Source: Phycisphaerae bacterium
GTDB taxonomy: Bacteria > Planctomycetota > Phycisphaerae > SM23-33
Reading direction: 5' to 3'
Assembly (NCBI GenBank): GCA_009783465.1
Contig: WRDM01000004.1
Location: 1-64,000 of the forward strand
Length of the DNA: 64,000 bases
In this document: piece after piece, positions 1 through 64,000 of the stretch
Numbering within the stretch: position 1 is the stretch's first letter
Layout of the letters: each line of letters starts with the position of its first letter
Position numbers and translations under genes: made by a program
The notes under the pieces: model-generated
What the model was told of the DNA's origin: nothing
Databases searched by the model: none
Seen by the model: only the letters and a program-made list of their open reading frames with translations

Positions 1-338
1 GCCGAGGACGAGCCAGGCCAGGAGGCCGAAGCAGCCGATGCATCGCATCGGCGATGCAGGCCGACGCCGCATGGCGATGCCGCAGGCAGGCCAGCAGTCA
101 CCACGCAAGCTGGAACCGCTCTAGAGGATTGTCGTACTGAAACGAAAAATCCTTAAATCCTTTAATCCGTGTAATCCCGCTCGGTCTTCGCGAAGTCGAA
201 AAGACATAGATATGGCGACTGGAACGTTCTACAGCGCAAACCGGCAAGCCAGATCCACATCACTCGCCACTCCTCCCTCGCCACCGCCGTTTTTCGTGGT
301 ATAATGTCGCCTCGTTTTCATGAGATCATGAGGAACTT

Positions 339-1637
339 ATGCGACGTGACATTGTTCATAGCGGCGCCAAGAATTTGTCGTACGCGATCCGCGAGATTGT
401 GCAGATCGGGTACACGATGCAGGAACTTGGCCAGGAGATTGTCTGGGAGAACATCGGCGACCCGATTCAGAAGGGCGAGAAGCTCGCGCCGTGGATCAAG
501 CAGGCGTTGTTCGACGTGGCCAGCGAGGAGCGGTCCTGGGGCTACTGCGACACGGCGGGCGTGAAGGCGACGCGGCAGTTTTTGTCCGCCAAGGTCAACG
601 AGCGTCCCGGCGGCGTGCAGATCACGCCCGACGACATCATCTTTTTCAACGGCCTGGGCGACGCGGTGTCCAAGGTGTACAGTTTCATCCGGCGCGAGGC
701 CCGCGTCATCGGCCCGACGCCCGCCTACAGCACACACAGCTCCGCCGAGGCCGCCCACAGCGGGTACGACCACCTGACGTACGAACTCGACCCCGACAAC
801 CACTGGATGCCCGACCTGGACGACCTGCGGATGAAGGTCAAGTACAACGACGCCATCGCGGGCATCCTGCTGATCAATCCCGACAATCCGACCGGCGCCG
901 TCTATCCGCGCGAGGTGCTCGAGGGCATGGTGGCCATCGCGCGGGAGTTCGACCTGTTCGTCATCGCCGACGAAATCTACGCCCACATCGTTTACAACGG
1001 GCACCAGACGCTGCATCTGAGCCAGGTCATCGGCGACGTGCCCGCCATCGCCATGCGCGGCATCAGCAAGGAATTCCCCTGGCCCGGCAGCCGGTGCGGG
1101 TGGATCGAGGTGCTCAACCGCGACAAGGACGCGACGTTCAACACGTACGTCGATTCGCTGCTGGCGAGCAAGCGGCTGGAGGTCTGCTCGACCACCATGC
1201 CGCAACTGTGCATCCCGCCGGTGATCGGCGACGCGCGGTATCCCGGCCATCTGAAGGCCCGTGCGGAGATGTTCGAACGGCGCGCCCGCGAGGCCACCGA
1301 GATTCTCTCGACGGTGCCGGGGGCGCACGTCAATTGTCCGTCGGGCGCGTTTTACATCACGGTGACGTTCGACCCGGCCGCGCTGAGCAACCGACAGACG
1401 CTGGATATCCAAAGCTCCGACGTCCGCGCGATGGTCGAGAAACTCACGCAAACCACGAGCCTCGACGCGCGGTTCGTGTACTACCTGATGGGTTCGACGG
1501 GCATCTGCACGGTGCCGCTGACGGGCTTCTGCTGCAAGCGGCCCGGCTTCCGCGCGACGCTGCTGGAATGCGACGACGAAAAACGGAACTGGACCTTCCA
1601 AACCATCGCCGACGCCATGCGGCGGTATTTGGCGTAG
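339..1637 (+). CDS. pyridoxal-phosphate-dependent aminotransferase, class I/II
   Basis: 432 aa ORF; NPDNPTGAVYPREVLEGM, FVIADEIYAHIVYNG and SKEFPWPGSRCGWIE are typical fold-type I aminotransferase motifs. Confidence 0.9.
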   Translation: MRRDIVHSGAKNLSYAIREIVQIGYTMQELGQEIVWENIGDPIQKGEKLAPWIKQALFDVASEERSWGYCDTAGVKATRQFLSAKVNERPGGVQITPDDIIFFNGLGDAVSKVYSFIRREARVIGPTPAYSTHSSAEAAHSGYDHLTYELDPDNHWMPDLDDLRMKVKYNDAIAGILLINPDNPTGAVYPREVLEGMVAIAREFDLFVIADEIYAHIVYNGHQTLHLSQVIGDVPAIAMRGISKEFPWPGSRCGWIEVLNRDKDATFNTYVDSLLASKRLEVCSTTMPQLCIPPVIGDARYPGHLKARAEMFERRAREATEILSTVPGAHVNCPSGAFYITVTFDPAALSNRQTLDIQSSDVRAMVEKLTQTTSLDARFVYYLMGSTGICTVPLTGFCCKRPGFRATLLECDDEKRNWTFQTIADAMRRYLA

Positions 1638-2021
1638 GATGGCGGAAAATCCAAAATCCACAGCACGACATGCGAAACAAATTCCAAACGACAAAAAAGA
1701 AAATTCCAACTGACATTTTAGTTGTATTTCGTCGTGATTTTATTATTGTCCCAATCATGGCGTGTTGCGGCGACACGCCTGCTGTTCCTGAGCATTTGTT
1801 TCGCTCTTCAGGAGGAAAGACATGCTCCAACTCGCCCTTCTCCTTATCCGCGTTGCGTGATTTGTATTATCGCGCCTACGAAAGAATCAAGCTTCGAGGA
1901 GTCAACTGGATGAAATGCTAAAGGAGGAGGGGTTATAAGCGTTACCGTAGATGCAACCATTGCTCACCAGCGTAAATAACGAAATGACGTCCGTTTTGTT
2001 TACTTCATCAGGAGAAAAGTT

Positions 2022-2216
2022 ATGGGTAAAAAGAGTTTCTTAAGCAAGTTAAATGATTTATTTGACGACCCACCAGGACCACGCAAACCTCCAAGAAATA
2101 TAGAAAAAGTAAAAGAATATCTGGGAAAAGACAAATCCGACTCACCCCCCTCTGACGGTGGAGATGATTCGGGCGGAGGTGATTCGGATGGAGGCGATCT
2201 CGATCTTGATTGCTAA
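2022..2216 (+). CDS. small acidic Gly/Asp-rich peptide ending in Cys, function unknown
   Basis: 64 aa ORF with a good Shine-Dalgarno (AGGAG) 9 nt upstream of ATG, in a locally AT-rich region. Confidence 0.5.
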   Translation: MGKKSFLSKLNDLFDDPPGPRKPPRNIEKVKEYLGKDKSDSPPSDGGDDSGGGDSDGGDLDLDC

Positions 2217-2423
2217 AGCCATAGAATGATATGGTGAGGGATTGCAGTAGGCACGGACATCTCACCCACGTAATGTCGTCATTGCACTACTCGATCGCAA
2301 ATAAACGAGCCGTTGAAATTATTTTGGCGACGCCATACGTTTTGACGCATGGCGTCGCCGTTTGGTTTTGGCATTTGTGCTTTGGGATTTGTTTCGAAAT
2401 TCGGGCTTCGAATTTCTTTTTTG

Positions 2424-4142
2424 TCACGCCGGCCCGTGGCGTGTGGGCGTGATCACGACATCCTCCGCCGGTTGATCGGCGACGTCGCTGTCCGTGCCGA
2501 CCGCCACGCCGTCGGCGACGAGTTTGGCCCAATGTTTGTTGTTGAAAATGCAGCCGGGGTCGCCGGCGTGCAGATGGCCGAAGTACGCGTCCGCGCGGGC
2601 GCGGCACCCGCCGCAGTAATTCTTGAACGCGCACACCTCGCAGTGATGCAGCCGATGGCCTCGGTCGTTGAGCACGTCCCAGAACACGCTGGAGCGGTAA
2701 ATCTCCATCAGCGAGGCCTGCCGGAGATTGCCCATCACGCGGTGCGGCAGATACACGCACGGCGTGACGTTGCCGTTGGGTTCGATGCACACGTACGTAC
2801 GTCCCGCGCCGCACCCACCGAGATACTTCGCCACCACGCGGGCCTTCACGCCGCTGCCGGATCCCGCGTGCGAGCACGCCGCCCGGCCGCTCTCCAACGC
2901 GGCCCCCGCCAAACACACGCGCCCCAACTGCGGGGCCGTCGAAATCACGCCCATGCCGCCCTTCTGCATTTTTTCGTTCAGCAGGGCAAGCAGTTTTTCC
3001 CGCTGCGAGGGCGTGATGTCGCCGCTGACCATTTGCAGCCCGCGGCCGACCGGGATGAAATTGAAGTGCGCGAAACACGACGCGCCGAGATCCTCCTCGG
3101 CGAAGCGGATCATCTCGCCCACCTCGTGGTAATTGCCCTGGTGAACGCACATGGCGATGCCAAGCCGCAGCCCCGGCGTCTTCGTCACCACGCGGGCGCC
3201 CGCGACGGTTTTTTCCCACAGGCCTTTTTGCCCGCGAAAGGCGTCGTGGCGGTCGGCGTGCACGCTGTCGAGGCTGATCTCGACGTACCGCAGGCCGGCC
3301 TCGGCGAACTCGGCGGCGCGGTCGGGCGTCATCGTCGTGCCGTTGGTCGCCATCGTTAGATGCATGCCGTAACTCTTGGCCCGGCGAATGCACGGAACGA
3401 TGTCCTTGCTGATGGACGGCTCGCCGCCGGAAAACGCGAGCATGGGCATGTAGGCGGCGCCCATCTGGTCGATGACGCGAAGTTTTTCGTCGAGCGTCAA
3501 CTCGTCGTTGAGGGCGCTATGTTCGCTGTCCTGGTAGCAGTGCTTGCAGGCGAGGTTGCAGCGGTTGGTGAAATTCCACACGGCAAAGAGCGGCGCGGCG
3601 AATCGCTGCGGCGTGGTCAGACCGAACTCGCCGACGGACCTCGCGACAATCACCAGCCCGCGCACGGTAGGCCGATTCTCCGCCAGCTTGGCGCGAAACG
3701 TTTCGACCGGCGTCTTACCGCGGAAGTGGTCGATAAATCGGTGCAGTGCCCAGTATTTCACTCGCTGCGACAGCGGCGCCTTGGGATTGTGATAGCTGGC
3801 GAGAATGCGTTCCAACGTCGTGCTACGTGACGAGGGCGTCCCGCCCGTGCTACGGCTGATCCGCCGCAGCAGCCACCGGAACGGCCGGCGGCCGAGCCAT
3901 TTCTCCAGCGGGTGGTGATAATCAATCTGGAAAATTTCATCGGTCAACTGATCGCGAAGAGTCTCGCACCCAGCCACATATTGGCCGGAACTCACCTGCC
4001 CGTCGCCGTCGCGATGCGGGTCCTTCCGCGCATCCTGGCTGGGCGGGAACTCATGTACGTACTGCTTGCCCATCGCCGCCGCCGTGGTGTGCTCGCCGGC
4101 GGCGGTGTAGGAACGGTCGTGTTTTTCGGGGGTATTCGTCAT
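2424..4142 (-). CDS. radical SAM/SPASM domain protein
   Basis: NFTNRCNLACKHCYQDSE (CX3CX2C), FSGGEPS, C-terminal Cys cluster CEVCAFKNYCGGCRARA; start chosen at MTNTPEKHDRS within the longer ORF. Confidence 0.85.
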   Translation of the reverse strand: MTNTPEKHDRSYTAAGEHTTAAAMGKQYVHEFPPSQDARKDPHRDGDGQVSSGQYVAGCETLRDQLTDEIFQIDYHHPLEKWLGRRPFRWLLRRISRSTGGTPSSRSTTLERILASYHNPKAPLSQRVKYWALHRFIDHFRGKTPVETFRAKLAENRPTVRGLVIVARSVGEFGLTTPQRFAAPLFAVWNFTNRCNLACKHCYQDSEHSALNDELTLDEKLRVIDQMGAAYMPMLAFSGGEPSISKDIVPCIRRAKSYGMHLTMATNGTTMTPDRAAEFAEAGLRYVEISLDSVHADRHDAFRGQKGLWEKTVAGARVVTKTPGLRLGIAMCVHQGNYHEVGEMIRFAEEDLGASCFAHFNFIPVGRGLQMVSGDITPSQREKLLALLNEKMQKGGMGVISTAPQLGRVCLAGAALESGRAACSHAGSGSGVKARVVAKYLGGCGAGRTYVCIEPNGNVTPCVYLPHRVMGNLRQASLMEIYRSSVFWDVLNDRGHRLHHCEVCAFKNYCGGCRARADAYFGHLHAGDPGCIFNNKHWAKLVADGVAVGTDSDVADQPAEDVVITPTRHGPA

Positions 4143-4274
4143 GGCTGTTTTCAACGTTCTACAACGCAAACTGGCAGGGCCTGTGGCCGCTTGCGCCGTA
4201 CATAACACCCTACAGCGCAAAAAGGCAAGCCCTTACGAAACGCTTTTTCGCCCTCGTTTCTCCATACCTGCTGG

Positions 4275-6182
4275 CTACTGGCTATTGGCTACTGGCTGTT
4301 TCTGCGCTGCCGCGTATGCCTTTTCCACCAGCGGTCGGTATTCCGGGCCGCAGTTGTACGAGCAGAACGGGAACACGCCCGCCGGTGTGGAGTACAGAAT
4401 CACGCAGCGTTTGGCGCGTTCGATGTCGTAGTTGTAGCGGTCCTGGAAATGCATGCCCGCGCACAGCAGCGTTTTGTACGTGGATTTCCCGGCCTCGCCT
4501 CGGCCGACGTGTTTGTCCACCAGGCCCTGAAGACTTCGTATGAACAATTTTACCGTCAGGCCCGGCGGAGCGGCCTCGGGACGGAAATGCCGCTTGAACA
4601 TGCGGAAGACCCGCCATTTGTCCAGTGCGGTGGCTTTGCCGTTGCGTCGTTGAATGGCGGCCGCGATGGCGTTCATCTCGCTGAACATGCCCTCGATGTT
4701 GACTACCTGCGGGAACGGGTACGCTTTTTTGTCCGGGCTGACGAGGAAGTACGTGCCCAGCGAGCAGTCGGTGTGGCAGGATGGGCGGATTTTCGTGCTG
4801 CCGGTGAGAGCTTCGAGAATCTGCGCCAGCGGCACGACCACGCTCAGCGGGAACATGTCGCGCTGCACGCTCGCGCCAGACGCCTTGGCGATGCCGTGAC
4901 ACAAATCCCCCAGCGTGTAGCGGCGGGCGGAGAGTTCCTCGGGCGTCATGCGGCCTGTGAAACTCACCGGCTGATAGCTGATGGCCGAGATCGTGTCGAT
5001 ATTTTCGCAGGCGAAGCGGAAGATTTCGCCGACCTGGTCGTCGTTGATTCCTTTGAGAATGGTGGGCACGAGGCAGATTTTCATGCCGAGTTTCCGGCAG
5101 TTTTCGATGGTCGCGACTTTTTTCGCCCAGATGCCCGGATAGTTCCGCGTGTGTTCGTGGGGCTTGTCGCCCACGCCGTCGAACTGGAGGTAGAGCACGT
5201 GCAGACCCGCGTCGTGGGCGGCCTTGGCGAAATCGAAATCGGCCATGCGGATGCCGTTCGTGGCGATCTGGATGTGCGAGAAGCCCATCTCTCGCGCGGT
5301 GGCGACGATTTTGATGAAGTCGGGATGGATGGTCGGTTCACCGCCGGTGAACTGGATGGCCGTGCAGGGCGTCGGGCGCAGGTCGCGGAGCGTCTGGAGT
5401 TGGCGGACGACCTGGTCGAAGTCCGGCTGGCAGACGTAGCCCTGCACACCCGCGTTGGCGAAGCAGATCGGGCAGCGCATGTTACAGCGGTTGGTCAGGT
5501 CGATCTGGGCAAGGCACGCCGACGAGAGGTGCTGATTGCACAGCCCGCAATCCGACGGGCAATTTTTTCCGCCCGTGACCTGTGGAAATTTTTGACCGGG
5601 GTGTTCCTCGAAACTCCACCAGGCCGCCCGGGAGTAGAGCTGTGCGTCGGCGTTGATGCAGTCGCGGAAATAGCCGTGTTCGGGGCAGGTCTTTTCGATC
5701 CAGACGGCCCCGTTTTCCACGAAATATCGACTGAGGATGATGCCGCCGCATTCGGGGCAGAGGCTCTCGACGGTTCGCGGCAGCCGGCGGAGATTCGGGC
5801 GGATCCGCGAGCCGTGAATCGTGCACGAGGCCGAGCCGGGAAAATCGCTCTCGACAGGCGTCCAGATGGCGTCGGCGTGGACTTCGCTCCATCGGCCACA
5901 ACGAGGACAATCGTAGGTCAGCGTGATTTTGCGTAGCACGGGCGTCCCGCCCGTGCTACGGTCGAACACGGCGGCGCACACCTGGCCGCACTGAACGCAC
6001 GTTGCCCGCGTCGCGACGGGCAGCGTTTCGTACAGCGGAGCAAACCGCCGCATCGCCTGCTTGTGGCGGGCCAAGGCTTCGTAGTCCACGGCGGAATGGG
6101 CAGCCAACGCCGCCTTCTGCGGCGCACGAAGATCATCCGTTTCGTACGTTGTCGCCAACATTTCGTCTACAGGCTTATTCAT
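4275..6182 (-). CDS. radical SAM protein with Tes/MJ0619-like architecture (zinc-ribbon N-terminus, CPSDCGLC, CNMRCPICFA)
   Basis: CPECGGIILSRYFVENGAVWIEKTCPEHGYF + NCPSDCGLCNQH + DLTNRCNMRCPICFANAG + FTGGEPTIHPDF. Confidence 0.8.
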   Translation of the reverse strand: MNKPVDEMLATTYETDDLRAPQKAALAAHSAVDYEALARHKQAMRRFAPLYETLPVATRATCVQCGQVCAAVFDRSTGGTPVLRKITLTYDCPRCGRWSEVHADAIWTPVESDFPGSASCTIHGSRIRPNLRRLPRTVESLCPECGGIILSRYFVENGAVWIEKTCPEHGYFRDCINADAQLYSRAAWWSFEEHPGQKFPQVTGGKNCPSDCGLCNQHLSSACLAQIDLTNRCNMRCPICFANAGVQGYVCQPDFDQVVRQLQTLRDLRPTPCTAIQFTGGEPTIHPDFIKIVATAREMGFSHIQIATNGIRMADFDFAKAAHDAGLHVLYLQFDGVGDKPHEHTRNYPGIWAKKVATIENCRKLGMKICLVPTILKGINDDQVGEIFRFACENIDTISAISYQPVSFTGRMTPEELSARRYTLGDLCHGIAKASGASVQRDMFPLSVVVPLAQILEALTGSTKIRPSCHTDCSLGTYFLVSPDKKAYPFPQVVNIEGMFSEMNAIAAAIQRRNGKATALDKWRVFRMFKRHFRPEAAPPGLTVKLFIRSLQGLVDKHVGRGEAGKSTYKTLLCAGMHFQDRYNYDIERAKRCVILYSTPAGVFPFCSYNCGPEYRPLVEKAYAAAQKQPVANSQ

Positions 6183-7465
6183 GCGAAAAATTTCGGATAC
6201 GCCCGCCGCGTCCGCTTCCTTTTTTGGTAACTCTGCGCCAGCTCCATGAAGATATCCAGGTCACGCTCCATGTTAGAGCTGCTGGAATCAAAATAGAAAT
6301 TTCGTATGGGCATGTCGTCGTGCTCACGGGCGACGGAGTGATAGACGGCCTCCGAGACGATGCCGTTCATGCAACTGAACGGGCTGATGTCGATGATGCC
6401 GTCGGCGCCCTTGCCGTGCAGGTAAATGCCCTTGCCTACCGAGAGCACCATTTCGCCCAGCGCCCCGTCGGCGGGCAGGTAAGGCCAGGCGGGCTTGAGA
6501 ACGTCCTCGTAGACGTCGTGCGGTTCCTCGTAGCCGGCCATGTCGTCGTGGAATGGCGCGAGCAGTTTGTGTTCGTCGCTCCGCTGGACGTGATTTTTCA
6601 ACACCGCGCCCAGCATGGCAAAACTGAACGTCTTGCCGTCGCGCTTGAGCAGCGTCTTCTGCGACCAGTTCGTGTACCACACCCACTCGCCAACGTCCGA
6701 CAGCCACGCCTCGCCACCGTGGGCCTCGATCTTCCGAACGGCTTCGTAGTTGCTGAACGTGTTCATCCGGCAGAAAATCTCGCCCACCACGCCGATCAAC
6801 GGCCGATCCTTCATGTACCGCGCCGGCACGGCATGAAACAAATCCCGCCCCTTCGTCAACGCGTCGACCAGCCTGGCCATGTGCTCGCCCGCGCCCAAAC
6901 CCGGCGTTTCGCACACGCGCTCCACCAGCAGCGACGCCTGCTCGTACGCCTTGTCCGTCTCGCCCTTGGCCGTCTCGTAAGGCCGGGTCTTCAGCAGCAT
7001 CTTCCGCAGCAAATCCCCGCCAACAATCGCCCGCCACAGATACCGCACCATGTTCGACGCGTGGTCGCCCATGCCATCGTACCCGTTCTTGCTGGTGGGC
7101 GAAATGATCGGCACAGAGGTGTGCCCCATCTCGTCGAGCACCTGCCGCAGGTACGGCCCGTACTGGCCGAACCGGCAAGGCCCCTCGGCGGTGGGCATGA
7201 AGAAGGCGGTTTTGTCGGGATCGAATCCCGGCGCCTGGATAATCCGCAAAAAATCGCCCATCGTGATTTTTTCGGGATAACACTCCTCGCCGCTGGTGTA
7301 GAGGCCGCCGAGTTCCAACGTTTTTTCGTTGGAGGGCGGCGTGCAGTGCGCGTCGATCCCGATGGACCGGAACACCGCCGCCATCAACCTCGCGCTGATA
7401 TGCGTCATCCGCGGAATCCACAACGTCCGCCCCGCCAGCTTGTTCTTACTACCCGTCGCAACCAT
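6179..7465 (-). CDS. DUF2229 / 2-hydroxyacyl-CoA dehydratase-like protein (COG3580/3581 type)
   Basis: FFMPTAEGPCRFGQYGPYLRQVL, GEECYPEK and DISPFSCMNGIVSEA motifs; 4 bp overlap with the downstream radical SAM gene. Confidence 0.75.
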   Translation of the reverse strand: MVATGSKNKLAGRTLWIPRMTHISARLMAAVFRSIGIDAHCTPPSNEKTLELGGLYTSGEECYPEKITMGDFLRIIQAPGFDPDKTAFFMPTAEGPCRFGQYGPYLRQVLDEMGHTSVPIISPTSKNGYDGMGDHASNMVRYLWRAIVGGDLLRKMLLKTRPYETAKGETDKAYEQASLLVERVCETPGLGAGEHMARLVDALTKGRDLFHAVPARYMKDRPLIGVVGEIFCRMNTFSNYEAVRKIEAHGGEAWLSDVGEWVWYTNWSQKTLLKRDGKTFSFAMLGAVLKNHVQRSDEHKLLAPFHDDMAGYEEPHDVYEDVLKPAWPYLPADGALGEMVLSVGKGIYLHGKGADGIIDISPFSCMNGIVSEAVYHSVAREHDDMPIRNFYFDSSSSNMERDLDIFMELAQSYQKRKRTRRAYPKFFA

Positions 7466-7579
7466 CCTTGATCCTCAACACGTCTCTCGAATGCGAAATC
7501 AGTCCTCGAACACGAAACACAAGGCCAGAAAGATACCGTAAGCCGCCGGCAAGGTTAAGCGTTTTTTCGTCGTGGAAAC

Positions 7580-7618
7580 AAAACAAGCGACCCGGAGGTT
7601 CCGGGCCGCTCGTTTTGT
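7580..7618. terminator. hairpin terminator, probably for the minus-strand lipoprotein gene
   Basis: aaacaagcgacccggaggttccgggccgctcgttttgt; A/T tracts on both sides. Confidence 0.7.
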
Positions 7619-7636
7619 GTGATTCATACGGCGGGC

Positions 7637-7966
7637 TTAGTCGTCGTTGTCGTCATCGTCGTCATTGTCGGCGTCGTCATCGTCGTCATCGGCGCCATTG
7701 TCGTCGTCATCGTCATCGTCGCCGTCATCGTCGGCCGGGATGTTCGGAACGATCGGGTCGTCGTCAAAGCCGATCGAGCTGTTGGGCCCGTCAATAATGT
7801 CCTTCGGCTCGGCCTTGTCGGCCGGGGCGTTCGCGGGCTTGGCTTCGTTGCCGGCCGGTTTGTCGGCCTTGGCCGGCTTGTTGCCGTCCGTTTCGCCGCT
7901 GCAGCCAACCATCACCAGACCCAGGCCCACCACCAACGTCAATGCAACCAGACTCAGCTTACTCAT
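7637..7966 (-). CDS. small lipoprotein with poly-Asp C-terminus
   Basis: MSKLSLVALTLVVGLGLVMVGCSGETDG lipobox; C-terminal D/N-rich tail. Confidence 0.65.
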   Translation of the reverse strand: MSKLSLVALTLVVGLGLVMVGCSGETDGNKPAKADKPAGNEAKPANAPADKAEPKDIIDGPNSSIGFDDDPIVPNIPADDDGDDDDDDDNGADDDDDDADNDDDDDNDD

Positions 7967-8155
7967 CGTAGCTCCTTTCAAGGATTTCGAGTTTCGCGGC
8001 AGAAAAAACTGTTTCCGCCAACGACCAAATTACAACAAACATGGCGACTCACATAGTAACCGATAATGATTACAGAGGCAATCGCCAAAAAAAGCAACCT
8101 TTTTTTGGCCGGCGAGAAAATCTCGCAGGGAGAGGCCGTTCACCCGGGAGGCTTT

Positions 8156-8534
8156 TTTTACCACAGAGACACAGAGGACCACAGAGAAGGACGTTGGAAA
8201 CTCGCATAACCGTTTTCACCGGCTCGCCTTTTTACGCTGTCGAACGTCCCTCGCACAGGAATGCGTTATCGCGCACGACGTCCCACAACGCAAAAAGGCG
8301 AGCCGGTGAAAACCATCCCCAGGGCCATCGCATCTAAAAAGTCCCGTTTTTAGGCTGTAGACTGTAGGCTGTAGGCGCGACATGCCGTGTCGAAAAATTT
8401 GTCGCAAAAACTGCCGCGACTACAGCCTACAGTCTACAGCCTACAGCCTTTTCGCGAAAAACGGGGAATTACGATGCGATTGCCCTGAAAACATCCCCTC
8501 CTTCTCTGTGATTCTCTGTGTCTCTGTGGTAAAA
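8156..8534. repeat. nested inverted-repeat locus: family D arms (ACCACAGAGACACAGAG) enclosing a family A hairpin (8211-8313) and a family E hairpin (8343-8465)
   Basis: 8156-8190 is the near-perfect reverse complement of 8500-8534; internal palindromes read directly. Confidence 0.85.
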
Positions 8535-8727
8535 GACATTTGCCTTTCGAACGGACGGACAGGCTCCGAAAATTCTCGCCTCCCCGATTGCCAGAAAGTA
8601 ACGAGAGTGGTTAAATGTTGCCGATGTTTCGTAAGGCGTCGCATGGACGTCCCGAGCGAGTAAAATGGCTGTGCATGACCGCCTGTGTCCGGCGGAACCA
8701 TTTTGAGCCCCTGTACCCGAGATCACT

Positions 8728-9351
8728 ATGCCGAAAAAGAAAGACAAGAATCTGCCCCCCGAGGACAATACAGAGTACGTGCCCGTCGTGTTCGCGGGCG
8801 ACAGCGAGGAGGCCGGCTACTACCGCGACCTGCTGGCCGAACACGACATCCCCGCCGTGATCGGTAAGCCCGCCTCCAGTGAGGAGGACGAGGAGGCCGT
8901 CGGCGAGGGCGTGCCCGTCCTCGTGCCCGAAGCCAACCTCGACGAAGCCAGCGAAATCATCGCCGAAGGCGAAGGCCTCGACGCCTTCGGAGACGAGGAG
9001 GACGACGCCCTCTTCGGCAACGAGGACGAGGACGACAATGACGACGGCGAGGATGACGGCGACGACGATGACGGCGACGACGATGCCTTCGACGACGAAG
9101 ATGAAGAAGACCTCGACGACGACGAACCCGACGAAGACGATCTCGACGAGGAAGACGACGAAGATCTCGACGACGAGGACGAAGAGGACGACGAAGCGTT
9201 CGAGGACGAAGAATTCGACGACGAAGACGAGGACGAGGAAGAAGACGACGAGTTCATGGATGATGAAGAAGACGACGAAGAACTCGACGACTTCGAGGAC
9301 GAAGAGGCCGCGGACGAAGACGAGGATGACGAGGACGAGGACGAAGAATAG
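8728..9351 (+). CDS. DUF2007-like protein with a long poly-Asp/Glu tail
   Basis: VVFAGDSEEAGYYRDLLAEHDIPAVIG...VPVLVPEANLDEASEII is DUF2007-like; roughly 115 following residues are almost all D/E. Confidence 0.7.
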   Translation: MPKKKDKNLPPEDNTEYVPVVFAGDSEEAGYYRDLLAEHDIPAVIGKPASSEEDEEAVGEGVPVLVPEANLDEASEIIAEGEGLDAFGDEEDDALFGNEDEDDNDDGEDDGDDDDGDDDAFDDEDEEDLDDDEPDEDDLDEEDDEDLDDEDEEDDEAFEDEEFDDEDEDEEEDDEFMDDEEDDEELDDFEDEEAADEDEDDEDEDEE

Positions 9352-9357
9352 CCTAAC

Positions 9358-9461
9358 CTGGCCGCAGGCCCTGCCATGTTGCGTTGTAAGACGGTGTGAG
9401 CGACTGAATGTTTCGCCTGTCACAACAATCGACAACGCAAACGGGCAGGGCCTGCGGCCAG
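9358..9461. repeat. family A hairpin element
   Basis: arms 9358-9387 (CTGGCCGCAGGCCCTGCCATGTTGCGTTGT) and 9432-9461 (ACAACGCAAACGGGCAGGGCCTGCGGCCAG). Confidence 0.9.
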
Positions 9462-9569
9462 ATCGGGCTTTGCGGCGATGTCCGCCTGCAAACGTGACGC
9501 ACATCCCCGGCCTGCCGCCCTGCGAATGGTCACTCGCCACGTGACGCCGTTTTGCGTATACTGACGGCC

Positions 9570-11273
9570 ATGAGCGACCCCAGCCAACCTGCCGAAAACC
9601 ACCGTCCGCCCGACGGGCCTCCCGTCGCCAGCCAGCCGGGGGACGCCTGCCCGTTCCGTCGGCCTCGGTTTGTGGGCAGCAAGCTGATTTTCGTCCTGCT
9701 GCTGGCCTATCTCGCGACCACGGTGGCGGCGTGGTTCTGGTGGACCAACCACGCGCAGTCGCGTCTCCAGGCGGAGATCGACGCCATTCACGCCCGCGGC
9801 GAGCCGGTGACGCTCGAGGAGATCCAATTTTTCCGCCAGCTCCCGCCCGAGCGGAACGCCTTCACGTTCTACCTCCAGGCCGTCGAGACGGTCGAAGCCC
9901 TCGACGCCACCGTACACGGCGAACCCGGCGGCTGGCCGTCGCTGTACGTGCTGAACGACTACCCCGCCTGGCGGCGCGAACACGCCGACGAGGCGGCGGA
10001 CTTCCTGGCCGCGTGCCGCCCCGCGCTGGACCTGATCCGGCAGGCCCGCGACATGGACGGCGTGCCGCTGACGAATCCGGGATCGACCTGGGCGCACCAG
10101 GACGCGTTTTCGTACGATCTGAGCTACACCCGCCAGGCCACCAAACTCTGCCAATTGGCCGCCGCGATGGCGCACGACGCGGGCGACGACCGCGAGGCAT
10201 TCGAGTACCTGCGCGACATCCTGCACCTTCGCGATTTACTTGGCGAACACCCGACGCTCCTCTCGTCACTGACGCAGATTGCGGTGGGCGCTCTGGCGGT
10301 GGCGAGTATCGAGCAGATCGCGCCGACATTGCGAATCGGCGACGGCCCCGGCGACGTGGCCGTGGCGGATGTTCGCGAACTGGTCGAACGGCTGGTGCAG
10401 GCGGACCCGCTGTTGGCCACCGCCCGCAAGGCCGTGATCGCCGAGCGGGTGGGGCTTTACGAACTGGCCCTCCAGGCCGTGCGGCGGGCGGACACGGCGG
10501 GGGCGAGATTCTCCTTCCATCATGAAACCGGCCCGCTGGTGAACGCCAATCTCGCGCTGCTGCTTCGATTGAGTCCCGTGTTTTATCCCGACCATTTCGG
10601 CGAACGCTATGGCGACAAGCCAGGCCCGCAGGAACGCATTGAGTTGACGAAGAGAGAGGCCCAACTGCTGGACCGCCTGCAAAACGACGGATGGAACGCC
10701 GGGGACAACATGGGCTTCGTGGAGCGGCGGGGAAAATTCATGGTGATCCCTCTCTTGGGCACGCTGCCTGCCAGGGCCAAGTACAGGACCCTGGTGTATC
10801 GCGGGGTCGCCTCGCATCGCATGGCCGGTCTGGCGTTGCTCATGCGGGCGTACGAAGTGGAGACGGGCCGGCCGGTTGACACGCTCGACGACCTGGCGCC
10901 TCGCTACCTGGCCTCGCTGCCGGAGGACCCGTTCTCGCCAACCGGCCAGCCGCCGCGGTATCTGCCCGACGATCCGTATCCGAGGCTGTACTGTTTGGAC
11001 TGGAACCAGCAGGACGACGGCGGCGATGGCGGCTCGAGGAAACCGCCATACCGGGAAACAAAAGACTGGCTGTTTTTCCTGAACAACACCCGCGACCAGG
11101 CCGAAGAACGCGATGAACAACCGCCGCCAGCAAAGACCCCGAGACAATCACTCGTCCGCCCGGACGGACGAGTGCATCTCACGCCGGACATGATCATGCC
11201 TGCTACAGCGACCCGACCAGCAGACTCCACATCATCACCGTCAGCGGCATCGTCGATATCGTCGTCCCAATGA
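9570..11273 (+). CDS. hypothetical membrane-anchored protein
   Basis: long ORF with one N-terminal TM segment (LIFVLLLAYLATTVAAWFWW); start chosen at MSDPSQPAE. Confidence 0.6.
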   Translation: MSDPSQPAENHRPPDGPPVASQPGDACPFRRPRFVGSKLIFVLLLAYLATTVAAWFWWTNHAQSRLQAEIDAIHARGEPVTLEEIQFFRQLPPERNAFTFYLQAVETVEALDATVHGEPGGWPSLYVLNDYPAWRREHADEAADFLAACRPALDLIRQARDMDGVPLTNPGSTWAHQDAFSYDLSYTRQATKLCQLAAAMAHDAGDDREAFEYLRDILHLRDLLGEHPTLLSSLTQIAVGALAVASIEQIAPTLRIGDGPGDVAVADVRELVERLVQADPLLATARKAVIAERVGLYELALQAVRRADTAGARFSFHHETGPLVNANLALLLRLSPVFYPDHFGERYGDKPGPQERIELTKREAQLLDRLQNDGWNAGDNMGFVERRGKFMVIPLLGTLPARAKYRTLVYRGVASHRMAGLALLMRAYEVETGRPVDTLDDLAPRYLASLPEDPFSPTGQPPRYLPDDPYPRLYCLDWNQQDDGGDGGSRKPPYRETKDWLFFLNNTRDQAEERDEQPPPAKTPRQSLVRPDGRVHLTPDMIMPATATRPADSTSSPSAASSISSSQ

Positions 11274-11949
11274 CCAGCCAGGCCAGGATAAGCTTCGCGC
11301 CCGCCCCGATCATCGCCCCGCCCGAACGGCCTGTGAGATTTTTCAAACCCACCAGCACGACGATCAGCCAATACAGCCAGATCATGCCGACCAGAATCCC
11401 GCACACATTCATCACGATGGGATACGCCTGTTTGTCCAGGACAAAACACAGCGGCATCGGAAACAGCACGAGAAACAGGACCAGCGGCGCGGCCAGGTAG
11501 TCGATGCGGATCAGCGACTGCTGCTGCCACTGCCGCGACGCCGTCGGCGGCACCGACAGCCATTGCACCACCCGCATCATCAGCGTGAAGGCGCCGTAGT
11601 GCAGGAACAGCGAACCGGCGACGATCGCAAACATCACAAGAATCGCTTCATCCGATCCGCCCGATCGGGTGGCGGCCTTCATGCCGGCGACGGAAAACAT
11701 GCCGACGCCAACACCCAGCACCGCCATGAAAACCGCCCACCGCCGGAAACTTCGCGACCGTTTGGGCTGCGGCGAAAACGTGTCGGGCGAAAAAATGCAG
11801 CCGGTGCGGCACATCACCATCCAGACGGTCCGCCAGAACAGCGTCGCCGTCCGCCCGGCGCACTCGTACGGAATCGGACTCCGCCGCGCCGGATCGACTT
11901 CGGGAGTGGAAATCGCCGGCGGCACGGAAGGCGGCGTGCCCTGGGTCAT
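11203..11949 (-). CDS. multi-pass membrane protein, possibly Yip1-like
   Basis: 248 aa with several hydrophobic segments; coupled to the upstream minus-strand ORF at 11946. Confidence 0.5.
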   Translation of the reverse strand: MTQGTPPSVPPAISTPEVDPARRSPIPYECAGRTATLFWRTVWMVMCRTGCIFSPDTFSPQPKRSRSFRRWAVFMAVLGVGVGMFSVAGMKAATRSGGSDEAILVMFAIVAGSLFLHYGAFTLMMRVVQWLSVPPTASRQWQQQSLIRIDYLAAPLVLFLVLFPMPLCFVLDKQAYPIVMNVCGILVGMIWLYWLIVVLVGLKNLTGRSGGAMIGAGAKLILAWLVIGTTISTMPLTVMMWSLLVGSL

Positions 11950-12923
11950 GCGTCGGTCTCCAGCATCGCGTGCAGGGCCGGCAGCGTCGCCTGGTGGTCG
12001 CCTCGAATGTAGTAGCTTTGGCCTCCGTCAGCGACGGTGCGGACGAGGATCGTTTTGAACGGGCGATAGTAATATTCGGGGCTGTCTTTGGGGGCCTCGG
12101 CGTGGAGGTTGCCGCCCAGCGGCACGAGGTCGAAAACCGCCGACGTCAACCGCGTGATCGACTCGCCCCGCTGGTGCGCCACGTTGCGGGCCATCGCCAG
12201 GGCCTTGAGATAAATTTCAGGCCCCATGACGGCCGACCCGAAACACAGCACCACGCCGCCCTCGAAGTTCTGCGCCTGCCGCGCGTAGATCAAAAAGTCG
12301 CGATAGCTGGCCGACCCGAACGCCGCGCCGTCGAAATTCGGATGCTCGTGAATGATGTCGTACCCCACGCCGATATGCACCGTCGCGGGCACGCCGGCCT
12401 CGTAGGCGGCCGCGAAAATCGAAACGTCCTTGTGCGGGTACACGTCGTCCCCGCCGCCCGCGACGGCCCGGCCGAGGGCTTCGCCGTAACCAAGCCCCTC
12501 GCGGTCGCCCTGGGCGACGATCTCGTTCAACTCGCCGCTTTCGGTCCACAGGCCGAACTGGCCCTGCTTGATGTAGGCCGCCACCGACTCCGTCGACGCG
12601 CCGAAGCGGGCCAGCTCGTAATCGTGAATCGAGCACGCGCCGTTGGTGGCCACCAGCGTCACCCACCCACGACGGATCAGATCGATCACGTACCGGCTGA
12701 GCCCGCGCTTGATCACGTGCGCCCCCATCATCAACACGACGGCAGCCCCCCGCCGCCGGGCATCCCGCACCGCCCCAGCCACCGCGGACAAATCCGGATG
12801 ATCAAACGCCATCGGCCGCTTGCCGACGTCCACCACATCGGCCAGGTGAACATCGTGCCTCCGGTCACGAAGCGAGAGCAACGTCAACTGCGAACGGTCG
12901 AACAAGGGATACCGACTGGTCAT
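11946..12923 (-). CDS. deoxyhypusine synthase-like protein
   Basis: VVLMMGAHVIKRGLSRYVIDLIRRGWVTLVATNGACSIHDYELA resembles bacterial DHS-like proteins; family assigned from memory. Confidence 0.5.
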   Translation of the reverse strand: MTSRYPLFDRSQLTLLSLRDRRHDVHLADVVDVGKRPMAFDHPDLSAVAGAVRDARRRGAAVVLMMGAHVIKRGLSRYVIDLIRRGWVTLVATNGACSIHDYELARFGASTESVAAYIKQGQFGLWTESGELNEIVAQGDREGLGYGEALGRAVAGGGDDVYPHKDVSIFAAAYEAGVPATVHIGVGYDIIHEHPNFDGAAFGSASYRDFLIYARQAQNFEGGVVLCFGSAVMGPEIYLKALAMARNVAHQRGESITRLTSAVFDLVPLGGNLHAEAPKDSPEYYYRPFKTILVRTVADGGQSYYIRGDHQATLPALHAMLETDA

Positions 12924-12958
12924 GGGTGTCTCCGATCATGCGGGCAATAGAAAATTCG

Positions 12959-13183
12959 CTACGTGTGGGCCTTCGATTTTCGCTGGCGTAGGGCGGGCCG
13001 TGTGTTGGCGTTTGTTTTCGTCGAAACTTTCCGCCGTGGCGGTGACGGTGGCGGATTGGCGACAGGATAATGTTTCCGCAAGTAGTCGCCTAGAGCCTCC
13101 ACGGTCGGAAATTCACGGTTGAGTTCTGTGCGAATGGCGCGGATTTCCTCGATAGGGTCCATGTCAGCATAGCTTTTTTTCAT
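12959..13183 (-). CDS. putative antitoxin partner of PIN protein
   Basis: 74 aa; overlaps the end of the PIN ORF by 4 bp; MDPIEEIRAIRTELNREF resembles small antitoxin-type ORFs. Confidence 0.5.
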   Translation of the reverse strand: MKKSYADMDPIEEIRAIRTELNREFPTVEALGDYLRKHYPVANPPPSPPRRKVSTKTNANTRPALRQRKSKAHT

Positions 13184-13662
13184 GATGACTCCTCCAGTAA
13201 CAGCCGGTCGGGCGTGAAAACCGTTGCCGGTTCCCAGCCTTGTCTTCGGATCATACGCTCAACACGGGAACGAAGGCCAGGGTTATCCAGATGTTTCTGG
13301 TTCCACGTCAACAGATATCGCGCCCCGTGGACCGCCGCCATGGCCAAGTGCATAGCGTCGGCTCTCACCGACTCTGGCACCAGATCATGTGAAAGCAACC
13401 ATTTCGCCAACAAATCCGCTTCGGTCGTAGCCGGCACTTCGATAAGTGATTGCGCCTTTTCCAACCGCCGGGCCGCTGCCCCCGGATCGCCACGGGCGAT
13501 TTCCAGCATCACGGTGGGCGACACGACGCACTCCCACTCATGCCGACGTGCCCACCACATCGCCGTCAGTTGCTGGCGAATTTTGTTCAGGCCGTCTTTG
13601 GCGGGCCTAGCGGTCAGGTAACTGATCACCGACGACTCGACATACACGCGTTTTTTGGCCAT
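13180..13662 (-). CDS. PIN-domain (VapC-like) toxin
   Basis: RVYVESSVISYLTARP N-terminus, RADAMHLAMAAVHGARYLLTWNQKHL C-terminal acidic/His region. Confidence 0.7.
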   Translation of the reverse strand: MAKKRVYVESSVISYLTARPAKDGLNKIRQQLTAMWWARRHEWECVVSPTVMLEIARGDPGAAARRLEKAQSLIEVPATTEADLLAKWLLSHDLVPESVRADAMHLAMAAVHGARYLLTWNQKHLDNPGLRSRVERMIRRQGWEPATVFTPDRLLLEESS

Positions 13663-13795
13663 CCGATACGCTTCCCGTTCCGTTCATTTCAGTGTACATC
13701 GCCGCCTGCCTGTTGACAAGCGACGCCAACGCACCCAGCCGCAATAATCGCCGGAACAAAACGTTTGACATGGAATGAAGCACACGGTGATTTCC

Positions 13796-14965
13796 ATGAA
13801 ACGGCTGTTTTTTCTGACGATCATGACCGCGGCGCTGACGTGGCCCGTGTTGGCCCAGGACGCGCCGACCAGTCGCCCGTCGCCTCGCGGGCCGCGTGGT
13901 CTCGCCGCCAGTTCGCCCGCCTCGCGCCCCGGCCCCAGGCCGCCACGCGTGGAACTCAACGCCCTCATCGACAGCCTCGGCCTCACGCCCGAGCAGCGAA
14001 CGACCGTCGACGGTATTCTCGCGGCACACCGGCAGAGCGTCGAAAATTTCCATAAGGAAAACGCCGCCAAAATGCAGGAACTCGAACGGGCGGCCCGGGC
14101 GGCAAGAGAGCGGAAGGATGACGACGCCCTCAAGGCCAAACAGGACGAATTGGCCAAGCTCTTCGCCGCCCGCGACGCCCTGCACGAACAGTTGATGAAG
14201 CAATTGCAGGACGCCCTCAGCGACGAGCAGATGCAACGAGTGCGGGCCGCGTTCGACCAGATGCGCCAGCAGCCGGCGATGCGGGCGCTGGCGGGGCTGG
14301 CCGGGCTGAACCTCAGCGACGAACAGAAGCAGCAGGCCCAGGCGATTCTCGACGAGGCCAATGAGCACGCCAAGGCGACACCCGATCCGGCGGAAAAAGA
14401 CCGGATTTTCCGGGCGGCCATGGAGAAAATTCACGCCGACGTGCTGACAGCGGACCAACGCGAGCAGGCCGAGAGAAATCGACATCGGATGGAACTGTTC
14501 GGCATGCTGCGCGGGCTGCGGCTGGCGCCCGAGCAGCACGAACGGATTCGCGCGATCCAGCAGGAGATGACGAAAAAGCTCGAAGCCGCCCAAACGCCCG
14601 AGGACCGCCGCGCGATCGTCGACGCCGCCATGAACGACGTCTCCGCCAACGTGCTCACGAAGGAACAACGCGAGCAACTGGACAATTTCCGCCGGCGCTC
14701 CGCCCCACCCCCGCCGCCACCGACGTCACAGCCAGCCTCGCCGCCGTCGTCGCTGGATCAACTGAACCTGACCGACGACCAGAAGAAGCAGATTGAAAAA
14801 ATCCGGCAGGACTACGCCAACACGATCGAAAACGCCAACACGCCCCGGGAACGCCGCGAAGCCATGCGGGCGGCCATGAAACAAATCCGTGAAGAGGTCC
14901 TCACCGAGGACCAACGCAAACAGTTGGACGAGCTCCGCCCGACCACCAGGCCGGCGCGGGGGTGA
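13796..14965 (+). CDS. periplasmic Spy/LTXXQ-repeat-like protein
   Basis: signal peptide MKRLFFLTIMTAALTWPVLAQD; repeated LTxEQR/LTxDQ(K/R) helical motifs. Confidence 0.55.
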   Translation: MKRLFFLTIMTAALTWPVLAQDAPTSRPSPRGPRGLAASSPASRPGPRPPRVELNALIDSLGLTPEQRTTVDGILAAHRQSVENFHKENAAKMQELERAARAARERKDDDALKAKQDELAKLFAARDALHEQLMKQLQDALSDEQMQRVRAAFDQMRQQPAMRALAGLAGLNLSDEQKQQAQAILDEANEHAKATPDPAEKDRIFRAAMEKIHADVLTADQREQAERNRHRMELFGMLRGLRLAPEQHERIRAIQQEMTKKLEAAQTPEDRRAIVDAAMNDVSANVLTKEQREQLDNFRRRSAPPPPPPTSQPASPPSSLDQLNLTDDQKKQIEKIRQDYANTIENANTPRERREAMRAAMKQIREEVLTEDQRKQLDELRPTTRPARG

Positions 14966-15133
14966 GTAAACAAGCCCTTGTTATCAGGGCAATCACATTC
15001 ACATGACGCGGCGTGCCAGTAAGTGACTTCTTTCTTGGCGTGAGGTATTGCGTTGCGTGAGCGCCTGGTATGACGTACGCGACGCCGGGAGTTTCGGTCA
15101 CGGCAGGCTGGTCACAGCAGGCAGGACCGGTCC

Positions 15134-15421
15134 GAGTCCCGAAGGGACGGCGTCGGGTAGCCCAGGGTGAGCGGTACGCCGCGAACCCTGGGTTTTCGGG
15201 CGTTTTTCAGCTTTTTCATCGTGCCTGACGCCACTGGCCGCAAGGCACACCGTCGCGTGAAGGCGGCATCGAACGACATACACGTTCTCGTGTGTGCGTC
15301 GTTCGAAGCCGACCTCGCATGACGGCGCGGCCTCGGCCAGTGGCGTCAGGCCCGATGCTGTCCCCAGGGTTCGCGGCGTACCGCTCACCCTGGGCTACCC
15401 AACGCCGTCCCTTCGGGACTC
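15134..15421. repeat. nested hairpin: family F arms (59 nt) enclosing a family G hairpin
   Basis: 15134-15192 vs reverse complement of 15363-15421 match with one difference; inner G stem 15221-15240 / 15334-15351; innermost TCGAACGAC/GTCGTTCGA stem. Confidence 0.95.
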
Positions 15422-15495
15422 AGACAAGTTTCGCCTTCCGGCACGTCCAGTCACATGCCCTGCGCGTTCGTACCACCGCCATAATAATAGGGCCC

Positions 15496-15897
15496 TCACG
15501 GCGCGCTGGGTGCGTACTCCAGCAGCGTCGTGACGTACCCGACAAACTCCGACGACAGTGGCCAGTTGCCGCGGCCCTCTGACCAATGATCGTGACTGCC
15601 CAGCCCTCCGACGTGCACCGAATGCACCATGCCGTCGGCGTCCGTGAAATCAACCGTCGCGGCGGTAATACAAAAACAGGCAAACCAGGACGTTCTGCCC
15701 TGTCCCATCTTCGGGAAAAACCGGGCCAATTCATCGACCGTCGCCTTGTCCGTCACCGTCACCTGCCGCCCATTCATCTGACGGTCCGGCCAATACGCCA
15801 CCTTCACCACGGCCGACGTGCAGTCCACGGGCTTCCCACAGCCCGCCCAATGCAAAACACAAACCGAAGCCAACGCGAAAACCAACAGGCCTTTCAT
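15496..15897 (-). CDS. hypothetical lipoprotein
   Basis: MKGLLVFALASVCVLHWAGCGKPVDC lipobox. Confidence 0.6.
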   Translation of the reverse strand: MKGLLVFALASVCVLHWAGCGKPVDCTSAVVKVAYWPDRQMNGRQVTVTDKATVDELARFFPKMGQGRTSWFACFCITAATVDFTDADGMVHSVHVGGLGSHDHWSEGRGNWPLSSEFVGYVTTLLEYAPSAP

Positions 15898-15994
15898 GCG
15901 AGTTCTCCTGTAATATATGGACGTTTTACACATCTCCTCACGACAGGCTTATCCATACCTACTGGCTACTGGCTGATGGCTATTGGCTGCTGTC

Positions 15995-16585
15995 TCACTT
16001 CCTCCCCATCAGCAGATTCACCGCTTCCGTCCGCGTCGCGAGGTTGCTTTTGAACGTGCCCCGCATCGCCGACGTCACCATCACCGCGTCGGATTTTTTC
16101 ACGCCGCGGATCGTCATGCAGGTGTGCGTGGCCTCGATAATGACGGCCGCCCCGCGGGCTTCGAGTTTCTCCATCAGCAGGTCGGCGATCTGGCACGTCA
16201 GCCGCTCCTGCAACTGCGGGCGGTGGGCGAACTCATCCACCACGCGGGCGAGTTTGCTCACGCCGCACACCTTGCCCTTGGGCAGATAGGCCACGTGCGC
16301 CTTGCCCATGAACGGCAGCAGGTGATGCTCGCAGATCGAATTAAACGGAATGTCCCGCAGCACGACCATCTCGTCGTAGCTCTCGGTAAAGCCGACATCC
16401 AGATGCCTCGCCGGCTCGACCCGCGTCCCGCCGAGCAACTCCTCGTACATTCGCGCCACGCGCCCCGGCGTGCCGCGAAGCCCCTCGCGATCGGGATCCT
16501 CGCCCACGGCAATCAAAATCTGCCGCACCGCCTGCCGGATCGCCTCGTGATCCACCGCACGCGACGCGTTGTGTTCGTCGTTCAT
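15995..16585 (-). CDS. folE: GTP cyclohydrolase I
   Basis: [48 protein letters not shown] and TRTEAVNL motifs. Confidence 0.95.
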
Positions 16586-16716
16586 GACTCGTTCCTTATA
16601 TACGGACGCGTTATTCTACCATAGTTTTTTCCGCGGAGATTACGGGATTCAAGGATTCCCTGGGCAAGCGCATGTGCATTTTCCGGTTTGTTACGTGACC
16701 TTTGTGGTTGGCGTGA

Positions 16717-16821
16717 CTGGCCACAGGCCCTGCCACTTTGCGTTGTCGATCGTTGTTGATCACCGAAACGTTTTGCCGCTCACAACATTTCACAACGCAA
16801 ACTGGCAGGGCCTGTGGCCGG
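16717..16821. repeat. family A hairpin element
   Basis: CTGGCCACAGGCCCTGCCACTTTGCGTTGT ... ACAACGCAAACTGGCAGGGCCTGTGGCCG. Confidence 0.9.
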
Positions 16822-16881
16822 GTTGGGCTATGCGACGATACGGCGTAACGCGCACCCGATACGCGACGCCTACACTTGGGC

Positions 16882-18132
16882 ATGCGGCGTATTGAAGAAA
16901 AATTGGCGGCGGGTCAGCGGCTTGACCTGGCCGACGGGCTGGCGCTTTTCGCGTGCCCTGACGTGCACGCGTTGGGTCGGCTTGCGGACACGGTGCGTCG
17001 GCGGCGGCACGGTGTGCGGACGTTTTACAATATCAACTGTCACATCAATTACTCGAACGTGTGCGTGCTGGCGTGTGGCGTGTGTGGATTTTCGCGGCGG
17101 GCAGGCGAGGCGGGCGCGTACGAGATGGGCGTGACGGAGGTGGCGGCGCGGGCGGCCTGTGCGGCGCGGGCGGGCGCGGACGAGGTGCACATCACGGGCG
17201 GGCTGCATCCCGATTGGCCCATGGAGCGGTACGAGGCGATGGTGCGGGCGGTGCGTCGGGCGGCTCCGACATTGCACATCAAGGCGTTCACGGCGGCGGA
17301 GATCGCCCACATGGCGGCCCGCGGCGGCGTGACGGTGGAGGCGGTGTTGCGTCGGTTGATGGCGGCGGGGCTGGACTCGCTGCCGGGCGGCGGCGCGGAG
17401 ATTTTCGATCCGCATGTGCGGGCGGCGATGTTTCCGCGAAAGCTCGACGCGGCCGGCTGGCTGGCCGTCCATCGGCAGGCGCATCGCCTGGGGCTGCGAT
17501 CCAACGCGACGATGCTCTACGGCCATGCGGAAACGCAGCGCCACCGCGTCGAGCATCTGTTGACCCTGCGGGCGTTGCAGGACGAAACCGGCGGATTCCA
17601 GGCTTTCGTACCCTTGCCGTTTATTCCCGCCGCGACGAAGCGAAGCGAAGACGGGCCGCCACGTAGCACGGGCGTCCCGCCCGTGAGTCGCATGGGCGTC
17701 TCGCCCATGCAACCCGTGCCGAAAGAGCAGACTTCCACATCACAACCAAACACGAACGAAGCGTCTACGCCATGCGCCAAACACGGGCGGGACGCCCGTG
17801 GGACTCACGGGCAAGATGCCCGTGCTACGCCCCGTAACGGCGGTGGAATCGACGACCTGCGAACTCTCGCCGTCGCGAGGCTGATGCTGGATAATTTCGA
17901 CCACGTGAAAACATTCTGGATCATGCACGGCCTGAAGCTCTCGCAACTGGCCCTGCACTTCGGCGCCGACGACGTCGACGGCACCGTGATGCGATATGCC
18001 ATCGTCGAACCGCCCGATACAGCCGTCAGCGAATCGCACCTGCGAAAATTGATCGAAGAGGCAGGTCTGAACCCTGTGAAGCGGGATTCGTTCTACCAAC
18101 CTCGCCAGGGTGCACGTCACGTTTGCAGGTGA
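16882..18132 (+). CDS. mqnE: aminofutalosine synthase (radical SAM) with in-frame repeat insertion
   Basis: NVCVLACGVCGFSRR, EVHITGGLHPDWPMERYE, LPGGGAEIFDPHVRAAMFPRK; DNFDHVKTFWIMHGLKLSQLALHFGADDVDGT. Confidence 0.88.
   Translation: MRRIEEKLAAGQRLDLADGLALFACPDVHALGRLADTVRRRRHGVRTFYNINCHINYSNVCVLACGVCGFSRRAGEAGAYEMGVTEVAARAACAARAGADEVHITGGLHPDWPMERYEAMVRAVRRAAPTLHIKAFTAAEIAHMAARGGVTVEAVLRRLMAAGLDSLPGGGAEIFDPHVRAAMFPRKLDAAGWLAVHRQAHRLGLRSNATMLYGHAETQRHRVEHLLTLRALQDETGGFQAFVPLPFIPAATKRSEDGPPRSTGVPPVSRMGVSPMQPVPKEQTSTSQPNTNEASTPCAKHGRDARGTHGQDARATPRNGGGIDDLRTLAVARLMLDNFDHVKTFWIMHGLKLSQLALHFGADDVDGTVMRYAIVEPPDTAVSESHLRKLIEEAGLNPVKRDSFYQPRQGARHVCR
17661..17829. repeat. family C GC-rich inverted repeat inserted in frame in mqnE
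   Basis: cgtagcacgggcgtcccgcccgtgagtc ... gactcacgggcaagatgcccgtgctacg. Confidence 0.9.
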
Positions 18133-18198
18133 AAAAACATGGCGTTAGCCGGGCGTGGAAAACGAACCGAGCGGCCTTCCCGGTCCCGCGCGGCCGTC

Positions 18199-18516
18199 GC
18201 CGGCACACAGCCCCAACGGGGCGTCTTGGGTAGCCCAGGGTGAGCGTACTCGCGAACCCTGGGACATGTGTTTTGTGGAATTCTTTATGTCGTGCCTGAC
18301 GCCACTGGCCGAGGTCACACCATCACGCGAAGACGGCGGTGAATGACGCACCGTCCCTTGTGCGTGTCGTTCGAAGCCGTGTCCGCACGCGTGTCCGCCC
18401 TCGGCCAGTGGCGTCAGGCACGATGTGAGGAGAAACGAAAAACCTTGTCCCCAGGGTTCGCGGCGTACCGCTCACCCTGGGCTACCCAAGACGCCCCGTT
18501 GGGGCTGCGTGCCGGC
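18199..18516. repeat. nested hairpin: family F arms enclosing a family G hairpin (18291-18422)
   Basis: GCCGGCACACAGCCCCAACGGGGCGTCTTGGGTAGCCCAGGGTGAGCG... and its reverse complement at 18450-18516. Confidence 0.93.
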
Positions 18517-18686
18517 GACTTCCACGCAAGACTGGGGAGGAAACCCGGTTGTTTTCCATGCCCATCTATCACCATGCTCCTTGCCACCCACAAACGTGAC
18601 GTGCCCCAACCCGCCGCACCGCCCACACAGCGTGTTGATCGCAAACCACGCCTTGCCGTATCATAGGGGCATCGCAAGGAGCCGCT

Positions 18687-19790
18687 ATGAACCGTGTCCT
18701 GCACATGGTGGGCAGTCTGGGGTGGCACGGCGTCGAGGCCGTGGTGATGAACTATTACCGCCATATCGACCGCACGAAGATCCAATTCGATTTCATCTCG
18801 TGCTCACCGAAACCGCAACGATTCGACGACGAAATCGAACGCCTGGGCGGAAAAATTTACCGCCTGCCAGGCCGCAGCCGACGCCCGCTACGGTACTACG
18901 CCCAATTGAAATCGCTGCTGAAGGCACACCCCGAATACCGCGTCTTTCACGCGCACGGCAACAGCGCCAGCATGGTCATGGACTTGCACGCGGCCAAAGC
19001 GGCGAAGGTTCCCGTGCGGATCGGGCACAGCCATAACACGTCCTGCTTCGTGAAGTGGCAGCACTACCTGTTCAAACCGTTTTTGAACGGCGCCTGCACG
19101 CATCGTTTCGCGTGCTCCGCCGAGGCGGGGAGATGGCTCTTCGGAAAACGCGACGACGTGACCGTGTTGAAAAACGCGATCAACCTCCACACGTTCCGAT
19201 GCGACGTCGCCAGCAGAAACGACATTCGCGGCTCGTTGTCGATCACGGACGACACGCGTGTCCTGGGGCACGTCGGCGGATTGTCTTCCAATAAAAATCA
19301 CACGTTTTTGCTCGATATTTTCAAAGAATTTCTGCGCGACGACGCCCGCGCCGTGCTGCTCCTGGTGGGCGGCGGACCGTTGAAAGACGAGTTGACGGAC
19401 AAGGCCCGGCGGCTGGGCATTGCCGACAGCGTCATTTTTTACGGCAAAACGGACACGCCGGAAAAACTGTTTTCCGCGTTCGACGCGTTTGTGCTGCCGT
19501 CGCTGTACGAAGGCTTGGGCATGGTCGTCGTCGAGGCCGCCGCGTCGGGCCTGCCGTGCCTGGTCTCCGACGTCGTGCCCCAGGAAGTCAACGTAGCCGA
19601 CACGATCCGATTTCTGCCGCTAGGCGACGCAGCCGCCTGGGCGACGGCGCTGCGGGAACTGAATTGGCCACAACGGCGCGCCGATGCCGCGGACGTCGCC
19701 AAAAGCATCGAAGCCCACGGATACAACATCGAACAGGCCTCGCCATCATTGCAGAAATTTTATGAAGAAACCCTGGGCAAACGCCTGTAA
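18687..19790 (+). CDS. glycosyltransferase family 4 (GT1/EpsF-like)
   Basis: [22 protein letters not shown]-terminus; [31 protein letters not shown]. Confidence 0.9.
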
Positions 19791-19949
19791 CGTGACGCGG
19801 GCGTCTGGCCCGCGTGTGGCGAGGGCATCTTGCCCTCGCGGACCGTTCCGCACGGCTGTCGCAATGAAAATACCAAGGCTTTCCATACGGCCAGCGAGGG
19901 CGGGACGCCCTCGCGACACGCGGGCAAGATGCCCGCGTCACGTTACAGG
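19784..19949. repeat. family C-type long inverted repeat spanning the GT4 stop codon
   Basis: CCTGTAACGTGACGCGGGCGTCTGGCCCGCG ... CGCGGGCAAGATGCCCGCGTCACGTTACAGG. Confidence 0.92.
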
Positions 19950-20011
19950 CGATTGCCCTGCGAAGAAACCACATCTTGAAAATTCCCCCCTCCGGGCGTA
20001 CGCTCTGCGTC

Positions 20012-21106
20012 ATGGAATCCAGCGTGGAACAATTGCCTGTGGCGATAATCGGCGCGGGCGGGTTTGGCTCGCAGACCCTGCACGCGCTGTTGAACTGCCC
20101 GCGGGTGAAATTGGTGGGATTGGCCGACCGCGACGCCTCGCTGGCGGCCAGGCTGGGCGCCGAATGCAACGTGCCCGCCTACGGCGATAACCGCTCGCTG
20201 CTGGCGGAAACCAGGCCTCGGGCCGTCTTCGCCGCCGTCCCCCCCGCCGCCGCGGGCGACGTGCTCGAACTCTGTGCAAGCCGGGGCATCCATCTCTGGA
20301 AGGAGATGCCCCTGGGACGGACCATCGAGGAAGCCGCCGCCTTCGTCCGACGCGCGGAGCAGGCGAACATCAAATTGGCCGTCGGCACGCAGCGACGGTT
20401 CGCGGACACCTATCGCCGCGCCCATGAATTACGCGGCAAGCTCGGCGACATCTTCCTCGGACGGACGCACTACCTGTTCAACTGGGGCCCGCGACTGGCC
20501 TGGCGGGGCGACAAGGCCTCCGGTGGCGGCGCGCTGATCGAACTGGGCTATCACCACATCGACCTGATCATCTGGTCGCTCGGCCTGCCCGAAGCTGTCT
20601 ACGGCCTGACGACCTGCGGCCGGCGTATGGAACCCGTCTCGCCGGAGGAAAAACTTCAGCCGCCCTACGACACGGACGACACCGCCTGCGTCATCATGCG
20701 CTACGCAAACGGCACCATGGTCACATGCGTCACGACGCGGGTCAGCGGCCCCGTCAGCGAGGAACTGATCTTCCACGGCCGATGCGGCTCGCTCCGCGCC
20801 GACGCCGAACAATGCGTCCTCCGCGACGCCGACGGCTCCGTGCTGGAAAGCCTCGCCGACCCCACCCGGCCCGCCACCGCGTACGAACGCCAGGTCGACG
20901 CCTTCGCCCAGGCCGTCCTCGACGACGCAACCTATTACCCGTGCAGCGGCCGGGAAAACCTCCTCAACGTCGCCACCATCGAAGCCATCTACCTCAGCGA
21001 CCGCACCGCCCAGCCGGAAAATCCTCGCGAACGACTGCGGTCGCAAGGATTCACCGCCGAAGACTGCCGACTGTACATAAAACCAACAACAGCCAGTAGC
21101 CAATAG
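20012..21106 (+). CDS. Gfo/Idh/MocA family oxidoreductase
   Basis: VAIIGAGGFGSQTLHALL Rossmann motif; HLWKEMPLGRTIEEAAAFVRRAEQANIKLAVGTQRRF; SGGGALIELGYHHIDLIIW. Confidence 0.9.
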   Translation: MESSVEQLPVAIIGAGGFGSQTLHALLNCPRVKLVGLADRDASLAARLGAECNVPAYGDNRSLLAETRPRAVFAAVPPAAAGDVLELCASRGIHLWKEMPLGRTIEEAAAFVRRAEQANIKLAVGTQRRFADTYRRAHELRGKLGDIFLGRTHYLFNWGPRLAWRGDKASGGGALIELGYHHIDLIIWSLGLPEAVYGLTTCGRRMEPVSPEEKLQPPYDTDDTACVIMRYANGTMVTCVTTRVSGPVSEELIFHGRCGSLRADAEQCVLRDADGSVLESLADPTRPATAYERQVDAFAQAVLDDATYYPCSGRENLLNVATIEAIYLSDRTAQPENPRERLRSQGFTAEDCRLYIKPTTASSQ

Positions 21107-21233
21107 GTATGGATATACTAGGGCAAAAAGGCAGTGAAAGCGGGAACCGGTACGCACGTGGCGATAATCGGAATCGTGTGATATGTGGCAGGCCCGGCCA
21201 TACCTGATGGCTACTGGCTATTGGCTTTTCAAC
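21087..21233. repeat. family B paired inverted repeat (AGCCAGTAGCCAATAG ... CTACTGGCTATTGGCT)
   Basis: agccagtagccaataggtatgg at 21091 and ccatacctgatggctactggctattggct ending near 21227. Confidence 0.85.
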
Positions 21234-21264
21234 GATTGGTCCTGCAAACACGGAGTAATCTTCC

Positions 21265-22038
21265 ATGCATCCAAAAACCGACTGGGACCTCGCCTCGACA
21301 AATCTGCATCGGCTGCGGGAACTGACGTACGAGGTGGCCGTATTGCCGACCGGGGCGACCGAGCCGCATAATCTGCATCTGCCGTGTGGGCAGGACACGT
21401 TGGCGGCGGTGGCGGTGGCCCGGCGATGCGTGGCCGCGGCGTGGGAGCAAACGCGGTCGGTCGTACTGCTGCCGGAATTGCCCTTCGGCGTCGACTGCAA
21501 TCTGCTGGACTTCCCGATGGCCATTCACGTCTCCCAGGCCACCCTCGACGCGATGATCCGCGAGATCGTGACGTCGCTGCGGCATCACGGCATCCGCAAG
21601 GTGGTGATCTTCAACGGCCATGGCGGAAACAACTTTTCGCCGCTGGTCCGGCAGTTGCAATGCGATCTGAACGTTCACCTATTCACCACCAACTGGTGGG
21701 AAGTAGCCAACGACCAGTACGCCCAGATTTTCGCCAACCGCGACGACCACGCCGGCGAGATGGAAACGTCTGTCTCCCTGGCACTTACACCGAAACTTGT
21801 CGAGCTGGACCGCGCCAGCGACGGCCAGGCCAAGCCCTTCCGCTTCGAAGCCCTGCAAAAAGGCTGGTTCAAAACCAGCCGCACCTTCGCCCGCCTGAAC
21901 ACCCACTGCGGCGTAGGCGACCCCCGACAGGCGACCGAAGATAAAGGTTTGCGTTTCCTAGACATAACATGCAAACGCATCACCGACTTCCTCGTCGAAC
22001 TGGCCCAGGCGAAAATCGACGAGGCGTTTCCACATTAG
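21265..22038 (+). CDS. creatininase family protein
   Basis: VAVLPTGATEPHNLHLPCGQDTLAA; FNGHGGNNFSPLVRQL; DDHAGEMETSVSLAL. Confidence 0.88.
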   Translation: MHPKTDWDLASTNLHRLRELTYEVAVLPTGATEPHNLHLPCGQDTLAAVAVARRCVAAAWEQTRSVVLLPELPFGVDCNLLDFPMAIHVSQATLDAMIREIVTSLRHHGIRKVVIFNGHGGNNFSPLVRQLQCDLNVHLFTTNWWEVANDQYAQIFANRDDHAGEMETSVSLALTPKLVELDRASDGQAKPFRFEALQKGWFKTSRTFARLNTHCGVGDPRQATEDKGLRFLDITCKRITDFLVELAQAKIDEAFPH

Positions 22039-22040
22039 GC

Positions 22041-22172
22041 AGCGACAAGTGACAAGCGACTAGCGACAAGAGCAGGAAATTCTTGTCGTTCAAAACATTA
22101 AAACTGTGAAAAACGTGAAAAACCAAGGCCGCCACCCTGCTCTTGTCGCTTGTCACTTGTCGCTTGTCACTA
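22041..22172. repeat. family J inverted repeat (GCGACAAGTGACAAGCGAC)
   Basis: AGCGACAAGTGACAAGCGACTAGCGACAAGAGCAGG ... CCTGCTCTTGTCGCTTGTCACTTGTCGCT. Confidence 0.88.
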
Positions 22173-22260
22173 TTTTGCAGCAAAATCGACGATTTTTCAT
22201 GCGATTGCCCCGCCAAGTCCGGCTATTGGCTTGACAATTTGTGATATGGCATGATATTAT

Positions 22261-23667
22261 GTGCCTCATCTTATGGTCACTGCGGCACGTACAAAGGGAC
22301 AGGTTCAGGTCAAGGTGAAGAAAAAGCCCACTCGCACCTACGAGTCGGCTATGAAGTTCTTGTTTAGCCACACGGACTACGAACAGATGCTCCGCGTGCG
22401 TTATAACCGGGACACGTTCAGCCTTGACCGGATGCGTAAGCTGCTTAAACAGTTGGGCGACCCACACTTAAAGCTCAAGACGGCCCACGTTGCCGGCACG
22501 AAGGGCAAGGGCTCGACCTGCACGATGCTCGCGTCGATGCTCCAGTCGTGCGGCTATCGGACCGGATTGTACACCTCGCCGCACATTTGCGACGTCCGCG
22601 AACGGATCACCATCAACGGCGACATGATTTCGCAGGCCGCCCTGACGAGACTGATCTGCCGGGCGGAGCCGATTATTACCAAAATGGCCGATACCAGGCC
22701 GACGTTCTTCGAAATCTTCACCGCGCTGGCGTTTCAGCACTTCGTCGAACAGGGCGTGCAAATCGCCGTGATCGAGACGGGTCTGGGCGGGCGGCTCGAC
22801 AGCACCAACGTGCTCGAGCCCAACGTCTGCGGCATCACGAATATTTCGTACGACCACATGGCCCAGCTTGGCAGCACGCTGACGGAGATCGCGACGGAAA
22901 AGGCGGGCATCATGAAGCCCTCCACGCCCGTCGTCAGCGTCCTCCAGGAACCCGAAGCCAAACGCACCCTCCGGCGGCACGCCAAGGAGACCAAATCCAA
23001 CCTGATGTTCATCGGCGAGGATATCGAGTTCAGCTACCGCGTCGAGTCCAGCCGGTCCGACGGCTGCCATACGCGCGTCTGCCTCACCACGCCGCTGAGC
23101 AAATTCGAGCACCTGCCCATGCCGCTGCTGGGCGAACACCAGGCCGTCAACTGCGGACTGGCGCTGGCCCTGCTCGACCAGCTCCGAGGCCAGGGCTTCG
23201 ACCGCGTAACCGACGCCAAGGCGATCCAGGGACTGCTGAACGTCAAAGTGCCAGGCCGCATGGAGATGGTCCTCCAGGACCCGCGCGTGCTGGTGGACGG
23301 CGCCCACAATGCCGCAAGCATCCAGGCCCTGATGCGGGCGATCGGACAGCATATTCCGTACGACTCGATGGTGATGGTGTTCGGCTGTGCCGCCGACAAG
23401 GACATCCGCGGCATGATGGACCAGATCGCCACCGGCGCGGATAAGGTGATCTTCACCAAGGCCGCCGGCAACCCCCGCGCGTGCGATCCGCACGACCTGG
23501 CCGAAATCTACGAAGAACGCAGCGGCCGAGTCGCCCAGGTCTGCGAAACGCTCCCCCAGGCCATGCGAGTCGCCCACTCCGCCGTCAGCCGCGAAGACCT
23601 CATCTGCGTAACCGGCTCGTTCTACCTAGTCGGCGAAACGAAATTGCTGCTTCAGGGAAAAAAATAG
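22261..23667 (+). CDS. folC: bifunctional folylpolyglutamate/dihydrofolate synthase (start may be 22351)
   Basis: HVAGTKGKGSTCTMLASML; IETGLGGRLDSTNV; ITNISYDHMAQLGSTLTEIATEKAGI. Confidence 0.93.
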   Translation: MPHLMVTAARTKGQVQVKVKKKPTRTYESAMKFLFSHTDYEQMLRVRYNRDTFSLDRMRKLLKQLGDPHLKLKTAHVAGTKGKGSTCTMLASMLQSCGYRTGLYTSPHICDVRERITINGDMISQAALTRLICRAEPIITKMADTRPTFFEIFTALAFQHFVEQGVQIAVIETGLGGRLDSTNVLEPNVCGITNISYDHMAQLGSTLTEIATEKAGIMKPSTPVVSVLQEPEAKRTLRRHAKETKSNLMFIGEDIEFSYRVESSRSDGCHTRVCLTTPLSKFEHLPMPLLGEHQAVNCGLALALLDQLRGQGFDRVTDAKAIQGLLNVKVPGRMEMVLQDPRVLVDGAHNAASIQALMRAIGQHIPYDSMVMVFGCAADKDIRGMMDQIATGADKVIFTKAAGNPRACDPHDLAEIYEERSGRVAQVCETLPQAMRVAHSAVSREDLICVTGSFYLVGETKLLLQGKK

Positions 23668-23734
23668 CCGCGACCCACTGCGTGGGGAGCGATAAAAAAC
23701 AACAGGCCGTCGGAATGCGAAAACCGCATCCGAC

Positions 23735-23819
23735 GGCTTGCTGTTTTGCGCTGTCGAACGCTCCACACTACCAAACGTTCTCTGACACCACACGATCTGC
23801 AACGCAAACAGGCAGAGCC
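23735..23819. repeat. family A hairpin (divergent arms)
   Basis: GGCTTGCTGTTTTGCGCTGT ... TGCAACGCAAACAGGCAGAGCC. Confidence 0.8.
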
Positions 23820-23829
23820 ATATCCACAT

Positions 23830-24600
23830 TTACTTTTGCAGCACATTCCGCAAACATTTCACCAGCACGGGTTTTACTTCGTCGAGCGTTATGGGCCTGC
23901 CGAGGCAGGTTTGCATGTCGGTGATGCCGGTCTCCCGCAGGCCGCAGGGGACGATCAAATCGAAGTGTTTGCGGTTGACGTTCACGTTGAGCGCTAGGCC
24001 GTGCCATGTCACCCAACGTCGCACCGCGATGCCGATGGCGGCGATTTTTTCGTCGCCAATCCACGCACCCGTCGCGCCGGCCCGACGCGTCGCCGACAGG
24101 CCAAACACCGCCAAACAGTCGATGATCGCCTGCTCCAGCCCCCGTACATACTCGTGCACGCCGCAATGTGCAGGCAGGATGCCCCTGCAACGTGACGCGG
24201 GCGTCTCGCCCGCGTTGTGCGCTCCATGGGGCTGATCCGTGGAATATGTAAAACTCTCTTCTCCAGACGCGGGCGGGACGCCCGCGTCACGTTGGACGCC
24301 CGTGCTACGGGGCCACAGCCGCACGATCGGGTACGCCACCAGTTGACCGGGGCCGTGATACGTCACGTCGCCGCCACGCGTGATTTCGTGCGTCTCGATG
24401 CCCTCCCGCCGCAGCATGACCTCGTCGGCGAGAACGTGCTCCGCCTTGGCCCGCCGGCCGAGCGTCAACACCGGTGGAATGTGCTCAACCAGCAGCAAAA
24501 ACCCCTCGTGCGACACATCCGCCACCACCTCCGCCAGCCGCGCCTGTTGCTCGGCCAGGGCATCGCGGTACTTCAATTGTCCCAGGTCAATCACTCGCAT
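23830..24600 (-). CDS. lipB: octanoyltransferase with in-frame repeat insertion
   Basis: EHIPPVLTLGRRAKAEHVL; GGDVTYHGPGQLVAYPIVRL; KIAAIGIAVRRWVTWHGLALNVN. Confidence 0.92.
   Translation of the reverse strand: MRVIDLGQLKYRDALAEQQARLAEVVADVSHEGFLLLVEHIPPVLTLGRRAKAEHVLADEVMLRREGIETHEITRGGDVTYHGPGQLVAYPIVRLWPRSTGVQRDAGVPPASGEESFTYSTDQPHGAHNAGETPASRCRGILPAHCGVHEYVRGLEQAIIDCLAVFGLSATRRAGATGAWIGDEKIAAIGIAVRRWVTWHGLALNVNVNRKHFDLIVPCGLRETGITDMQTCLGRPITLDEVKPVLVKCLRNVLQK
24171..24309. repeat. family C-type inverted repeat inside lipB
   Basis: cgtgacgcgggcgtctcgcccgcg ... cgcgggcgggacgcccgcgtcacg, in frame as PRSTGVQRDAGVPPAS...ASRCRGILPAH. Confidence 0.88.
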
Positions 24601-24682
24601 GAGCGTAGTGTACCCCAAGCGAGCGTCTCCGCCTTTGAAATTCGTGCTGTTGCCTTCGCGGCCATCTTGATATTCTGAAGGC

Positions 24683-25252
24683 ATGACCATTCACAACCGT
24701 ACTCCCTCGCGTGGAACATCGCTCGCGCCAACACTCGCGTGGCTTGGCGGCGGGATTGCCGTCGGCATTCTGGCGGGGCTGGCATTTATTTTCTTCGCCG
24801 CCGACCACGTGTTGCCACGGCCCCGCGGCGGCGATTCCGTCGCCGGGTGCAGCGAACATCTTGCCGACTTAGCCAACGAAGTCTGGCGAGGCTACAATCA
24901 AGGCCACCGCGCCGACAGCCTGGACGACCTCCGTGTCCGGGGCACGGCGATGGATCTCTTCCGCTGCCCCGCCGCCGGCAATGAGCACGGCCATGCGTCC
25001 GCTGGCGGCCTGGCGACGGACTACGTCTACGCGCCGGGCATCGGCGAAGGCGACGCGATCGAACCGCCGCTGCTGTTCGAGCTGCCGTCCAACCACGGCC
25101 AGACGCTTTTCCACGTCATGCCGCGCGACCTCACCCAACCGACGGAAGTCCGCGACAGTTCGCAAATCCACGGCCACGTGCAGCACCTCAACGACTATCT
25201 CACGGCGCAGCGTGAGCGTGGGCTGGCAGAAAAAATGCGGGAGGGCCGATAA
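24683..25252 (+). CDS. hypothetical membrane-anchored protein
   Basis: 189 aa, N-terminal TM; coupled (ATG overlaps stop) to the next ORF. Confidence 0.55.
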   Translation: MTIHNRTPSRGTSLAPTLAWLGGGIAVGILAGLAFIFFAADHVLPRPRGGDSVAGCSEHLADLANEVWRGYNQGHRADSLDDLRVRGTAMDLFRCPAAGNEHGHASAGGLATDYVYAPGIGEGDAIEPPLLFELPSNHGQTLFHVMPRDLTQPTEVRDSSQIHGHVQHLNDYLTAQRERGLAEKMREGR

Positions 25253-25779
25253 TGCTGGACAAATCGCAACAAACGCCGCTGTCGTTGGGGATTCTGATCG
25301 GGTTGGCCGTGACGCTGGCGGTGTATTTCGGGGTGGTTCGGCCTGCCCCGGCCACGCAGGCGGCGCCGACGCAGCAGGACGGTTTCGCCGTCAGCGGAAC
25401 GGCCTGCATGGCAATCGCCCGGGCGATCGAAACGTACGAATCGCGGCACCAGCGTCGGCCCGGTCGGCTGGCGGATCTGGTCGACGCCCAACTGCTCCGC
25501 GCGTCGGCCCTTCACGACGAACGCCGACTCGCCGACTCGCCGCCGACCTACAAAAAACGCCCGATGAACGACGTCGTCTACTTCCCAAGCCTCCGCCGCT
25601 TCGACGCGCCCGACCTGATCCTGCTCTGCACGCTCGTCCTCCGCGAAGGCGAAACCCACTACCATGCCGTCACCAACGACGGCGGTTACCGCACCCTCTC
25701 CCGCGCCGAATTAATCACTGCCCTGAACCGAACCTACACCGCCATCGGCAAAGATATTCCGTGGCAGAAAATGGAGTAG
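25252..25779 (+). CDS. hypothetical membrane-anchored protein
   Basis: 175 aa, TM segment LGILIGLAVTLAVYFGVV. Confidence 0.55.
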   Translation: MLDKSQQTPLSLGILIGLAVTLAVYFGVVRPAPATQAAPTQQDGFAVSGTACMAIARAIETYESRHQRRPGRLADLVDAQLLRASALHDERRLADSPPTYKKRPMNDVVYFPSLRRFDAPDLILLCTLVLREGETHYHAVTNDGGYRTLSRAELITALNRTYTAIGKDIPWQKME

Positions 25780-25785
25780 GAAAGG

Positions 25786-27114
25786 TTACTCTTTGAGTTC
25801 CGTCGCCAGCTTCCGGCCTGGCGTGCGGGCCTTCTCTTCTTCGAGCGGTTTGGTTTGGCCGGGGTCTTCGTAGACGGACACGGAGCTGAACTGGTTTTCG
25901 CCCGGCGGCCAATAGGTCAGGATTTTTACGTGCAGGTAATCCAGTTTCGGCAGCCCGCCGCGTGGGGGGAAGGTTCCCGCCCAGCGTGTCCAGTCGCCCA
26001 CGCCGCCGGCGGAGATGTGCCACCGCCACGCCTCGCGAACGTACCGCGAGGGATTCTTCCTTTTATCGGCCTCGATAAGCCGCTTGCGTTCGGCGGGCGG
26101 GAGTTTGGAGAATTGCAGCGGCGTGAGCTTGTGTTCGATCAGGGCCGTCTCGCTCAGGCCATCCTCGGCGAACTCGGTTTTGACCCAGCCTTTGACGAAC
26201 ACCTTCGTCGCACAATGGCCCTTGCCTTCCACCACCAGCCAATACCGCCAGCCGTCACGCGGCTTGAAGTATTCGCTGATGATATCGCAGCCTTCCAGCC
26301 CCGCGACGCCGCCCATGGATTCGTCGGGCCTGATGCGAGGCGGGCGGGCGGGATTGGCCTGGCCGAACATCAGCTTGCGGCGATAATCCCGCCAGTCCTC
26401 GCGGTGGAAGCCGTTGAGCATGCGAAGCACGTTGCCGCGTTCGGGGTCTCTGCCCATGATCGTGCTGACGTTGTCGATGGGGATCCAGCCTTTGCCGCCG
26501 GCGGCGAAATCGCTGTTGGGGTTGATCGGATCGCCGTAGACTTTCGGTTCGGGCACGTCGCCGTGCTGCGGCGGAATCCACCGGGCCTGCCCGGAAACCT
26601 TCTCGACAATCTTCGACGCGATCACGCCCGCGCCGCGCTCCGTGGTGTCGGAAAAACTTTCCGTCCACTCGTCCAGCGGCGACTTGTCGCGAAGGTCCAC
26701 CACGCGGACCTTTACGTTCCACTTGTACGTCGCCTCTTTGTGCATGCCTTTTTTTTCGTGCTCCAGCGTGCCGAAGACCAGCACGCGGCCGTCGAAGACC
26801 TCCGTCAGGAGTTCCTCCAGATCGGCCCGTTTGGCGTCGGGTTTGAGAGGCCCGCTGCCTTCGCGGATCGTGAACTTGTCGATGACCTCGCACTCTTCCG
26901 TGACGTACCGCTTGAGGCCCAGGCGGATCCGGTGGGCGAAATCTTCGCCGCGGTCTTTGTCGGCGCAGACGAAATCCAGCACGATGATCGGGACTTTCTC
27001 CACCGGCCTGCCCGAATCGTCGTTCCGGTCTGTCATGTCGGGTTTGGCCTGCCCCCACGCGGACCCGATCAGACACGCCGCCACAACCGCCATCGACATC
27101 GTGAGTTTGTTCAT
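25786..27114 (-). CDS. hypothetical exported protein
   Basis: signal peptide MNKLTMSMAVVAACLIGSAWGQ; start chosen inside the longer ORF because the upstream part overlaps repeats. Confidence 0.6.
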   Translation of the reverse strand: MNKLTMSMAVVAACLIGSAWGQAKPDMTDRNDDSGRPVEKVPIIVLDFVCADKDRGEDFAHRIRLGLKRYVTEECEVIDKFTIREGSGPLKPDAKRADLEELLTEVFDGRVLVFGTLEHEKKGMHKEATYKWNVKVRVVDLRDKSPLDEWTESFSDTTERGAGVIASKIVEKVSGQARWIPPQHGDVPEPKVYGDPINPNSDFAAGGKGWIPIDNVSTIMGRDPERGNVLRMLNGFHREDWRDYRRKLMFGQANPARPPRIRPDESMGGVAGLEGCDIISEYFKPRDGWRYWLVVEGKGHCATKVFVKGWVKTEFAEDGLSETALIEHKLTPLQFSKLPPAERKRLIEADKRKNPSRYVREAWRWHISAGGVGDWTRWAGTFPPRGGLPKLDYLHVKILTYWPPGENQFSSVSVYEDPGQTKPLEEEKARTPGRKLATELKE

Positions 27115-27305
27115 CCTGTCGTCCTCGTCAGCCTGAACGCACAGGCTGCTGGCATGGAAACCGCGCGGCCCCAGGCGCGCCCGGCCTGGGACTTCCTGGT
27201 GTTCTATTATATCGGAAACCTCGACACAAGCCAGTAGCCAATAGCCAGCAGGCAGGGAAAGGGTGCACGTCACCGTTGTGGGTAGAAGTCGTCGCAAAGC
27301 CCAAT

Positions 27306-27409
27306 CTGGCCGCAGGCCCTGCCATTTTGCGTTGTCGATCGTTGTGATAACCGAAGCGTTCCATCGCTCACGTCGTCTTGCAACGCAAACTGGCAGGGCC
27401 TGCGGCCAG
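27306..27409. repeat. family A hairpin element
   Basis: CTGGCCGCAGGCCCTGCCATTTTGCGTTGT ... CAACGCAAACTGGCAGGGCCTGCGGCCAG. Confidence 0.92.
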
Positions 27410-27557
27410 TGGCGCCTAAACACGAATCTCGTGCGAAAAGGAGGGATGACACGCGTTCGCCCTTCCCCGCCCTCACCGCCGCTTGCATCCGTCGCGGGAT
27501 TTGGCGACAATTTCGTGTGTCGTTGCTGGGACATTTCACATGGACATGGAGCATCCG

Positions 27558-30500
27558 ATGAAACACATCCTGCGAAGCGGCGTGATGGGTTGGGCGGTGG
27601 CGGCGGTTTGCCTGGCGGGCGGCTGTTCGTCGCTGGTGGCGGCGGAGCCTGCGACACCGGCGGCGCCGGCGTGGGAGCAGACCCTGGCGTGGAAGTTCGC
27701 GGAGGTCGGCAACGGCGGCGGGACGTACGACTGGAACGCGGCGAAGACATTATTGACGCTCGACGGCTACGGGTCGGGCGTGAACGTCAAGGGCAGCGGC
27801 GACCCGACGGAGGTGGATCATTGCGGCTTCGTGTACATCGACAGGCCAGCGGGCGATTTTGAAATTCGCGTCCGGCTGACGTATGTGGACGGCTATGCGG
27901 GCAGCGTGGCGGGCATCATGATCCGCCCGGCGGCCGGCGAAGATGGCGACAGCGCGATGGCGTGCGTGTTTTACGACGGCGAGAAAAATTCCCTCGCGTG
28001 GCGGACGCGCGTGCCGGCGGGCAAAGCCAATCCCGTCAACGACCGCCCGCGGATTCTCGGCGGAGGCATCGGCCTAGCCAACGAAGGCCCCGGCGAGGGC
28101 GACCCGATCTGGCTGCGGCTTGTCCGCATGGACAACAACTTCGCCGTCTACAAATCGCGTGACGGGCGGCTGTGGACGGCGATCTCCAACGTCAGCGGCG
28201 GGCCATTTACGCTCGAAGGCCCGCTCCGCGTGGGCGTCTTCTGCGCCAGCGCCAGCCCCGACAAGGCCATGACCGCCTACGTCGATTCCATCCAGATCGG
28301 CGACCCGCACATGCGGTACAAAACCAGTTGGGTCGGCAATAGTTTCGGCGCCCGCATGGAAGACGGCCACGTGTCCAACACGCTCTCGGCGATGTGGGTT
28401 GCCGCGGACGGCACCTGCTACACGAGCGCCTACTGGGACGAAGCGGGCCAGCCCGTCACGTCGTATCGCGACGGCAAGGTGCTCCGCGGGCTGCCCATCG
28501 GCACGCCGCAGACGGCCGACGGAGGCATCACCGGCGACGGCAAGAGACTCTACGTCGCCACCGTCGGCAACATCACGGAACTCGATCCCGCGAACGATTA
28601 CGCCAGGCGGACCATCACGCTGTCGGTGAACCTGCTCGACACCGCGACGAACCACTCCGTCGTGAGCGGCATGGCCTCGAACGGCAAGGAACTTTTCGTC
28701 GCCGACAAACGCGACCACGTGATCCGCGTGGTGTCGCTCGAACCGGTGAAAACATTTCAGCAGGCGACGGCGCCGAACAATCGCATCGTGCTGACGCCCG
28801 CGCCGGTGGCGGTGCCCGCGGACAGCGACAAATCGTTCGCGCCCGCGGCCATCTATCAAAGCCAACGCGCCGGCGAGGGCGTCAAGTACACCTTCCCGAA
28901 TCAGACGCCGGGGGCCGTGTATACGATCCGCTGCCACCTGGCGGAGTTCGTGAAAAGGCCTGAAAACACCGACCCGCGACACCACAGGGTCAATCTCGAC
29001 GGCACGCAAATCCACGTCGCCGAGGCCGCCGGCGGCGTGCTCACCGCGTTCGTCACGGACCTGCCCGGCTACAAGGCCGACGACAACGGCAACGTCGTAT
29101 TCCATTTCGGCACGTACGGCGGGCCTGGAATCTGCGGGCTGGAACTGCTCGACGCCGACGGCGACCGCGTGCTGGCGGTCAACTGCGGCGGTGTCGCCGT
29201 CGGCGACTTCACCAGCGAGGCCGAAGAACTCGTCGACCGGAACTTCGCCTTCGACAACCCCGGCGTGATGGCCTTCGACAAACGAGGCGACCTGTGGATT
29301 ATCCAACGGCCGAGTATGGACACCGAGCCAACCACCATGGCCGCCGTCAAGTGTTACACGGTCGACGGAAAATTCACAGGCCGTGAAATCACCGACGTCA
29401 TCAACCCCAACGCCCTCGCGTACGACGCGGCGAAGGACCAACTGCTCGTCGGCGTGAATCTGCCGGACCTGAACGTGCGGTTTTACGACAAGCTCGACTC
29501 CAAGCCGACGCTCGCGCGGACGTTCGGCGAAAAAGGCGGCATTTACGCGGGAAAACACCCCGGCCTGGTGCACGATCCCGCCGCGGGCGGGACCGCGCGG
29601 TTCGCGGGCATCAACGGCCTGGGCGTCGACGCGACGGGCAACCTGTATGTCGGCGGCGGCTGGCAAGGCACCGATTTGCGAATGTTCACGCCCGCCGGCA
29701 AACTCGGCTGGAAACTCAACAGCCTGATGTTCTGCTGCACGTACGACGTCGACCCCGCCAGCGACGGCGCGGACATTTACGGCACGTACAACCATATCCG
29801 CCTGGACCTGAGCAAAACCCAACCCGGCTCGGAGCAGACGTACGTGGGCTACAACTGGGATCACCGCCGTTTCGGAGGCCCGCAACTGGAGCGGGCGCAT
29901 TCGTCGCAGGCGATTGTCCGCCGGATCGACGGGCGGCTGATGATGTTCACCAGCGGCCAGGGGAACGTCGGCGACGTTTACATGTTCCGTTACGAGGGCG
30001 AATTGGCGATTCCTTTCGGGGCCATTCGCACCAACGGCACGCTGTGGATCGACGCGAACGGCGACGGCGAGGAGTCGCCCGACGAGGTGACGAAACTGGA
30101 GCCGAACGCCGGCTGGATCACGTCACTGTGCGTCGATTCCCGCGGCGACATCTGGATCGGCTCGCCCACGACGGGCGGCTCGTTCATGCGGCGGTTCCCG
30201 TTCCAGGGATTCAACGACCACGGCGTGCCGCTGTACGGCCCGTTCGAGGACATCCGTTTTCCCGAGGAGGGCGACACGACCAACGCGTGGGGCATGGCCT
30301 GCCGCATGGACTACGACGCCGACCGCGACATCCTGATCGCGTTCTACCCGGCCCAGCGACGCACCGGCGAAGGCGACACCTCCGCGCCGCGATATGTCCT
30401 GGCCCGCTACGACGACTGGAGCAAGGGCAACCGCACGGCGACGTGGAAAATCAACGCCGTCACGCCCTACGATCCCGCCTTCGCCGAATTCTTCATGTAC

Positions 30501-30779
30501 GAAACGCACCTCTATCCCTACGCCGGCTACATGGGCATGCAGTTGGCGGGCGATTACGTGTTCTACGCCTACATGTTCGGCGAGGTGCACGTCTACGACG
30601 CCAAGACAGGCAAGATGGTGGAGATCCTGTCGGTAGGCCCGGAAGTCGCCGGCAGCACCGCCTGGGAAGACGCCGCCATGGGCCTCCGCGCGTTCCAATG
30701 CAAAAACGGCGAGTACTTGATCTTCACCGAAAACAGCGGCTGGGGCGGGAAAAACAATTTTTTCCGATGGAAACCGTAG
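27558..30779 (+). CDS. large exported protein with malectin-like and NHL/beta-propeller-like regions
   Basis: signal/lipobox MKHILRSGVMGWAVAAVCLAGGCSS; YTFPNQTPGAVYTIRCHLAEF...HRVNLDG malectin-like; repeated LxVDATGNLYVGG/DSRGDIWIGS blades. Confidence 0.7.
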   Translation: MKHILRSGVMGWAVAAVCLAGGCSSLVAAEPATPAAPAWEQTLAWKFAEVGNGGGTYDWNAAKTLLTLDGYGSGVNVKGSGDPTEVDHCGFVYIDRPAGDFEIRVRLTYVDGYAGSVAGIMIRPAAGEDGDSAMACVFYDGEKNSLAWRTRVPAGKANPVNDRPRILGGGIGLANEGPGEGDPIWLRLVRMDNNFAVYKSRDGRLWTAISNVSGGPFTLEGPLRVGVFCASASPDKAMTAYVDSIQIGDPHMRYKTSWVGNSFGARMEDGHVSNTLSAMWVAADGTCYTSAYWDEAGQPVTSYRDGKVLRGLPIGTPQTADGGITGDGKRLYVATVGNITELDPANDYARRTITLSVNLLDTATNHSVVSGMASNGKELFVADKRDHVIRVVSLEPVKTFQQATAPNNRIVLTPAPVAVPADSDKSFAPAAIYQSQRAGEGVKYTFPNQTPGAVYTIRCHLAEFVKRPENTDPRHHRVNLDGTQIHVAEAAGGVLTAFVTDLPGYKADDNGNVVFHFGTYGGPGICGLELLDADGDRVLAVNCGGVAVGDFTSEAEELVDRNFAFDNPGVMAFDKRGDLWIIQRPSMDTEPTTMAAVKCYTVDGKFTGREITDVINPNALAYDAAKDQLLVGVNLPDLNVRFYDKLDSKPTLARTFGEKGGIYAGKHPGLVHDPAAGGTARFAGINGLGVDATGNLYVGGGWQGTDLRMFTPAGKLGWKLNSLMFCCTYDVDPASDGADIYGTYNHIRLDLSKTQPGSEQTYVGYNWDHRRFGGPQLERAHSSQAIVRRIDGRLMMFTSGQGNVGDVYMFRYEGELAIPFGAIRTNGTLWIDANGDGEESPDEVTKLEPNAGWITSLCVDSRGDIWIGSPTTGGSFMRRFPFQGFNDHGVPLYGPFEDIRFPEEGDTTNAWGMACRMDYDADRDILIAFYPAQRRTGEGDTSAPRYVLARYDDWSKGNRTATWKINAVTPYDPAFAEFFMYETHLYPYAGYMGMQLAGDYVFYAYMFGEVHVYDAKTGKMVEILSVGPEVAGSTAWEDAAMGLRAFQCKNGEYLIFTENSGWGGKNNFFRWKP

Positions 30780-30785
30780 AACGGT

Positions 30786-31841
30786 CTACCTGGCCACGAA
30801 GCGTGCGTCTTCGATTTTTTTCAGCAGGTCGAGGATGGCCGGGGTGTCGCCTCGCAGGGCGCGGGCCTGGTCGATGTAGCGCATCGCGCGGGCGTATTGG
30901 CCGAGGTCGTAATGAAGTTTGGCTGCCGGCATGGAGGCCTCGGCCTGCGTGGTCCAGTAGTCGGCGGCCTTGGCGAAGGCGTCGGCGGCTTGCTCGGTTT
31001 CGCCCCGCGCCTCGAGGAGTTGGCCCAGTTCCAGCCACAATCCGCCGTCGCCCTTGTGTTGCAGGGCGGTCTGGGCGGTCGCGATGGCGCGGTCGTCCAG
31101 GCCGGCCTGCCGGAACGTCTGCACGAGAAGCCGCCAGAGTCGTGGATTGTTTTTATCCTTCTCGACGGCCCGTTCGAGCAGCGATTGCGCCAGCGGCAGT
31201 TCGTTGGTATCCAGGGCAGCCTCGCCCAAAACCGCCAGCGTATCGGCGTCCTGCCAGCCCGCGTCGTACGCCCGCTGACACCAGACGCGCGCCTCGGCAG
31301 GCTGATCGTGACGCATCAGCAGCAGCCCGTACCGCGCCCAGATGTCCGGCGTCGAATCAGGCTGTTCGGTGGCCTTCTTGAAGAGCGGCATGTACGCGGC
31401 CGGATCGTTGTCGCGGCGGCGGGCGAGTTCGCCCTTGAGCCACCACAGCCGGGCCTTCAGGGGCGCCACCTGCTCCAGCCTCGCCAGGGTCTCCGCGGCA
31501 TGGTCGTATCGCTCGCAATCCCACAGCGTCTGGGCGAGCAGCATCAGCACGTCGGCGTCGGTGGGGTCGACCTTGTTGATGTAGCTTCGCATCAGGTCGA
31601 TGGCCGGGGTGTGCTGCTTGTCCCGGATCAGCCCCTGGGCCATTTCCAGCACACGTTGCCCCTCGGGGGTCGCCTGTCGGGGGGGGTCGCTCGCCGGCGG
31701 GCGGAGGGCGATGATCACGCCCACAATCACCAGGCAAACCGCCAACGCCAGCACGACGATACGCAGCATCGCGCCCCCGCGGGCATCGGCGGCGCCGGGA
31801 GCGGCGGCTTTTTTGTTGGCTAGCGAACCGTTTGCTTCCAT
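30786..31841 (-). CDS. TPR-repeat membrane-anchored protein
   Basis: TM LRIVVLALAVCLVIVGVIIAL followed by TPR-like repeats; start at MEANGSLANKK. Confidence 0.75.
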   Translation of the reverse strand: MEANGSLANKKAAAPGAADARGGAMLRIVVLALAVCLVIVGVIIALRPPASDPPRQATPEGQRVLEMAQGLIRDKQHTPAIDLMRSYINKVDPTDADVLMLLAQTLWDCERYDHAAETLARLEQVAPLKARLWWLKGELARRRDNDPAAYMPLFKKATEQPDSTPDIWARYGLLLMRHDQPAEARVWCQRAYDAGWQDADTLAVLGEAALDTNELPLAQSLLERAVEKDKNNPRLWRLLVQTFRQAGLDDRAIATAQTALQHKGDGGLWLELGQLLEARGETEQAADAFAKAADYWTTQAEASMPAAKLHYDLGQYARAMRYIDQARALRGDTPAILDLLKKIEDARFVAR

Positions 31842-31898
31842 GAGAAATTCTCCGACTCGGTGAACAATCCCATCCGATTTGCCACGCATCGCACGGGA

Positions 31899-32036
31899 TT
31901 TCGGTTTCGGCGCGACTGGCCGCAGGCCCTGCCATTTTGCGTTGTAGCTCGCTGTGACAACCGAAGCGTTCCGTCGCTCACAACGTCTTACAACGCAAAA
32001 TGGCAGGGCCTGCGGCCAGTCGCGCCGAAACCGAAA
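31899..32036. repeat. family A hairpin with 48 bp perfect arms
   Basis: 31899-31946 is the exact reverse complement of 31989-32036. Confidence 0.97.
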
Positions 32037-32162
32037 ATCACGCGACAAACTGGATAACGCACATGCGATTACCTTGACAATCTCTTCGCGAAAACCATGG
32101 GAAAATCCTGTATACTTCCCTGCACGTTTGTCGCGACATTTGCACAATACGTAGTTAAGCGG

Positions 32163-33164
32163 ATGGCCTGGATGAAGTCAAACGCATTTACATGGTTGAT
32201 GATCGTCGCCTGCCTGACGTTGCCGCCCGCGTGGGGGGCGGCGGGGCAGGACGTGTCGGCGGAAAGTCAGCCGACCGACGAGCCGACGTCCGCGCCGATC
32301 ACCATGCCGACCACCGCGCCCGCGGCGTCGGAGGACGATGCTGTCAGCCTGCGTCTCCTCCTGCCGCTACTGGCCGTCGGGACGGTTCTGCTGATCGGCT
32401 GGTGCGTACGACGCGTGCAGTCGCCGGGGCCTCTGTACCTGGCCGACGCGCCGCCGAGGCCCAACCGGCTGTCGTCGTGGCATGTGCTGGGCGTCTTCAT
32501 CGCGTTCGTGCTGCTTCAACCGATCCTCGGTTTGACGATGCAACTGACCGGCCTGCCCGTGCGCGACAACGTGACCATGCAGACGCTCGCGGCCATGCTG
32601 TCGCAGGTCGGCTGGCTGGCGGCGGCACTGTTCGTGGCCGGGCGGACGTTTCCATTCGGCCTGCGCGGGCTTGGGCTGGACGCGCGGCATTGGCCCGCCG
32701 ACGCGGGTCGGGCCGTCTTCACCCTGCTGGCCGTCCTGCCCGTCGTGATCGTCACGCTCATCGCGAGCACCCTGCTGGTGCAATGGGCCGTCCAGCAAGG
32801 CCTGCTCAAGGAAGAGGACGTTCGCCTCAACGTCATGCTCGAACGCCTCCGCACCGTCAACGCGCTCGGCAAGACCATGATCGTCATTTCCGCCGTCGTG
32901 CTCGCGCCGCTGGCGGAGGAGATCTTTTTCCGAGGCCTGCTGCAATCCATGCTCCGCAACGTCATGAAACCCTGGCCCGCCATCCTGGTGGCCAGCGGCC
33001 TGTTCGCCCTGGTCCACTTCAGCGCCATCCGCGACGTCATCCCCCTGCTGCCCCTGAGCGTCGTCCTGGGGTACACCTACGAACGCACCGGCAGACTCAT
33101 CACGCCCATCCTCATCCACGCCCTCTTCAACGCCGTCATGCTCGCGACGTTCCTGGCGGGGTGA
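32163..33164 (+). CDS. CPBP family intramembrane glutamic endopeptidase
   Basis: APLAEEIFFRGLLQSMLRN; GLFALVHFSAI; TPILIHALFNAVM. Confidence 0.88.
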   Translation: MAWMKSNAFTWLMIVACLTLPPAWGAAGQDVSAESQPTDEPTSAPITMPTTAPAASEDDAVSLRLLLPLLAVGTVLLIGWCVRRVQSPGPLYLADAPPRPNRLSSWHVLGVFIAFVLLQPILGLTMQLTGLPVRDNVTMQTLAAMLSQVGWLAAALFVAGRTFPFGLRGLGLDARHWPADAGRAVFTLLAVLPVVIVTLIASTLLVQWAVQQGLLKEEDVRLNVMLERLRTVNALGKTMIVISAVVLAPLAEEIFFRGLLQSMLRNVMKPWPAILVASGLFALVHFSAIRDVIPLLPLSVVLGYTYERTGRLITPILIHALFNAVMLATFLAG

Positions 33165-33381
33165 GACAGGCTGTAGGCACACGGGACGTTGTAGACGGCG
33201 TACCCTGGCCACAGGCCCTGCCATTTTGCGTCGTAAAACGTGGTGTGCGGCAGAACATTTCGCTGTACACACCGATCTACGACGCAACATGGCAGGGCCT
33301 GCGGCCAAATTTGGCTATGCGATGATTACCACCCAAAACCCCACGTCGCGCCTACAGCCTTCGGTCTACAGCCTGTCTGCA
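33165..33381. repeat. family E arms enclosing a family A hairpin (33205-33307)
   Basis: gacaggctgtaggc at 33165; cgcctacagccttcggtctacagcctgtc ending about 33378. Confidence 0.8.
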
Positions 33382-33460
33382 ACTTTTTTGAAACATTTTT
33401 CTTTCCCCACGCGTCTAAGGTACGATGCATTACCTTGACCCCGCACGAAAGGAAGCCCAC

Positions 33461-36400
33461 ATGCACCGTCGAATGACCGTCCTCGCGGCCTCGTTGATTC
33501 TGGCGATTCTGGCGTCGGCCCATAGGTCCGCCCTGGCGGGCGACATCGGGTTCGTCGAAGACTTCAGCCTCGCGCCAAACCGCGACGCCGCCCTCAAAAC
33601 CCTCATCCCCGGCTCGGAAGACTTCTACTACTTCCACTGCCTCCACTACCAAAACAGCGGGCAGTTGGACAAGGTCGACCCCACGTTCAAAACCTGGGCA
33701 GCCCGCTACGCGCCGCGCGGCGAAGGCCAATACAACGACCGCATGTGGCAGATCAAACATCGCCAGGCCCTGCTCCAGTACGAACAACAGCCGCAGGTGT
33801 CGCTGGAATATCTCCGCGCCCGCCTGAACGTGCACTTCAACCACCAACGCCAGGCCGAGGTCGATGCCGCCAACGCCAATCTGCCCAGCACGCTCGACGA
33901 CAACACCTTCGACCTCAAACGGCTGATGGAACAAAACCTGGGAAACAGAACCGACACAGGCCGGTTCGAGTCGCTCGGTCTGGAGCTGCTGGCCGCCGAT
34001 CCGAAACTCCTCGCCGACAACACCACCCTCCGCCACAGCCTGCTGACGCGGCTGACCCGCCCGGACTATCCAGGCCTGGTGAAACTCGTCAGCCTCGGTA
34101 TGAACGACGACCTGGACAACACCTCCAACTTCGGCAACGTCGCCATCCACTATCAGCTCACGCGGGCCCAGTTCGACGAACTGCTCAAACTCCACCCGCG
34201 ACTGATCCACGACAATAATTTCGTCAACGCCTACCTATCCAAACTTCGCCCCGGCGACGACGTGGACATGAACCAGGACCTCGCCGCCCGAAAGGCCTAC
34301 CTCGAAGGCCTGTGGGAATTCACCAAGCCGCTCGCGCCCGCATTCAACAGCCTCAAGGCCAACGTGCTTCACAGCCTGCTGGATTTCAACCGCCGGCAAA
34401 ACGCGTGGAACCAGGCCCTGTTCATCGAATACCTCAAACTTCCCCGCCAGTGCCGATACATCGAACCTCGCTACTTCAAAGACGCCATCGACAACAGCGC
34501 ACGCCGCAGCATCATCGCCGATCTCAACGCCAACTTCGGCCAATTCATCGTCGCCCCGCCTGTCGGCAACGACGAACCGCTCGTCCGCGACTACCTGCTG
34601 CACTTCCTCGCCGGCGCGGAAAACTACAACGCCTTCGACCCCTACGTCGAATCCAACTACCTCCGCGCCGCCTTCGCCGAAGCCAATCTCCTGGCCGGAA
34701 AAGGCGACCCAGAAAAATGGTTCGGCATGATGGCCCCCGAACAAGTGCAGGCCCTCAAGGAACGCGTCGACGTCGATCTGGCCCTGGCCAACAAACTCTT
34801 CTTCCGCCCCGATGAACCCGTCACCCTCACCGTCGCCACCAAAAACGTCAAGGAACTCATCGTCAAAGTCTATACCATCAACACGATGAACTACTACCGC
34901 GCGACGATGATGCCCATCAGCACCGACATCGACCTCGACGGCCTCGTCGCCAACGTCGAACGAACCGAAACCTTCAACGACGCCCCCATCCGACGCGTTG
35001 AACGAACGCTCGAACTGCCCGAAATCGCGGGCCGAGGCGTCTTCATCGTCGAACTCATCGGCAACGGCAAGAGCAGCCGGGCGCTCATCCAGAAAGGCAA
35101 CCTCTTCCTCACCGACCGCGTCAGCGCCGCCGGGCAAGTCCTCACGATCTGGAACGAATCCAACGAAAAAGTCGCCGACGCCTCCGTCTTCGTCTCCGGA
35201 CAACTCTACTCCGCCGACACGGACGGCCACGTCACCGTCCCCTTCACCGCCCAGGGCGGAAACCAACCGATCATCCTCCATGCCGCCGGACTGGCCCGGC
35301 TGGCCTACTACCGCGCGATCCCCGAACAATACGCCTTCCGCGCGGGAATCTACATCGACCGCGAATCCCTGCTCCGCCGCCGCGACGCGCAGGTCATCGT
35401 CCGACCGTCGCTCCAGATCGCCGGCACGCCCGTCAGCGTCCACCTGCTCGAAAACGTCCACCTCGAAATCGCCACCACCGACCGCGAGGGCGTCCGCTCC
35501 GTCAAACGCGTCAACGACCTCACACTCTTCGACGACAAGGAAACCGCCGTCTCCTTCCGCGTGCCCGACAACATCCTCGACGTCACCTGCACGTTGCGGG
35601 CCCAGATCAAAAGCATGGCCACCCGGCAACCCATCGACCTGACGGCCACGCAGAGTTTCCCGATCAATCAGATCGACACGACCGCCCACACGCAGGACCT
35701 GCACCTGATGCACGTCGACGGCGACTACATGATCGAACTGCTCGGAAAAACCGGCGAAATTCAGCCAAACCAGGCCGTCCGGGTGACGTTCAAACACCGC
35801 TTCTTCACGCAGACGATCCACGCGACGCTCAAGACCGACGCCAACGGACGCATCCATCTCGGGAAACTGCCGCGGGTGGACCTCCTCCGCGCCGACGCGC
35901 CGCAGGGATTCCACCGCACCTGGACGCTGCCTCGCGACCAGCGCGCGGGGCACGACGTCGTGCACGGTCAGTCGATGCACCGGGCGGAGCACGGTCAGGC
36001 GCTCGGCGTCGTCTTCGTCCCCTATCTCGGCCAGGCCGACAAAGTAACGCCGGAGAATTTCTCGCTGCTGGAAACTCGCGGCGGAACGTTCGTCGTCGAC
36101 CGGACCGCCGAACTCGCGCTGACCGGCGACGGCTACCTCACCACCGAAGGCCTGGCCGCGGGCGACTACAGCCTGCGACTCAAAGAAACAGGCCAGGAAA
36201 TCACCATCCGCCTGGCCGCGGGCCCGGTCGTCGAAGGCTACGTCATGGGCGCCACCCGCAAACTGGAGTTCAACCGCCACGTCCCGCTGAACATCGTCGA
36301 CGTCTCCGCCGACAACGACACCGTCACCATCCAACTCGGCGGCGTGACCGAATTCACGCGAGTCCACCTCGTCGCCACACGGTATCAGCCGAACTTCTCC

Positions 36401-39400
36401 ATCCTCGGCCACCTGTTCCTGCCCGTCGCGGGCCTCGACAGCGTGACCAGCGCCTACCCGCCGTCGCTCTACGTCAGCGGCCGCGATATCGGCGACGAAT
36501 ACCGCTACATCCTCGAACGAAAATCCGCCGCCAAATTCCCCGGCAACATGCTCGCCCGCCCAGGCCTGCTGCTCAATCCCTGGGCCATCCGAAAAACCGA
36601 AACCGGCACACAACAAGCCCACGCCGGCAGCGAGTACGAAATGCAGGGCGAGAACCTCGCGCGCGGAGCGGGCGGAAGGATGTTTAGCAGCAGCGCCGGC
36701 GGCCGCCCCGGAACCATCCCGCCGCACGGCGGCAATCTCGACTTCCTCTCGCAGACCTCCGCCGTACTGGCCAGCCTGACGCCCGACGAAAACGGCCTCG
36801 TCACCGTCAAGCGGGCCAACCTCGGTGCCCATCAGCAGATCCACGTCCTCGCCGTCGACACCGAATCGTCCGTCTATCGCGAGTTGGCCCTGCCCGAGCA
36901 GAAAATGCCCTTCCTCGACCTCCGCCTCATGAAGGAAGCGCTCCCCGCCGACAAACATTTCACCGAACGAAAACAGATCACCCCGCTACAGGCCGGCGGA
37001 CAACTCGTCATCAACGACATCGGCGCCAGCCGAGTCGAAACCTTCGACTCCCTCGAATCCGTCTACCGGCTCTACTCCGCGCTCACCAACAACCCGACGC
37101 TCGCGGAGTTCAACTTCATCCTCGCCTGGCCGGGCCTGAACGACGAACAAAAACGCGAAAAATGGTCCCGATACGCCTGCCACGAACTGGCCTTCTTCCT
37201 CTACCACAAAGACCGCCCGTTCTTCGACACGGTGATCCTGCCCTATCTCAAAAACAAAAAAGACAAAACCTTCATGGATCACTACCTGCTAGGCAACGAC
37301 CAGCAGTTGAAAACATTCACCGACCCGTGGGCATACCGCCGACTCAACGCCGCCGAACGCGTCCTGCTCGCCCAACGACTCGCCGACGAATCCGCCCGGA
37401 CCGCCCGGCACGTCGAGGACGTCTTCAATCTCACCCCGCCCAACGTCGAACGGTTCAACTTCCTCTACAACACCGCCCTGCTCTCAGGCGGACTCGACCG
37501 CGGCCCAAGGTTCGGCCTGCGTATACAAGATGGCCAAAGCGCACGGGAACTCCGAACGAACCTCGAATACGCCGCCGCGGACGCGGACGGTGAGAGATCG
37601 TACGGGTACGATGCCGATGAGGATTCGCCCATGCTCGACGCCTCCCAGGCCCCCGCGCCGATGATAGCGGAAAACGCCAAGAGCGCAGCCGCAACCCCAC
37701 GCGCCGCCACAGCACAGGCGGACAAGGCCGACCGGGCCGCCACAACGCTGCCAGGAACGACACTCCGTAGAACAGAACGACAACCAAACGATCTGATCGC
37801 CCGCGTCCCCAATTTCGCCGGCGCCGAACTCGAACTCGGGGAACGCGTGGAGGCCATGCGCCAACGTCGCGAAGCCACCCGGCAGTTCTATCGCAAACTC
37901 GAAGCCACCGAGGAACTCGTCGAAAACAACTACTACCGCCTGCCCATCGGGCATCAAAACGAGTCCCTGATCCCGGTCAACGGATTCTGGCTGGATTACG
38001 CCAAGTATACCGATAGCAACGCCCGGCGGCTGGGCAGAGCGACCAACTTCCTCTCGCCAAACTTCATCCACGCCGCGAACACCTTCTCCGAAATGATGCT
38101 CGCCCTGGCCGTGCTCGACCTGCCCTTTGCCGCCGAAAAACACGACATGGCCATCGACGACGCAAAGCTCACCCTCAAGGCCGCCTCGCCGATGATCGTC
38201 TTCCACAAGGAAACCAAACCCGCCGCCGACGGCCAGCGGGGAGCCATCCTCGTCGGGCAAAACTACTTCCGCCAGGACGACCGCCATCGCGACGAGGGCA
38301 ACGAACGATTCGACAAATACGTCACCGACGAATTCCTCATCGGCGTCGTGTACGGCTGTCAGGTCGTCGTCACCAACCCCACCAGCACGCCGCGAAAACT
38401 CGACGTCCTCGTCCAGATCCCCCAGGGCGCCCTGCCGGTGGACAACACCCTCGCCACCAAGAGCATCCACGTCCAACTCGCGCCCTACGCGACGCAGACG
38501 CTCGAATACTTCTTCTATTGGCCAAAAACCGGCCAATTCACAGGCCTGCCCGTCCAGGTCAGCAAAGATGAACAACTCGTCGGCTTCGCCGAGCCGATGA
38601 CGTTCAAGGTCGTCCGCGAACTGACGCAGATCGACCGCACGAGTTGGGAATACGTCAGCCAGCACGGCTCCGGCGACGACGTGCTCGCGTTCCTCAAGGA
38701 CAACAACGTCGAACGGCTGAACCTGTACCTCATCGCCTGGCGGATGGCCGACGCGAAATTCTTCGGCCAAACCCTCGCCCTGCTTCGCGACCGGCACATG
38801 TACGAAAACACGCTGTGGTCCTACGGCATCAAGCACAACGACGTGCCCGCCGTCCGCGAATTCCTGCTGCATCAAGACCACTTCGTCTATCAGTGTGGCC
38901 TGTGGCTGAGCAGCCCGTTGCTGAGCATCGACCCCGTGACCCGGACGTGGTACCAGCACATGGAATACGCCCCGGTGGTCAACGCGCGGGCGCACCAGCT
39001 CGGCAAAACGCGAACCATCGTCAACGAACGGATTTTCCAGCAATATTCCGCCCTGCTGGAGGTGCTGAAATTCAAGCCCGCCCTCAACGACGAGGATCGA
39101 TTGGCCGTCACGTACTACCTGCTGCTCCAGGACCGCGTGGAAGAAGGCTTGGCGTGTCTGAAATCGGTGGACGCAGCCAAGCTCGCCGAGCGGTTGCAGT
39201 ACGATTACCTCCAGGCCTACGCGGGGTTCTATACGGAAGATCTCGCCGCCAGCCGCGAGTTGACGACCGCGTACAAGGACTACCCGGTCGACCGCTGGCG
39301 GAAACTGTTCGAGGCCGTGGGTGTGCAACTGGACGAACTCGACGGCGCCGCCGCCGGTGTGGTGGATGAGCAGAGCCGCGACCAGGCAATGGGCAAACTC

Positions 39401-40015
39401 GCCGCCACCGAGCCGGGACTGGAATTCACCGTCGAGGGCGGCAAGGTGAAGATGACGTATCAGAACCTCGGCAACGCTTCCGTTCGCGTAAACTATTACC
39501 TGATGGACGTGGAACTGCTCTTCAGCAAGAATCCGTTCGTCGAGCAAAGCGGCGCAACGAGCTTCGCGTATGTCCAGCCGAACGCGACGGCGGATCTGAA
39601 GTTGCCGGACTTCAAGGCCCATGTCGCCGAACCCGCCGTCAAAACGTTCACGTTCGACCTGCCTAAAGAGATGGCCGGGCGTAACGTGATGATCGAAATC
39701 ACCGCCGGGGCGGTCAAGCGACAGCAGGCGTACTACGCCAACACGATGGTCGTGACGATGCTCGAAAACTACGGCCAGGTGAAAGTCGCCGACGACAAAG
39801 GCAAGGCCCTGGCCAAAGCGTACGTGAAGGTCTACGCCCGCATGAAAACCGGCCAGGTGCGGTTCTACAAGGACGGCTACACCGACCTGCGAGGCCGCTT
39901 CGACTACGCCTCGCTCAACACCGACGACCTCGACAACGTCGAACGATTCTCCATCCTGGTCGTCAGCCCCGATAACGGCGCGCTCGTCCGCTCCGCCGCG
40001 CCGCCGAAACAATAG
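33461..40015 (+). CDS. giant exported protein, macroglobulin-like (MG-type) with possible TPR regions
   Basis: signal peptide MTVLAASLILAILASAHRSALAG; RPDEPVTLTVATKNVKELIVKVYTIN resembles MG domains; no GCGEQ thioester motif seen. Confidence 0.65.
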   Translation: MHRRMTVLAASLILAILASAHRSALAGDIGFVEDFSLAPNRDAALKTLIPGSEDFYYFHCLHYQNSGQLDKVDPTFKTWAARYAPRGEGQYNDRMWQIKHRQALLQYEQQPQVSLEYLRARLNVHFNHQRQAEVDAANANLPSTLDDNTFDLKRLMEQNLGNRTDTGRFESLGLELLAADPKLLADNTTLRHSLLTRLTRPDYPGLVKLVSLGMNDDLDNTSNFGNVAIHYQLTRAQFDELLKLHPRLIHDNNFVNAYLSKLRPGDDVDMNQDLAARKAYLEGLWEFTKPLAPAFNSLKANVLHSLLDFNRRQNAWNQALFIEYLKLPRQCRYIEPRYFKDAIDNSARRSIIADLNANFGQFIVAPPVGNDEPLVRDYLLHFLAGAENYNAFDPYVESNYLRAAFAEANLLAGKGDPEKWFGMMAPEQVQALKERVDVDLALANKLFFRPDEPVTLTVATKNVKELIVKVYTINTMNYYRATMMPISTDIDLDGLVANVERTETFNDAPIRRVERTLELPEIAGRGVFIVELIGNGKSSRALIQKGNLFLTDRVSAAGQVLTIWNESNEKVADASVFVSGQLYSADTDGHVTVPFTAQGGNQPIILHAAGLARLAYYRAIPEQYAFRAGIYIDRESLLRRRDAQVIVRPSLQIAGTPVSVHLLENVHLEIATTDREGVRSVKRVNDLTLFDDKETAVSFRVPDNILDVTCTLRAQIKSMATRQPIDLTATQSFPINQIDTTAHTQDLHLMHVDGDYMIELLGKTGEIQPNQAVRVTFKHRFFTQTIHATLKTDANGRIHLGKLPRVDLLRADAPQGFHRTWTLPRDQRAGHDVVHGQSMHRAEHGQALGVVFVPYLGQADKVTPENFSLLETRGGTFVVDRTAELALTGDGYLTTEGLAAGDYSLRLKETGQEITIRLAAGPVVEGYVMGATRKLEFNRHVPLNIVDVSADNDTVTIQLGGVTEFTRVHLVATRYQPNFSILGHLFLPVAGLDSVTSAYPPSLYVSGRDIGDEYRYILERKSAAKFPGNMLARPGLLLNPWAIRKTETGTQQAHAGSEYEMQGENLARGAGGRMFSSSAGGRPGTIPPHGGNLDFLSQTSAVLASLTPDENGLVTVKRANLGAHQQIHVLAVDTESSVYRELALPEQKMPFLDLRLMKEALPADKHFTERKQITPLQAGGQLVINDIGASRVETFDSLESVYRLYSALTNNPTLAEFNFILAWPGLNDEQKREKWSRYACHELAFFLYHKDRPFFDTVILPYLKNKKDKTFMDHYLLGNDQQLKTFTDPWAYRRLNAAERVLLAQRLADESARTARHVEDVFNLTPPNVERFNFLYNTALLSGGLDRGPRFGLRIQDGQSARELRTNLEYAAADADGERSYGYDADEDSPMLDASQAPAPMIAENAKSAAATPRAATAQADKADRAATTLPGTTLRRTERQPNDLIARVPNFAGAELELGERVEAMRQRREATRQFYRKLEATEELVENNYYRLPIGHQNESLIPVNGFWLDYAKYTDSNARRLGRATNFLSPNFIHAANTFSEMMLALAVLDLPFAAEKHDMAIDDAKLTLKAASPMIVFHKETKPAADGQRGAILVGQNYFRQDDRHRDEGNERFDKYVTDEFLIGVVYGCQVVVTNPTSTPRKLDVLVQIPQGALPVDNTLATKSIHVQLAPYATQTLEYFFYWPKTGQFTGLPVQVSKDEQLVGFAEPMTFKVVRELTQIDRTSWEYVSQHGSGDDVLAFLKDNNVERLNLYLIAWRMADAKFFGQTLALLRDRHMYENTLWSYGIKHNDVPAVREFLLHQDHFVYQCGLWLSSPLLSIDPVTRTWYQHMEYAPVVNARAHQLGKTRTIVNERIFQQYSALLEVLKFKPALNDEDRLAVTYYLLLQDRVEEGLACLKSVDAAKLAERLQYDYLQAYAGFYTEDLAASRELTTAYKDYPVDRWRKLFEAVGVQLDELDGAAAGVVDEQSRDQAMGKLAATEPGLEFTVEGGKVKMTYQNLGNASVRVNYYLMDVELLFSKNPFVEQSGATSFAYVQPNATADLKLPDFKAHVAEPAVKTFTFDLPKEMAGRNVMIEITAGAVKRQQAYYANTMVVTMLENYGQVKVADDKGKALAKAYVKVYARMKTGQVRFYKDGYTDLRGRFDYASLNTDDLDNVERFSILVVSPDNGALVRSAAPPKQ

Positions 40016-40036
40016 TTTCACAATAACGTTTTCATC

Positions 40037-40120
40037 GGCTTGCCGTTTTGTGCTGTAGAATGTCATGTACTGCAAAATGTTCTGTAGTTCATAACATCCG
40101 ACAGCGCAAAACGGCAAACC
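40037..40120. repeat. family A hairpin (divergent arms)
   Basis: GGCTTGCCGTTTTGTGCTGT ... ACAGCGCAAAACGGCAAACC. Confidence 0.82.
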
Positions 40121-40121
40121 A

Positions 40122-41234
40122 TTAATCCCCGCGGCAAAGATTCGCGGCGATTTCTTTCAACCGTTTTATCGAATGCGACAAGAACTGTTTGTACGCGGAA
40201 CAAAAATAGTTATTCGATTTCCCAGCCCCGTCCACGATCCGATTGCGCCGACATCCGCCGCGGCATAATCGGAAAAACTCACACGCCTTGCACCGATCAG
40301 GCCACCCGCGCGACGCATCCACGAACCGCGCGGAATTCCCATGCAAACCAAGGATCCCATCCGTCAGAATCGAACCCAGGCGGCACTCATCCAAAACATA
40401 AAAATCACAGGGATACACCGAGCCATCCGCTTCGATCACATACTGATTCTGGCACGTCCCCCGCATATCGCACGATTCCGTCGCGACTCCCACCATGTGC
40501 GCCAGATAATTCTCGAACATTCGTATGTACGGCTGCTGCTGTTTACACCAATCGTCATACCACAGATCGAACAGCTCGCGCAAAAACAGGCCATAATCTT
40601 CAGGCGTGAGCGAAAACGCTTGGCCGCCCGGTTCTTCTCCCAATGGATCAAGACACGGAATAAACTGTAGATAACGAAACCCGCGTTCTTTGTAAAAATG
40701 ATATATACGGTTAATATCCCGCGCGGTTTGGCGATTGACCACTGTGAGAATGTTATAGTCAACGTTCAACCGGTCGAACAGCCCGGCCGTGGCCATCACC
40801 CGGCCAAACGTGCCCTCCCCTGCCACGTTTACACGGTTGATATTATGATGTTCCTCCAACCCATCCAACGACAGGCCGACCAAAAACTTATGATTGGCGA
40901 AAAACGTCGCCCATGGTTCCGTAACCGCATACCCATTTGTCTGAATGGTGTTCTGAATCTGAACATCATGGACATTATATTGTTTCTGCAAGTGAATAAC
41001 CGACTCGAAAAATTCCAGCCCCGCAAGCGTCGGTTCACCGCCCTGAAAACCGAACGTGCATTGGCCGTGGGCGAACGCGAGAACTTTTTCCGTCAGAACG
41101 TCCAGCGTTTCGTGGCTCATCACGCCGAAACTCGCCTGGTCCCGCTTGGCCATCTCGTCGCAATAAAAACAATACCGGCACCGCAGATTGCACAGGCCGG
41201 AGGCGGGTTTGATTAATACGCTGATTGGAGGCAT
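40122..41234 (-). CDS. anaerobic sulfatase-maturase-like radical SAM protein
   Basis: IKPASGLCNLRCRYCFYCDE; FGFQGGEPTLAGLEFFE; GTCQNQYVIEADGSVYPCDFYVL; SPASM-type CKACEFFRLCRGGC. Confidence 0.9.
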   Translation of the reverse strand: MPPISVLIKPASGLCNLRCRYCFYCDEMAKRDQASFGVMSHETLDVLTEKVLAFAHGQCTFGFQGGEPTLAGLEFFESVIHLQKQYNVHDVQIQNTIQTNGYAVTEPWATFFANHKFLVGLSLDGLEEHHNINRVNVAGEGTFGRVMATAGLFDRLNVDYNILTVVNRQTARDINRIYHFYKERGFRYLQFIPCLDPLGEEPGGQAFSLTPEDYGLFLRELFDLWYDDWCKQQQPYIRMFENYLAHMVGVATESCDMRGTCQNQYVIEADGSVYPCDFYVLDECRLGSILTDGILGLHGNSARFVDASRGWPDRCKACEFFRLCRGGCRRNRIVDGAGKSNNYFCSAYKQFLSHSIKRLKEIAANLCRGD

Positions 41235-41259
41235 GATCGTCGCCCAATATATATACCTG

Positions 41260-41381
41260 TCCGACTTCGCGAAGACCGAGCGGGATTACGCGGATTAACG
41301 GATTAAGGATTTTTCGCTCTGTACGACAATCCTTTTAATCCTTACATCCGTGTAATCCCGCTCGGTCTTCGCGAAGTCGGA
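41260..41381. repeat. family I inverted repeat (GACTTCGCGAAGACCGAGCGGGATTAC)
   Basis: TCCGACTTCGCGAAGACCGAGCGGGATTACGCGGATTAACGG ... its reverse complement; related half copy at about 132-199. Confidence 0.9.
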
Positions 41382-41450
41382 TCATATAACGTTTTGCCTT
41401 ACATAACATTCCACATCGCAAAACGGAAAGCCCTATCGACGATCTGTCGC

Positions 41451-42404
41451 TTACAGTCCCGCCGCCTTGATGATGTCGGGGACGCAATGGTCCCAGCCGA
41501 GGGTCATCAGGTGGGCGCCCTGACACATGTCTTTCATTTCGCGGACCAGTTGGCCACAAATGTCGATGGAGATTTTCTGGCGGTCTTCCTTGGAGGCGTC
41601 GGTGAGTTTTTTGAGGATCCAGTCGGGCACTTTCACACCGGGGACGGAGGTGTTCATGTATTTGCCCATGCCGGCGGTTTTGAGCTGCACGATACCCACG
41701 AGCACCGGCACGTTGATGCCGCGTTTGCGGATTTCGGTCATGAATTTCTCGAACGCGGCGGGTTCGTAGACGGCCTGCGTCTGCACGTACTGGGCGCCGG
41801 CGGCGACTTTCATTTGCAGCTTGAGGATTTGCGGTTCGACTTCGTCGGCACAGGGCGTGACGCAGCAGCCTTTGAAGAATTTCGGCGAGCCTTCGAGGAC
41901 GTTGGCGTTGCCCTTGGCGTCGAGGCCCATGTCGCTGCCGTTTTCGAGCGTGGTCATGGCGCGAAGCAGGCCGACGCTGTCGAGGTCGAAGACGGGCTTG
42001 GCATCGGCGTGGTCGCCCATCGCGACGTGGTCGCCCGTCAGGGCCAGCACGTTGCGGATGCCCAGGCACCAGGCGGACAGCAAGTCGCTCTGGAGGGCAA
42101 GGCGGTTGCGGTCGCGCGTGACCATCTGGAAAATCGGTTCAATGCCGCGGTCGACGAGCATGTGGCTGATCGCCATCGAGCCGGTCCGCATGACGGCGGT
42201 TTGAATGTCCGTCACGTTCACCGCGACGACGGTGTGTTTGAGGTATTCCTCGGCTTCGTGAAGGCATTTTTCGATACTCGTGCCCTTGGGCGGGCCGATC
42301 TCGCCGGAGACGACGAAATGGCCGGCCTGGAATTCGCGTTGCAGGCGGCTGACGGGTTCATTCGGATTCACAGGGGTATTTTCATTCAAGGCGGTTGTGG
42401 TCAT
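41451..42404 (-). CDS. metF: methylenetetrahydrofolate reductase
   Basis: FVVSGEIGPPKGTSIEK; CLGIRNVLALTGDHVAMGDHADAKPVFDLDS; GAQYVQTQAVYEPAAFEKFM. Confidence 0.88.
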   Translation of the reverse strand: MTTTALNENTPVNPNEPVSRLQREFQAGHFVVSGEIGPPKGTSIEKCLHEAEEYLKHTVVAVNVTDIQTAVMRTGSMAISHMLVDRGIEPIFQMVTRDRNRLALQSDLLSAWCLGIRNVLALTGDHVAMGDHADAKPVFDLDSVGLLRAMTTLENGSDMGLDAKGNANVLEGSPKFFKGCCVTPCADEVEPQILKLQMKVAAGAQYVQTQAVYEPAAFEKFMTEIRKRGINVPVLVGIVQLKTAGMGKYMNTSVPGVKVPDWILKKLTDASKEDRQKISIDICGQLVREMKDMCQGAHLMTLGWDHCVPDIIKAAGL

Positions 42405-43093
42405 TTGGAGAATTCCTCGGTTTCCATCAGTTCTTTGTGGGTCAATCGGCGGGCGCCTTTGCCGTTGCGGTCCTTGGACCACTTTTTGGCGGGGCGAACT
42501 TTGGTGTACAGTTCCAGTTTGCCGGCGGCTTGGAGCTTCTTGAAGATGAGATACCAGCCGCAATCCATGTCCTTGGACACTTCACATTTTCCGGTTTTGG
42601 TTCCGCCGCACGTGCCGTTGGTCAGGCCTTTGGAGCAGCGGACGATGGGGCAGATGCCGCCGGTTTCGGCGAGCAGGCAGTCGCCGCATCCGCCGCAGTA
42701 TTCCTGCCAGACGCCCTTGGCGGTGCTGGCGTCGTAGGAAGTCGTGTTGAGGCCCGGCAGGACGGTCGCCTGAGGGGCCAGTTCGCTCATGAATCCCACG
42801 CCCACGCCGCAGGCGATGGAGAGCACGGCGTCGTACTGGTCGAGCGGTTTCTTCAACATCGCGGCGAATTCGCGGTCGCACTGACGGGTGATGCAGTCGA
42901 CGTCGAACTGCACGTCGGCTCGTCCCGCCGCGGCGGCGGCAAGCTTCAGTTGGCTGGCGAGCAGGTCGGCCTGTTTCTCGCCGCCCGAGACGCACACCGT
43001 CACGCACCCGCCACAGGCCAACACCAGCACCCGCTTGTACGGCGCCAGCATGGCGAGGATTTCTTCCATCGGTTTACGGTCTGCTACGATCAT
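42401..43093 (-). CDS. metV: methylenetetrahydrofolate reductase C-terminal (MetV-like) Cys-rich protein
   Basis: Cys-rich protein (CGGCGDCLLAETGGICPIVRCSKGLTNGTCGG) overlapping metF; start approximate (MIVADRKPMEE). Confidence 0.8.
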   Translation of the reverse strand: MIVADRKPMEEILAMLAPYKRVLVLACGGCVTVCVSGGEKQADLLASQLKLAAAAAGRADVQFDVDCITRQCDREFAAMLKKPLDQYDAVLSIACGVGVGFMSELAPQATVLPGLNTTSYDASTAKGVWQEYCGGCGDCLLAETGGICPIVRCSKGLTNGTCGGTKTGKCEVSKDMDCGWYLIFKKLQAAGKLELYTKVRPAKKWSKDRNGKGARRLTHKELMETEEFSK

Positions 43094-43233
43094 TCTTTTC
43101 TCCTTCAGAACACACTGCCCCGCCGGTTTCACGGCGTTAGACGACAATCAATATTTTGTTACAAGGAACCGTTTTCGTTGATTCGTTAACTCGTTGATTC
43201 GTTAATTGGTCAGTCGTTTTCCGAGTTAACGTA

Positions 43234-45306
43234 TTAACGTATCAACGAATTCATACAGTCTCGTTCGGCCGCGACGACCACGGCGCGGTTGGCGGCGGTT
43301 CGGACGGCCAGTTGGGCCCTGTCGGGGTTGAGGCCGATTTCCTTGAGCATCGTGCGAACGCGCGTGACGTACGCGTGGGCCTTTCGCATCGTGGTCGGAT
43401 AGCGGTCGGCGCCGGCCGGTTCGGTAACGACGAGCACGCCGGTGGCGCCGGCTTCGATGGCGGCGAGAATCTCCGCCGGGCCAAGGCGACTGATGCTCGA
43501 GAGGTAGATTTCGGCCACGCCGGCGGGGGCGGGATCGGCCTTGCCGGTCCAACTGGCCGCGTCGGCGTGGAAACCGTTGATGAACGCGACGACTTTTTTT
43601 CCCGCGGGCAGTTTGCCGACGGCCGACTTGACGCGGTCCCGCAGCGCGTGCGGTTCGTATCCCTTGGGCACGATGGCGTTGGCGGGGCAGGCGGCCATGC
43701 ACAGGCCGCAGGCCTGGCACAAGGCCGAGTCGATGCGGGCAACGTCGGTGACCTTGGGGATGTCGAACGGGCAGACGCGGAAGCAGGTCTGGCAGGCGGC
43801 GCATTTATCGACGACGACTTCGGCGCCGCTGCCGCAGCTCATGCATCTCCGGGCCTCGGCCAGGGCGGTCGGCTCGGGGAACGTGTGTTCGAATTCGTTC
43901 CAATTTTTCGCCCGGACGTCGGCGGGTTCGGTGGGCGTGGGGTTGCGGTCGCAGCGGATGAGCTTGTCGGCGGTCTGGGCGTCGATCGTGCCGATGTAGG
44001 GCGGCGTCGCGTCGTTCAGGACGATCGGCTTGCCCGAAAGGAACATGTCGATGGCCTTGGCGGCGCGTTGGCCGCTGGCGCAGGCTTCGACGGCCGATCC
44101 GGGCGGCGTGACGATCTCGCCGGCGGCGAAAACGCCCGCAACGGCGGTCTCGTGCGTGGCCTTGTTGATGCCGAATAGCACGCGCCCGTTGGCGTCGGGT
44201 TTCACGTCGCAGCCGGCGAGGAAGCCCAAGTCCGGCATCTGCCCGATGGCGAGAATGACGGCGTCGCACGCGGCGACGGCCTGGTCGGCGTCGTCGTACG
44301 TCGGGCTGAATTTTTTCGCCTCGTCAAAGACGCGCGTGACCTTGCGGTGCTTGAGGCCTGTGATTTTGCCACCCTTCACCACGATCTCGACGGGGCCTCG
44401 ACGATGAATGAACGTCACGCCTTCGTCCTTGGCTTCGTGCTGTTCCCACCACCAGGCGGGCATTTCCTGCTCGTCTTCGAGCATCATCATCTGCACGCGG
44501 GCGCCGAGCCGAACGGCCGACCGGGCGGCGTCGACGGCGACGTTGCCGCCGCCGATCACCAGCACATTTTTGCCGATATCCAGCGGCTGATCGAACGCGA
44601 CGGCTTCGAGGAATGTCAGCACAGGCAGCACGCGCGGGTGATCCGCGCCGGGCAGCGGCAGCGTGCGGCTCTTGGCCAGGCCCGTCGTCACGAGCACGGC
44701 GGCGAACTGCTTTTGCAGGTCGGCGATCGTTTTATCCTTGCCGATCTCCACGCCGGTGACGATGGTCACGCCGTGCGCGGCGATCCAGTCGACGTCCTGC
44801 TTCACCACGTCGGCGGGCAGGCGATATTTCGGAATGGCCGTGCGGGGAATACCGCCGGCAACGGGGAATTTTTCAAACACGGTCGGGCGATAGCCCAGCT
44901 TGGCCAAATCCAATGCCGCCGCAAGCCCCGCGGGCCCCGCGCCGACGATCGCGACGGCGGCCTTGTTTTGCAGGATGGCCTTGTGAACCGGAGCGGAGGC
45001 CCCAAGCCCCTCGACCACGAACCGCTTGACTTCGCGAATGGCGACGGCCCCTTCGACGTCGGCCCGGCGGCAGTTCTGCTCGCACGGGTGATGGCAGATT
45101 CGCCCGCAGATGCTCGCGAAGGGAATATCGCGGCGGATGATCTCGGCGGCGGCGACGAAATCGCCCGCCGCCGCGGCTTCGAGATACGCCCGCACGTCGG
45201 CATGCACGGGGCAGGCGTTCCGGCACGGCGCCCATTCGCGATCCAGCAACTCGGTCGTCCCAGTCAACTTCGCCATCGCGGCGGAGGTCAAATCAACATC
45301 CCGCAT
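43234..45306 (-). CDS. FAD/NAD(P)-dependent oxidoreductase, GltD/NfnB-like, with C-terminal ferredoxin and MvhD/HdrA-like tail
   Basis: CRNACPVHADVRAYL; CGRICHHPCEQNCRR; AIVGAGPAGLAAALDLAKLGYRPTVFEK; CAACQTCFRVCPF and CQACGLCMAACPANA. Confidence 0.85.
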   Translation of the reverse strand: MRDVDLTSAAMAKLTGTTELLDREWAPCRNACPVHADVRAYLEAAAAGDFVAAAEIIRRDIPFASICGRICHHPCEQNCRRADVEGAVAIREVKRFVVEGLGASAPVHKAILQNKAAVAIVGAGPAGLAAALDLAKLGYRPTVFEKFPVAGGIPRTAIPKYRLPADVVKQDVDWIAAHGVTIVTGVEIGKDKTIADLQKQFAAVLVTTGLAKSRTLPLPGADHPRVLPVLTFLEAVAFDQPLDIGKNVLVIGGGNVAVDAARSAVRLGARVQMMMLEDEQEMPAWWWEQHEAKDEGVTFIHRRGPVEIVVKGGKITGLKHRKVTRVFDEAKKFSPTYDDADQAVAACDAVILAIGQMPDLGFLAGCDVKPDANGRVLFGINKATHETAVAGVFAAGEIVTPPGSAVEACASGQRAAKAIDMFLSGKPIVLNDATPPYIGTIDAQTADKLIRCDRNPTPTEPADVRAKNWNEFEHTFPEPTALAEARRCMSCGSGAEVVVDKCAACQTCFRVCPFDIPKVTDVARIDSALCQACGLCMAACPANAIVPKGYEPHALRDRVKSAVGKLPAGKKVVAFINGFHADAASWTGKADPAPAGVAEIYLSSISRLGPAEILAAIEAGATGVLVVTEPAGADRYPTTMRKAHAYVTRVRTMLKEIGLNPDRAQLAVRTAANRAVVVAAERDCMNSLIR

Positions 45307-45437
45307 GAAATTCTCCAAATCAAAACGATTACCAAGCGGGGATTGTACACCACCGGCGGAGGAATTCAATGGCGGAAAACGCTGGGATGGCGAGGGTTCG
45401 CGTCACGTTTGTGGATGGACAACATCGAAAGCCCAAC

Positions 45438-45525
45438 CTGGCCACAGGCCCTGCCAGTTTGCGTTGCAAAACGGGCCTGGCGTCAAGAGCGTCCTACAAC
45501 GCAAAATGGCAGGGCCTGTGGCCAG
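45438..45525. repeat. family A hairpin element (short form)
   Basis: CTGGCCACAGGCCCTGCCAGTTTGCGTTG ... CAACGCAAAATGGCAGGGCCTGTGGCCAG. Confidence 0.88.
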
Positions 45526-45567
45526 TCGCACCGTCTATGCACATGACATATACCTGATGGCTTGTGG

Positions 45568-46176
45568 CTAGTGGCTTGTGGCGTTCTGCTGAGCGTACTC
45601 CTCGCTGACCCGCCAGCGCCAGACGTACCACATTGCCGCCGCGATCATAATAACCCAGCCGGCGAAATAAATGCCGCTGGCGATGGTTTCGCAACTGTTG
45701 ATGCAGCCGAGTTTGTTGAAGATGAACTGCCAGTCGTGCCGCCCGCCGCCGACCAGCGGCAGCGCACGGGCCTTCGCGTCGGCGGCGTAGCGGGCGACGT
45801 TCAAAAAATTCTCGCCAAGCCACAGCCCCGCCACCGCCACACCGGCCGTCTGGCGCCGCAGCCAGAAGTACACCCCGATTCCCAGCGGCACCATGCACTG
45901 GAGCAACGTCCCGCCCCACATTTGCAGGGTGTCGCCGAACGGCAGAAACACAATATGCCCGGCTTCGTGAATCGCCAGATTGACGTGATCGACAATAAAC
46001 ACAAACTGTTGTCGGGCCGTCAGAATCAATAGCCAGAAAATCAGTGTGCCGATGGCAAAACCAATCATATGTCCGCGACTCACCACAAGCCAGCCGCCAG
46101 GAATCGCCGGCGCGGCGTTATAGGATGAATACGGCGACGATGAGTACTGTTGCGATGAGTTGTATTGAGGATCCAA
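45568..46176 (-). CDS. membrane protein with HEXXH metallopeptidase-like motif
   Basis: HVNLAIHEAGHIVFLPFG within a multi-TM protein. Confidence 0.6.
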   Translation of the reverse strand: MDPQYNSSQQYSSSPYSSYNAAPAIPGGWLVVSRGHMIGFAIGTLIFWLLILTARQQFVFIVDHVNLAIHEAGHIVFLPFGDTLQMWGGTLLQCMVPLGIGVYFWLRRQTAGVAVAGLWLGENFLNVARYAADAKARALPLVGGGRHDWQFIFNKLGCINSCETIASGIYFAGWVIMIAAAMWYVWRWRVSEEYAQQNATSH

Positions 46177-46264
46177 TGTCGCCCTCCTCGTATAACATCG
46201 GTGACTTGGGAGGACGACTTGATTTTCGCGAATTGTTTAACGGGAGTTGAAGAAATAGCTATGG

Positions 46265-46356
46265 ATATGGCTTGCCGGTTTGCGTTGTAAGACATTGTGA
46301 GCAATAAAACGTTCTGTCGTTCACAACGTCCTACAGCGCAAACCGGCAAACCATAT
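46265..46356. repeat. family A hairpin (divergent arms)
   Basis: ATATGGCTTGCCGGTTTGCGTTGTAAGAC ... CTACAGCGCAAACCGGCAAACCATAT. Confidence 0.9.
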
Positions 46357-46387
46357 TTACATCAACTTTTTTTTCGCGAAAAAAGAT

Positions 46388-47551
46388 CTACGACAACAGT
46401 TCCTGGAACTCGCAGCCTTCGGATTCGGTTTCGTACAGGCCGACGATTTTTCGTTCGCGGATCGCGTTTTCCGGGCTGTCGCTGGCGTGGGCGCCGTTGC
46501 GCATCAGGTCCAGGCCGAAATCGCTGCGGACCGTGCCCGGCTCGGCCTTGGTCGGATCCGTGCTGCCCAGGACTTTACGCACCTTGTCGATGGCGTTGGG
46601 GCCTTCGTACAGCAGGGCGAGGCACTTGGTTCGGCTGGCGGAGGCCTTCTCGGTTGGGTCAATGATGTCGTCGGGATTCACGCCCGTCATGTATTCGACG
46701 ATTTTGTTGAATTCCGTGACGGCATTGCGTTCGGCCAGCCGGTCGGCGACGGCTTCGGCGTCGGGCATCGTGAACGGGAACGTGAACGCGTCGTGCAGCC
46801 GCTGGTACACTTCCTGCGTGACGTTGCCCTTGAGCTTGCGGACAAAAACGTCCTTCAGCGGTCCGTAGAACTGCTCGCCCATGGCCACGGTCATGTGGAA
46901 GAGTTTCGCGCCGACGATTCGCAGGCCTGTCCAACTGAACGCGTCGATGATGTTGCCGGGCCTTCGCGAGCGGCGTTCGAAGTTGTCCGGCTTGAGCATC
47001 ACCAGCGACGTCTGCACGTCGGGCTGCTTGTACGCGATTCGGCCTTCGAGCACGCCGCCGTCGGTGCAGGCGTACTTGGCGAACAGTTTCAGGTGTTCGG
47101 CATTCATCGCCGCATCGGGGCAGGTCAGGACGGCCGGCTCGAAGTAGCGGATGTTGCCCTTCTCGTCGCGGATGAAATCGCCGTAGGTGCCGCGGATCGT
47201 GTCGCCCACCGGCTGTTCGGTGAACGCGCCGATGACCTCGTCCTTGAGGTGCCGCACGGCATTGGGGCCTCGGAACAGCATGAACATGCACCGCGGCAGA
47301 TAGCCCATCGGGTTGCTCTGACGGAGATTCAGGTCGACGTACTGCCGCCAGGCCTCCCGCAGCGTGGGGTCCATGTCCTTGGGCGCGAGGATTTCCTTGT
47401 AGGCGTCGAGGAAGGCGTCGCTGAAGACGAACATGCGGACGGCAACCAGTTCCAGCCGGGCGTGCGCCAGCAGCCGCCCGATAATGCCGCCGGTGCGGCT
47501 CTTGTAGAGACTGTAGGGCGTAATCAACGCGTAAGCCAATTGCTCGACCAT
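46388..47551 (-). CDS. nucleoside-diphosphate kinase family protein with two NDK domains
   Basis: C-terminal half: LVMLKPDNFE...RNGAHASDSPENA (NDK signature); N-terminal half has ALITPYSLYKSRTGGIIGRLL and GPNAVRHLKDEVIG. Confidence 0.8.
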   Translation of the reverse strand: MVEQLAYALITPYSLYKSRTGGIIGRLLAHARLELVAVRMFVFSDAFLDAYKEILAPKDMDPTLREAWRQYVDLNLRQSNPMGYLPRCMFMLFRGPNAVRHLKDEVIGAFTEQPVGDTIRGTYGDFIRDEKGNIRYFEPAVLTCPDAAMNAEHLKLFAKYACTDGGVLEGRIAYKQPDVQTSLVMLKPDNFERRSRRPGNIIDAFSWTGLRIVGAKLFHMTVAMGEQFYGPLKDVFVRKLKGNVTQEVYQRLHDAFTFPFTMPDAEAVADRLAERNAVTEFNKIVEYMTGVNPDDIIDPTEKASASRTKCLALLYEGPNAIDKVRKVLGSTDPTKAEPGTVRSDFGLDLMRNGAHASDSPENAIRERKIVGLYETESEGCEFQELLS

Positions 47552-47860
47552 GTCGCAAACTCCTGTGGATTAAGAAGCAGGAAAGCATAGCACGCCGCCA
47601 TCGCGGCAGCAATACGGTTTTTCGCGAAACGCGGGGGACGCATGGATGCACGGCGGTTTTTTGTCACACCCGCCTGGACCACCGCAGGCCTTTTCGGAGG
47701 CGATGATCAAAACCGCGATCGGTCTTGCCACAGATAATTCCGGGCCCGCCATGCTGCTTCCGGGAAAAGCGGATCGTTATAATCGAGTCACAGACTGGCT
47801 GCGAGCCAATGGCGGACGATAGCAGGGTCTACCCCGTCTCGTGACGTGAATGAACACCCG

Positions 47861-48042
47861 TCCGAGGGAACCATTCAGCCAGTAGCCAATAGCCAGTAGG
47901 TAAGGAAGAGCAAAGGCGAAACGACAAAGAGAGCGGGAATGGTTGTCCACGGGCGAAGAACGTTGATCGTGTGATGACCCATACGTTTTGCCATACCTAT
48001 TGGCTACTGGCTATTGGCTACTGGCTGAACGGCTCCCTCGGA
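47861..48042. repeat. family B paired inverted repeat
   Basis: TCCGAGGGA..ATTCAGCCAGTAGCCAATAGCCAGTAGGTA ... TACCTATTGGCTACTGGCTATTGGCTACTGGCTGAA..TCCCTCGGA. Confidence 0.9.
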
Positions 48043-48094
48043 CCAATCGTTCGATCGCCCGTTTTTTATTTTTTCGTTCGACGAATTTGCCCGC

Positions 48095-48365
48095 GGACGT
48101 TGTGTATCGTACTGTTCGTTTGCCACGCAGGAGTAGCACCGGCCTTCGCGGCGTGCGTCGTGTGTCGGCCAGGGAATCTGGCCGCGGGGTGGTTCACGGC
48201 GGCGTCGCTGGATGGGCGGGTGAGAGGCACCGCGTGGCCGCTGGTCGGCCTGCTCGTCGGGCCGCCCAGCGGAATGCAACGACAACGACGCGGCCACGCG
48301 TCTTGCAATAACTGGTTCTCCTTTCGGTCTGGCCGGGCGACTCGGGGTCGCCCGGCCTTTTTTGT
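48095..48365 (+). ncRNA. candidate structured RNA ending at a strong intrinsic terminator
   Basis: no convincing ORF; cgcgtggccg (48231)/cggccacgcg (48291) long-range pairing with internal GCTGG/CCAGC and TCGGCC/GGGCCG stems; terminator at 48331. Confidence 0.3.
48331..48364 (+). terminator. Rho-independent terminator
   Basis: GGCCGGGCGACTCGGGGTCGCCCGGCC followed by TTTTTT. Confidence 0.85.
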
Positions 48366-48374
48366 TGGGGGGCG

Positions 48375-48617
48375 TTTTCACCACAGAGACACCCTGCTTC
48401 GCTCTACGAGCTACGCAGGGCAAGAAGAGGACTCGGTGAACAGGGCACTTGAAAAATCGTTTTTACCGGCTCGCCTTTTTGCGCCGTTGAATGTTGTGAA
48501 CTACAAAACGCTTTTCCGCACACAACGCTCAACAACGCAAACAGGCTGAGCCATCGCGAAAGTTTTTTCGAATTCCCGGTGCCCCTCTGTGTTTCTCTGT
48601 GTCTCTGTGGTAAAAAA
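48375..48617. repeat. family D arms enclosing a family A hairpin (48468-48552)
   Basis: ttttcaccacagagacac at 48375 and gtgtctctgtggtaaaa ending about 48617. Confidence 0.75.
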
Positions 48618-48622
48618 AGCGT

Positions 48623-49000
48623 ATGGCTACCCCCACGCTGGAATGTTTCGATAATCCGCACCCCGCCCGGGACTACGAGATTCTGCACGTCGCCCCGGAA
48701 TTCACCTCCGTCTGCCCCAAGACCGGCCAGCCGGACTTCGGCACGATCGAAATCCTGTACGTCGCCGACCGGCGGTGCGTGGAACTCAAAAGCCTCAAGT
48801 TCTACCTGCAAAGCTTCCGCAACACGGGCGTGTTTTACGAGGACGTGGTCAACCGCATCCTGGACGATCTGGTGGCCGCGTTGTCGCCGCGGCACATGAC
48901 CGTCACCGGCTCGTTCAGCCCGCGTGGCGGCATGCGAACGGTCGTCACGGCCCGCCACGCCGCTCCCGCCAAACGTGTAACCCGCCGAGGCCGCCCATGA
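48623..49000 (+). CDS. queF: NADPH-dependent 7-cyano-7-deazaguanine reductase
   Basis: [58 protein letters not shown]. Confidence 0.95.
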
Positions 49001-49692
49001 AACCCGACTCGCGACGGTGGATCCGCCGGGCCGGCATTGCCCTGATCATCGCGCTGGCGGGCGTTGGCGTGTTTCTGCTGGCCACGGCGGACTGGGGCGC
49101 GACCAGCCAATGGTGTACCGTTACCGTGAGCGCCAGTTTCGACGGAACCGACATCTACCGCGGATGCCTCGTCGATGTACGTTTTACGGACAACACGGAC
49201 TCAGGGGGAGGCCGTTCCGACGGCCCCAACGTCGCTCAGAAAGGTCATGTGCCTCCACCCGGCAGGACACTGGTGCCTGTACGGCTGTCCGCCACCGTGC
49301 CCCGTTGGCAGGAATCACTCGCCCATGACGCGATTTCGCAGGCCCTGGCGGAAATCAGACGCCTGCTACAGGCCGCCAGTCCCGACGTGGCGGGGTCGGA
49401 CATCCAGCGGCTCAATTCCGCCACGGCCGGCGAGCGTGTGCTGTTGTCCCCGGAAGCCGTCGAGATGCTGCGACTGGGCCTGAAAAATGATATCGAATCG
49501 GGCTTCGGCCTGCTCGAACTGGGCGATGATTACGCCGTAAAAAATTACAACAGCCTGACGCTGGATTTGTCGCCCATCGCGCGTCGCTACGCCATCGACA
49601 AGGCCCTGGCCCGCATGGAATCGCACGGTGTCGCCGGCGGAAGGATCCAGATCGGCGACGACAGCAACACCTTCGGCCATGTGCCGCCGTGA
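48997..49692 (+). CDS. hypothetical membrane-anchored protein
   Basis: start [29 protein letters not shown] overlapping the queF stop. Confidence 0.6.
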
Positions 49693-49826
49693 CGTGCCTG
49701 ACGCCACTGGTCGAGGTCGCGCACGCGGGCCTGCACGGCTTCGAACGACGCGCATAAGGGAACGTGCGAGCCGTTCGAAGCCGTCCTCGCGTAACGGTGT
49801 GCCTTCAGCCAGTGGCGTCAGGCACG
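49693..49826. repeat. family G hairpin directly after a stop codon
   Basis: CGTGCCTGACGCCACTGG ... CCAGTGGCGTCAGGCACG with internal CTTCGAACGACG/CGTTCGAAG stem. Confidence 0.9.
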
Positions 49827-50180
49827 AGAAAAGAATTCTGCACCGCAACGCGAGACCGCGGAGGCCAATCGGTTGCTTTCGCCACGAAACCAACGATTCT
49901 CCTCGTCCGGGAAACTCAACCACACGCCCTTGTCGTCCCATACCTGTTGGCTACTGGCTATTGGCTACTGGCTTGCTTCCCTCCGAACGAATGGCTCACC
50001 CACGCCACGAGAATTGAAACCCTTCGCGCGAAATTCTTTTCATTTGCCCCTCGACCGTGTACATTTACGGGATGGACCGATAGGTCGGCTCGATGCCCTG
50101 GGCCGTTGTGTACTCCTATCCTATTAGTAGCTCTGTGCCCGCCACACGTCTGCCGGCGGGCGGCAAGGAAACGCCATAAC

Positions 50181-51581
50181 ATGACGACAACACCCAATCC
50201 AGAATCCGCCAAAACCAAAGGCGACCCCGCCAAAGGCAAAGGCAAAGCGTTCTTCGACCGGGCCGACCAGGTCGCCGAAACCGGTAGCTGGGACTTCGCC
50301 ATCGAACTCTACCTCGAAGGCATCCTGCGCGAACCCGACGCCCTCGACCGCGGCCACAAACCCCTCCGCGAAGCCGCCCTGCAACGCAAAATCAAAGGCG
50401 GCAAGCCGGCGGGATTCTTCGAAAAAAACAAATACAAAGCCGGCAAGGACGCCCTCAGCCAATTGGCCGCCGCCGAGTACCTTCTGAGCAAAGACCCCGG
50501 CAACGAACTCCACATGGAGCAGTTTTTCAAGGCCGCCAAGGCCTCCGAACTGCCCGACGTCACCAAGTGGATCCTCGACATGCTCGTGGAATCGCAGCGG
50601 CAAAAGCCCGCCAAGGGCCGAAACAAACGGCTGCTCCAGGAAGTCACCAAGGGCTTCGACGACCTCCAGGAATTCGACCAGGCCATCGTCGCCTGCGCGC
50701 TGCTGCTGGAAGTCGACCGCAACAACAACACCATCCAGGAAGCACTCAAGGATCTCCAGACGCGGCGGACAATCCACAAGGGCGGCTACGGCGATAAAGG
50801 CACCGACTTCACCAAGGGCGTCAAAAATATCCAGGATCAAAAAGACGCCTTCGAAAAAGACGAGCTGGTACAAAGCCAGGATTTCAAACTCCGCGAGATC
50901 GAGAAAAAACGCACGGAGTACCTCGAAACGCCCACCGTGCCCGGCAAAATCAACGCCTACGTCGACGCCCTGCTGGCCATGGCCGACGACGGCTACGAAA
51001 ACGAAGCCGCCGACGTGCTGCTGAAGGCCCATCGCGAGACGAACAGCTATCAGTACCGCATGCGCGTGGGCGAGATCCGCATCCGTCAGGCGGTGCGGCG
51101 GGTTCGCAAAGCCAAGGAGGCCGGCGACAAAGCCGTCATCACCGAGGCCATTCGGGCGCAGGTGCAACTGGAGCTGGAAGAATTCACCGAGCGGGCGGCG
51201 AATTATCCGACCGACCTGTCGATCAAGTACGAACTGGGCCGGCGGCAGTACGCGCTGGGGCAGTACGACTCGGCGATCGGCTCGCTTCAGCAGGCCCGCC
51301 GCGACGCGAGGCACGCCGTCCGGGCGAACGTCATGCTGGCCAAGGCGTTCGAGAAAAAAGGCATGCACGACCGCGAAGCCGCCGACACGCTCGAAGAAAC
51401 CCTCAAGGGACAACTCCTCGAAGACCAGGAAAAAGAAGTCCGCTACCTGCTCGGGCTGCTCTACATCAAAATGAACCAGCTCCAACAGGCCGAACAACAC
51501 CTCAGCCGCGTCACGCAAATCGACTACAACTACGAAGACGCCCGCACCCGGCTGGAACAAATCCGGGCGAAGATGGGATAG
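50181..51581 (+). CDS. TPR-repeat protein
   Basis: start MTTTPNPESAKTKGDPAKG; repeated A/L/Y-rich helical repeats, C-terminal YLLGLLYIKMNQLQQAEQHLSRVTQID. Confidence 0.8.
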   Translation: MTTTPNPESAKTKGDPAKGKGKAFFDRADQVAETGSWDFAIELYLEGILREPDALDRGHKPLREAALQRKIKGGKPAGFFEKNKYKAGKDALSQLAAAEYLLSKDPGNELHMEQFFKAAKASELPDVTKWILDMLVESQRQKPAKGRNKRLLQEVTKGFDDLQEFDQAIVACALLLEVDRNNNTIQEALKDLQTRRTIHKGGYGDKGTDFTKGVKNIQDQKDAFEKDELVQSQDFKLREIEKKRTEYLETPTVPGKINAYVDALLAMADDGYENEAADVLLKAHRETNSYQYRMRVGEIRIRQAVRRVRKAKEAGDKAVITEAIRAQVQLELEEFTERAANYPTDLSIKYELGRRQYALGQYDSAIGSLQQARRDARHAVRANVMLAKAFEKKGMHDREAADTLEETLKGQLLEDQEKEVRYLLGLLYIKMNQLQQAEQHLSRVTQIDYNYEDARTRLEQIRAKMG

Positions 51582-51596
51582 AGGCACGAGACGATC

Positions 51597-51887
51597 ATGC
51601 GACCCTCCGTTGCGTTGAACATGAAGCGAGATGCGGTGCGTGAGGCGGCCAGCCGCTTCCGCACGGCCAATCCGCGCGTGTTCGGCTCGGTGCTGCACGG
51701 CGCCGACCGGGAAGGCGGCGACCTCGATCTGTTAGTCGATGCGCTGCCGGGCGCGACACTGTTCGACCTGGGAGGCCTACAAGATGAACTGGAATCATTA
51801 CTGGGCGTCCGCGTCGACCTGCTGACCCCCGCCGACCTACCGCAAAAATTCCGGGCCAAAGTGCTCGCGGAGGCCCAGCCCATATGA
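51597..51887 (+). CDS. MNT-type nucleotidyltransferase (HEPN/MNT antitoxin)
   Basis: RVFGSVLHGADREGGDLDLLVDALPGA (GSx..DxD). Confidence 0.88.
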   Translation: MRPSVALNMKRDAVREAASRFRTANPRVFGSVLHGADREGGDLDLLVDALPGATLFDLGGLQDELESLLGVRVDLLTPADLPQKFRAKVLAEAQPI

Positions 51888-52246
51888 CCGAAAACCGCCT
51901 GGAAGATTATCTTGACCACATGCGACAGGCCGCGACGGACGTGTGTCGCTTCGTAGAAGGTATGAACAAGGATACCTTCCTTGACGACACGCGAACCCAG
52001 CGGGCCGTCATCATGTGCCTCGTCATCCTCGGCGAAGCCGCCACGAAAATCATCAATCACCACGCCGAATTCGTTGAAGCGCACCCCGACGTGCCGTGGC
52101 ATAGCATGCGAGGCATGCGCAACCGCGTCGCCCACGGTTATTTCGACATCAACCTCGACGTGGTGTGGGATACCGTTCAAACGGCACTGCCCGCTCTGCT
52201 GAAACAACTTTCCGCATGCAGCGATGACGGTCCGCTGTTTCCATAA
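51884..52246 (+). CDS. HepT-like HEPN (DUF86) ribonuclease toxin
   Basis: GEAATKIINHH...VPWHSMRGMRNRVAHGYFDI; Rx4-6H HEPN motif; overlaps MNT gene by 4 bp. Confidence 0.9.
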   Translation: MTENRLEDYLDHMRQAATDVCRFVEGMNKDTFLDDTRTQRAVIMCLVILGEAATKIINHHAEFVEAHPDVPWHSMRGMRNRVAHGYFDINLDVVWDTVQTALPALLKQLSACSDDGPLFP

Positions 52247-52317
52247 TGAATGCCAAAAACAACTTGACTTATTTGTCAAGTTTAACTAGAATGTCACATC
52301 GAGTGATGCGATAACGT

Positions 52318-52896
52318 ATGCGTACGATGAAAATCCCCGCGTTTACGAACGACGGCCTGTTGCCGCCTGGCGAGTACGAGGTGTCGTTCGAGGAACTCCG
52401 GAAATCCGTGCTGGTCCTCGGGCCAGGCGACCTCGGGGAATTTTCGCTCTGGGGTTCCGAGTGGCGTCGGCTGCTGGTGAACAATCTGGAAATCCTGACC
52501 CGACAGCTTTGGCAGGTCGGCGTGCGCGAGGTTTTTGTGGACGGTTCGTTCGCGGAAGACAACAACCACCCCGGCGACATCGACGGGTATTTCGTGTGCG
52601 AACCTGGATCGTTACATGAGGACGGCCTTCAGAAACAATTGAACGCTCTTGATCCGTACAAAATCTGGGAATGGAACAGGGCTTCGAGGACATCGTATCC
52701 CGGCTACAAGAAACCCCAGTTGCCCATGTGGCACCGTTATCGTGTTGAACTGCACCCGTATGTGCCGGAATCAGGGCTTGACTGTGGAATCTATGACGGG
52801 AGCGGACGTCGATTGGAGTTTCCCTCTGCGTTTCGTCAATCGCGAGATGGAAAACCCAAGGGAATCATAAAACTTCGCTACGGAGGTGAGCCATGA
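52318..52896 (+). CDS. DUF6932-like protein
   Basis: VFVDGSFAEDNNHPGDIDGYF; followed with 4 bp overlap by an HTH gene. Confidence 0.6.
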   Translation: MRTMKIPAFTNDGLLPPGEYEVSFEELRKSVLVLGPGDLGEFSLWGSEWRRLLVNNLEILTRQLWQVGVREVFVDGSFAEDNNHPGDIDGYFVCEPGSLHEDGLQKQLNALDPYKIWEWNRASRTSYPGYKKPQLPMWHRYRVELHPYVPESGLDCGIYDGSGRRLEFPSAFRQSRDGKPKGIIKLRYGGEP

Positions 52897-53411
52897 TTCA
52901 CAATGAGACAGAATATCAGCAGGCTGTAGCCAATCTCGCCCAAAGCCGTGAATATTTCGCGCAGCAACGGGAACGATTGAAGAAGGAAGGTTTTCCCGAC
53001 GAGGCCATCACAACACTCATTGACTCAGCGATGCACTTTCATCTGAATTTACAGTGGGAAGTGGAACATTACGAGCGGATCATGCGAGGGGAGTTCCCGG
53101 AGTTGGAGAATCTGCATGGCCTTGGCTTTTTGCTCATCTCGTTGCGGATTGCTCAGGGGATTTCGCAACGGGAATTGGCCAAACGGTTGGATGTTCACGA
53201 GTCGCAGGTGTCGCGCGATGAGCGGAACGAGTATTTCGGGATCACCGTGGAGCGGGCCGCAAAAATTCTCGACGCCATGAATGTTCGGCTGAAAGTTGTC
53301 ATGGAGAAGACGACACCTGTGGTTCCCGCAAAAAGAATTTCTTCACGGGTGCCGTCCGCTTCCGCCCATCGCCGCACGCGGCGACAAAACGGCCGCGCCG
53401 CGGCAGGATGA
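52893..53411 (+). CDS. XRE-type helix-turn-helix protein
   Basis: LRIAQGISQRELAKRLDVHESQVSRDERNEYFGITVERAAKIL. Confidence 0.85.
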   Translation: MIHNETEYQQAVANLAQSREYFAQQRERLKKEGFPDEAITTLIDSAMHFHLNLQWEVEHYERIMRGEFPELENLHGLGFLLISLRIAQGISQRELAKRLDVHESQVSRDERNEYFGITVERAAKILDAMNVRLKVVMEKTTPVVPAKRISSRVPSASAHRRTRRQNGRAAAG

Positions 53412-53419
53412 TTACACCC

Positions 53420-54055
53420 ATGGCAAACGAGTGGTATAGAAAGACAACGTGGTCCGACGCCGACCGCGACGATTTCGAGGCGCATCTCAAACGCAGCCGC
53501 GGAGCCGCGAATAAATCGCTGTATCTGCTGATCCAGGCCGAGCATCTTCAAGACGCCTCTCCGCCGTTATATCGCGAGGCGCTTGCCCTTCTTGAACGCG
53601 CGTTGACCGAATGGCGATATGATTCCCAAAGGGCCGTGGCGTTCCTTCGGAAGGCACAGTGCCTGCTGGAAACCGAAGGATTTGATGCCGCAATTCCTTT
53701 TTACAGGCAGTCGCTGGAATTTGAAAAACAGTATACAACGACCAGGACGATTGCCTGGCGGGAGTTTCCGTGGCAGATCGTGAAACATCGACGAACGGAT
53801 CTTTACGAAGAGGCATTGAAGTGGCTGGACATCGAACGGGTTGCGTATCCAATCGATCGGTATTGCATGTCTACGGTCTGCGCTATCGTGTGGATGCACC
53901 AGGGAGATCCCGTCAACGCAAAAGCAGTCGCGGCCACGGCATTGAAGGCCGCGGAGATTGCATTTTCCGGTTTACGGTATCATCCGAACCACGGATTGGT
54001 TGGCGACATCGAGCCGTGGGCAAAGGCCGAGCTTGAACGCATCCTCTCCGCATAG
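53420..54055 (+). CDS. hypothetical protein
   Basis: MANEWYRKTTWSDADRDDFEAHLKRSR; start 8 nt after the upstream stop. Confidence 0.6.
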   Translation: MANEWYRKTTWSDADRDDFEAHLKRSRGAANKSLYLLIQAEHLQDASPPLYREALALLERALTEWRYDSQRAVAFLRKAQCLLETEGFDAAIPFYRQSLEFEKQYTTTRTIAWREFPWQIVKHRRTDLYEEALKWLDIERVAYPIDRYCMSTVCAIVWMHQGDPVNAKAVAATALKAAEIAFSGLRYHPNHGLVGDIEPWAKAELERILSA

Positions 54056-54067
54056 TACAGTCGTGGC

Positions 54068-56128
54068 ATGCCCTTATTTCGCCCCCCAAAATATTGGCCG
54101 CACGTTGCCGCCACGGCGTTACTGGCGGTTTTCTGGGGGTTGTGTTATGGCAGTCTGTGGGACAAGAGTCCCATGTTTGACGAGCCGACGCATGTTGCCG
54201 GCGGGTATAGTTATTGGACCACCGGCGAGTTTCGGCTGCACACGGAGAACGGGTCGCTGCCGCAGCGGCTTGCGGGCGGGGCGTTGGTTGTGGGCGGCGT
54301 CGAGATGGACGTTCGGCGGTCGCCGGGCTGGCGGGAATCCAACGTGTACGAAGTCAGCCGGCAACTGCTCTACCGCAGCGGCCACGATCAGACGCACCTC
54401 ATCCGCCTTGCCCGCGCGAGCATGACCACCGTCGCCGCCCTGCTTGGCCTGGCCGTGTACGTCCTGGCGCTGCGGCGATACGGGCATCGCGGCGCGTTGC
54501 TGAGTTTGGCCGCGTTTGCCTTCAGCCCGACGTTCCTCGCGTACGGCGGGCTTGCCGTGTCGGACCTCACCGCGTCGCTGATGTTCCTGCTGGCCTCGGT
54601 GCTGACGTGGCAGGCGCTACGACGGGCGACGTGGACGAGCGTGCTCTCGGCAGGCCTGGCGTGCGGCGGGCTGCTGCTGTCCAAATCCTCCGGGCCTGTG
54701 ATCCTGGGCGTCATCGCCGTCATGCTCGTCGTACGGCTGATCAGCCGCGAGGGAATCACCTTCGCCGCGGGCCGGGCGTGGTCGGCGACGCTCCACTCGC
54801 GTCCGGGCCGACTGGCGGGCATGATCGCCGTCCTGTTCGTACAAGCCTTGCTGGCCGTCACGCTCGTGTGGGCGGCCTACGGATTCCGCTACGCCGCCAT
54901 CCCCGCCCACAGCGGCCCCGGCGAACTCATCGAGTCCTGGCAAAGCCTCTCGAAAAACGCGGGCCCCGCAGGCCGCTCGCTCCAACGCGCCGCCGAATAC
55001 CAACTCCTGCCCGAAGCCTATCTCCACGGCCTCGCCTACACCATCGCCCACGCCGACAGCCGAATGGGCTTCATGACAGGCCAATACAGCGGCACCGGAT
55101 GGCGATCCTACTTCCCCTTCTGTTTCGCCGTGAAAAACCCGTTGAGCTGGTTGGCGCTGCTGGCGACCGCGGCGGTGGCGGCGGTCGTCGCGTGGCGACG
55201 AAGCGACAAGCGACAAGTGACAAGCGACAAGAGCAGGAACGTCCTGTCTTCTACAACAACCGCTTCCCACGAGAGCGACGAAGTAAAACAAACGTCGCCT
55301 TCTCTTGTCACTAGTCGCTGGTCGCTTGTCGCGTCTTCCGTCTACGAAACCACGCCGCTGTGGGCGCTCGTTCTGATCTACGGTCTGACGGCCTGCCTCA
55401 GCCACATCAACATCGGGCATCGACACATTCTGCCGGTGTACGCGCCGCTGGCGGTGTTGATCGGGGCGGCTGCGACGATTCCCTGGCGGCGGTGGCGACT
55501 CCTGCCGCTGGCATTGGCTGCCCTGCTGGCGGCGGAGACGCTCTACTATTTTCCCCATTACGTGCCGTACATGAACCAGTTCGTCGGCGGGCCCGACAAC
55601 GGCTGGCGGGTGCTGGGCGACAGCTCGCAGGAATGGGGCGGCGAATTGCCCGCCCTGAAACGATGGGTCGACGCCCGACGCGACCAACGCGGCGACGAGC
55701 CCATTTACTACTCGTATTTCGGCAGCGCCCTGCCGGCCTACTACGACATCGACGCCACGCAACTGTCCTCCTTCTACGACCTGCGAAGCCCGGACGACAA
55801 AGCCCTGGCCTCGCTGGGGCCTGGCACGTACTGCATCAGCGCGTCGCAACTGATGCTCTGCCGCCCCTGGCCGATGGGGCCATGGAACGACGACTACGAG
55901 CGGGCGTACCAGCATCTGCGGTCGCTGGCCCTTCGCACCCGGAACGAACACCTGCGACACGACCGCCTGCGATTCGCACGCCTCTGCGCGTACCTGCGAA
56001 CCCACAGCCAGCCCGTCGAAAAAATCAACTACTCGTTCCTGGTCTTCGAAATCACGCCATCCCAACTCGACGCCGCCCTCGCAGGCCCCCCGCCGGAATT
56101 ACGCCCGCGTGTGGACGCGGGGGAATAA
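54068..56128 (+). CDS. GT39/ArnT-like membrane glycosyltransferase with in-frame repeat
   Basis: KSPMFDEPTHVAGGYSYWTTGEF N-terminus typical of PMT/ArnT-like; many TM helices. Confidence 0.8.
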   Translation: MPLFRPPKYWPHVAATALLAVFWGLCYGSLWDKSPMFDEPTHVAGGYSYWTTGEFRLHTENGSLPQRLAGGALVVGGVEMDVRRSPGWRESNVYEVSRQLLYRSGHDQTHLIRLARASMTTVAALLGLAVYVLALRRYGHRGALLSLAAFAFSPTFLAYGGLAVSDLTASLMFLLASVLTWQALRRATWTSVLSAGLACGGLLLSKSSGPVILGVIAVMLVVRLISREGITFAAGRAWSATLHSRPGRLAGMIAVLFVQALLAVTLVWAAYGFRYAAIPAHSGPGELIESWQSLSKNAGPAGRSLQRAAEYQLLPEAYLHGLAYTIAHADSRMGFMTGQYSGTGWRSYFPFCFAVKNPLSWLALLATAAVAAVVAWRRSDKRQVTSDKSRNVLSSTTTASHESDEVKQTSPSLVTSRWSLVASSVYETTPLWALVLIYGLTACLSHINIGHRHILPVYAPLAVLIGAAATIPWRRWRLLPLALAALLAAETLYYFPHYVPYMNQFVGGPDNGWRVLGDSSQEWGGELPALKRWVDARRDQRGDEPIYYSYFGSALPAYYDIDATQLSSFYDLRSPDDKALASLGPGTYCISASQLMLCRPWPMGPWNDDYERAYQHLRSLALRTRNEHLRHDRLRFARLCAYLRTHSQPVEKINYSFLVFEITPSQLDAALAGPPPELRPRVDAGE
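55200..55333. repeat. family J inverted repeat inserted in frame
   Basis: GCGACAAGCGACAAGTGACAAGCGACAAGAGCAGGA ... TCTCTTGTCACTAGTCGCTGGTCGCTTGTCGC; translated as SDKRQVTSDKSRN...SLVTSRWSLVAS. Confidence 0.88.
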
Positions 56129-56146
56129 CCACGGTAAAGTAATCTC

Positions 56147-57682
56147 ATGAACTATATTTCCACCCGAGGACGGATCCGACCGTGTGCGTTTCTCGATGCC
56201 GTGATGATGGGCCTGGCCGATGACGGCGGGCTTGTGATTCCCGAAGCCATTCCCGACGTGCGCGATCGCCTGACGGCATGGCGGGAGTTGTCCTACGCCG
56301 ACCTGGCGCTCGAGATCATTTCGCTCTTCGCCACCGACGTGCCTCGCGAGGAGTTGCGGCCACTCATCGACAACGCATACGCTGCCGACCGCTGGCCTGG
56401 CGGCGTGGCGCCGACGGTGGCCGTCGGCGACCTGCACGTGCTGGAACTCTGGCACGGCCCGACGCTGGCGTTCAAGGACGTCGCGCTGCAACTGCTGGGC
56501 AACCTCTTCGAATACGTGCTCGCCAGACGGCCTGGGGAGCGGCTCAACATCCTCGGCGCCACCAGCGGCGACACCGGCTCGGCCGCCATCGCCGGCGTGA
56601 GAGGCCGGGCGGGAATCGACATCTTCATGATGCACCCGCGTGGCCGAACCAGCCCCATCCAGGCCCGCCAGATGACCACCGTGCTCGACGACAACGTCCA
56701 CAACATCGCCATTCAGGGCGACTTCGACGACTGTCAGCGGATCATGAAAACCCTGGCCGGCGATTTGGCATTCAAACGCCGCCACCGGGTCGGCGCGGTC
56801 AACAGCGTCAACTGGGCCCGCGTGCTGGCACAGATCGTCTACTACTTCAAATCGGCGTTCGACGTGCAGTCACAACGTAGCACGGGCGTCCCGCCCGTGA
56901 GTCGCATGGGCGTCTCGCCCATGCAAAGCCAGCCAACAGACAAAACGCCCGCATCCCGGCAAAACCATCACGGGCAAGATGCCCGTGAGACTCACGGGCG
57001 GGACGCCCGTGCTACGGAGAAGACCGTCACCTTCGCCGTGCCGACCGGCAATTTCGGCGACGTCCTCGCCGGCTGGTACGCGATGCAAATGGGCTGCCCC
57101 ATCAGCAGGCTCATCCTCGCCACCAACGTCAACGACATCCTCGCGCGATTTTTCGCCACCGGAACATACAGCGCCGGCTCCGTCACGCCAACCTCTTCAC
57201 CGTCGATGGATATCCAAGTCTCCAGCAACTTCGAACGATACCTCTACCACCGCGTCGGCGAAGACCCGGCCAGATTGACGACGTTAATGCAAAACTTCGC
57301 CGACAACGGCTCGCTGTGCGTGGCCTTGGATCGCGACGGCGTGGTGGACCCACAACTCGCCGCCGGCTCCGCCGGCGAACAGGACGTGCTCGCCACCATC
57401 ACCGACACCTGGCGGGATCACAAGTACCTGCTGGATCCGCACACCGCCGTCGGCGTCCACGTCGCCCGCCGCCTGCGACGCGACGGTGAAACGGTCGTCT
57501 GCCTGGCCACCGCGCACCCGGCCAAGTTCCCCGCCGCCATCGAGCAGGCCGTCGGCGAAAACCTCGCCCACCACGACCGCCTCGACGCCCTCGCAAACCT
57601 GCCCACACGCTGCGCCGACCTGCCAAACGATCCACAGGCCGTGCGGATGTTCATCGAAACCACCTTGGAAAGGAAAACATAA
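56147..57682 (+). CDS. thrC: threonine synthase with in-frame repeat insertion
   Basis: MNYISTRGRIRPCAFLDAVMMGLADDGGLVIPE; LWHGPTLAFKDVALQLLGNLFEYVL; GATSGDTGSAAIAGV; FAVPTGNFGDVLAGWYAMQMG. Confidence 0.95.
   Translation: MNYISTRGRIRPCAFLDAVMMGLADDGGLVIPEAIPDVRDRLTAWRELSYADLALEIISLFATDVPREELRPLIDNAYAADRWPGGVAPTVAVGDLHVLELWHGPTLAFKDVALQLLGNLFEYVLARRPGERLNILGATSGDTGSAAIAGVRGRAGIDIFMMHPRGRTSPIQARQMTTVLDDNVHNIAIQGDFDDCQRIMKTLAGDLAFKRRHRVGAVNSVNWARVLAQIVYYFKSAFDVQSQRSTGVPPVSRMGVSPMQSQPTDKTPASRQNHHGQDARETHGRDARATEKTVTFAVPTGNFGDVLAGWYAMQMGCPISRLILATNVNDILARFFATGTYSAGSVTPTSSPSMDIQVSSNFERYLYHRVGEDPARLTTLMQNFADNGSLCVALDRDGVVDPQLAAGSAGEQDVLATITDTWRDHKYLLDPHTAVGVHVARRLRRDGETVVCLATAHPAKFPAAIEQAVGENLAHHDRLDALANLPTRCADLPNDPQAVRMFIETTLERKT
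56876..57016. repeat. family C inverted repeat in thrC, 141 nt (47 codons)
   Basis: CGTAGCACGGGCGTCCCGCCCGTGAGTC ... CACGGGCGGGACGCCCGTGCTACG. Confidence 0.93.
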
Positions 57683-58317
57683 TGAGCGCGATTCCCCCGG
57701 CACGCATGAATGAGTCCTGGCATCACGACACCCAACCGATCCGGCCTCGCGCGATGTGGTATTGGATCGCCCTGGTAATGTTTCTCGGCGGCATCGCCAT
57801 CCTCGTTTCGGGCGTGGCACAGTTTGTCCGTGTCCTGTCTCAGCCGCCGCTGGCGCGAATCGTCGTGCCCGGCTCGGCGACGGTGCAGCTCGACGCGCCC
57901 GGCGAGTATCTGCTCAGCTATTCATTGAGGGCCGCCACCGAAGGCGTGTCCTCCAATCAGCCGCCAAACACGCCGTCGATCCAAGCCTCCGTCACCGACC
58001 TGGCCACGAAGCAGCCCGTGACGCTGACCAACAACAACTCGTTTTCGCTCACCAACTCGGACATGGCCGCCATCAGCGTATTCAGCTTCAACGTCAACAC
58101 CCCAGGCCAATACCAGATCGACATCGCGTACGCCGAAACCCCGCCAACCACGCCAACCGAAATCCTTGTCATGTCGCAGAATGTCTTCCAGACGATCATA
58201 ACATTTTTCAAACACATGGGCCTCTCGCTCCTGCTGGGCCTGCTCGCCCTCATCATCTTCCTCGTCACCATCATCCGCCGCTCCAGCGCAAAACGCCGAC
58301 GACTGGCGGGAGGCTGA
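57682..58317 (+). CDS. hypothetical membrane protein (paralog of 58674-59330)
   Basis: two TM segments; shared PPLARIVVPGSATVQLD core. Confidence 0.7.
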   Translation: MSAIPPARMNESWHHDTQPIRPRAMWYWIALVMFLGGIAILVSGVAQFVRVLSQPPLARIVVPGSATVQLDAPGEYLLSYSLRAATEGVSSNQPPNTPSIQASVTDLATKQPVTLTNNNSFSLTNSDMAAISVFSFNVNTPGQYQIDIAYAETPPTTPTEILVMSQNVFQTIITFFKHMGLSLLLGLLALIIFLVTIIRRSSAKRRRLAGG

Positions 58318-58424
58318 AAAACGTTCTCTATATCCTCCGTAACAAACAAACGTGACGGAAGACGATTGAAACATCATCGGTGTGGCAACGAGTGGGTTGG
58401 CCTCCCCGGTCTCGTATGTGGAGT

Positions 58425-58650
58425 GCCGACACACAGCCCCAACGGGGCGTCTGATATAGCCCAGGGTGAGCGGTACGCCGCGAACCCTGGGTTCAGGCGT
58501 TTCTTCGTTTATAATCGTTCGCACGCGCCACGGGCTGGAGTCAAGCACGCATTGTGTACGACGTCCAACAACGCTCCGTTTCGAAAACGGGTGTCGTGGG
58601 CCGCCGTGTTCGTGCGATGGCGTGACTCCAGCCAAGGCGAGAACGAACGG
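58425..58650. repeat. solo family F arm (58425-58492) followed by a distinct inverted repeat (58516-58650)
   Basis: CACAGCCCCAACGGGGCGTCT..AGCCCAGGGTGAGCGGTACGCCGCGAACCCTGGG; GGGCTGGAGTCA / TGACTCCAGCC. Confidence 0.8.
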
Positions 58651-58673
58651 TCATATGAGAACAAAAAGTAATA

Positions 58674-59330
58674 ATGAAAAACAAAATGTGTAATGTTACT
58701 CAAACACATGTGGCCAATTTTCGACCTCGCGCGACGGGATACTGGATCGCCGGCGTGATGTTACTCGTCGCCGCCGGCAGTGCCGCCTTTGGCTGGTGGC
58801 AGTACCATCGGTACGTGAATCGCCCGCCACTGGCGCGAATCGTCGTGCCTGGCTCGGCGACGGTGCAACTCGACACGCCCGGCTACTATCGGATCGTTTG
58901 CGCGGATATTTTTGCATGCACCACCACGTATCCCGATGGAACCGTCAGCCACAGGGATGGCCCCGCGGTGCCGGCGTTGCAGACCACCATCACCAACCTC
59001 GCCACGCAACAAGCCGTGCCGATGCACAAGGCCTCTTCGACGCAGTTCTTCGAGGCCGAACAGATCACGCATACCATGGAGGGCTTCGACATCGACACCC
59101 CCGGCCAGTACCAGATCGAGATCGCATACAAGTCGCCCCCACTGGACCCGCCCCTCGAACTGGCCCTCGTGCGACAACATTTCGATCAAGTGCACACGAC
59201 GCTCCTGATTTCCCTCGGAATTGCGATGGTTCTGGGCCTGGTCGCCTTGATCATCGGCCTTGTCACGATCACCCGCCGCGTGAGTGCAAAACGCAGGCGA
59301 CGGCTGGTATCCTCTATGCCTCTGTGGTAA
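58674..59330 (+). CDS. hypothetical membrane protein (paralog of 57682-58317)
   Basis: PPLARIVVPGSATVQLDTPGYY; same TM topology. Confidence 0.65.
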   Translation: MKNKMCNVTQTHVANFRPRATGYWIAGVMLLVAAGSAAFGWWQYHRYVNRPPLARIVVPGSATVQLDTPGYYRIVCADIFACTTTYPDGTVSHRDGPAVPALQTTITNLATQQAVPMHKASSTQFFEAEQITHTMEGFDIDTPGQYQIEIAYKSPPLDPPLELALVRQHFDQVHTTLLISLGIAMVLGLVALIIGLVTITRRVSAKRRRRLVSSMPLW

Positions 59331-59355
59331 AAAGACGTTCGAAAGGAAGAAATTC

Positions 59356-60657
59356 ATGCCCATCACCGACCCACACGCCCTCGCCGCCACCGTTCGCAAG
59401 GCCGTGGCTGACGTTACCATTACCGATATTCACACGCACCTGTTCCCGCCATCGCATGGCGGGTTGCTGTTATGGGGCATTGACGAACTGTTGACGTATC
59501 ACTACCTGCTGGCGGAGTTGTTTATCGCCACCGGGCAGCCGCCCAAGGCGTTTTACGCGCTGCCGAAATCGCGGCAGGCGGAGATGGTGTGGGACGAAAT
59601 GTTCCTGCGGCGAAGTCCCGTCACCGAGGCTGCCCGCGGCGTGTTGCAGGTGATTCAATCGCTTGGTCTGGACGCGGGCGAGCGCGATCTCGTGACGTTG
59701 CGAAAGGCCTTCGCGGGCCTGACCGCCAGGCCGGAGGAGTATCTCGAACGCGTCTTTACGCTGGCGGGGCTTGACTACGCCGTCATGACCAACGACCCGT
59801 TCGTGCCCGCCGAAGTCGACGCCTGGCTGGCCAATCGTCCCGTGCCCGAACGGCTCAAAACCGCCCTGCGAATCGACACGATGGTGACCAACTGGCCGGC
59901 CGCCGTGCTGAAAATGGCCGCCCAGGGACACTCCAGCAGCGGCGGCGGCACCACGCAAACCGCACGAAAATTCCTCGCCGAGTGGGTCGCCCGCATCAAG
60001 CCGCTCTACCTGGCCGCCTCACTGCCCGACAGCTTCCGTTACGACGGCGTCCGCGCCACCGATCCCAACGACGACAACCCCAGCAACCACGCCGCCGACC
60101 GCCGACACGTCTGCGAACCCTCCCGCGTCCTCGACGACGTCATCCTCCCCCTCGCCCGTGAAACGGGCCTGCCACTGGCGCTCATGATCGGCGTGCGCCG
60201 CCAGGTCAACTCCGAATTCGGCCTGGCCGGCGACGGCGTGGGCGCAACCCACGTCGCCTCCGTGGCCGCCCTGGCGGCGAAAAACCCCGACGTGAAATTC
60301 CTCATCACCACGCTCGCGCGCGGCGATCAGCACGAATTGGCCGTCACGGCGAGGAAATTCGCCAACCTGCACCTCTTCGGCTGCTGGTGGTTCTGCAACC
60401 AGAGCAGCATCATCCGCGAGATGACGACGCTCCGCGTGGAGCTGCTGGGCACCGCCTTCACCGCCAACCACAGCGACGCCCGCGTGCTGGACCAGCTCCT
60501 CTACAAGTGGCCAACCACGCGAAAAATCGTCGCCGACGTGCTGACGGAAAAATACGGCGAACTCTTCGCCACCGGCTGGCGACCGACCGAACAGGAAATC
60601 GCCACCGACATACGTCGCATCCTCGGCGGGTCGTTCGAGGCGTTCGTGGCGCGGTGA
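59356..60657 (+). CDS. uronate/glucuronate isomerase-like protein
   Basis: ITDIHTHLFPPSHGGLLLWGIDELLTYHYLLAELF; FGCWWFCNQSSIIREMTTLRVELLG. Confidence 0.75.
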   Translation: MPITDPHALAATVRKAVADVTITDIHTHLFPPSHGGLLLWGIDELLTYHYLLAELFIATGQPPKAFYALPKSRQAEMVWDEMFLRRSPVTEAARGVLQVIQSLGLDAGERDLVTLRKAFAGLTARPEEYLERVFTLAGLDYAVMTNDPFVPAEVDAWLANRPVPERLKTALRIDTMVTNWPAAVLKMAAQGHSSSGGGTTQTARKFLAEWVARIKPLYLAASLPDSFRYDGVRATDPNDDNPSNHAADRRHVCEPSRVLDDVILPLARETGLPLALMIGVRRQVNSEFGLAGDGVGATHVASVAALAAKNPDVKFLITTLARGDQHELAVTARKFANLHLFGCWWFCNQSSIIREMTTLRVELLGTAFTANHSDARVLDQLLYKWPTTRKIVADVLTEKYGELFATGWRPTEQEIATDIRRILGGSFEAFVAR

Positions 60658-60687
60658 GCGGAAGAACGCAACGTATGAATGGGAAAC

Positions 60688-61146
60688 ATGGAAAATAACG
60701 AAGATATCGTACGTGTAGGCAAGATCCCGTTCGATGAACACCTTTCTATCGGACAACTCAGAAAACTTGCGAAACAGTGGTTCAAGGAAAAATACAAGCA
60801 CAACAATAAATTCGTCAACGAGGATACAGGACAAACCATTGAGGTCAGCGGAAGCGGAATTGGACACACCATACGCGAGGCACAGGACGTACTCACTATC
60901 TACTCGCTTGATGTTCTTCCTGAGATGATTGCTCGGATGAAATGGAAAGGTTTTGAACAGCCCAAAGAGCGGAAGGACGGAAAGCCTAACCCTGAAAACT
61001 TTTTGGGGATCGAACGGTACGAAACCAGGGTACAGGTGCGAGGCAACACATATACGGCGTATTTTGTTGTAAAAGTCGAGGAAATAGGCGGAAAAAAGGT
61101 CGGAAAGATGGAAAGGCTCTACTACTACAACCATCATATTAAGTAA
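60688..61146 (+). CDS. hypothetical protein, possibly LPD3-like
   Basis: HTIREAQDVLTIYSLDVLPEMIARMKWKGFE...YETRVQVRGNTYTAYFVVKVEE resembles LPD3 from polyvalent/toxin-associated proteins (from memory). Confidence 0.5.
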   Translation: MENNEDIVRVGKIPFDEHLSIGQLRKLAKQWFKEKYKHNNKFVNEDTGQTIEVSGSGIGHTIREAQDVLTIYSLDVLPEMIARMKWKGFEQPKERKDGKPNPENFLGIERYETRVQVRGNTYTAYFVVKVEEIGGKKVGKMERLYYYNHHIK

Positions 61147-61314
61147 GGGCTGGCAGAAGCATAGCTACCTGACTGGACGTCACCGTCCTATCGCGGGCAG
61201 GTCATCTGTCAACCCTTCTATAAGCATTATCGGCTGCAACCCTGGAAAAATCAAGCATGGACGGCAATTTTTCCAAGGCAAACACATGCCCCGTGACGTG
61301 GGCGTATTTCCGCG

Positions 61315-62121
61315 TCATTTCCCCAGTTCTCTGCTTCTCGCGGCCGCGGCGCGGATGGCGGCAACCAGAATGGTTTTCGCGTTGGCGTGGTCGAGGGTTT
61401 CGATGGCGCGTTGGGTGGTGCCGTTTGGGCTGGTGACGTTGGCGCGGAGAGTTTGGGGCGGCGTGTCGTCAACGGCGAGCAGGGCGGCGGCGCCGGCGCA
61501 GGTTTGCACCGCCAGCGTGCGGGCGGTGGCGGGGTCGAGGCCCTCCGCCACGCCGGCGGCGATCATCGCTTCGGCGAGATAAAACACGTACGCCGGCCCG
61601 GAGCCGGAAACCGCCGTCACTCCGTCCATGGCGGATTCGTCGACGACGACGCATCGGCCCGCCGTCGCGAAGACCGCGCCCGTCCAGTCGAGGTCGGCCC
61701 GCGTCGCGCGCGGGCCCGCACACGCCGCCGACATGCCCTGCCCCACCATCATCGGCGTGTTGGGCATCACGCGGACGATCCGCCCTCGCCCGCCGAGCAG
61801 TCTGTCGATCGCCGCCGTCGTGATGCCCGCGGCGATGCTGACGACCGTCGCGTCAGGTTTCACGACCTCCGCGACGGCAGGCAGCGCCGCCGGAATCACC
61901 TGCGGCTTGAGCGCCACCACCACGCGGCCGCACGACGCAGGCACCGCGTTGTCGGCCGTCGCGCGTACGCCCAGTTCGGCCAGCCGATCCCGCCGCGCCG
62001 GCGACAGGTCGCTGGCGACAATGCAATCGGCCGACAAAAACCCGCCGCGAATCACGCCGCGCACAATGGCCTCGGCCATGTTGCCTGCCCCGATGACGCC
62101 AAGTTCGTATCTCGTTTCCAT
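61315..62121 (-). CDS. proC: pyrroline-5-carboxylate reductase
   Basis: LGVIGAGNMAEAIVRGVI; RVMPNTPMMVGQGMSA; GVTAVSGSGPAYVFYLAEAMI; TSPNGTTQRAIE. Confidence 0.95.
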   Translation of the reverse strand: METRYELGVIGAGNMAEAIVRGVIRGGFLSADCIVASDLSPARRDRLAELGVRATADNAVPASCGRVVVALKPQVIPAALPAVAEVVKPDATVVSIAAGITTAAIDRLLGGRGRIVRVMPNTPMMVGQGMSAACAGPRATRADLDWTGAVFATAGRCVVVDESAMDGVTAVSGSGPAYVFYLAEAMIAAGVAEGLDPATARTLAVQTCAGAAALLAVDDTPPQTLRANVTSPNGTTQRAIETLDHANAKTILVAAIRAAAARSRELGK

Positions 62122-62229
62122 GCCCACCATGGTGCGGTATCGGCGACCGTTTGACAAGGGGAAACAGGAGTGCACCAGGGCGAACGTATATACACCCTTT
62201 TTTCGCACAGGACTTGTGTTTAGGCTTGA

Positions 62230-62333
62230 CTGGCCGCAGGCCCTGCCATCTTGCGTTGTCGAACGTGGTGCGCGACAAAACGTTTTGATTGTCACAACGA
62301 TCGACAACGCAAAAATGGCAGGGCCTGCGCCAG
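62230..62333. repeat. family A hairpin element
   Basis: CTGGCCGCAGGCCCTGCCATCTTGCGTTGTCG ... CGACAACGCAAAAATGGCAGGGCCTGCGCCAG. Confidence 0.9.
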
Positions 62334-62536
62334 ATCGGGCTATGCAACGATCTCCACCTGCAAACATGGGTACACCCGAATGGACGAATGGAAAGAAATG
62401 GAAAAATCGTTGGTCCGATTGGAAAAGCGACGATAAAATACGGCAGTGACATCTTTCGCCGGTCTCGTGTCAACTCGCTGAAGGCGAAACGCGGAACACA
62501 ATGTGTGCCATGCCTCTGTCGCGAAAGGATGGATGT

Positions 62537-63505
<969 letters not shown>

Positions 63506-63540
63506 CGCGACGGGAGAACGCATGTCGTTCGTAAAAACAC

Positions 63541-63584
63541 CGCGGGGCCGGTCATGTGACATGACCAGCCCCGCGCTCCTTTTT
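63541..63584. terminator. bidirectional-type hairpin terminator between convergent genes
   Basis: CGCGGGGCCGGTCATGTGACATGACCAGCCCCGCG followed by CTCCTTTTT. Confidence 0.75.
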
Positions 63585-63634
63585 CAAACCGTTTTCAGAC
63601 CGTTTCATCCACTCGCGTGGAAAACGCAGCCTTC

Positions 63635-64000
63635 TTACGCGCGGCGGCGACGCAGCAGCGCCAGGCCGCCCAGGGCCAGCAGGCTCATCGTCGCCGGCTC
63701 GGGAATGGCGGCTCCGAACAACTGGAACTCATGAATCTCCCTGCCGCCGCCGCCATTAAAGCCCCAGACGCCCCACGATCCTTTTTCCTCATTCCACGTT
63801 GCTGCCGGGTCGGTCTCGCTTCGTTCCCACCACGTCAACTCGGAGTCGTCCCAAGCCATGCGGAACATGTCGCCCGTGGCGGTCAGATCGAAGACAAGAT
63901 ATCCGGAGCTCCACACGTCGGTCGGGCCGAACACGGTCGTCCAGGTCAGCCCGCCATCGTCGGAGACCTCAAACGTCAACCCCATGATCTTGGCGTTCTC
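63635..64000 (-). CDS. PEP-CTERM sorting-domain protein (5' end beyond window)
   Basis: C-terminus AAIPEPATMSLLALGGLALLRRRRA. Confidence 0.85.
   Translation of the reverse strand, partial: ENAKIMGLTFEVSDDGGLTWTTVFGPTDVWSSGYLVFDLTATGDMFRMAWDDSELTWWERSETDPAATWNEEKGSWGVWGFNGGGGREIHEFQLFGAAIPEPATMSLLALGGLALLRRRRA

Follow-up and report, generated by a model that had tools for sequence, protein, structure and literature searches.

brGDGTs and brGMGTs serve to reconstruct past temperature and pH, and to our knowledge most of their producers are unknown ('orphan' lipids). We also know of no published coupling of two saturated alkyl tails other than that by archaeal Tes (tetraether synthase) enzymes. 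For the brGDGT producer Solibacter usitatus, a route in which PlsAR acts first and Tes second was proposed (PMC10087280). The accessible part of a study of Black Sea Planctomycetota MAGs gives Tes, GrsA, Gms and Ger homologues detected by BLAST, and in 2025 called the activity of bacterial Tes homologues unconfirmed (PMC11868695). The enzyme families and the PlsAR-then-Tes pathway are already known as proposals; no earlier description of the operon presented below was found in the literature searched.

In the window (the whole 64,000-nucleotide stretch of DNA that was analysed), three minus-strand genes lie where the sequence-only reading had placed them, and genes 1 and 2 share 4 bp with the sequence ...GCATGAATAAG, in which TGA is the gene 1 stop and ATG the gene 2 start.

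6179..7465, minus strand: gene 1, stand-alone PlsR-like protein corresponding to the C-terminal half of a PlsA-Ger-type ester-to-ether reductase (428 aa, 2-hydroxyacyl-CoA dehydratase superfamily)
6179..6182, minus strand: ATGA overlap of the gene 1 stop and the gene 2 start (from the sequence)
4275..6182, minus strand: gene 2, Tes homologue of the Tes-B form (635 aa; profile score, tree and fold)
2424..4142, minus strand: gene 3, Gms-like protein of the radical SAM/SPASM type (572 aa when the ATG at 4142 is taken as start; in a clade with archaeal Gms-type proteins)

The motifs quoted in that reading were all recovered, namely CPECGG...KTCPEHG, CPSDCGLC and CNMRCPICFANAG in gene 2 and GPCRFGQY in gene 1. 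Third codon positions of all three open reading frames are strongly G+C-biased, as in real genes, and a neighbourhood check revealed orthologues in relatives that keep both order and reading frames, so the three frames are not chance. For gene 3 the ATG at 4142 is the most likely start, and not the TTG at 4220 where its frame opens, since the TTG is upstream of the stretch common to orthologues. A promoter scan performed no better than chance.

The operon probably serves an anaerobic bacterium to convert ordinary diacyl phospholipids, in three steps, into lipids that are ether-linked and span the membrane. Gene 1 would be the reductase part of a PlsA-PlsR/Ger enzyme that is split, its ATP-driven activase being encoded elsewhere, and would turn the carbonyl of the glycerol ester into an ether. 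Gene 2 would abstract hydrogens using two SAM molecules, with one alkyl radical parked on a sulfur of the C-terminal [4Fe-4S] cluster, and would couple the unactivated ends of two alkyl tails, giving a single chain across the membrane. Gene 3 would add a carbon-carbon bridge between two spanning chains to give an H-shaped, brGMGT-type lipid. The analysis itself shows homology, conservation of catalytic residues, tree placement, the order of the genes and co-inheritance; the substrates, the lipid product, the step order and the role of gene 3 are inferred. The pairing of ester-to-ether reduction with alkyl-chain coupling, suggested earlier from the first two genes, is supported by the sequences and active-site residues as well as by trees and gene context, and its extension to an H-shaped lipid (brGMGT) is possible. 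We tentatively read the operon as a complete, dedicated brGMGT unit made up of a split Ger-type reductase, a bacterial Tes and a bacterial Gms, a reading that is plausible but short of probable.

Gene 2 scored 478 bits against the NCBIfam equivalog for Tes (NF045702), above the cut-off of 450, which among 14 control genomes was passed only by archaeal tetraether or macrocycle makers. It matched 7TOL (E=1.4e-106), is 36-42% identical to archaeal Tes, and its predicted fold aligned to 7TOM in Foldseek (E=2e-48, TM 0.89 by target length). All MJ0619 metal ligands, comprising those of the rubredoxin iron and of the N-terminal, SAM and C-terminal clusters, are kept, as is the active-site Tyr.

5898..5999, minus strand: extra N-terminal four-Cys (zinc-ribbon-like) element, C62, C65, C92 and C95 (alignment; not in archaeal Tes)
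5676..5759, minus strand: rubredoxin-type iron site, C142, C145, C166 and H169 (MJ0619 C9/C12/C33/H36)
5529..5561, minus strand: N-terminal auxiliary [4Fe-4S] site, C212, C208, C215 and H218 (MJ0619 C73/C77/C80 and a conserved His)
5463..5486, minus strand: radical SAM CX3CX2C, C233, C237 and C240 (alignment)
4362..4766, minus strand: C-terminal auxiliary cluster region, C473, M577, C593, Y597 and C607 (MJ0619 C338/M439/C455/Y459/C470)

The C-terminal region, whose Cys ligands were assigned from the match to MJ0619, would hold the substrate radical. Equivalog score, ligands, tree and predicted fold all agree on a Tes-type protein, and in the phylogeny gene 2 did not fall in a clade of different known function. 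Because a bacterial ester reductase is encoded alongside, the likely substrate is fatty-acid-derived and not isoprenoid. A TrsS role was rejected, with a score of 308 bits against a cut-off of 490 and a separate TrsS-like paralogue in the genome.

Gene 1 had been assigned to the DUF2229/HGD-D type, of which the first part held weakly and partially (DUF2229, 21.7 bits against a cut-off of 29.4) and the second did not (HGD-D, PF06050, no profile match). Its identity instead follows from similarity along its whole length to the C-terminal part of PlsA/Ger-type proteins: over its full length it matches the last ~400 aa of fused proteins with two BcrAD_BadFG domains and DUF2229, and likewise the last ~400 aa of Pls-type proteins from Listeria, Collinsella, Acetoanaerobium and Haliovirga. 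Three Cys are identical in 51/51 family members and, by analogy with the enzyme superfamily, are likely [4Fe-4S] ligands.

6371..7282, minus strand: three invariant Cys of gene 1, C62 (7280-7282), C97 (7175-7177) and C365 (6371-6373)

A profile built from gene 1 and its relatives matched no solved structure, and the AlphaFold2 model of gene 1 alone (pLDDT 38) was discarded.

PlsA-PlsR/Ger systems have a half made up of an ATPase activase and DUF2229, either fused or in a two-gene operon. The sequence-only reading had expected the activase of gene 1 to be encoded elsewhere, which is borne out in relatives: in four of them (G007, G006, G022 and G035) the gene directly upstream of the gene 1 homologue encodes DUF2229 together with two BcrAD_BadFG ATPase domains, and in others the activase-half gene is elsewhere in the genome. 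In the recovered 69.6% of this genome, neither a DUF2229 search nor one that used the protein of a relative found an activase half. That result would fit a scenario in which the operon is decaying in the genus, with gene 1 idle after loss of the activase and only the coupling of ester-lipid tails left. We consider such decay highly improbable, as the genome is incompletely recovered, close relatives that carry gene 1 almost always have an activase too, often on a separate contig, and the gene 1 frame is intact with all three invariant Cys.

The Gms-like nature of the third gene was missed in the earlier reading. In the tree, gene 3 falls in one clade with archaeal Gms-type proteins (support 98/94), to which it is 37-44% identical, stands apart from the AhbC/AhbD/NirJ heme enzymes and joins no other named group; the Gms reference here is a Methanothermococcus protein that fits the published enzyme by residue numbering and is not the published sequence itself. 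In gene 3, Ala stands at the position of METOK C372, the second Cys in the CxC motif of Gms; this Cys is also not conserved in 4/5 archaeal relatives.

3537..3560, minus strand: radical SAM CX3CX2C, C195, C199 and C202 (alignment)
2550..2813, minus strand: SPASM Cys, C444, C462, C501, C504, C510, C513 and C531 (PF13186, alignment)

Weak scores of gene 3 against the heme profiles NirJ2 (219 bits) and AhbD (209 bits) would speak for a non-lipid alternative, in which gene 1 would be a carboxylic acid enzyme of the 2-hydroxyacyl-CoA dehydratase type and the radical SAM proteins would carry out a heme- or TrsS-like modification of a peptide or cofactor. This alternative draws further on superfamily membership alone and on the isopropylmalate-isomerase-like genes that flank fused-reductase relatives in two other families. 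It is quite unlikely given that both heme scores, like that for TrsS, are far under the curated cut-offs (500 each for NirJ2 and AhbD), that the genome has separate AhbC-like and AhbD-like proteins in addition to the TrsS-like paralogue, and that gene 2 retains every ligand of the Tes lipid enzyme. Heme biosynthesis (AhbC/AhbD/NirJ) was rejected for gene 3 on these scores and separate genes.

The order reductase, Tes, Gms-like was found again in relatives. Outside the host's own taxonomic order, all three genes were present in 7 genomes, none in 13 and a mixture in 2 (Fisher, P = 3.5e-4 to 4.7e-5 by genome and 0.023 to 0.005 by family), and in more distant families the three were inherited together even where they lie apart. 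These tallies are lower bounds, since the Tes of G006 was missed in the tally though present at its locus. Many relatives carry a small lipoprotein-like protein without a Pfam match between Tes and gene 3, which does not occur in the window. No further lipid enzyme recurred consistently around the relatives' copies; neighbors included DNA polymerase X, Exo VII, a glycosyltransferase, an FAD enzyme, a sensor kinase and a TPR protein.

Two genomes, G037 and G048, carry the reductase without Tes and gene 3, as would be expected if ether formation and chain coupling were not parts of one brGMGT pathway. PlsR and its activase would then yield mono-, di- or vinyl-ether bilayer lipids, Tes would couple the chains of lipids that are ester-linked or mixed, and gene 3 would perform other tailoring, such as a ring or a different cross-link. 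The ester phospholipids bound in the Tes crystal structure (PMC9433317), the inability of sequence to separate PlsA from Ger (PMC13274423) and the missing equivalent of METOK C372 in gene 3 and most archaeal relatives are in line with such a division. The placement of gene 3 among Gms-type proteins and in no other named group, and its co-inheritance with Tes and the reductase, argue against it, and we regard it as unlikely.

DUF1559 scored above its cut-off in this genome and is absent from the 14 control genomes, which fits, but does not prove, a planctomycete host; the recovered genome yielded no 16S gene. The operon and its co-inheritance back the diether-first pathway, PlsAR before Tes, with independent evidence from genomes and supply a compact gene set for expression, and the three genes could help identify the makers of 'orphan' bacterial climate-proxy lipids. 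If the operon is indeed a brGMGT unit, an uncultured, probably planctomycete, family would be a direct genetic source of these lipids, and bacterial Tes homologues would be the tail-coupling enzymes of brGDGT synthesis. The operon also touches on the lipid divide, since bacteria would here have put together membrane chemistry of the archaeal type as one unit.

Compared to the PlsA-PlsR plasmalogen synthase and Ger glycerol ester reductase, gene 1 corresponds to the PlsR part with its three invariant Cys, and in sister genomes the partner with two ATPase domains adjoins its homologue, whereas in this genome (~70% recovered) the partner is neither adjacent nor found; gene 1 is also only about 22-25% identical to Pls references and is coupled to a Tes gene by the 4-bp overlap. 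Gene 2 shares its metal ligands, active-site Tyr and predicted fold with Tes/GDGT-MAS (MJ0619, PDB 7TOL/7TOM), but occupies its own bacterial branch and has the additional four-Cys element. Gene 3 resembles the archaeal GMGT synthase Gms (PMC11186832) in its N-terminal region, in both its radical SAM and its SPASM part and in its clade, and differs in its bacterial origin, an N-terminus longer by ~100 aa, an Ala that replaces one auxiliary-cluster Cys, and an operon setting beside Tes and reductase genes. The Black Sea MAGs likewise point to planctomycetes as makers of brGDGT/brGMGT-type lipids, although the accessible part of that study (PMC11868695) gives presence by BLAST only and mentions no such operon. 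The proposal for Solibacter usitatus (PMC10087280) invokes the reductase and Tes families in this order as well, but from scattered homologues, whereas here they form one operon together with a Gms-like gene.

The window is the opening 64 kb of a 99-kb contig; the genome to which it belongs (2.48 Mb, 70 contigs, 69.6% complete) has a DUF1559 match in line with planctomycete affiliation. The three genes considered here span 2424-7465 on the minus strand and have a convergent neighbour:

6179-7465, minus strand: gene 1 (428 aa), predicted stand-alone PlsR-like module, the C-terminal reductase half of the Pls/Ger ester-to-ether reductases
4275-6182, minus strand: gene 2 (635 aa), predicted tetraether synthase (Tes) homologue
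2424-4142, minus strand: gene 3 (572 aa), predicted protein like the archaeal GMGT synthase (Gms)
339-1637, convergent to the operon: aminotransferase, by family match

The 4-bp overlap of genes 1 and 2 noted in the sequence-only reading was confirmed as ATGA. The probable start of gene 3 is the ATG at 4142, 132 bp past the end of gene 2, since similarity to orthologues sets in there; the TTG at 4220 is disfavoured. Elsewhere in the window, a strongly acidic ORF with long Asp/Glu runs (8728-9351, plus strand) has a Ser-rich ORF on its antisense strand, and a predicted lipoprotein (7637-7981, minus strand) carries an Asp-rich tail resembling it. Two very long plus-strand ORFs (33425-40015, 2196 aa; 27483-30779, 1098 aa) had no Pfam match at E 1e-5. 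A 387-aa ORF (46388-47551, minus strand) has an unusual layout, the match of its C-terminal part to nucleoside diphosphate kinase being confined to the second half of that family (PF00334 67-128).

Sequence comparison places gene 2 among the Tes homologues: its score on the NCBIfam tetraether-synthase equivalog was 478 bits, and its nearest solved structure was the Tes MJ0619 (7TOL, E=1.4e-106). The equivalog cut-off of 450 was passed by only 3 of 14 named control genomes (M. jannaschii, S. acidocaldarius and M. acetivorans). TrsS, the next full-length family, was rejected at 308 bits, below its cut-off of 490. In the alignment, gene 2 keeps all ligands published for MJ0619: the rubredoxin iron ligands C9/C12/C33/H36, C73/C77/C80 plus a His at the N-terminal cluster and the CX3CX2C of the SAM cluster, together with equivalents of the labile Met439 of the C-terminal cluster and the conserved Tyr459 (PMC9433317). 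C338, C455 and C470 of MJ0619 are likewise conserved, and we take them as the putative Cys ligands of the C-terminal cluster. With 23 archaeal Tes sequences added to gene 2, structure prediction yielded a model (pLDDT 74 on average, low over residues 1-131) whose fold matches 7TOM (Foldseek E=2e-48, TM 0.89 by target length).

In a 62-sequence tree, copies from the window's phylum formed a single branch (99/100) apart from archaeal Tes, with gene 2 on a sub-branch of 24 rows (100/100), here called Tes-B. An additional N-terminal element with four Cys is present in the Tes-B members that were aligned and missing from the two aligned proteins of the other form, here called Tes-A. Tes-A proteins are shorter (about 530-570 aa) and score 511-577 bits against the Tes model. 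Tes-A copies (loci L112, L113, L114, L115, L117, L122 and L123), mostly higher scoring on this model, are found in the phylum, in some genomes together with a Tes-B copy. A distant paralogue in the window's own genome (L126 1965-3398), a Tes/TrsS-like radical SAM protein, falls short of both cut-offs and has further radical SAM matches nearby on its small contig, C43.

Gene 3 scored below the curated cut-off of every NCBIfam family listed, and we identify it as Gms-like from its archaeal relatives. Searches of 12 archaeal genomes, reached via their Tes genes, returned two sets of matches. The first (Hydrothermarchaeum, Methanolliviera, Thermoplasmatales and Methanothermococcus) showed 37-44% identity in ORFs of 460-490 aa, the match starting upstream of the radical SAM domain; the second showed ~27-37% identity in ORFs mostly of 350-410 aa. 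Gene 3 and the first set formed a single clade (98/94), with Hydrothermarchaeum the nearest archaeal row; separate AhbC-like and AhbD-like proteins (heme enzymes) in the window's genome fell outside it. Compared with the proven M. okinawensis Gms, the Methanothermococcus protein has Cys 123 and 127 at exactly the same positions, and its C368/C370/C436, F324, S332 and N349 correspond to C370/C372/C438, F326, S334 and N351 at a constant shift of two residues, whereas E346, also among the residues cited, differs (PMC11186832). We take this protein to be Gms by residue numbering rather than by published sequence. In many relatives, Tes and gene 3 are separated by a gene for a small predicted lipoprotein (about 160 aa; L058 3984-4487, L061 6225-6701 and equivalents), which had no Pfam match and is absent from the window.

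Gene 1 gave only a weak partial DUF2229 match in Pfam, and comparison with longer homologues identifies it as a stand-alone PlsR-like module. Its whole length aligns with the final ~400 residues of proteins of ~1,400 aa found across the phylum, the one scanned having two BcrAD_BadFG ATPase domains and DUF2229. It aligns as well with the C-terminus of Pls-type proteins encoded by a single gene in Listeria (1015-1409 of 1485), Collinsella, Acetoanaerobium and Haliovirga. The Collinsella gene has a TetR-family gene upstream, matching the description for bacterial pls. Cys 62, 97 and 365 were identical in 51/51 sequences, and Pls references nest within the gene 1 family tree. PlsA and PlsR of C. 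perfringens are two genes thought to act jointly and are fused in other bacteria (PMC12838417); PlsA and Ger are not separable by sequence (PMC13274423). Fused Pls/Ger-type proteins of two other families lie between LeuC/LeuD-like (isopropylmalate isomerase) genes (L085 2241-8350 in genome G275, L086 6378-12531 in G083, L087 3492-9653 in G263), suggesting that the module could serve a non-lipid function in those families.

In relatives the activase half is encoded by a separate gene (about 900-1,140 aa), and the copies scanned have two BcrAD_BadFG domains and DUF2229. It lies directly upstream of gene 1 in four genomes (G007, L131; G006, L241; G022, L242; G035, L061), giving the order activase, PlsR-like, Tes, lipoprotein in some, and Gms-like; it precedes gene 1 without Tes alongside in G037 and G048, and is located elsewhere in the genome in others (e.g. 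G025, G008 and G016). The activase partner expected in the sequence-only reading is thus encoded by nearly all close relatives that have gene 1, but none was found in the window's own genome; incompleteness (69.6% complete) is the simplest reason.

Many genera of the window's family share the order gene 1, Tes, gene 3. Tes-B is still adjacent to gene 3 or overlaps it in two families further off (L116, L118, L119 and L120), where the reductase is encoded by a fused gene of its own. In G044, a fused reductase gene would be close to gene 3, provided that two contigs each with half of gene 3 join. Of 22 genomes from the same class but other orders, the reductase family, Tes and gene 3 were all present in 7 (families f3, f7, f9 and f12) and all absent from 13, the 2 mixed cases having the reductase alone (G048) or Tes with an activase fragment (G055). 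Fisher tests gave 3.5e-4, 4.7e-5 and 4.7e-5 by genome, figures inflated by relatedness, and 0.023, 0.005 and 0.005 by family. This co-inheritance cannot be put down to adjacency by itself, since the three genes lie on different contigs in G038, G047 and G056. In a sample across the phylum, 81/249 genomes had a gene 1 relative and only 3/249 a Tes above cut-off; these three, namely the window's genome, G092 and G114, have a gene 1 relative as well. All gene-presence tallies given here are lower bounds, because the Tes of G006, missed by the search, was found in its locus. The reductase is thus found without Tes and Tes hardly without the reductase, the pattern expected of a pathway in which ether formation comes first.

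In the pathway we propose, the activase/PlsR pair would reduce ester to ether, Tes would couple chains tail to tail via a cluster-bound radical intermediate, and the Gms-like enzyme would add a further chain-chain bridge. Bacterial Gms homologues have reportedly been described by Garcia et al. 2024 (PNAS), a paper outside the reach of our literature search, which found no published description of this operon. A Black Sea survey lists homologues of Tes, GrsA, Gms and Ger among Planctomycetota MAGs; its authors suggest Planctomycetota as makers of such lipids (PMC11868695). For the brGDGT-producing acidobacterium Solibacter usitatus, a diether-condensation pathway of PlsAR then Tes has been proposed (PMC10087280), in agreement with the first two steps proposed here.

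Follow-up and report, generated by a model that had tools for sequence, protein, structure and literature searches.

A palindromic repeat family in a Phycisphaerae genome, probably of REPIN/TIRtron type, and its probable RAYT-like transposase

REPIN/RAYT systems are so far known mostly from Proteobacteria. They follow the rule of one enzyme for one palindrome family (Bertels and Rainey, 2011, PMC3116915). In P. putida and P. fluorescens (Pseudomonas), hundreds of REP parts are joined to stem-loops of unrelated origin (Di Nocera et al., 2013, PMC3733652), and class 3 TnpA-Y1 systems reach a copy number of ~600 in Solibacter usitatus (Caumont-Sarcos et al., 2018, PMC6006769).

The repeat described here, designated family A, has several of the features that mark a REPIN, namely an inverted pair of conserved sequences that forms a hairpin, a high extragenic copy number and a cognate RAYT with the same repeats. 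In agreement with REPINs and RAYTs (PMC3116915), its inverted REP-like units are separated by a near-fixed spacer and are predicted to form a hairpin in single-stranded DNA (ssDNA), compensating changes are common, the many copies are extragenic, the RAYT is flanked by the same repeat, and each RAYT has a separate repeat family. Family A differs from those REPINs in coming from a different phylum, in having GC[G/T/A]AA next to the hairpin, where they have GTAG/GTGG, in arms extended to ~110 nt by exchangeable outer modules, and in the location of the transposase gene between the two arms. The GTAG/GTGG tetranucleotide was found 5' of the REP hairpin in no family-A copy; because the anatomy is that of a REPIN without the GTAG tag, we do not file family A as a canonical GTAG REP.

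Apart from the HTH extension, family A matches what Di Nocera et al. describe as a TIRtron. As in TIRtrons and their TIRYTs (PMC3733652), a RAYT-like gene lies in long inverted repeats that are unrelated to GTAG repeats, and these flanking repeats also form a genomic repeat family. In contrast, the arms shown here have no GGGGWSAS motif, the family is more numerous than the “moderately abundant” TIR families of that study, and the protein of ~197–216 aa lacks the HTH extension that subclass 2.1 carries at its C terminus and that is reported for most TIRYTs (PMC6006769). Class 3 TnpA-Y1 of Planctomycetes and Acidobacteria (PMC6006769) is similar in phylum, atypical flanks and high copy number, while it has Y----Q in place of Y-I-x-x-N(P) and a CnGA tag in place of GC[G/T/A]AA.

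The window, a stretch of 64,000 nucleotides, lies within contig C4 of an incomplete MAG (2.48 Mb, 70 contigs, ~70% complete). In the window, a profile built from the family-A core picked out 12 hairpins and 4 half-elements, 16 copies in all (Table 1), and it had no match in the reversed sequence. The 12 hairpins and 4 solo arms of the original prediction were recovered exactly. The 48-nt arms of the exemplar proved to be exact reverse complements as described, comparison of the arms bore out the compensating changes in their outer parts, and the GTCGT/ACGAC variant noted at 33205 is present. The estimate of a dozen or more copies holds for the window, but the family is far larger. Many copies also reach past the arms described earlier, up to ~260 bp, with exchangeable outer modules.

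Table 1 Family-A elements in the window and features of the exemplar hairpin.
Feature	Position	Strand	Remark
Half-element, right half only	209–250	+	core profile
Half-element, type 1 arm	4146–4181	-	core profile
Half-element, type 2 arm	4191–4231	-	core profile
Complete copy, type 2 arms (GGCTCGCC)	8221–8303	+	core profile
Complete copy, type 1 arms	9368–9452	-	core profile
Complete copy, type 1	16726–16811	+	alpha outer module at 16662–16722
Complete copy, type 2 arms	23735–23819	-	core profile
Complete copy, type 1	27315–27399	+	mixed outer modules: left beta, right alpha
Neighbouring gene, TPR-repeat protein	30786–31841	-	start site uncertain
Exemplar, left arm	31899–31946	+	48 nt, perfect complement of 31989–32036; ssDNA fold
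Exemplar, left-arm REP-like unit TGGCCGCAGGCCCTGCCA	31917–31934	+	contains GGC-CCT-GCC
Exemplar, conserved core	31935–32000	+	asymmetric 46-nt centre (contains AGCGTT) between TTTTGCGTTGT and ACAACGCAAA
Exemplar, right arm	31989–32036	+	pairs with left arm; ssDNA fold
Exemplar, right-arm REP-like unit TGGCAGGGCCTGCGGCCA	32001–32018	+	
Neighbouring gene, Rce1-like CAAX endopeptidase	32097–33164	+	start site uncertain
Complete copy, type 1	33215–33299	-	GTCGT/ACGAC variant
Complete copy, type 2 arms	40037–40119	+	core profile
Half-element	41384–41433	-	adjoins another palindromic repeat
Short-centre copy, type 1 arms	45447–45515	+	centre 30 not 46 nt
Complete copy, type 2 arms	46269–46351	+	core profile
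Complete copy, two differing arm types	48468–48552	-	
Complete copy, type 1 arms	62240–62325	-	core profile

The perfectly complementary 48-bp arms of the exemplar enclose a 42-nt loop, and its predicted ssDNA fold (-76.5 kcal/mol) lies far below that of shuffled sequences (z -17). The 18-nt mini-hairpin of the left arm on its own folds no better than shuffles. The sixth base of this left REP-like unit is a purine and covaries with the right arm. No T-run terminator was found at the element, and the TPR and Rce1-like genes on its two sides form a divergent pair.

A repeat census, proposed with the original prediction, found family A spread across the genome. The main sample (contigs C1–C4, 453 kb) contains 70 copies, 48 of them complete and 22 half-copies, from which we estimate by extrapolation ~380 copies in the whole genome, ~260 of them complete. 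A covariance model run on the whole genome gave at least 150 matches, which correspond to at least 90 distinct places by hand count. Of 68 placed copies, 65 lie between genes, to be compared with a coding density of ~85%; both values are based on our own codon-usage gene model. Tandem, convergent and divergent gene gaps are all occupied, and a preference for convergent gaps was not significant (p 0.27). Blastn detected no family-A copy in 39 other genomes, mostly of other genera of the class, and the covariance model gave a single weak match (E 7e-4) in 37 relatives from the order. To judge from these searches, family A appears to be essentially restricted to a single species.

The family-A centre (~46 nt) is asymmetric, and each copy can therefore be oriented. 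On the two sides of the centre lie TTTGCG[TC]TGT/ACA[AG]CGCAAA, followed by a REP-like unit, which is either type 1, TGGCAGGGCCTG[CT]GGCCA (GGC-AGG-GCC), or type 2 (GGC-AA-GCC, GGC-GA-GCC or GGC-AGA-GCC). The tag 5' of the mini-hairpin is GCAAA. Outside the REP-like units sit the exchangeable outer modules. The alpha module, which terminates in conserved CAGGGCAAACGC, has 45 matches in the 453-kb sample, 35 of them adjoining family A, and the beta module has 15. Copies with two outer modules in this sample are alpha/alpha (13), beta/beta (2) or mixed (3), and a palindrome with two alpha modules measures ~260 bp.

Several further repeats were observed around the elements. The outermost arms of some hairpins are ACCACAGAGACACAGAGG repeats, inverted on the two sides of the element (window 8150–8210 and 48560–48640, C2:62518, C3:29376; 18 matches in 453 kb). 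Repeats of GGATTACACGGATTAACGGATT, inverted around a TTCGCGAA motif, recurrently adjoin family-A half-elements (window 41260–41381, C1:19203, C1:19385, C3:63477). Alpha-like outer arms (CAGGGCCATCGCATCTA) are not confined to family A: at window 8343–8465, C2:75153, C2:116083 and C2:109919 the inner repeat between them is CTGTAGACTGTAGG or CTGTTAGACTG, and thus outer modules are common to more than one palindrome family.

A RAYT-like Y1 HUH transposase gene is present three times in the genome, twice between family-A arms. A genome search with Pfam Y1_Tnp missed this enzyme, whose score lies below the cut-off, and it was located by reading the sequence between two half-elements (C1:94362 and C1:95026). 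The gene that they enclose, C1:94435–95028, has an intact frame; its product of 197 aa contains the motifs HIH and YITDNF. The two other copies are broken: that at C48:6418 is frameshifted and is preceded by a complete element and a left arm, while a right arm follows closely behind its stop, and that at C12:13889 has one TAG stop, with a complete family-A element just upstream. The HUH residues H103/H105 and Tyr164 are conserved in alignments of 13 and 32 sequences. The NCBIfam model of the REP-associated tyrosine transposase (NF047646) matches all 13 family members, with the genome's own protein (member 1) at 25.2 bits against a curated cut-off of 80 bits. In the fold predicted for a planctomycete relative 44% identical to the genome's own protein (pLDDT 91), all top-ranking matches are IS200/RAYT Y1 transposases; the Z score is ~12.9 with the IS608 and ISDra2 transposases and 11.3 with E. 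coli TnpA-REP (4ER8), the latter over residues 1–179 including the tyrosine helix. The tyrosine motif, Y-I-x-x-N(P), is of the class 2 type, and the W motif (W followed by G/A/S, or F in place of W, in alignment A1) fits no class 2 row in Table 1 of Caumont-Sarcos et al. (PMC6006769); on these motifs, a new RAYT subclass is possible.

The search for a REP-associated tyrosine transposase, suggested at the outset, has thus found an enzyme of this type in a gene bracketed by family-A arms, and it probably moves family A. Further mobilisers could exist in this incomplete MAG. The two Pfam Y1_Tnp matches (L031 and L032) have no family-A copy nearby. On C23, copies of another palindrome family, TAGCCCAGGGTGAGC...GCGAACCCTGGG with CCCCGAAGGGGCG, lie to the left and right (L031:1258–1360 and 1938–2040) of a second, IS200-like Y1 transposase; this family also occurs in the window (15119–15436, 18160–18555, 58425–58493).

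Relatives of the linked transposase are nearly all from Planctomycetota, and the closest are from Phycisphaerae MAGs, which makes it likely that the host belongs to the planctomycetes. Flanking inverted arms with a score of at least 14 were present at 36 of 77 testable planctomycete loci and at none of 77 mismatched-flank controls, which scored 13 at most. By this test, about half of the related genes have no flanking arms. The arms differ in sequence and have a common design, a GC[G/T/A]AA tag plus a mini-hairpin. The AA-loop mini-hairpin (G)CCGC-AA-GCGG(C) was found in 62 of 157 flanks versus 5 of 106 distant controls (p 1.6e-11) and is commonly preceded by GC[G/T/A]AA; GCAAA-N-GGC-AA-GCC of family A conforms to this pattern. 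A relative in a sister genus is flanked by a palindrome of other sequence that recurs at ~40 places, while in another genus the arm palindrome is much rarer (8 matches).

The two arms of each copy covary. In 53 aligned copies, 92.2% of the cells pair, compared with 82.2% when partners are shuffled, and both sides are changed in 147 cells against 46 in the shuffles. Sliding the pairing partner abolishes the signal. The covariation, which the original prediction had proposed for analysis, is strong, extending over 20 of 31 pairs. The arms within an element are more alike than permuted arms for both type 1 (z 7.8) and type 2 (z 5.2). Variable positions combine fairly freely with one another yet match across the arms, and the controls retain the relatedness of the copies.

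We consider it very likely that family A is a non-autonomous element of REPIN/TIRtron type, moved in trans as ssDNA by its cognate RAYT. The mobile hairpin of REP/BIME kind that had been predicted is supported by the intergenic copies throughout the genome and by a REP-associated-type transposase bracketed by the same arms. Two inverted REP-like arms joined by the 46-nt centre would fold when a copy becomes single-stranded at the replication fork. The cognate enzyme would be the RAYT-like Y1 HUH transposase, with C1:94435–95028 as the best candidate. It would recognise the arm mini-hairpins and the GC[G/T/A]AA tag, cut with its single tyrosine and join the hairpin into another intergenic site. 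Excision and integration, a strand polarity and activity at present are all inferred. The short copies would be transposase units that lack the gene. Arm covariation would be kept because only symmetrical hairpins are substrates, or because one half is sometimes recopied onto the other, or both.

A further-reaching proposal, which we put forward tentatively and judge somewhat less probable than its opposite, is that Planctomycetota have their own RAYT subclass, in which a GC[G/T/A]AA guide replaces GTAG and the arms are kept symmetrical by arm-to-arm copying while single-stranded. If so, the covariation would stem from the way in which the elements transpose or replicate and not from selection acting on an RNA.

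The copies might instead be fossils of an old spread, with their symmetry produced by replication template switching (quasipalindrome correction) without a transposase. The centres at C2:100432 and C1:120791 are perfectly symmetrical despite the asymmetric family centre, as though one half were a copy of the other. The family-A core is partly or wholly missing from alpha palindromes at C2:90675–90775, C4:83426–83520 and C13:35277–35383, and the direct repeats GGCGCC and GCCAGTT at the junctions of the first two suggest slippage deletion. The symmetrical centres, the first two of these derivatives and the two broken transposase genes among three are in line with a fossil population, but the third transposase retains its frame and catalytic residues, and complete copies exceed half-copies by 48 to 22. 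We regard this explanation as very unlikely.

Slightly less probable still is a structured RNA, such as a terminator, an mRNA stabiliser or a regulator, under selection for its RNA fold. The strong covariation and the location between genes would agree with it. A functional RNA read from one strand is expected to favour or tolerate G-U pairs. On the oriented strand, however, A-C mismatches are as frequent as G-T (40 and 39 in type 1, 18 and 17 in type 2), and this symmetry points to a cause of the covariation at the DNA level. An Rfam scan of the window matched no family at the gathering score, the exemplar lies between divergent genes, all types of gene gap are occupied without significant bias, and by the searches above the family is limited to essentially one species. 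The RNA alternative named in the original prediction is thus not favoured.

A classical MITE with a DDE-type IS parent and alpha modules as terminal inverted repeats would account for a short element with long inverted repeats and conserved alpha ends, but it is the least probable explanation by our estimate, as alpha pairs in the 453-kb sample and the genome-scan matches listed hold the family-A core or nothing and no gene-sized insert, beta and other outer modules freely substitute for alpha, and it is a Y1 transposase that was found within the arms. The earlier term “MITE-like” applies in the broad sense of non-autonomous, but not for the linked enzyme, which is a Y1 HUH and not a DDE transposase.

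Read as a RAYT-mobilised element, family A would be a dense population of REPIN/RAYT type from a phylum other than Proteobacteria, a population in which the arms still enclose the transposase gene. The planctomycete relatives provide a broad set with one common arm design and a differing tag, in which co-evolution of the guide tag and the enzyme can be tested. The family also calls for caution, since covariation in repeated palindromes need not signal a structured RNA.

Other features were observed in the window. The coding signal is strong in an open frame of 2196 aa (33425–40015), for which Pfam gave no match up to E 10. A further palindromic repeat, CGTAGCACGGGCGTCCCGCCCGTG, is present in several copies (17662–17829, 19775–19958, 56876–57016). 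A frame rich in Asp and Glu codons (8944–9356) encodes a long low-complexity acidic tail and ends beside the hairpin at 9358.
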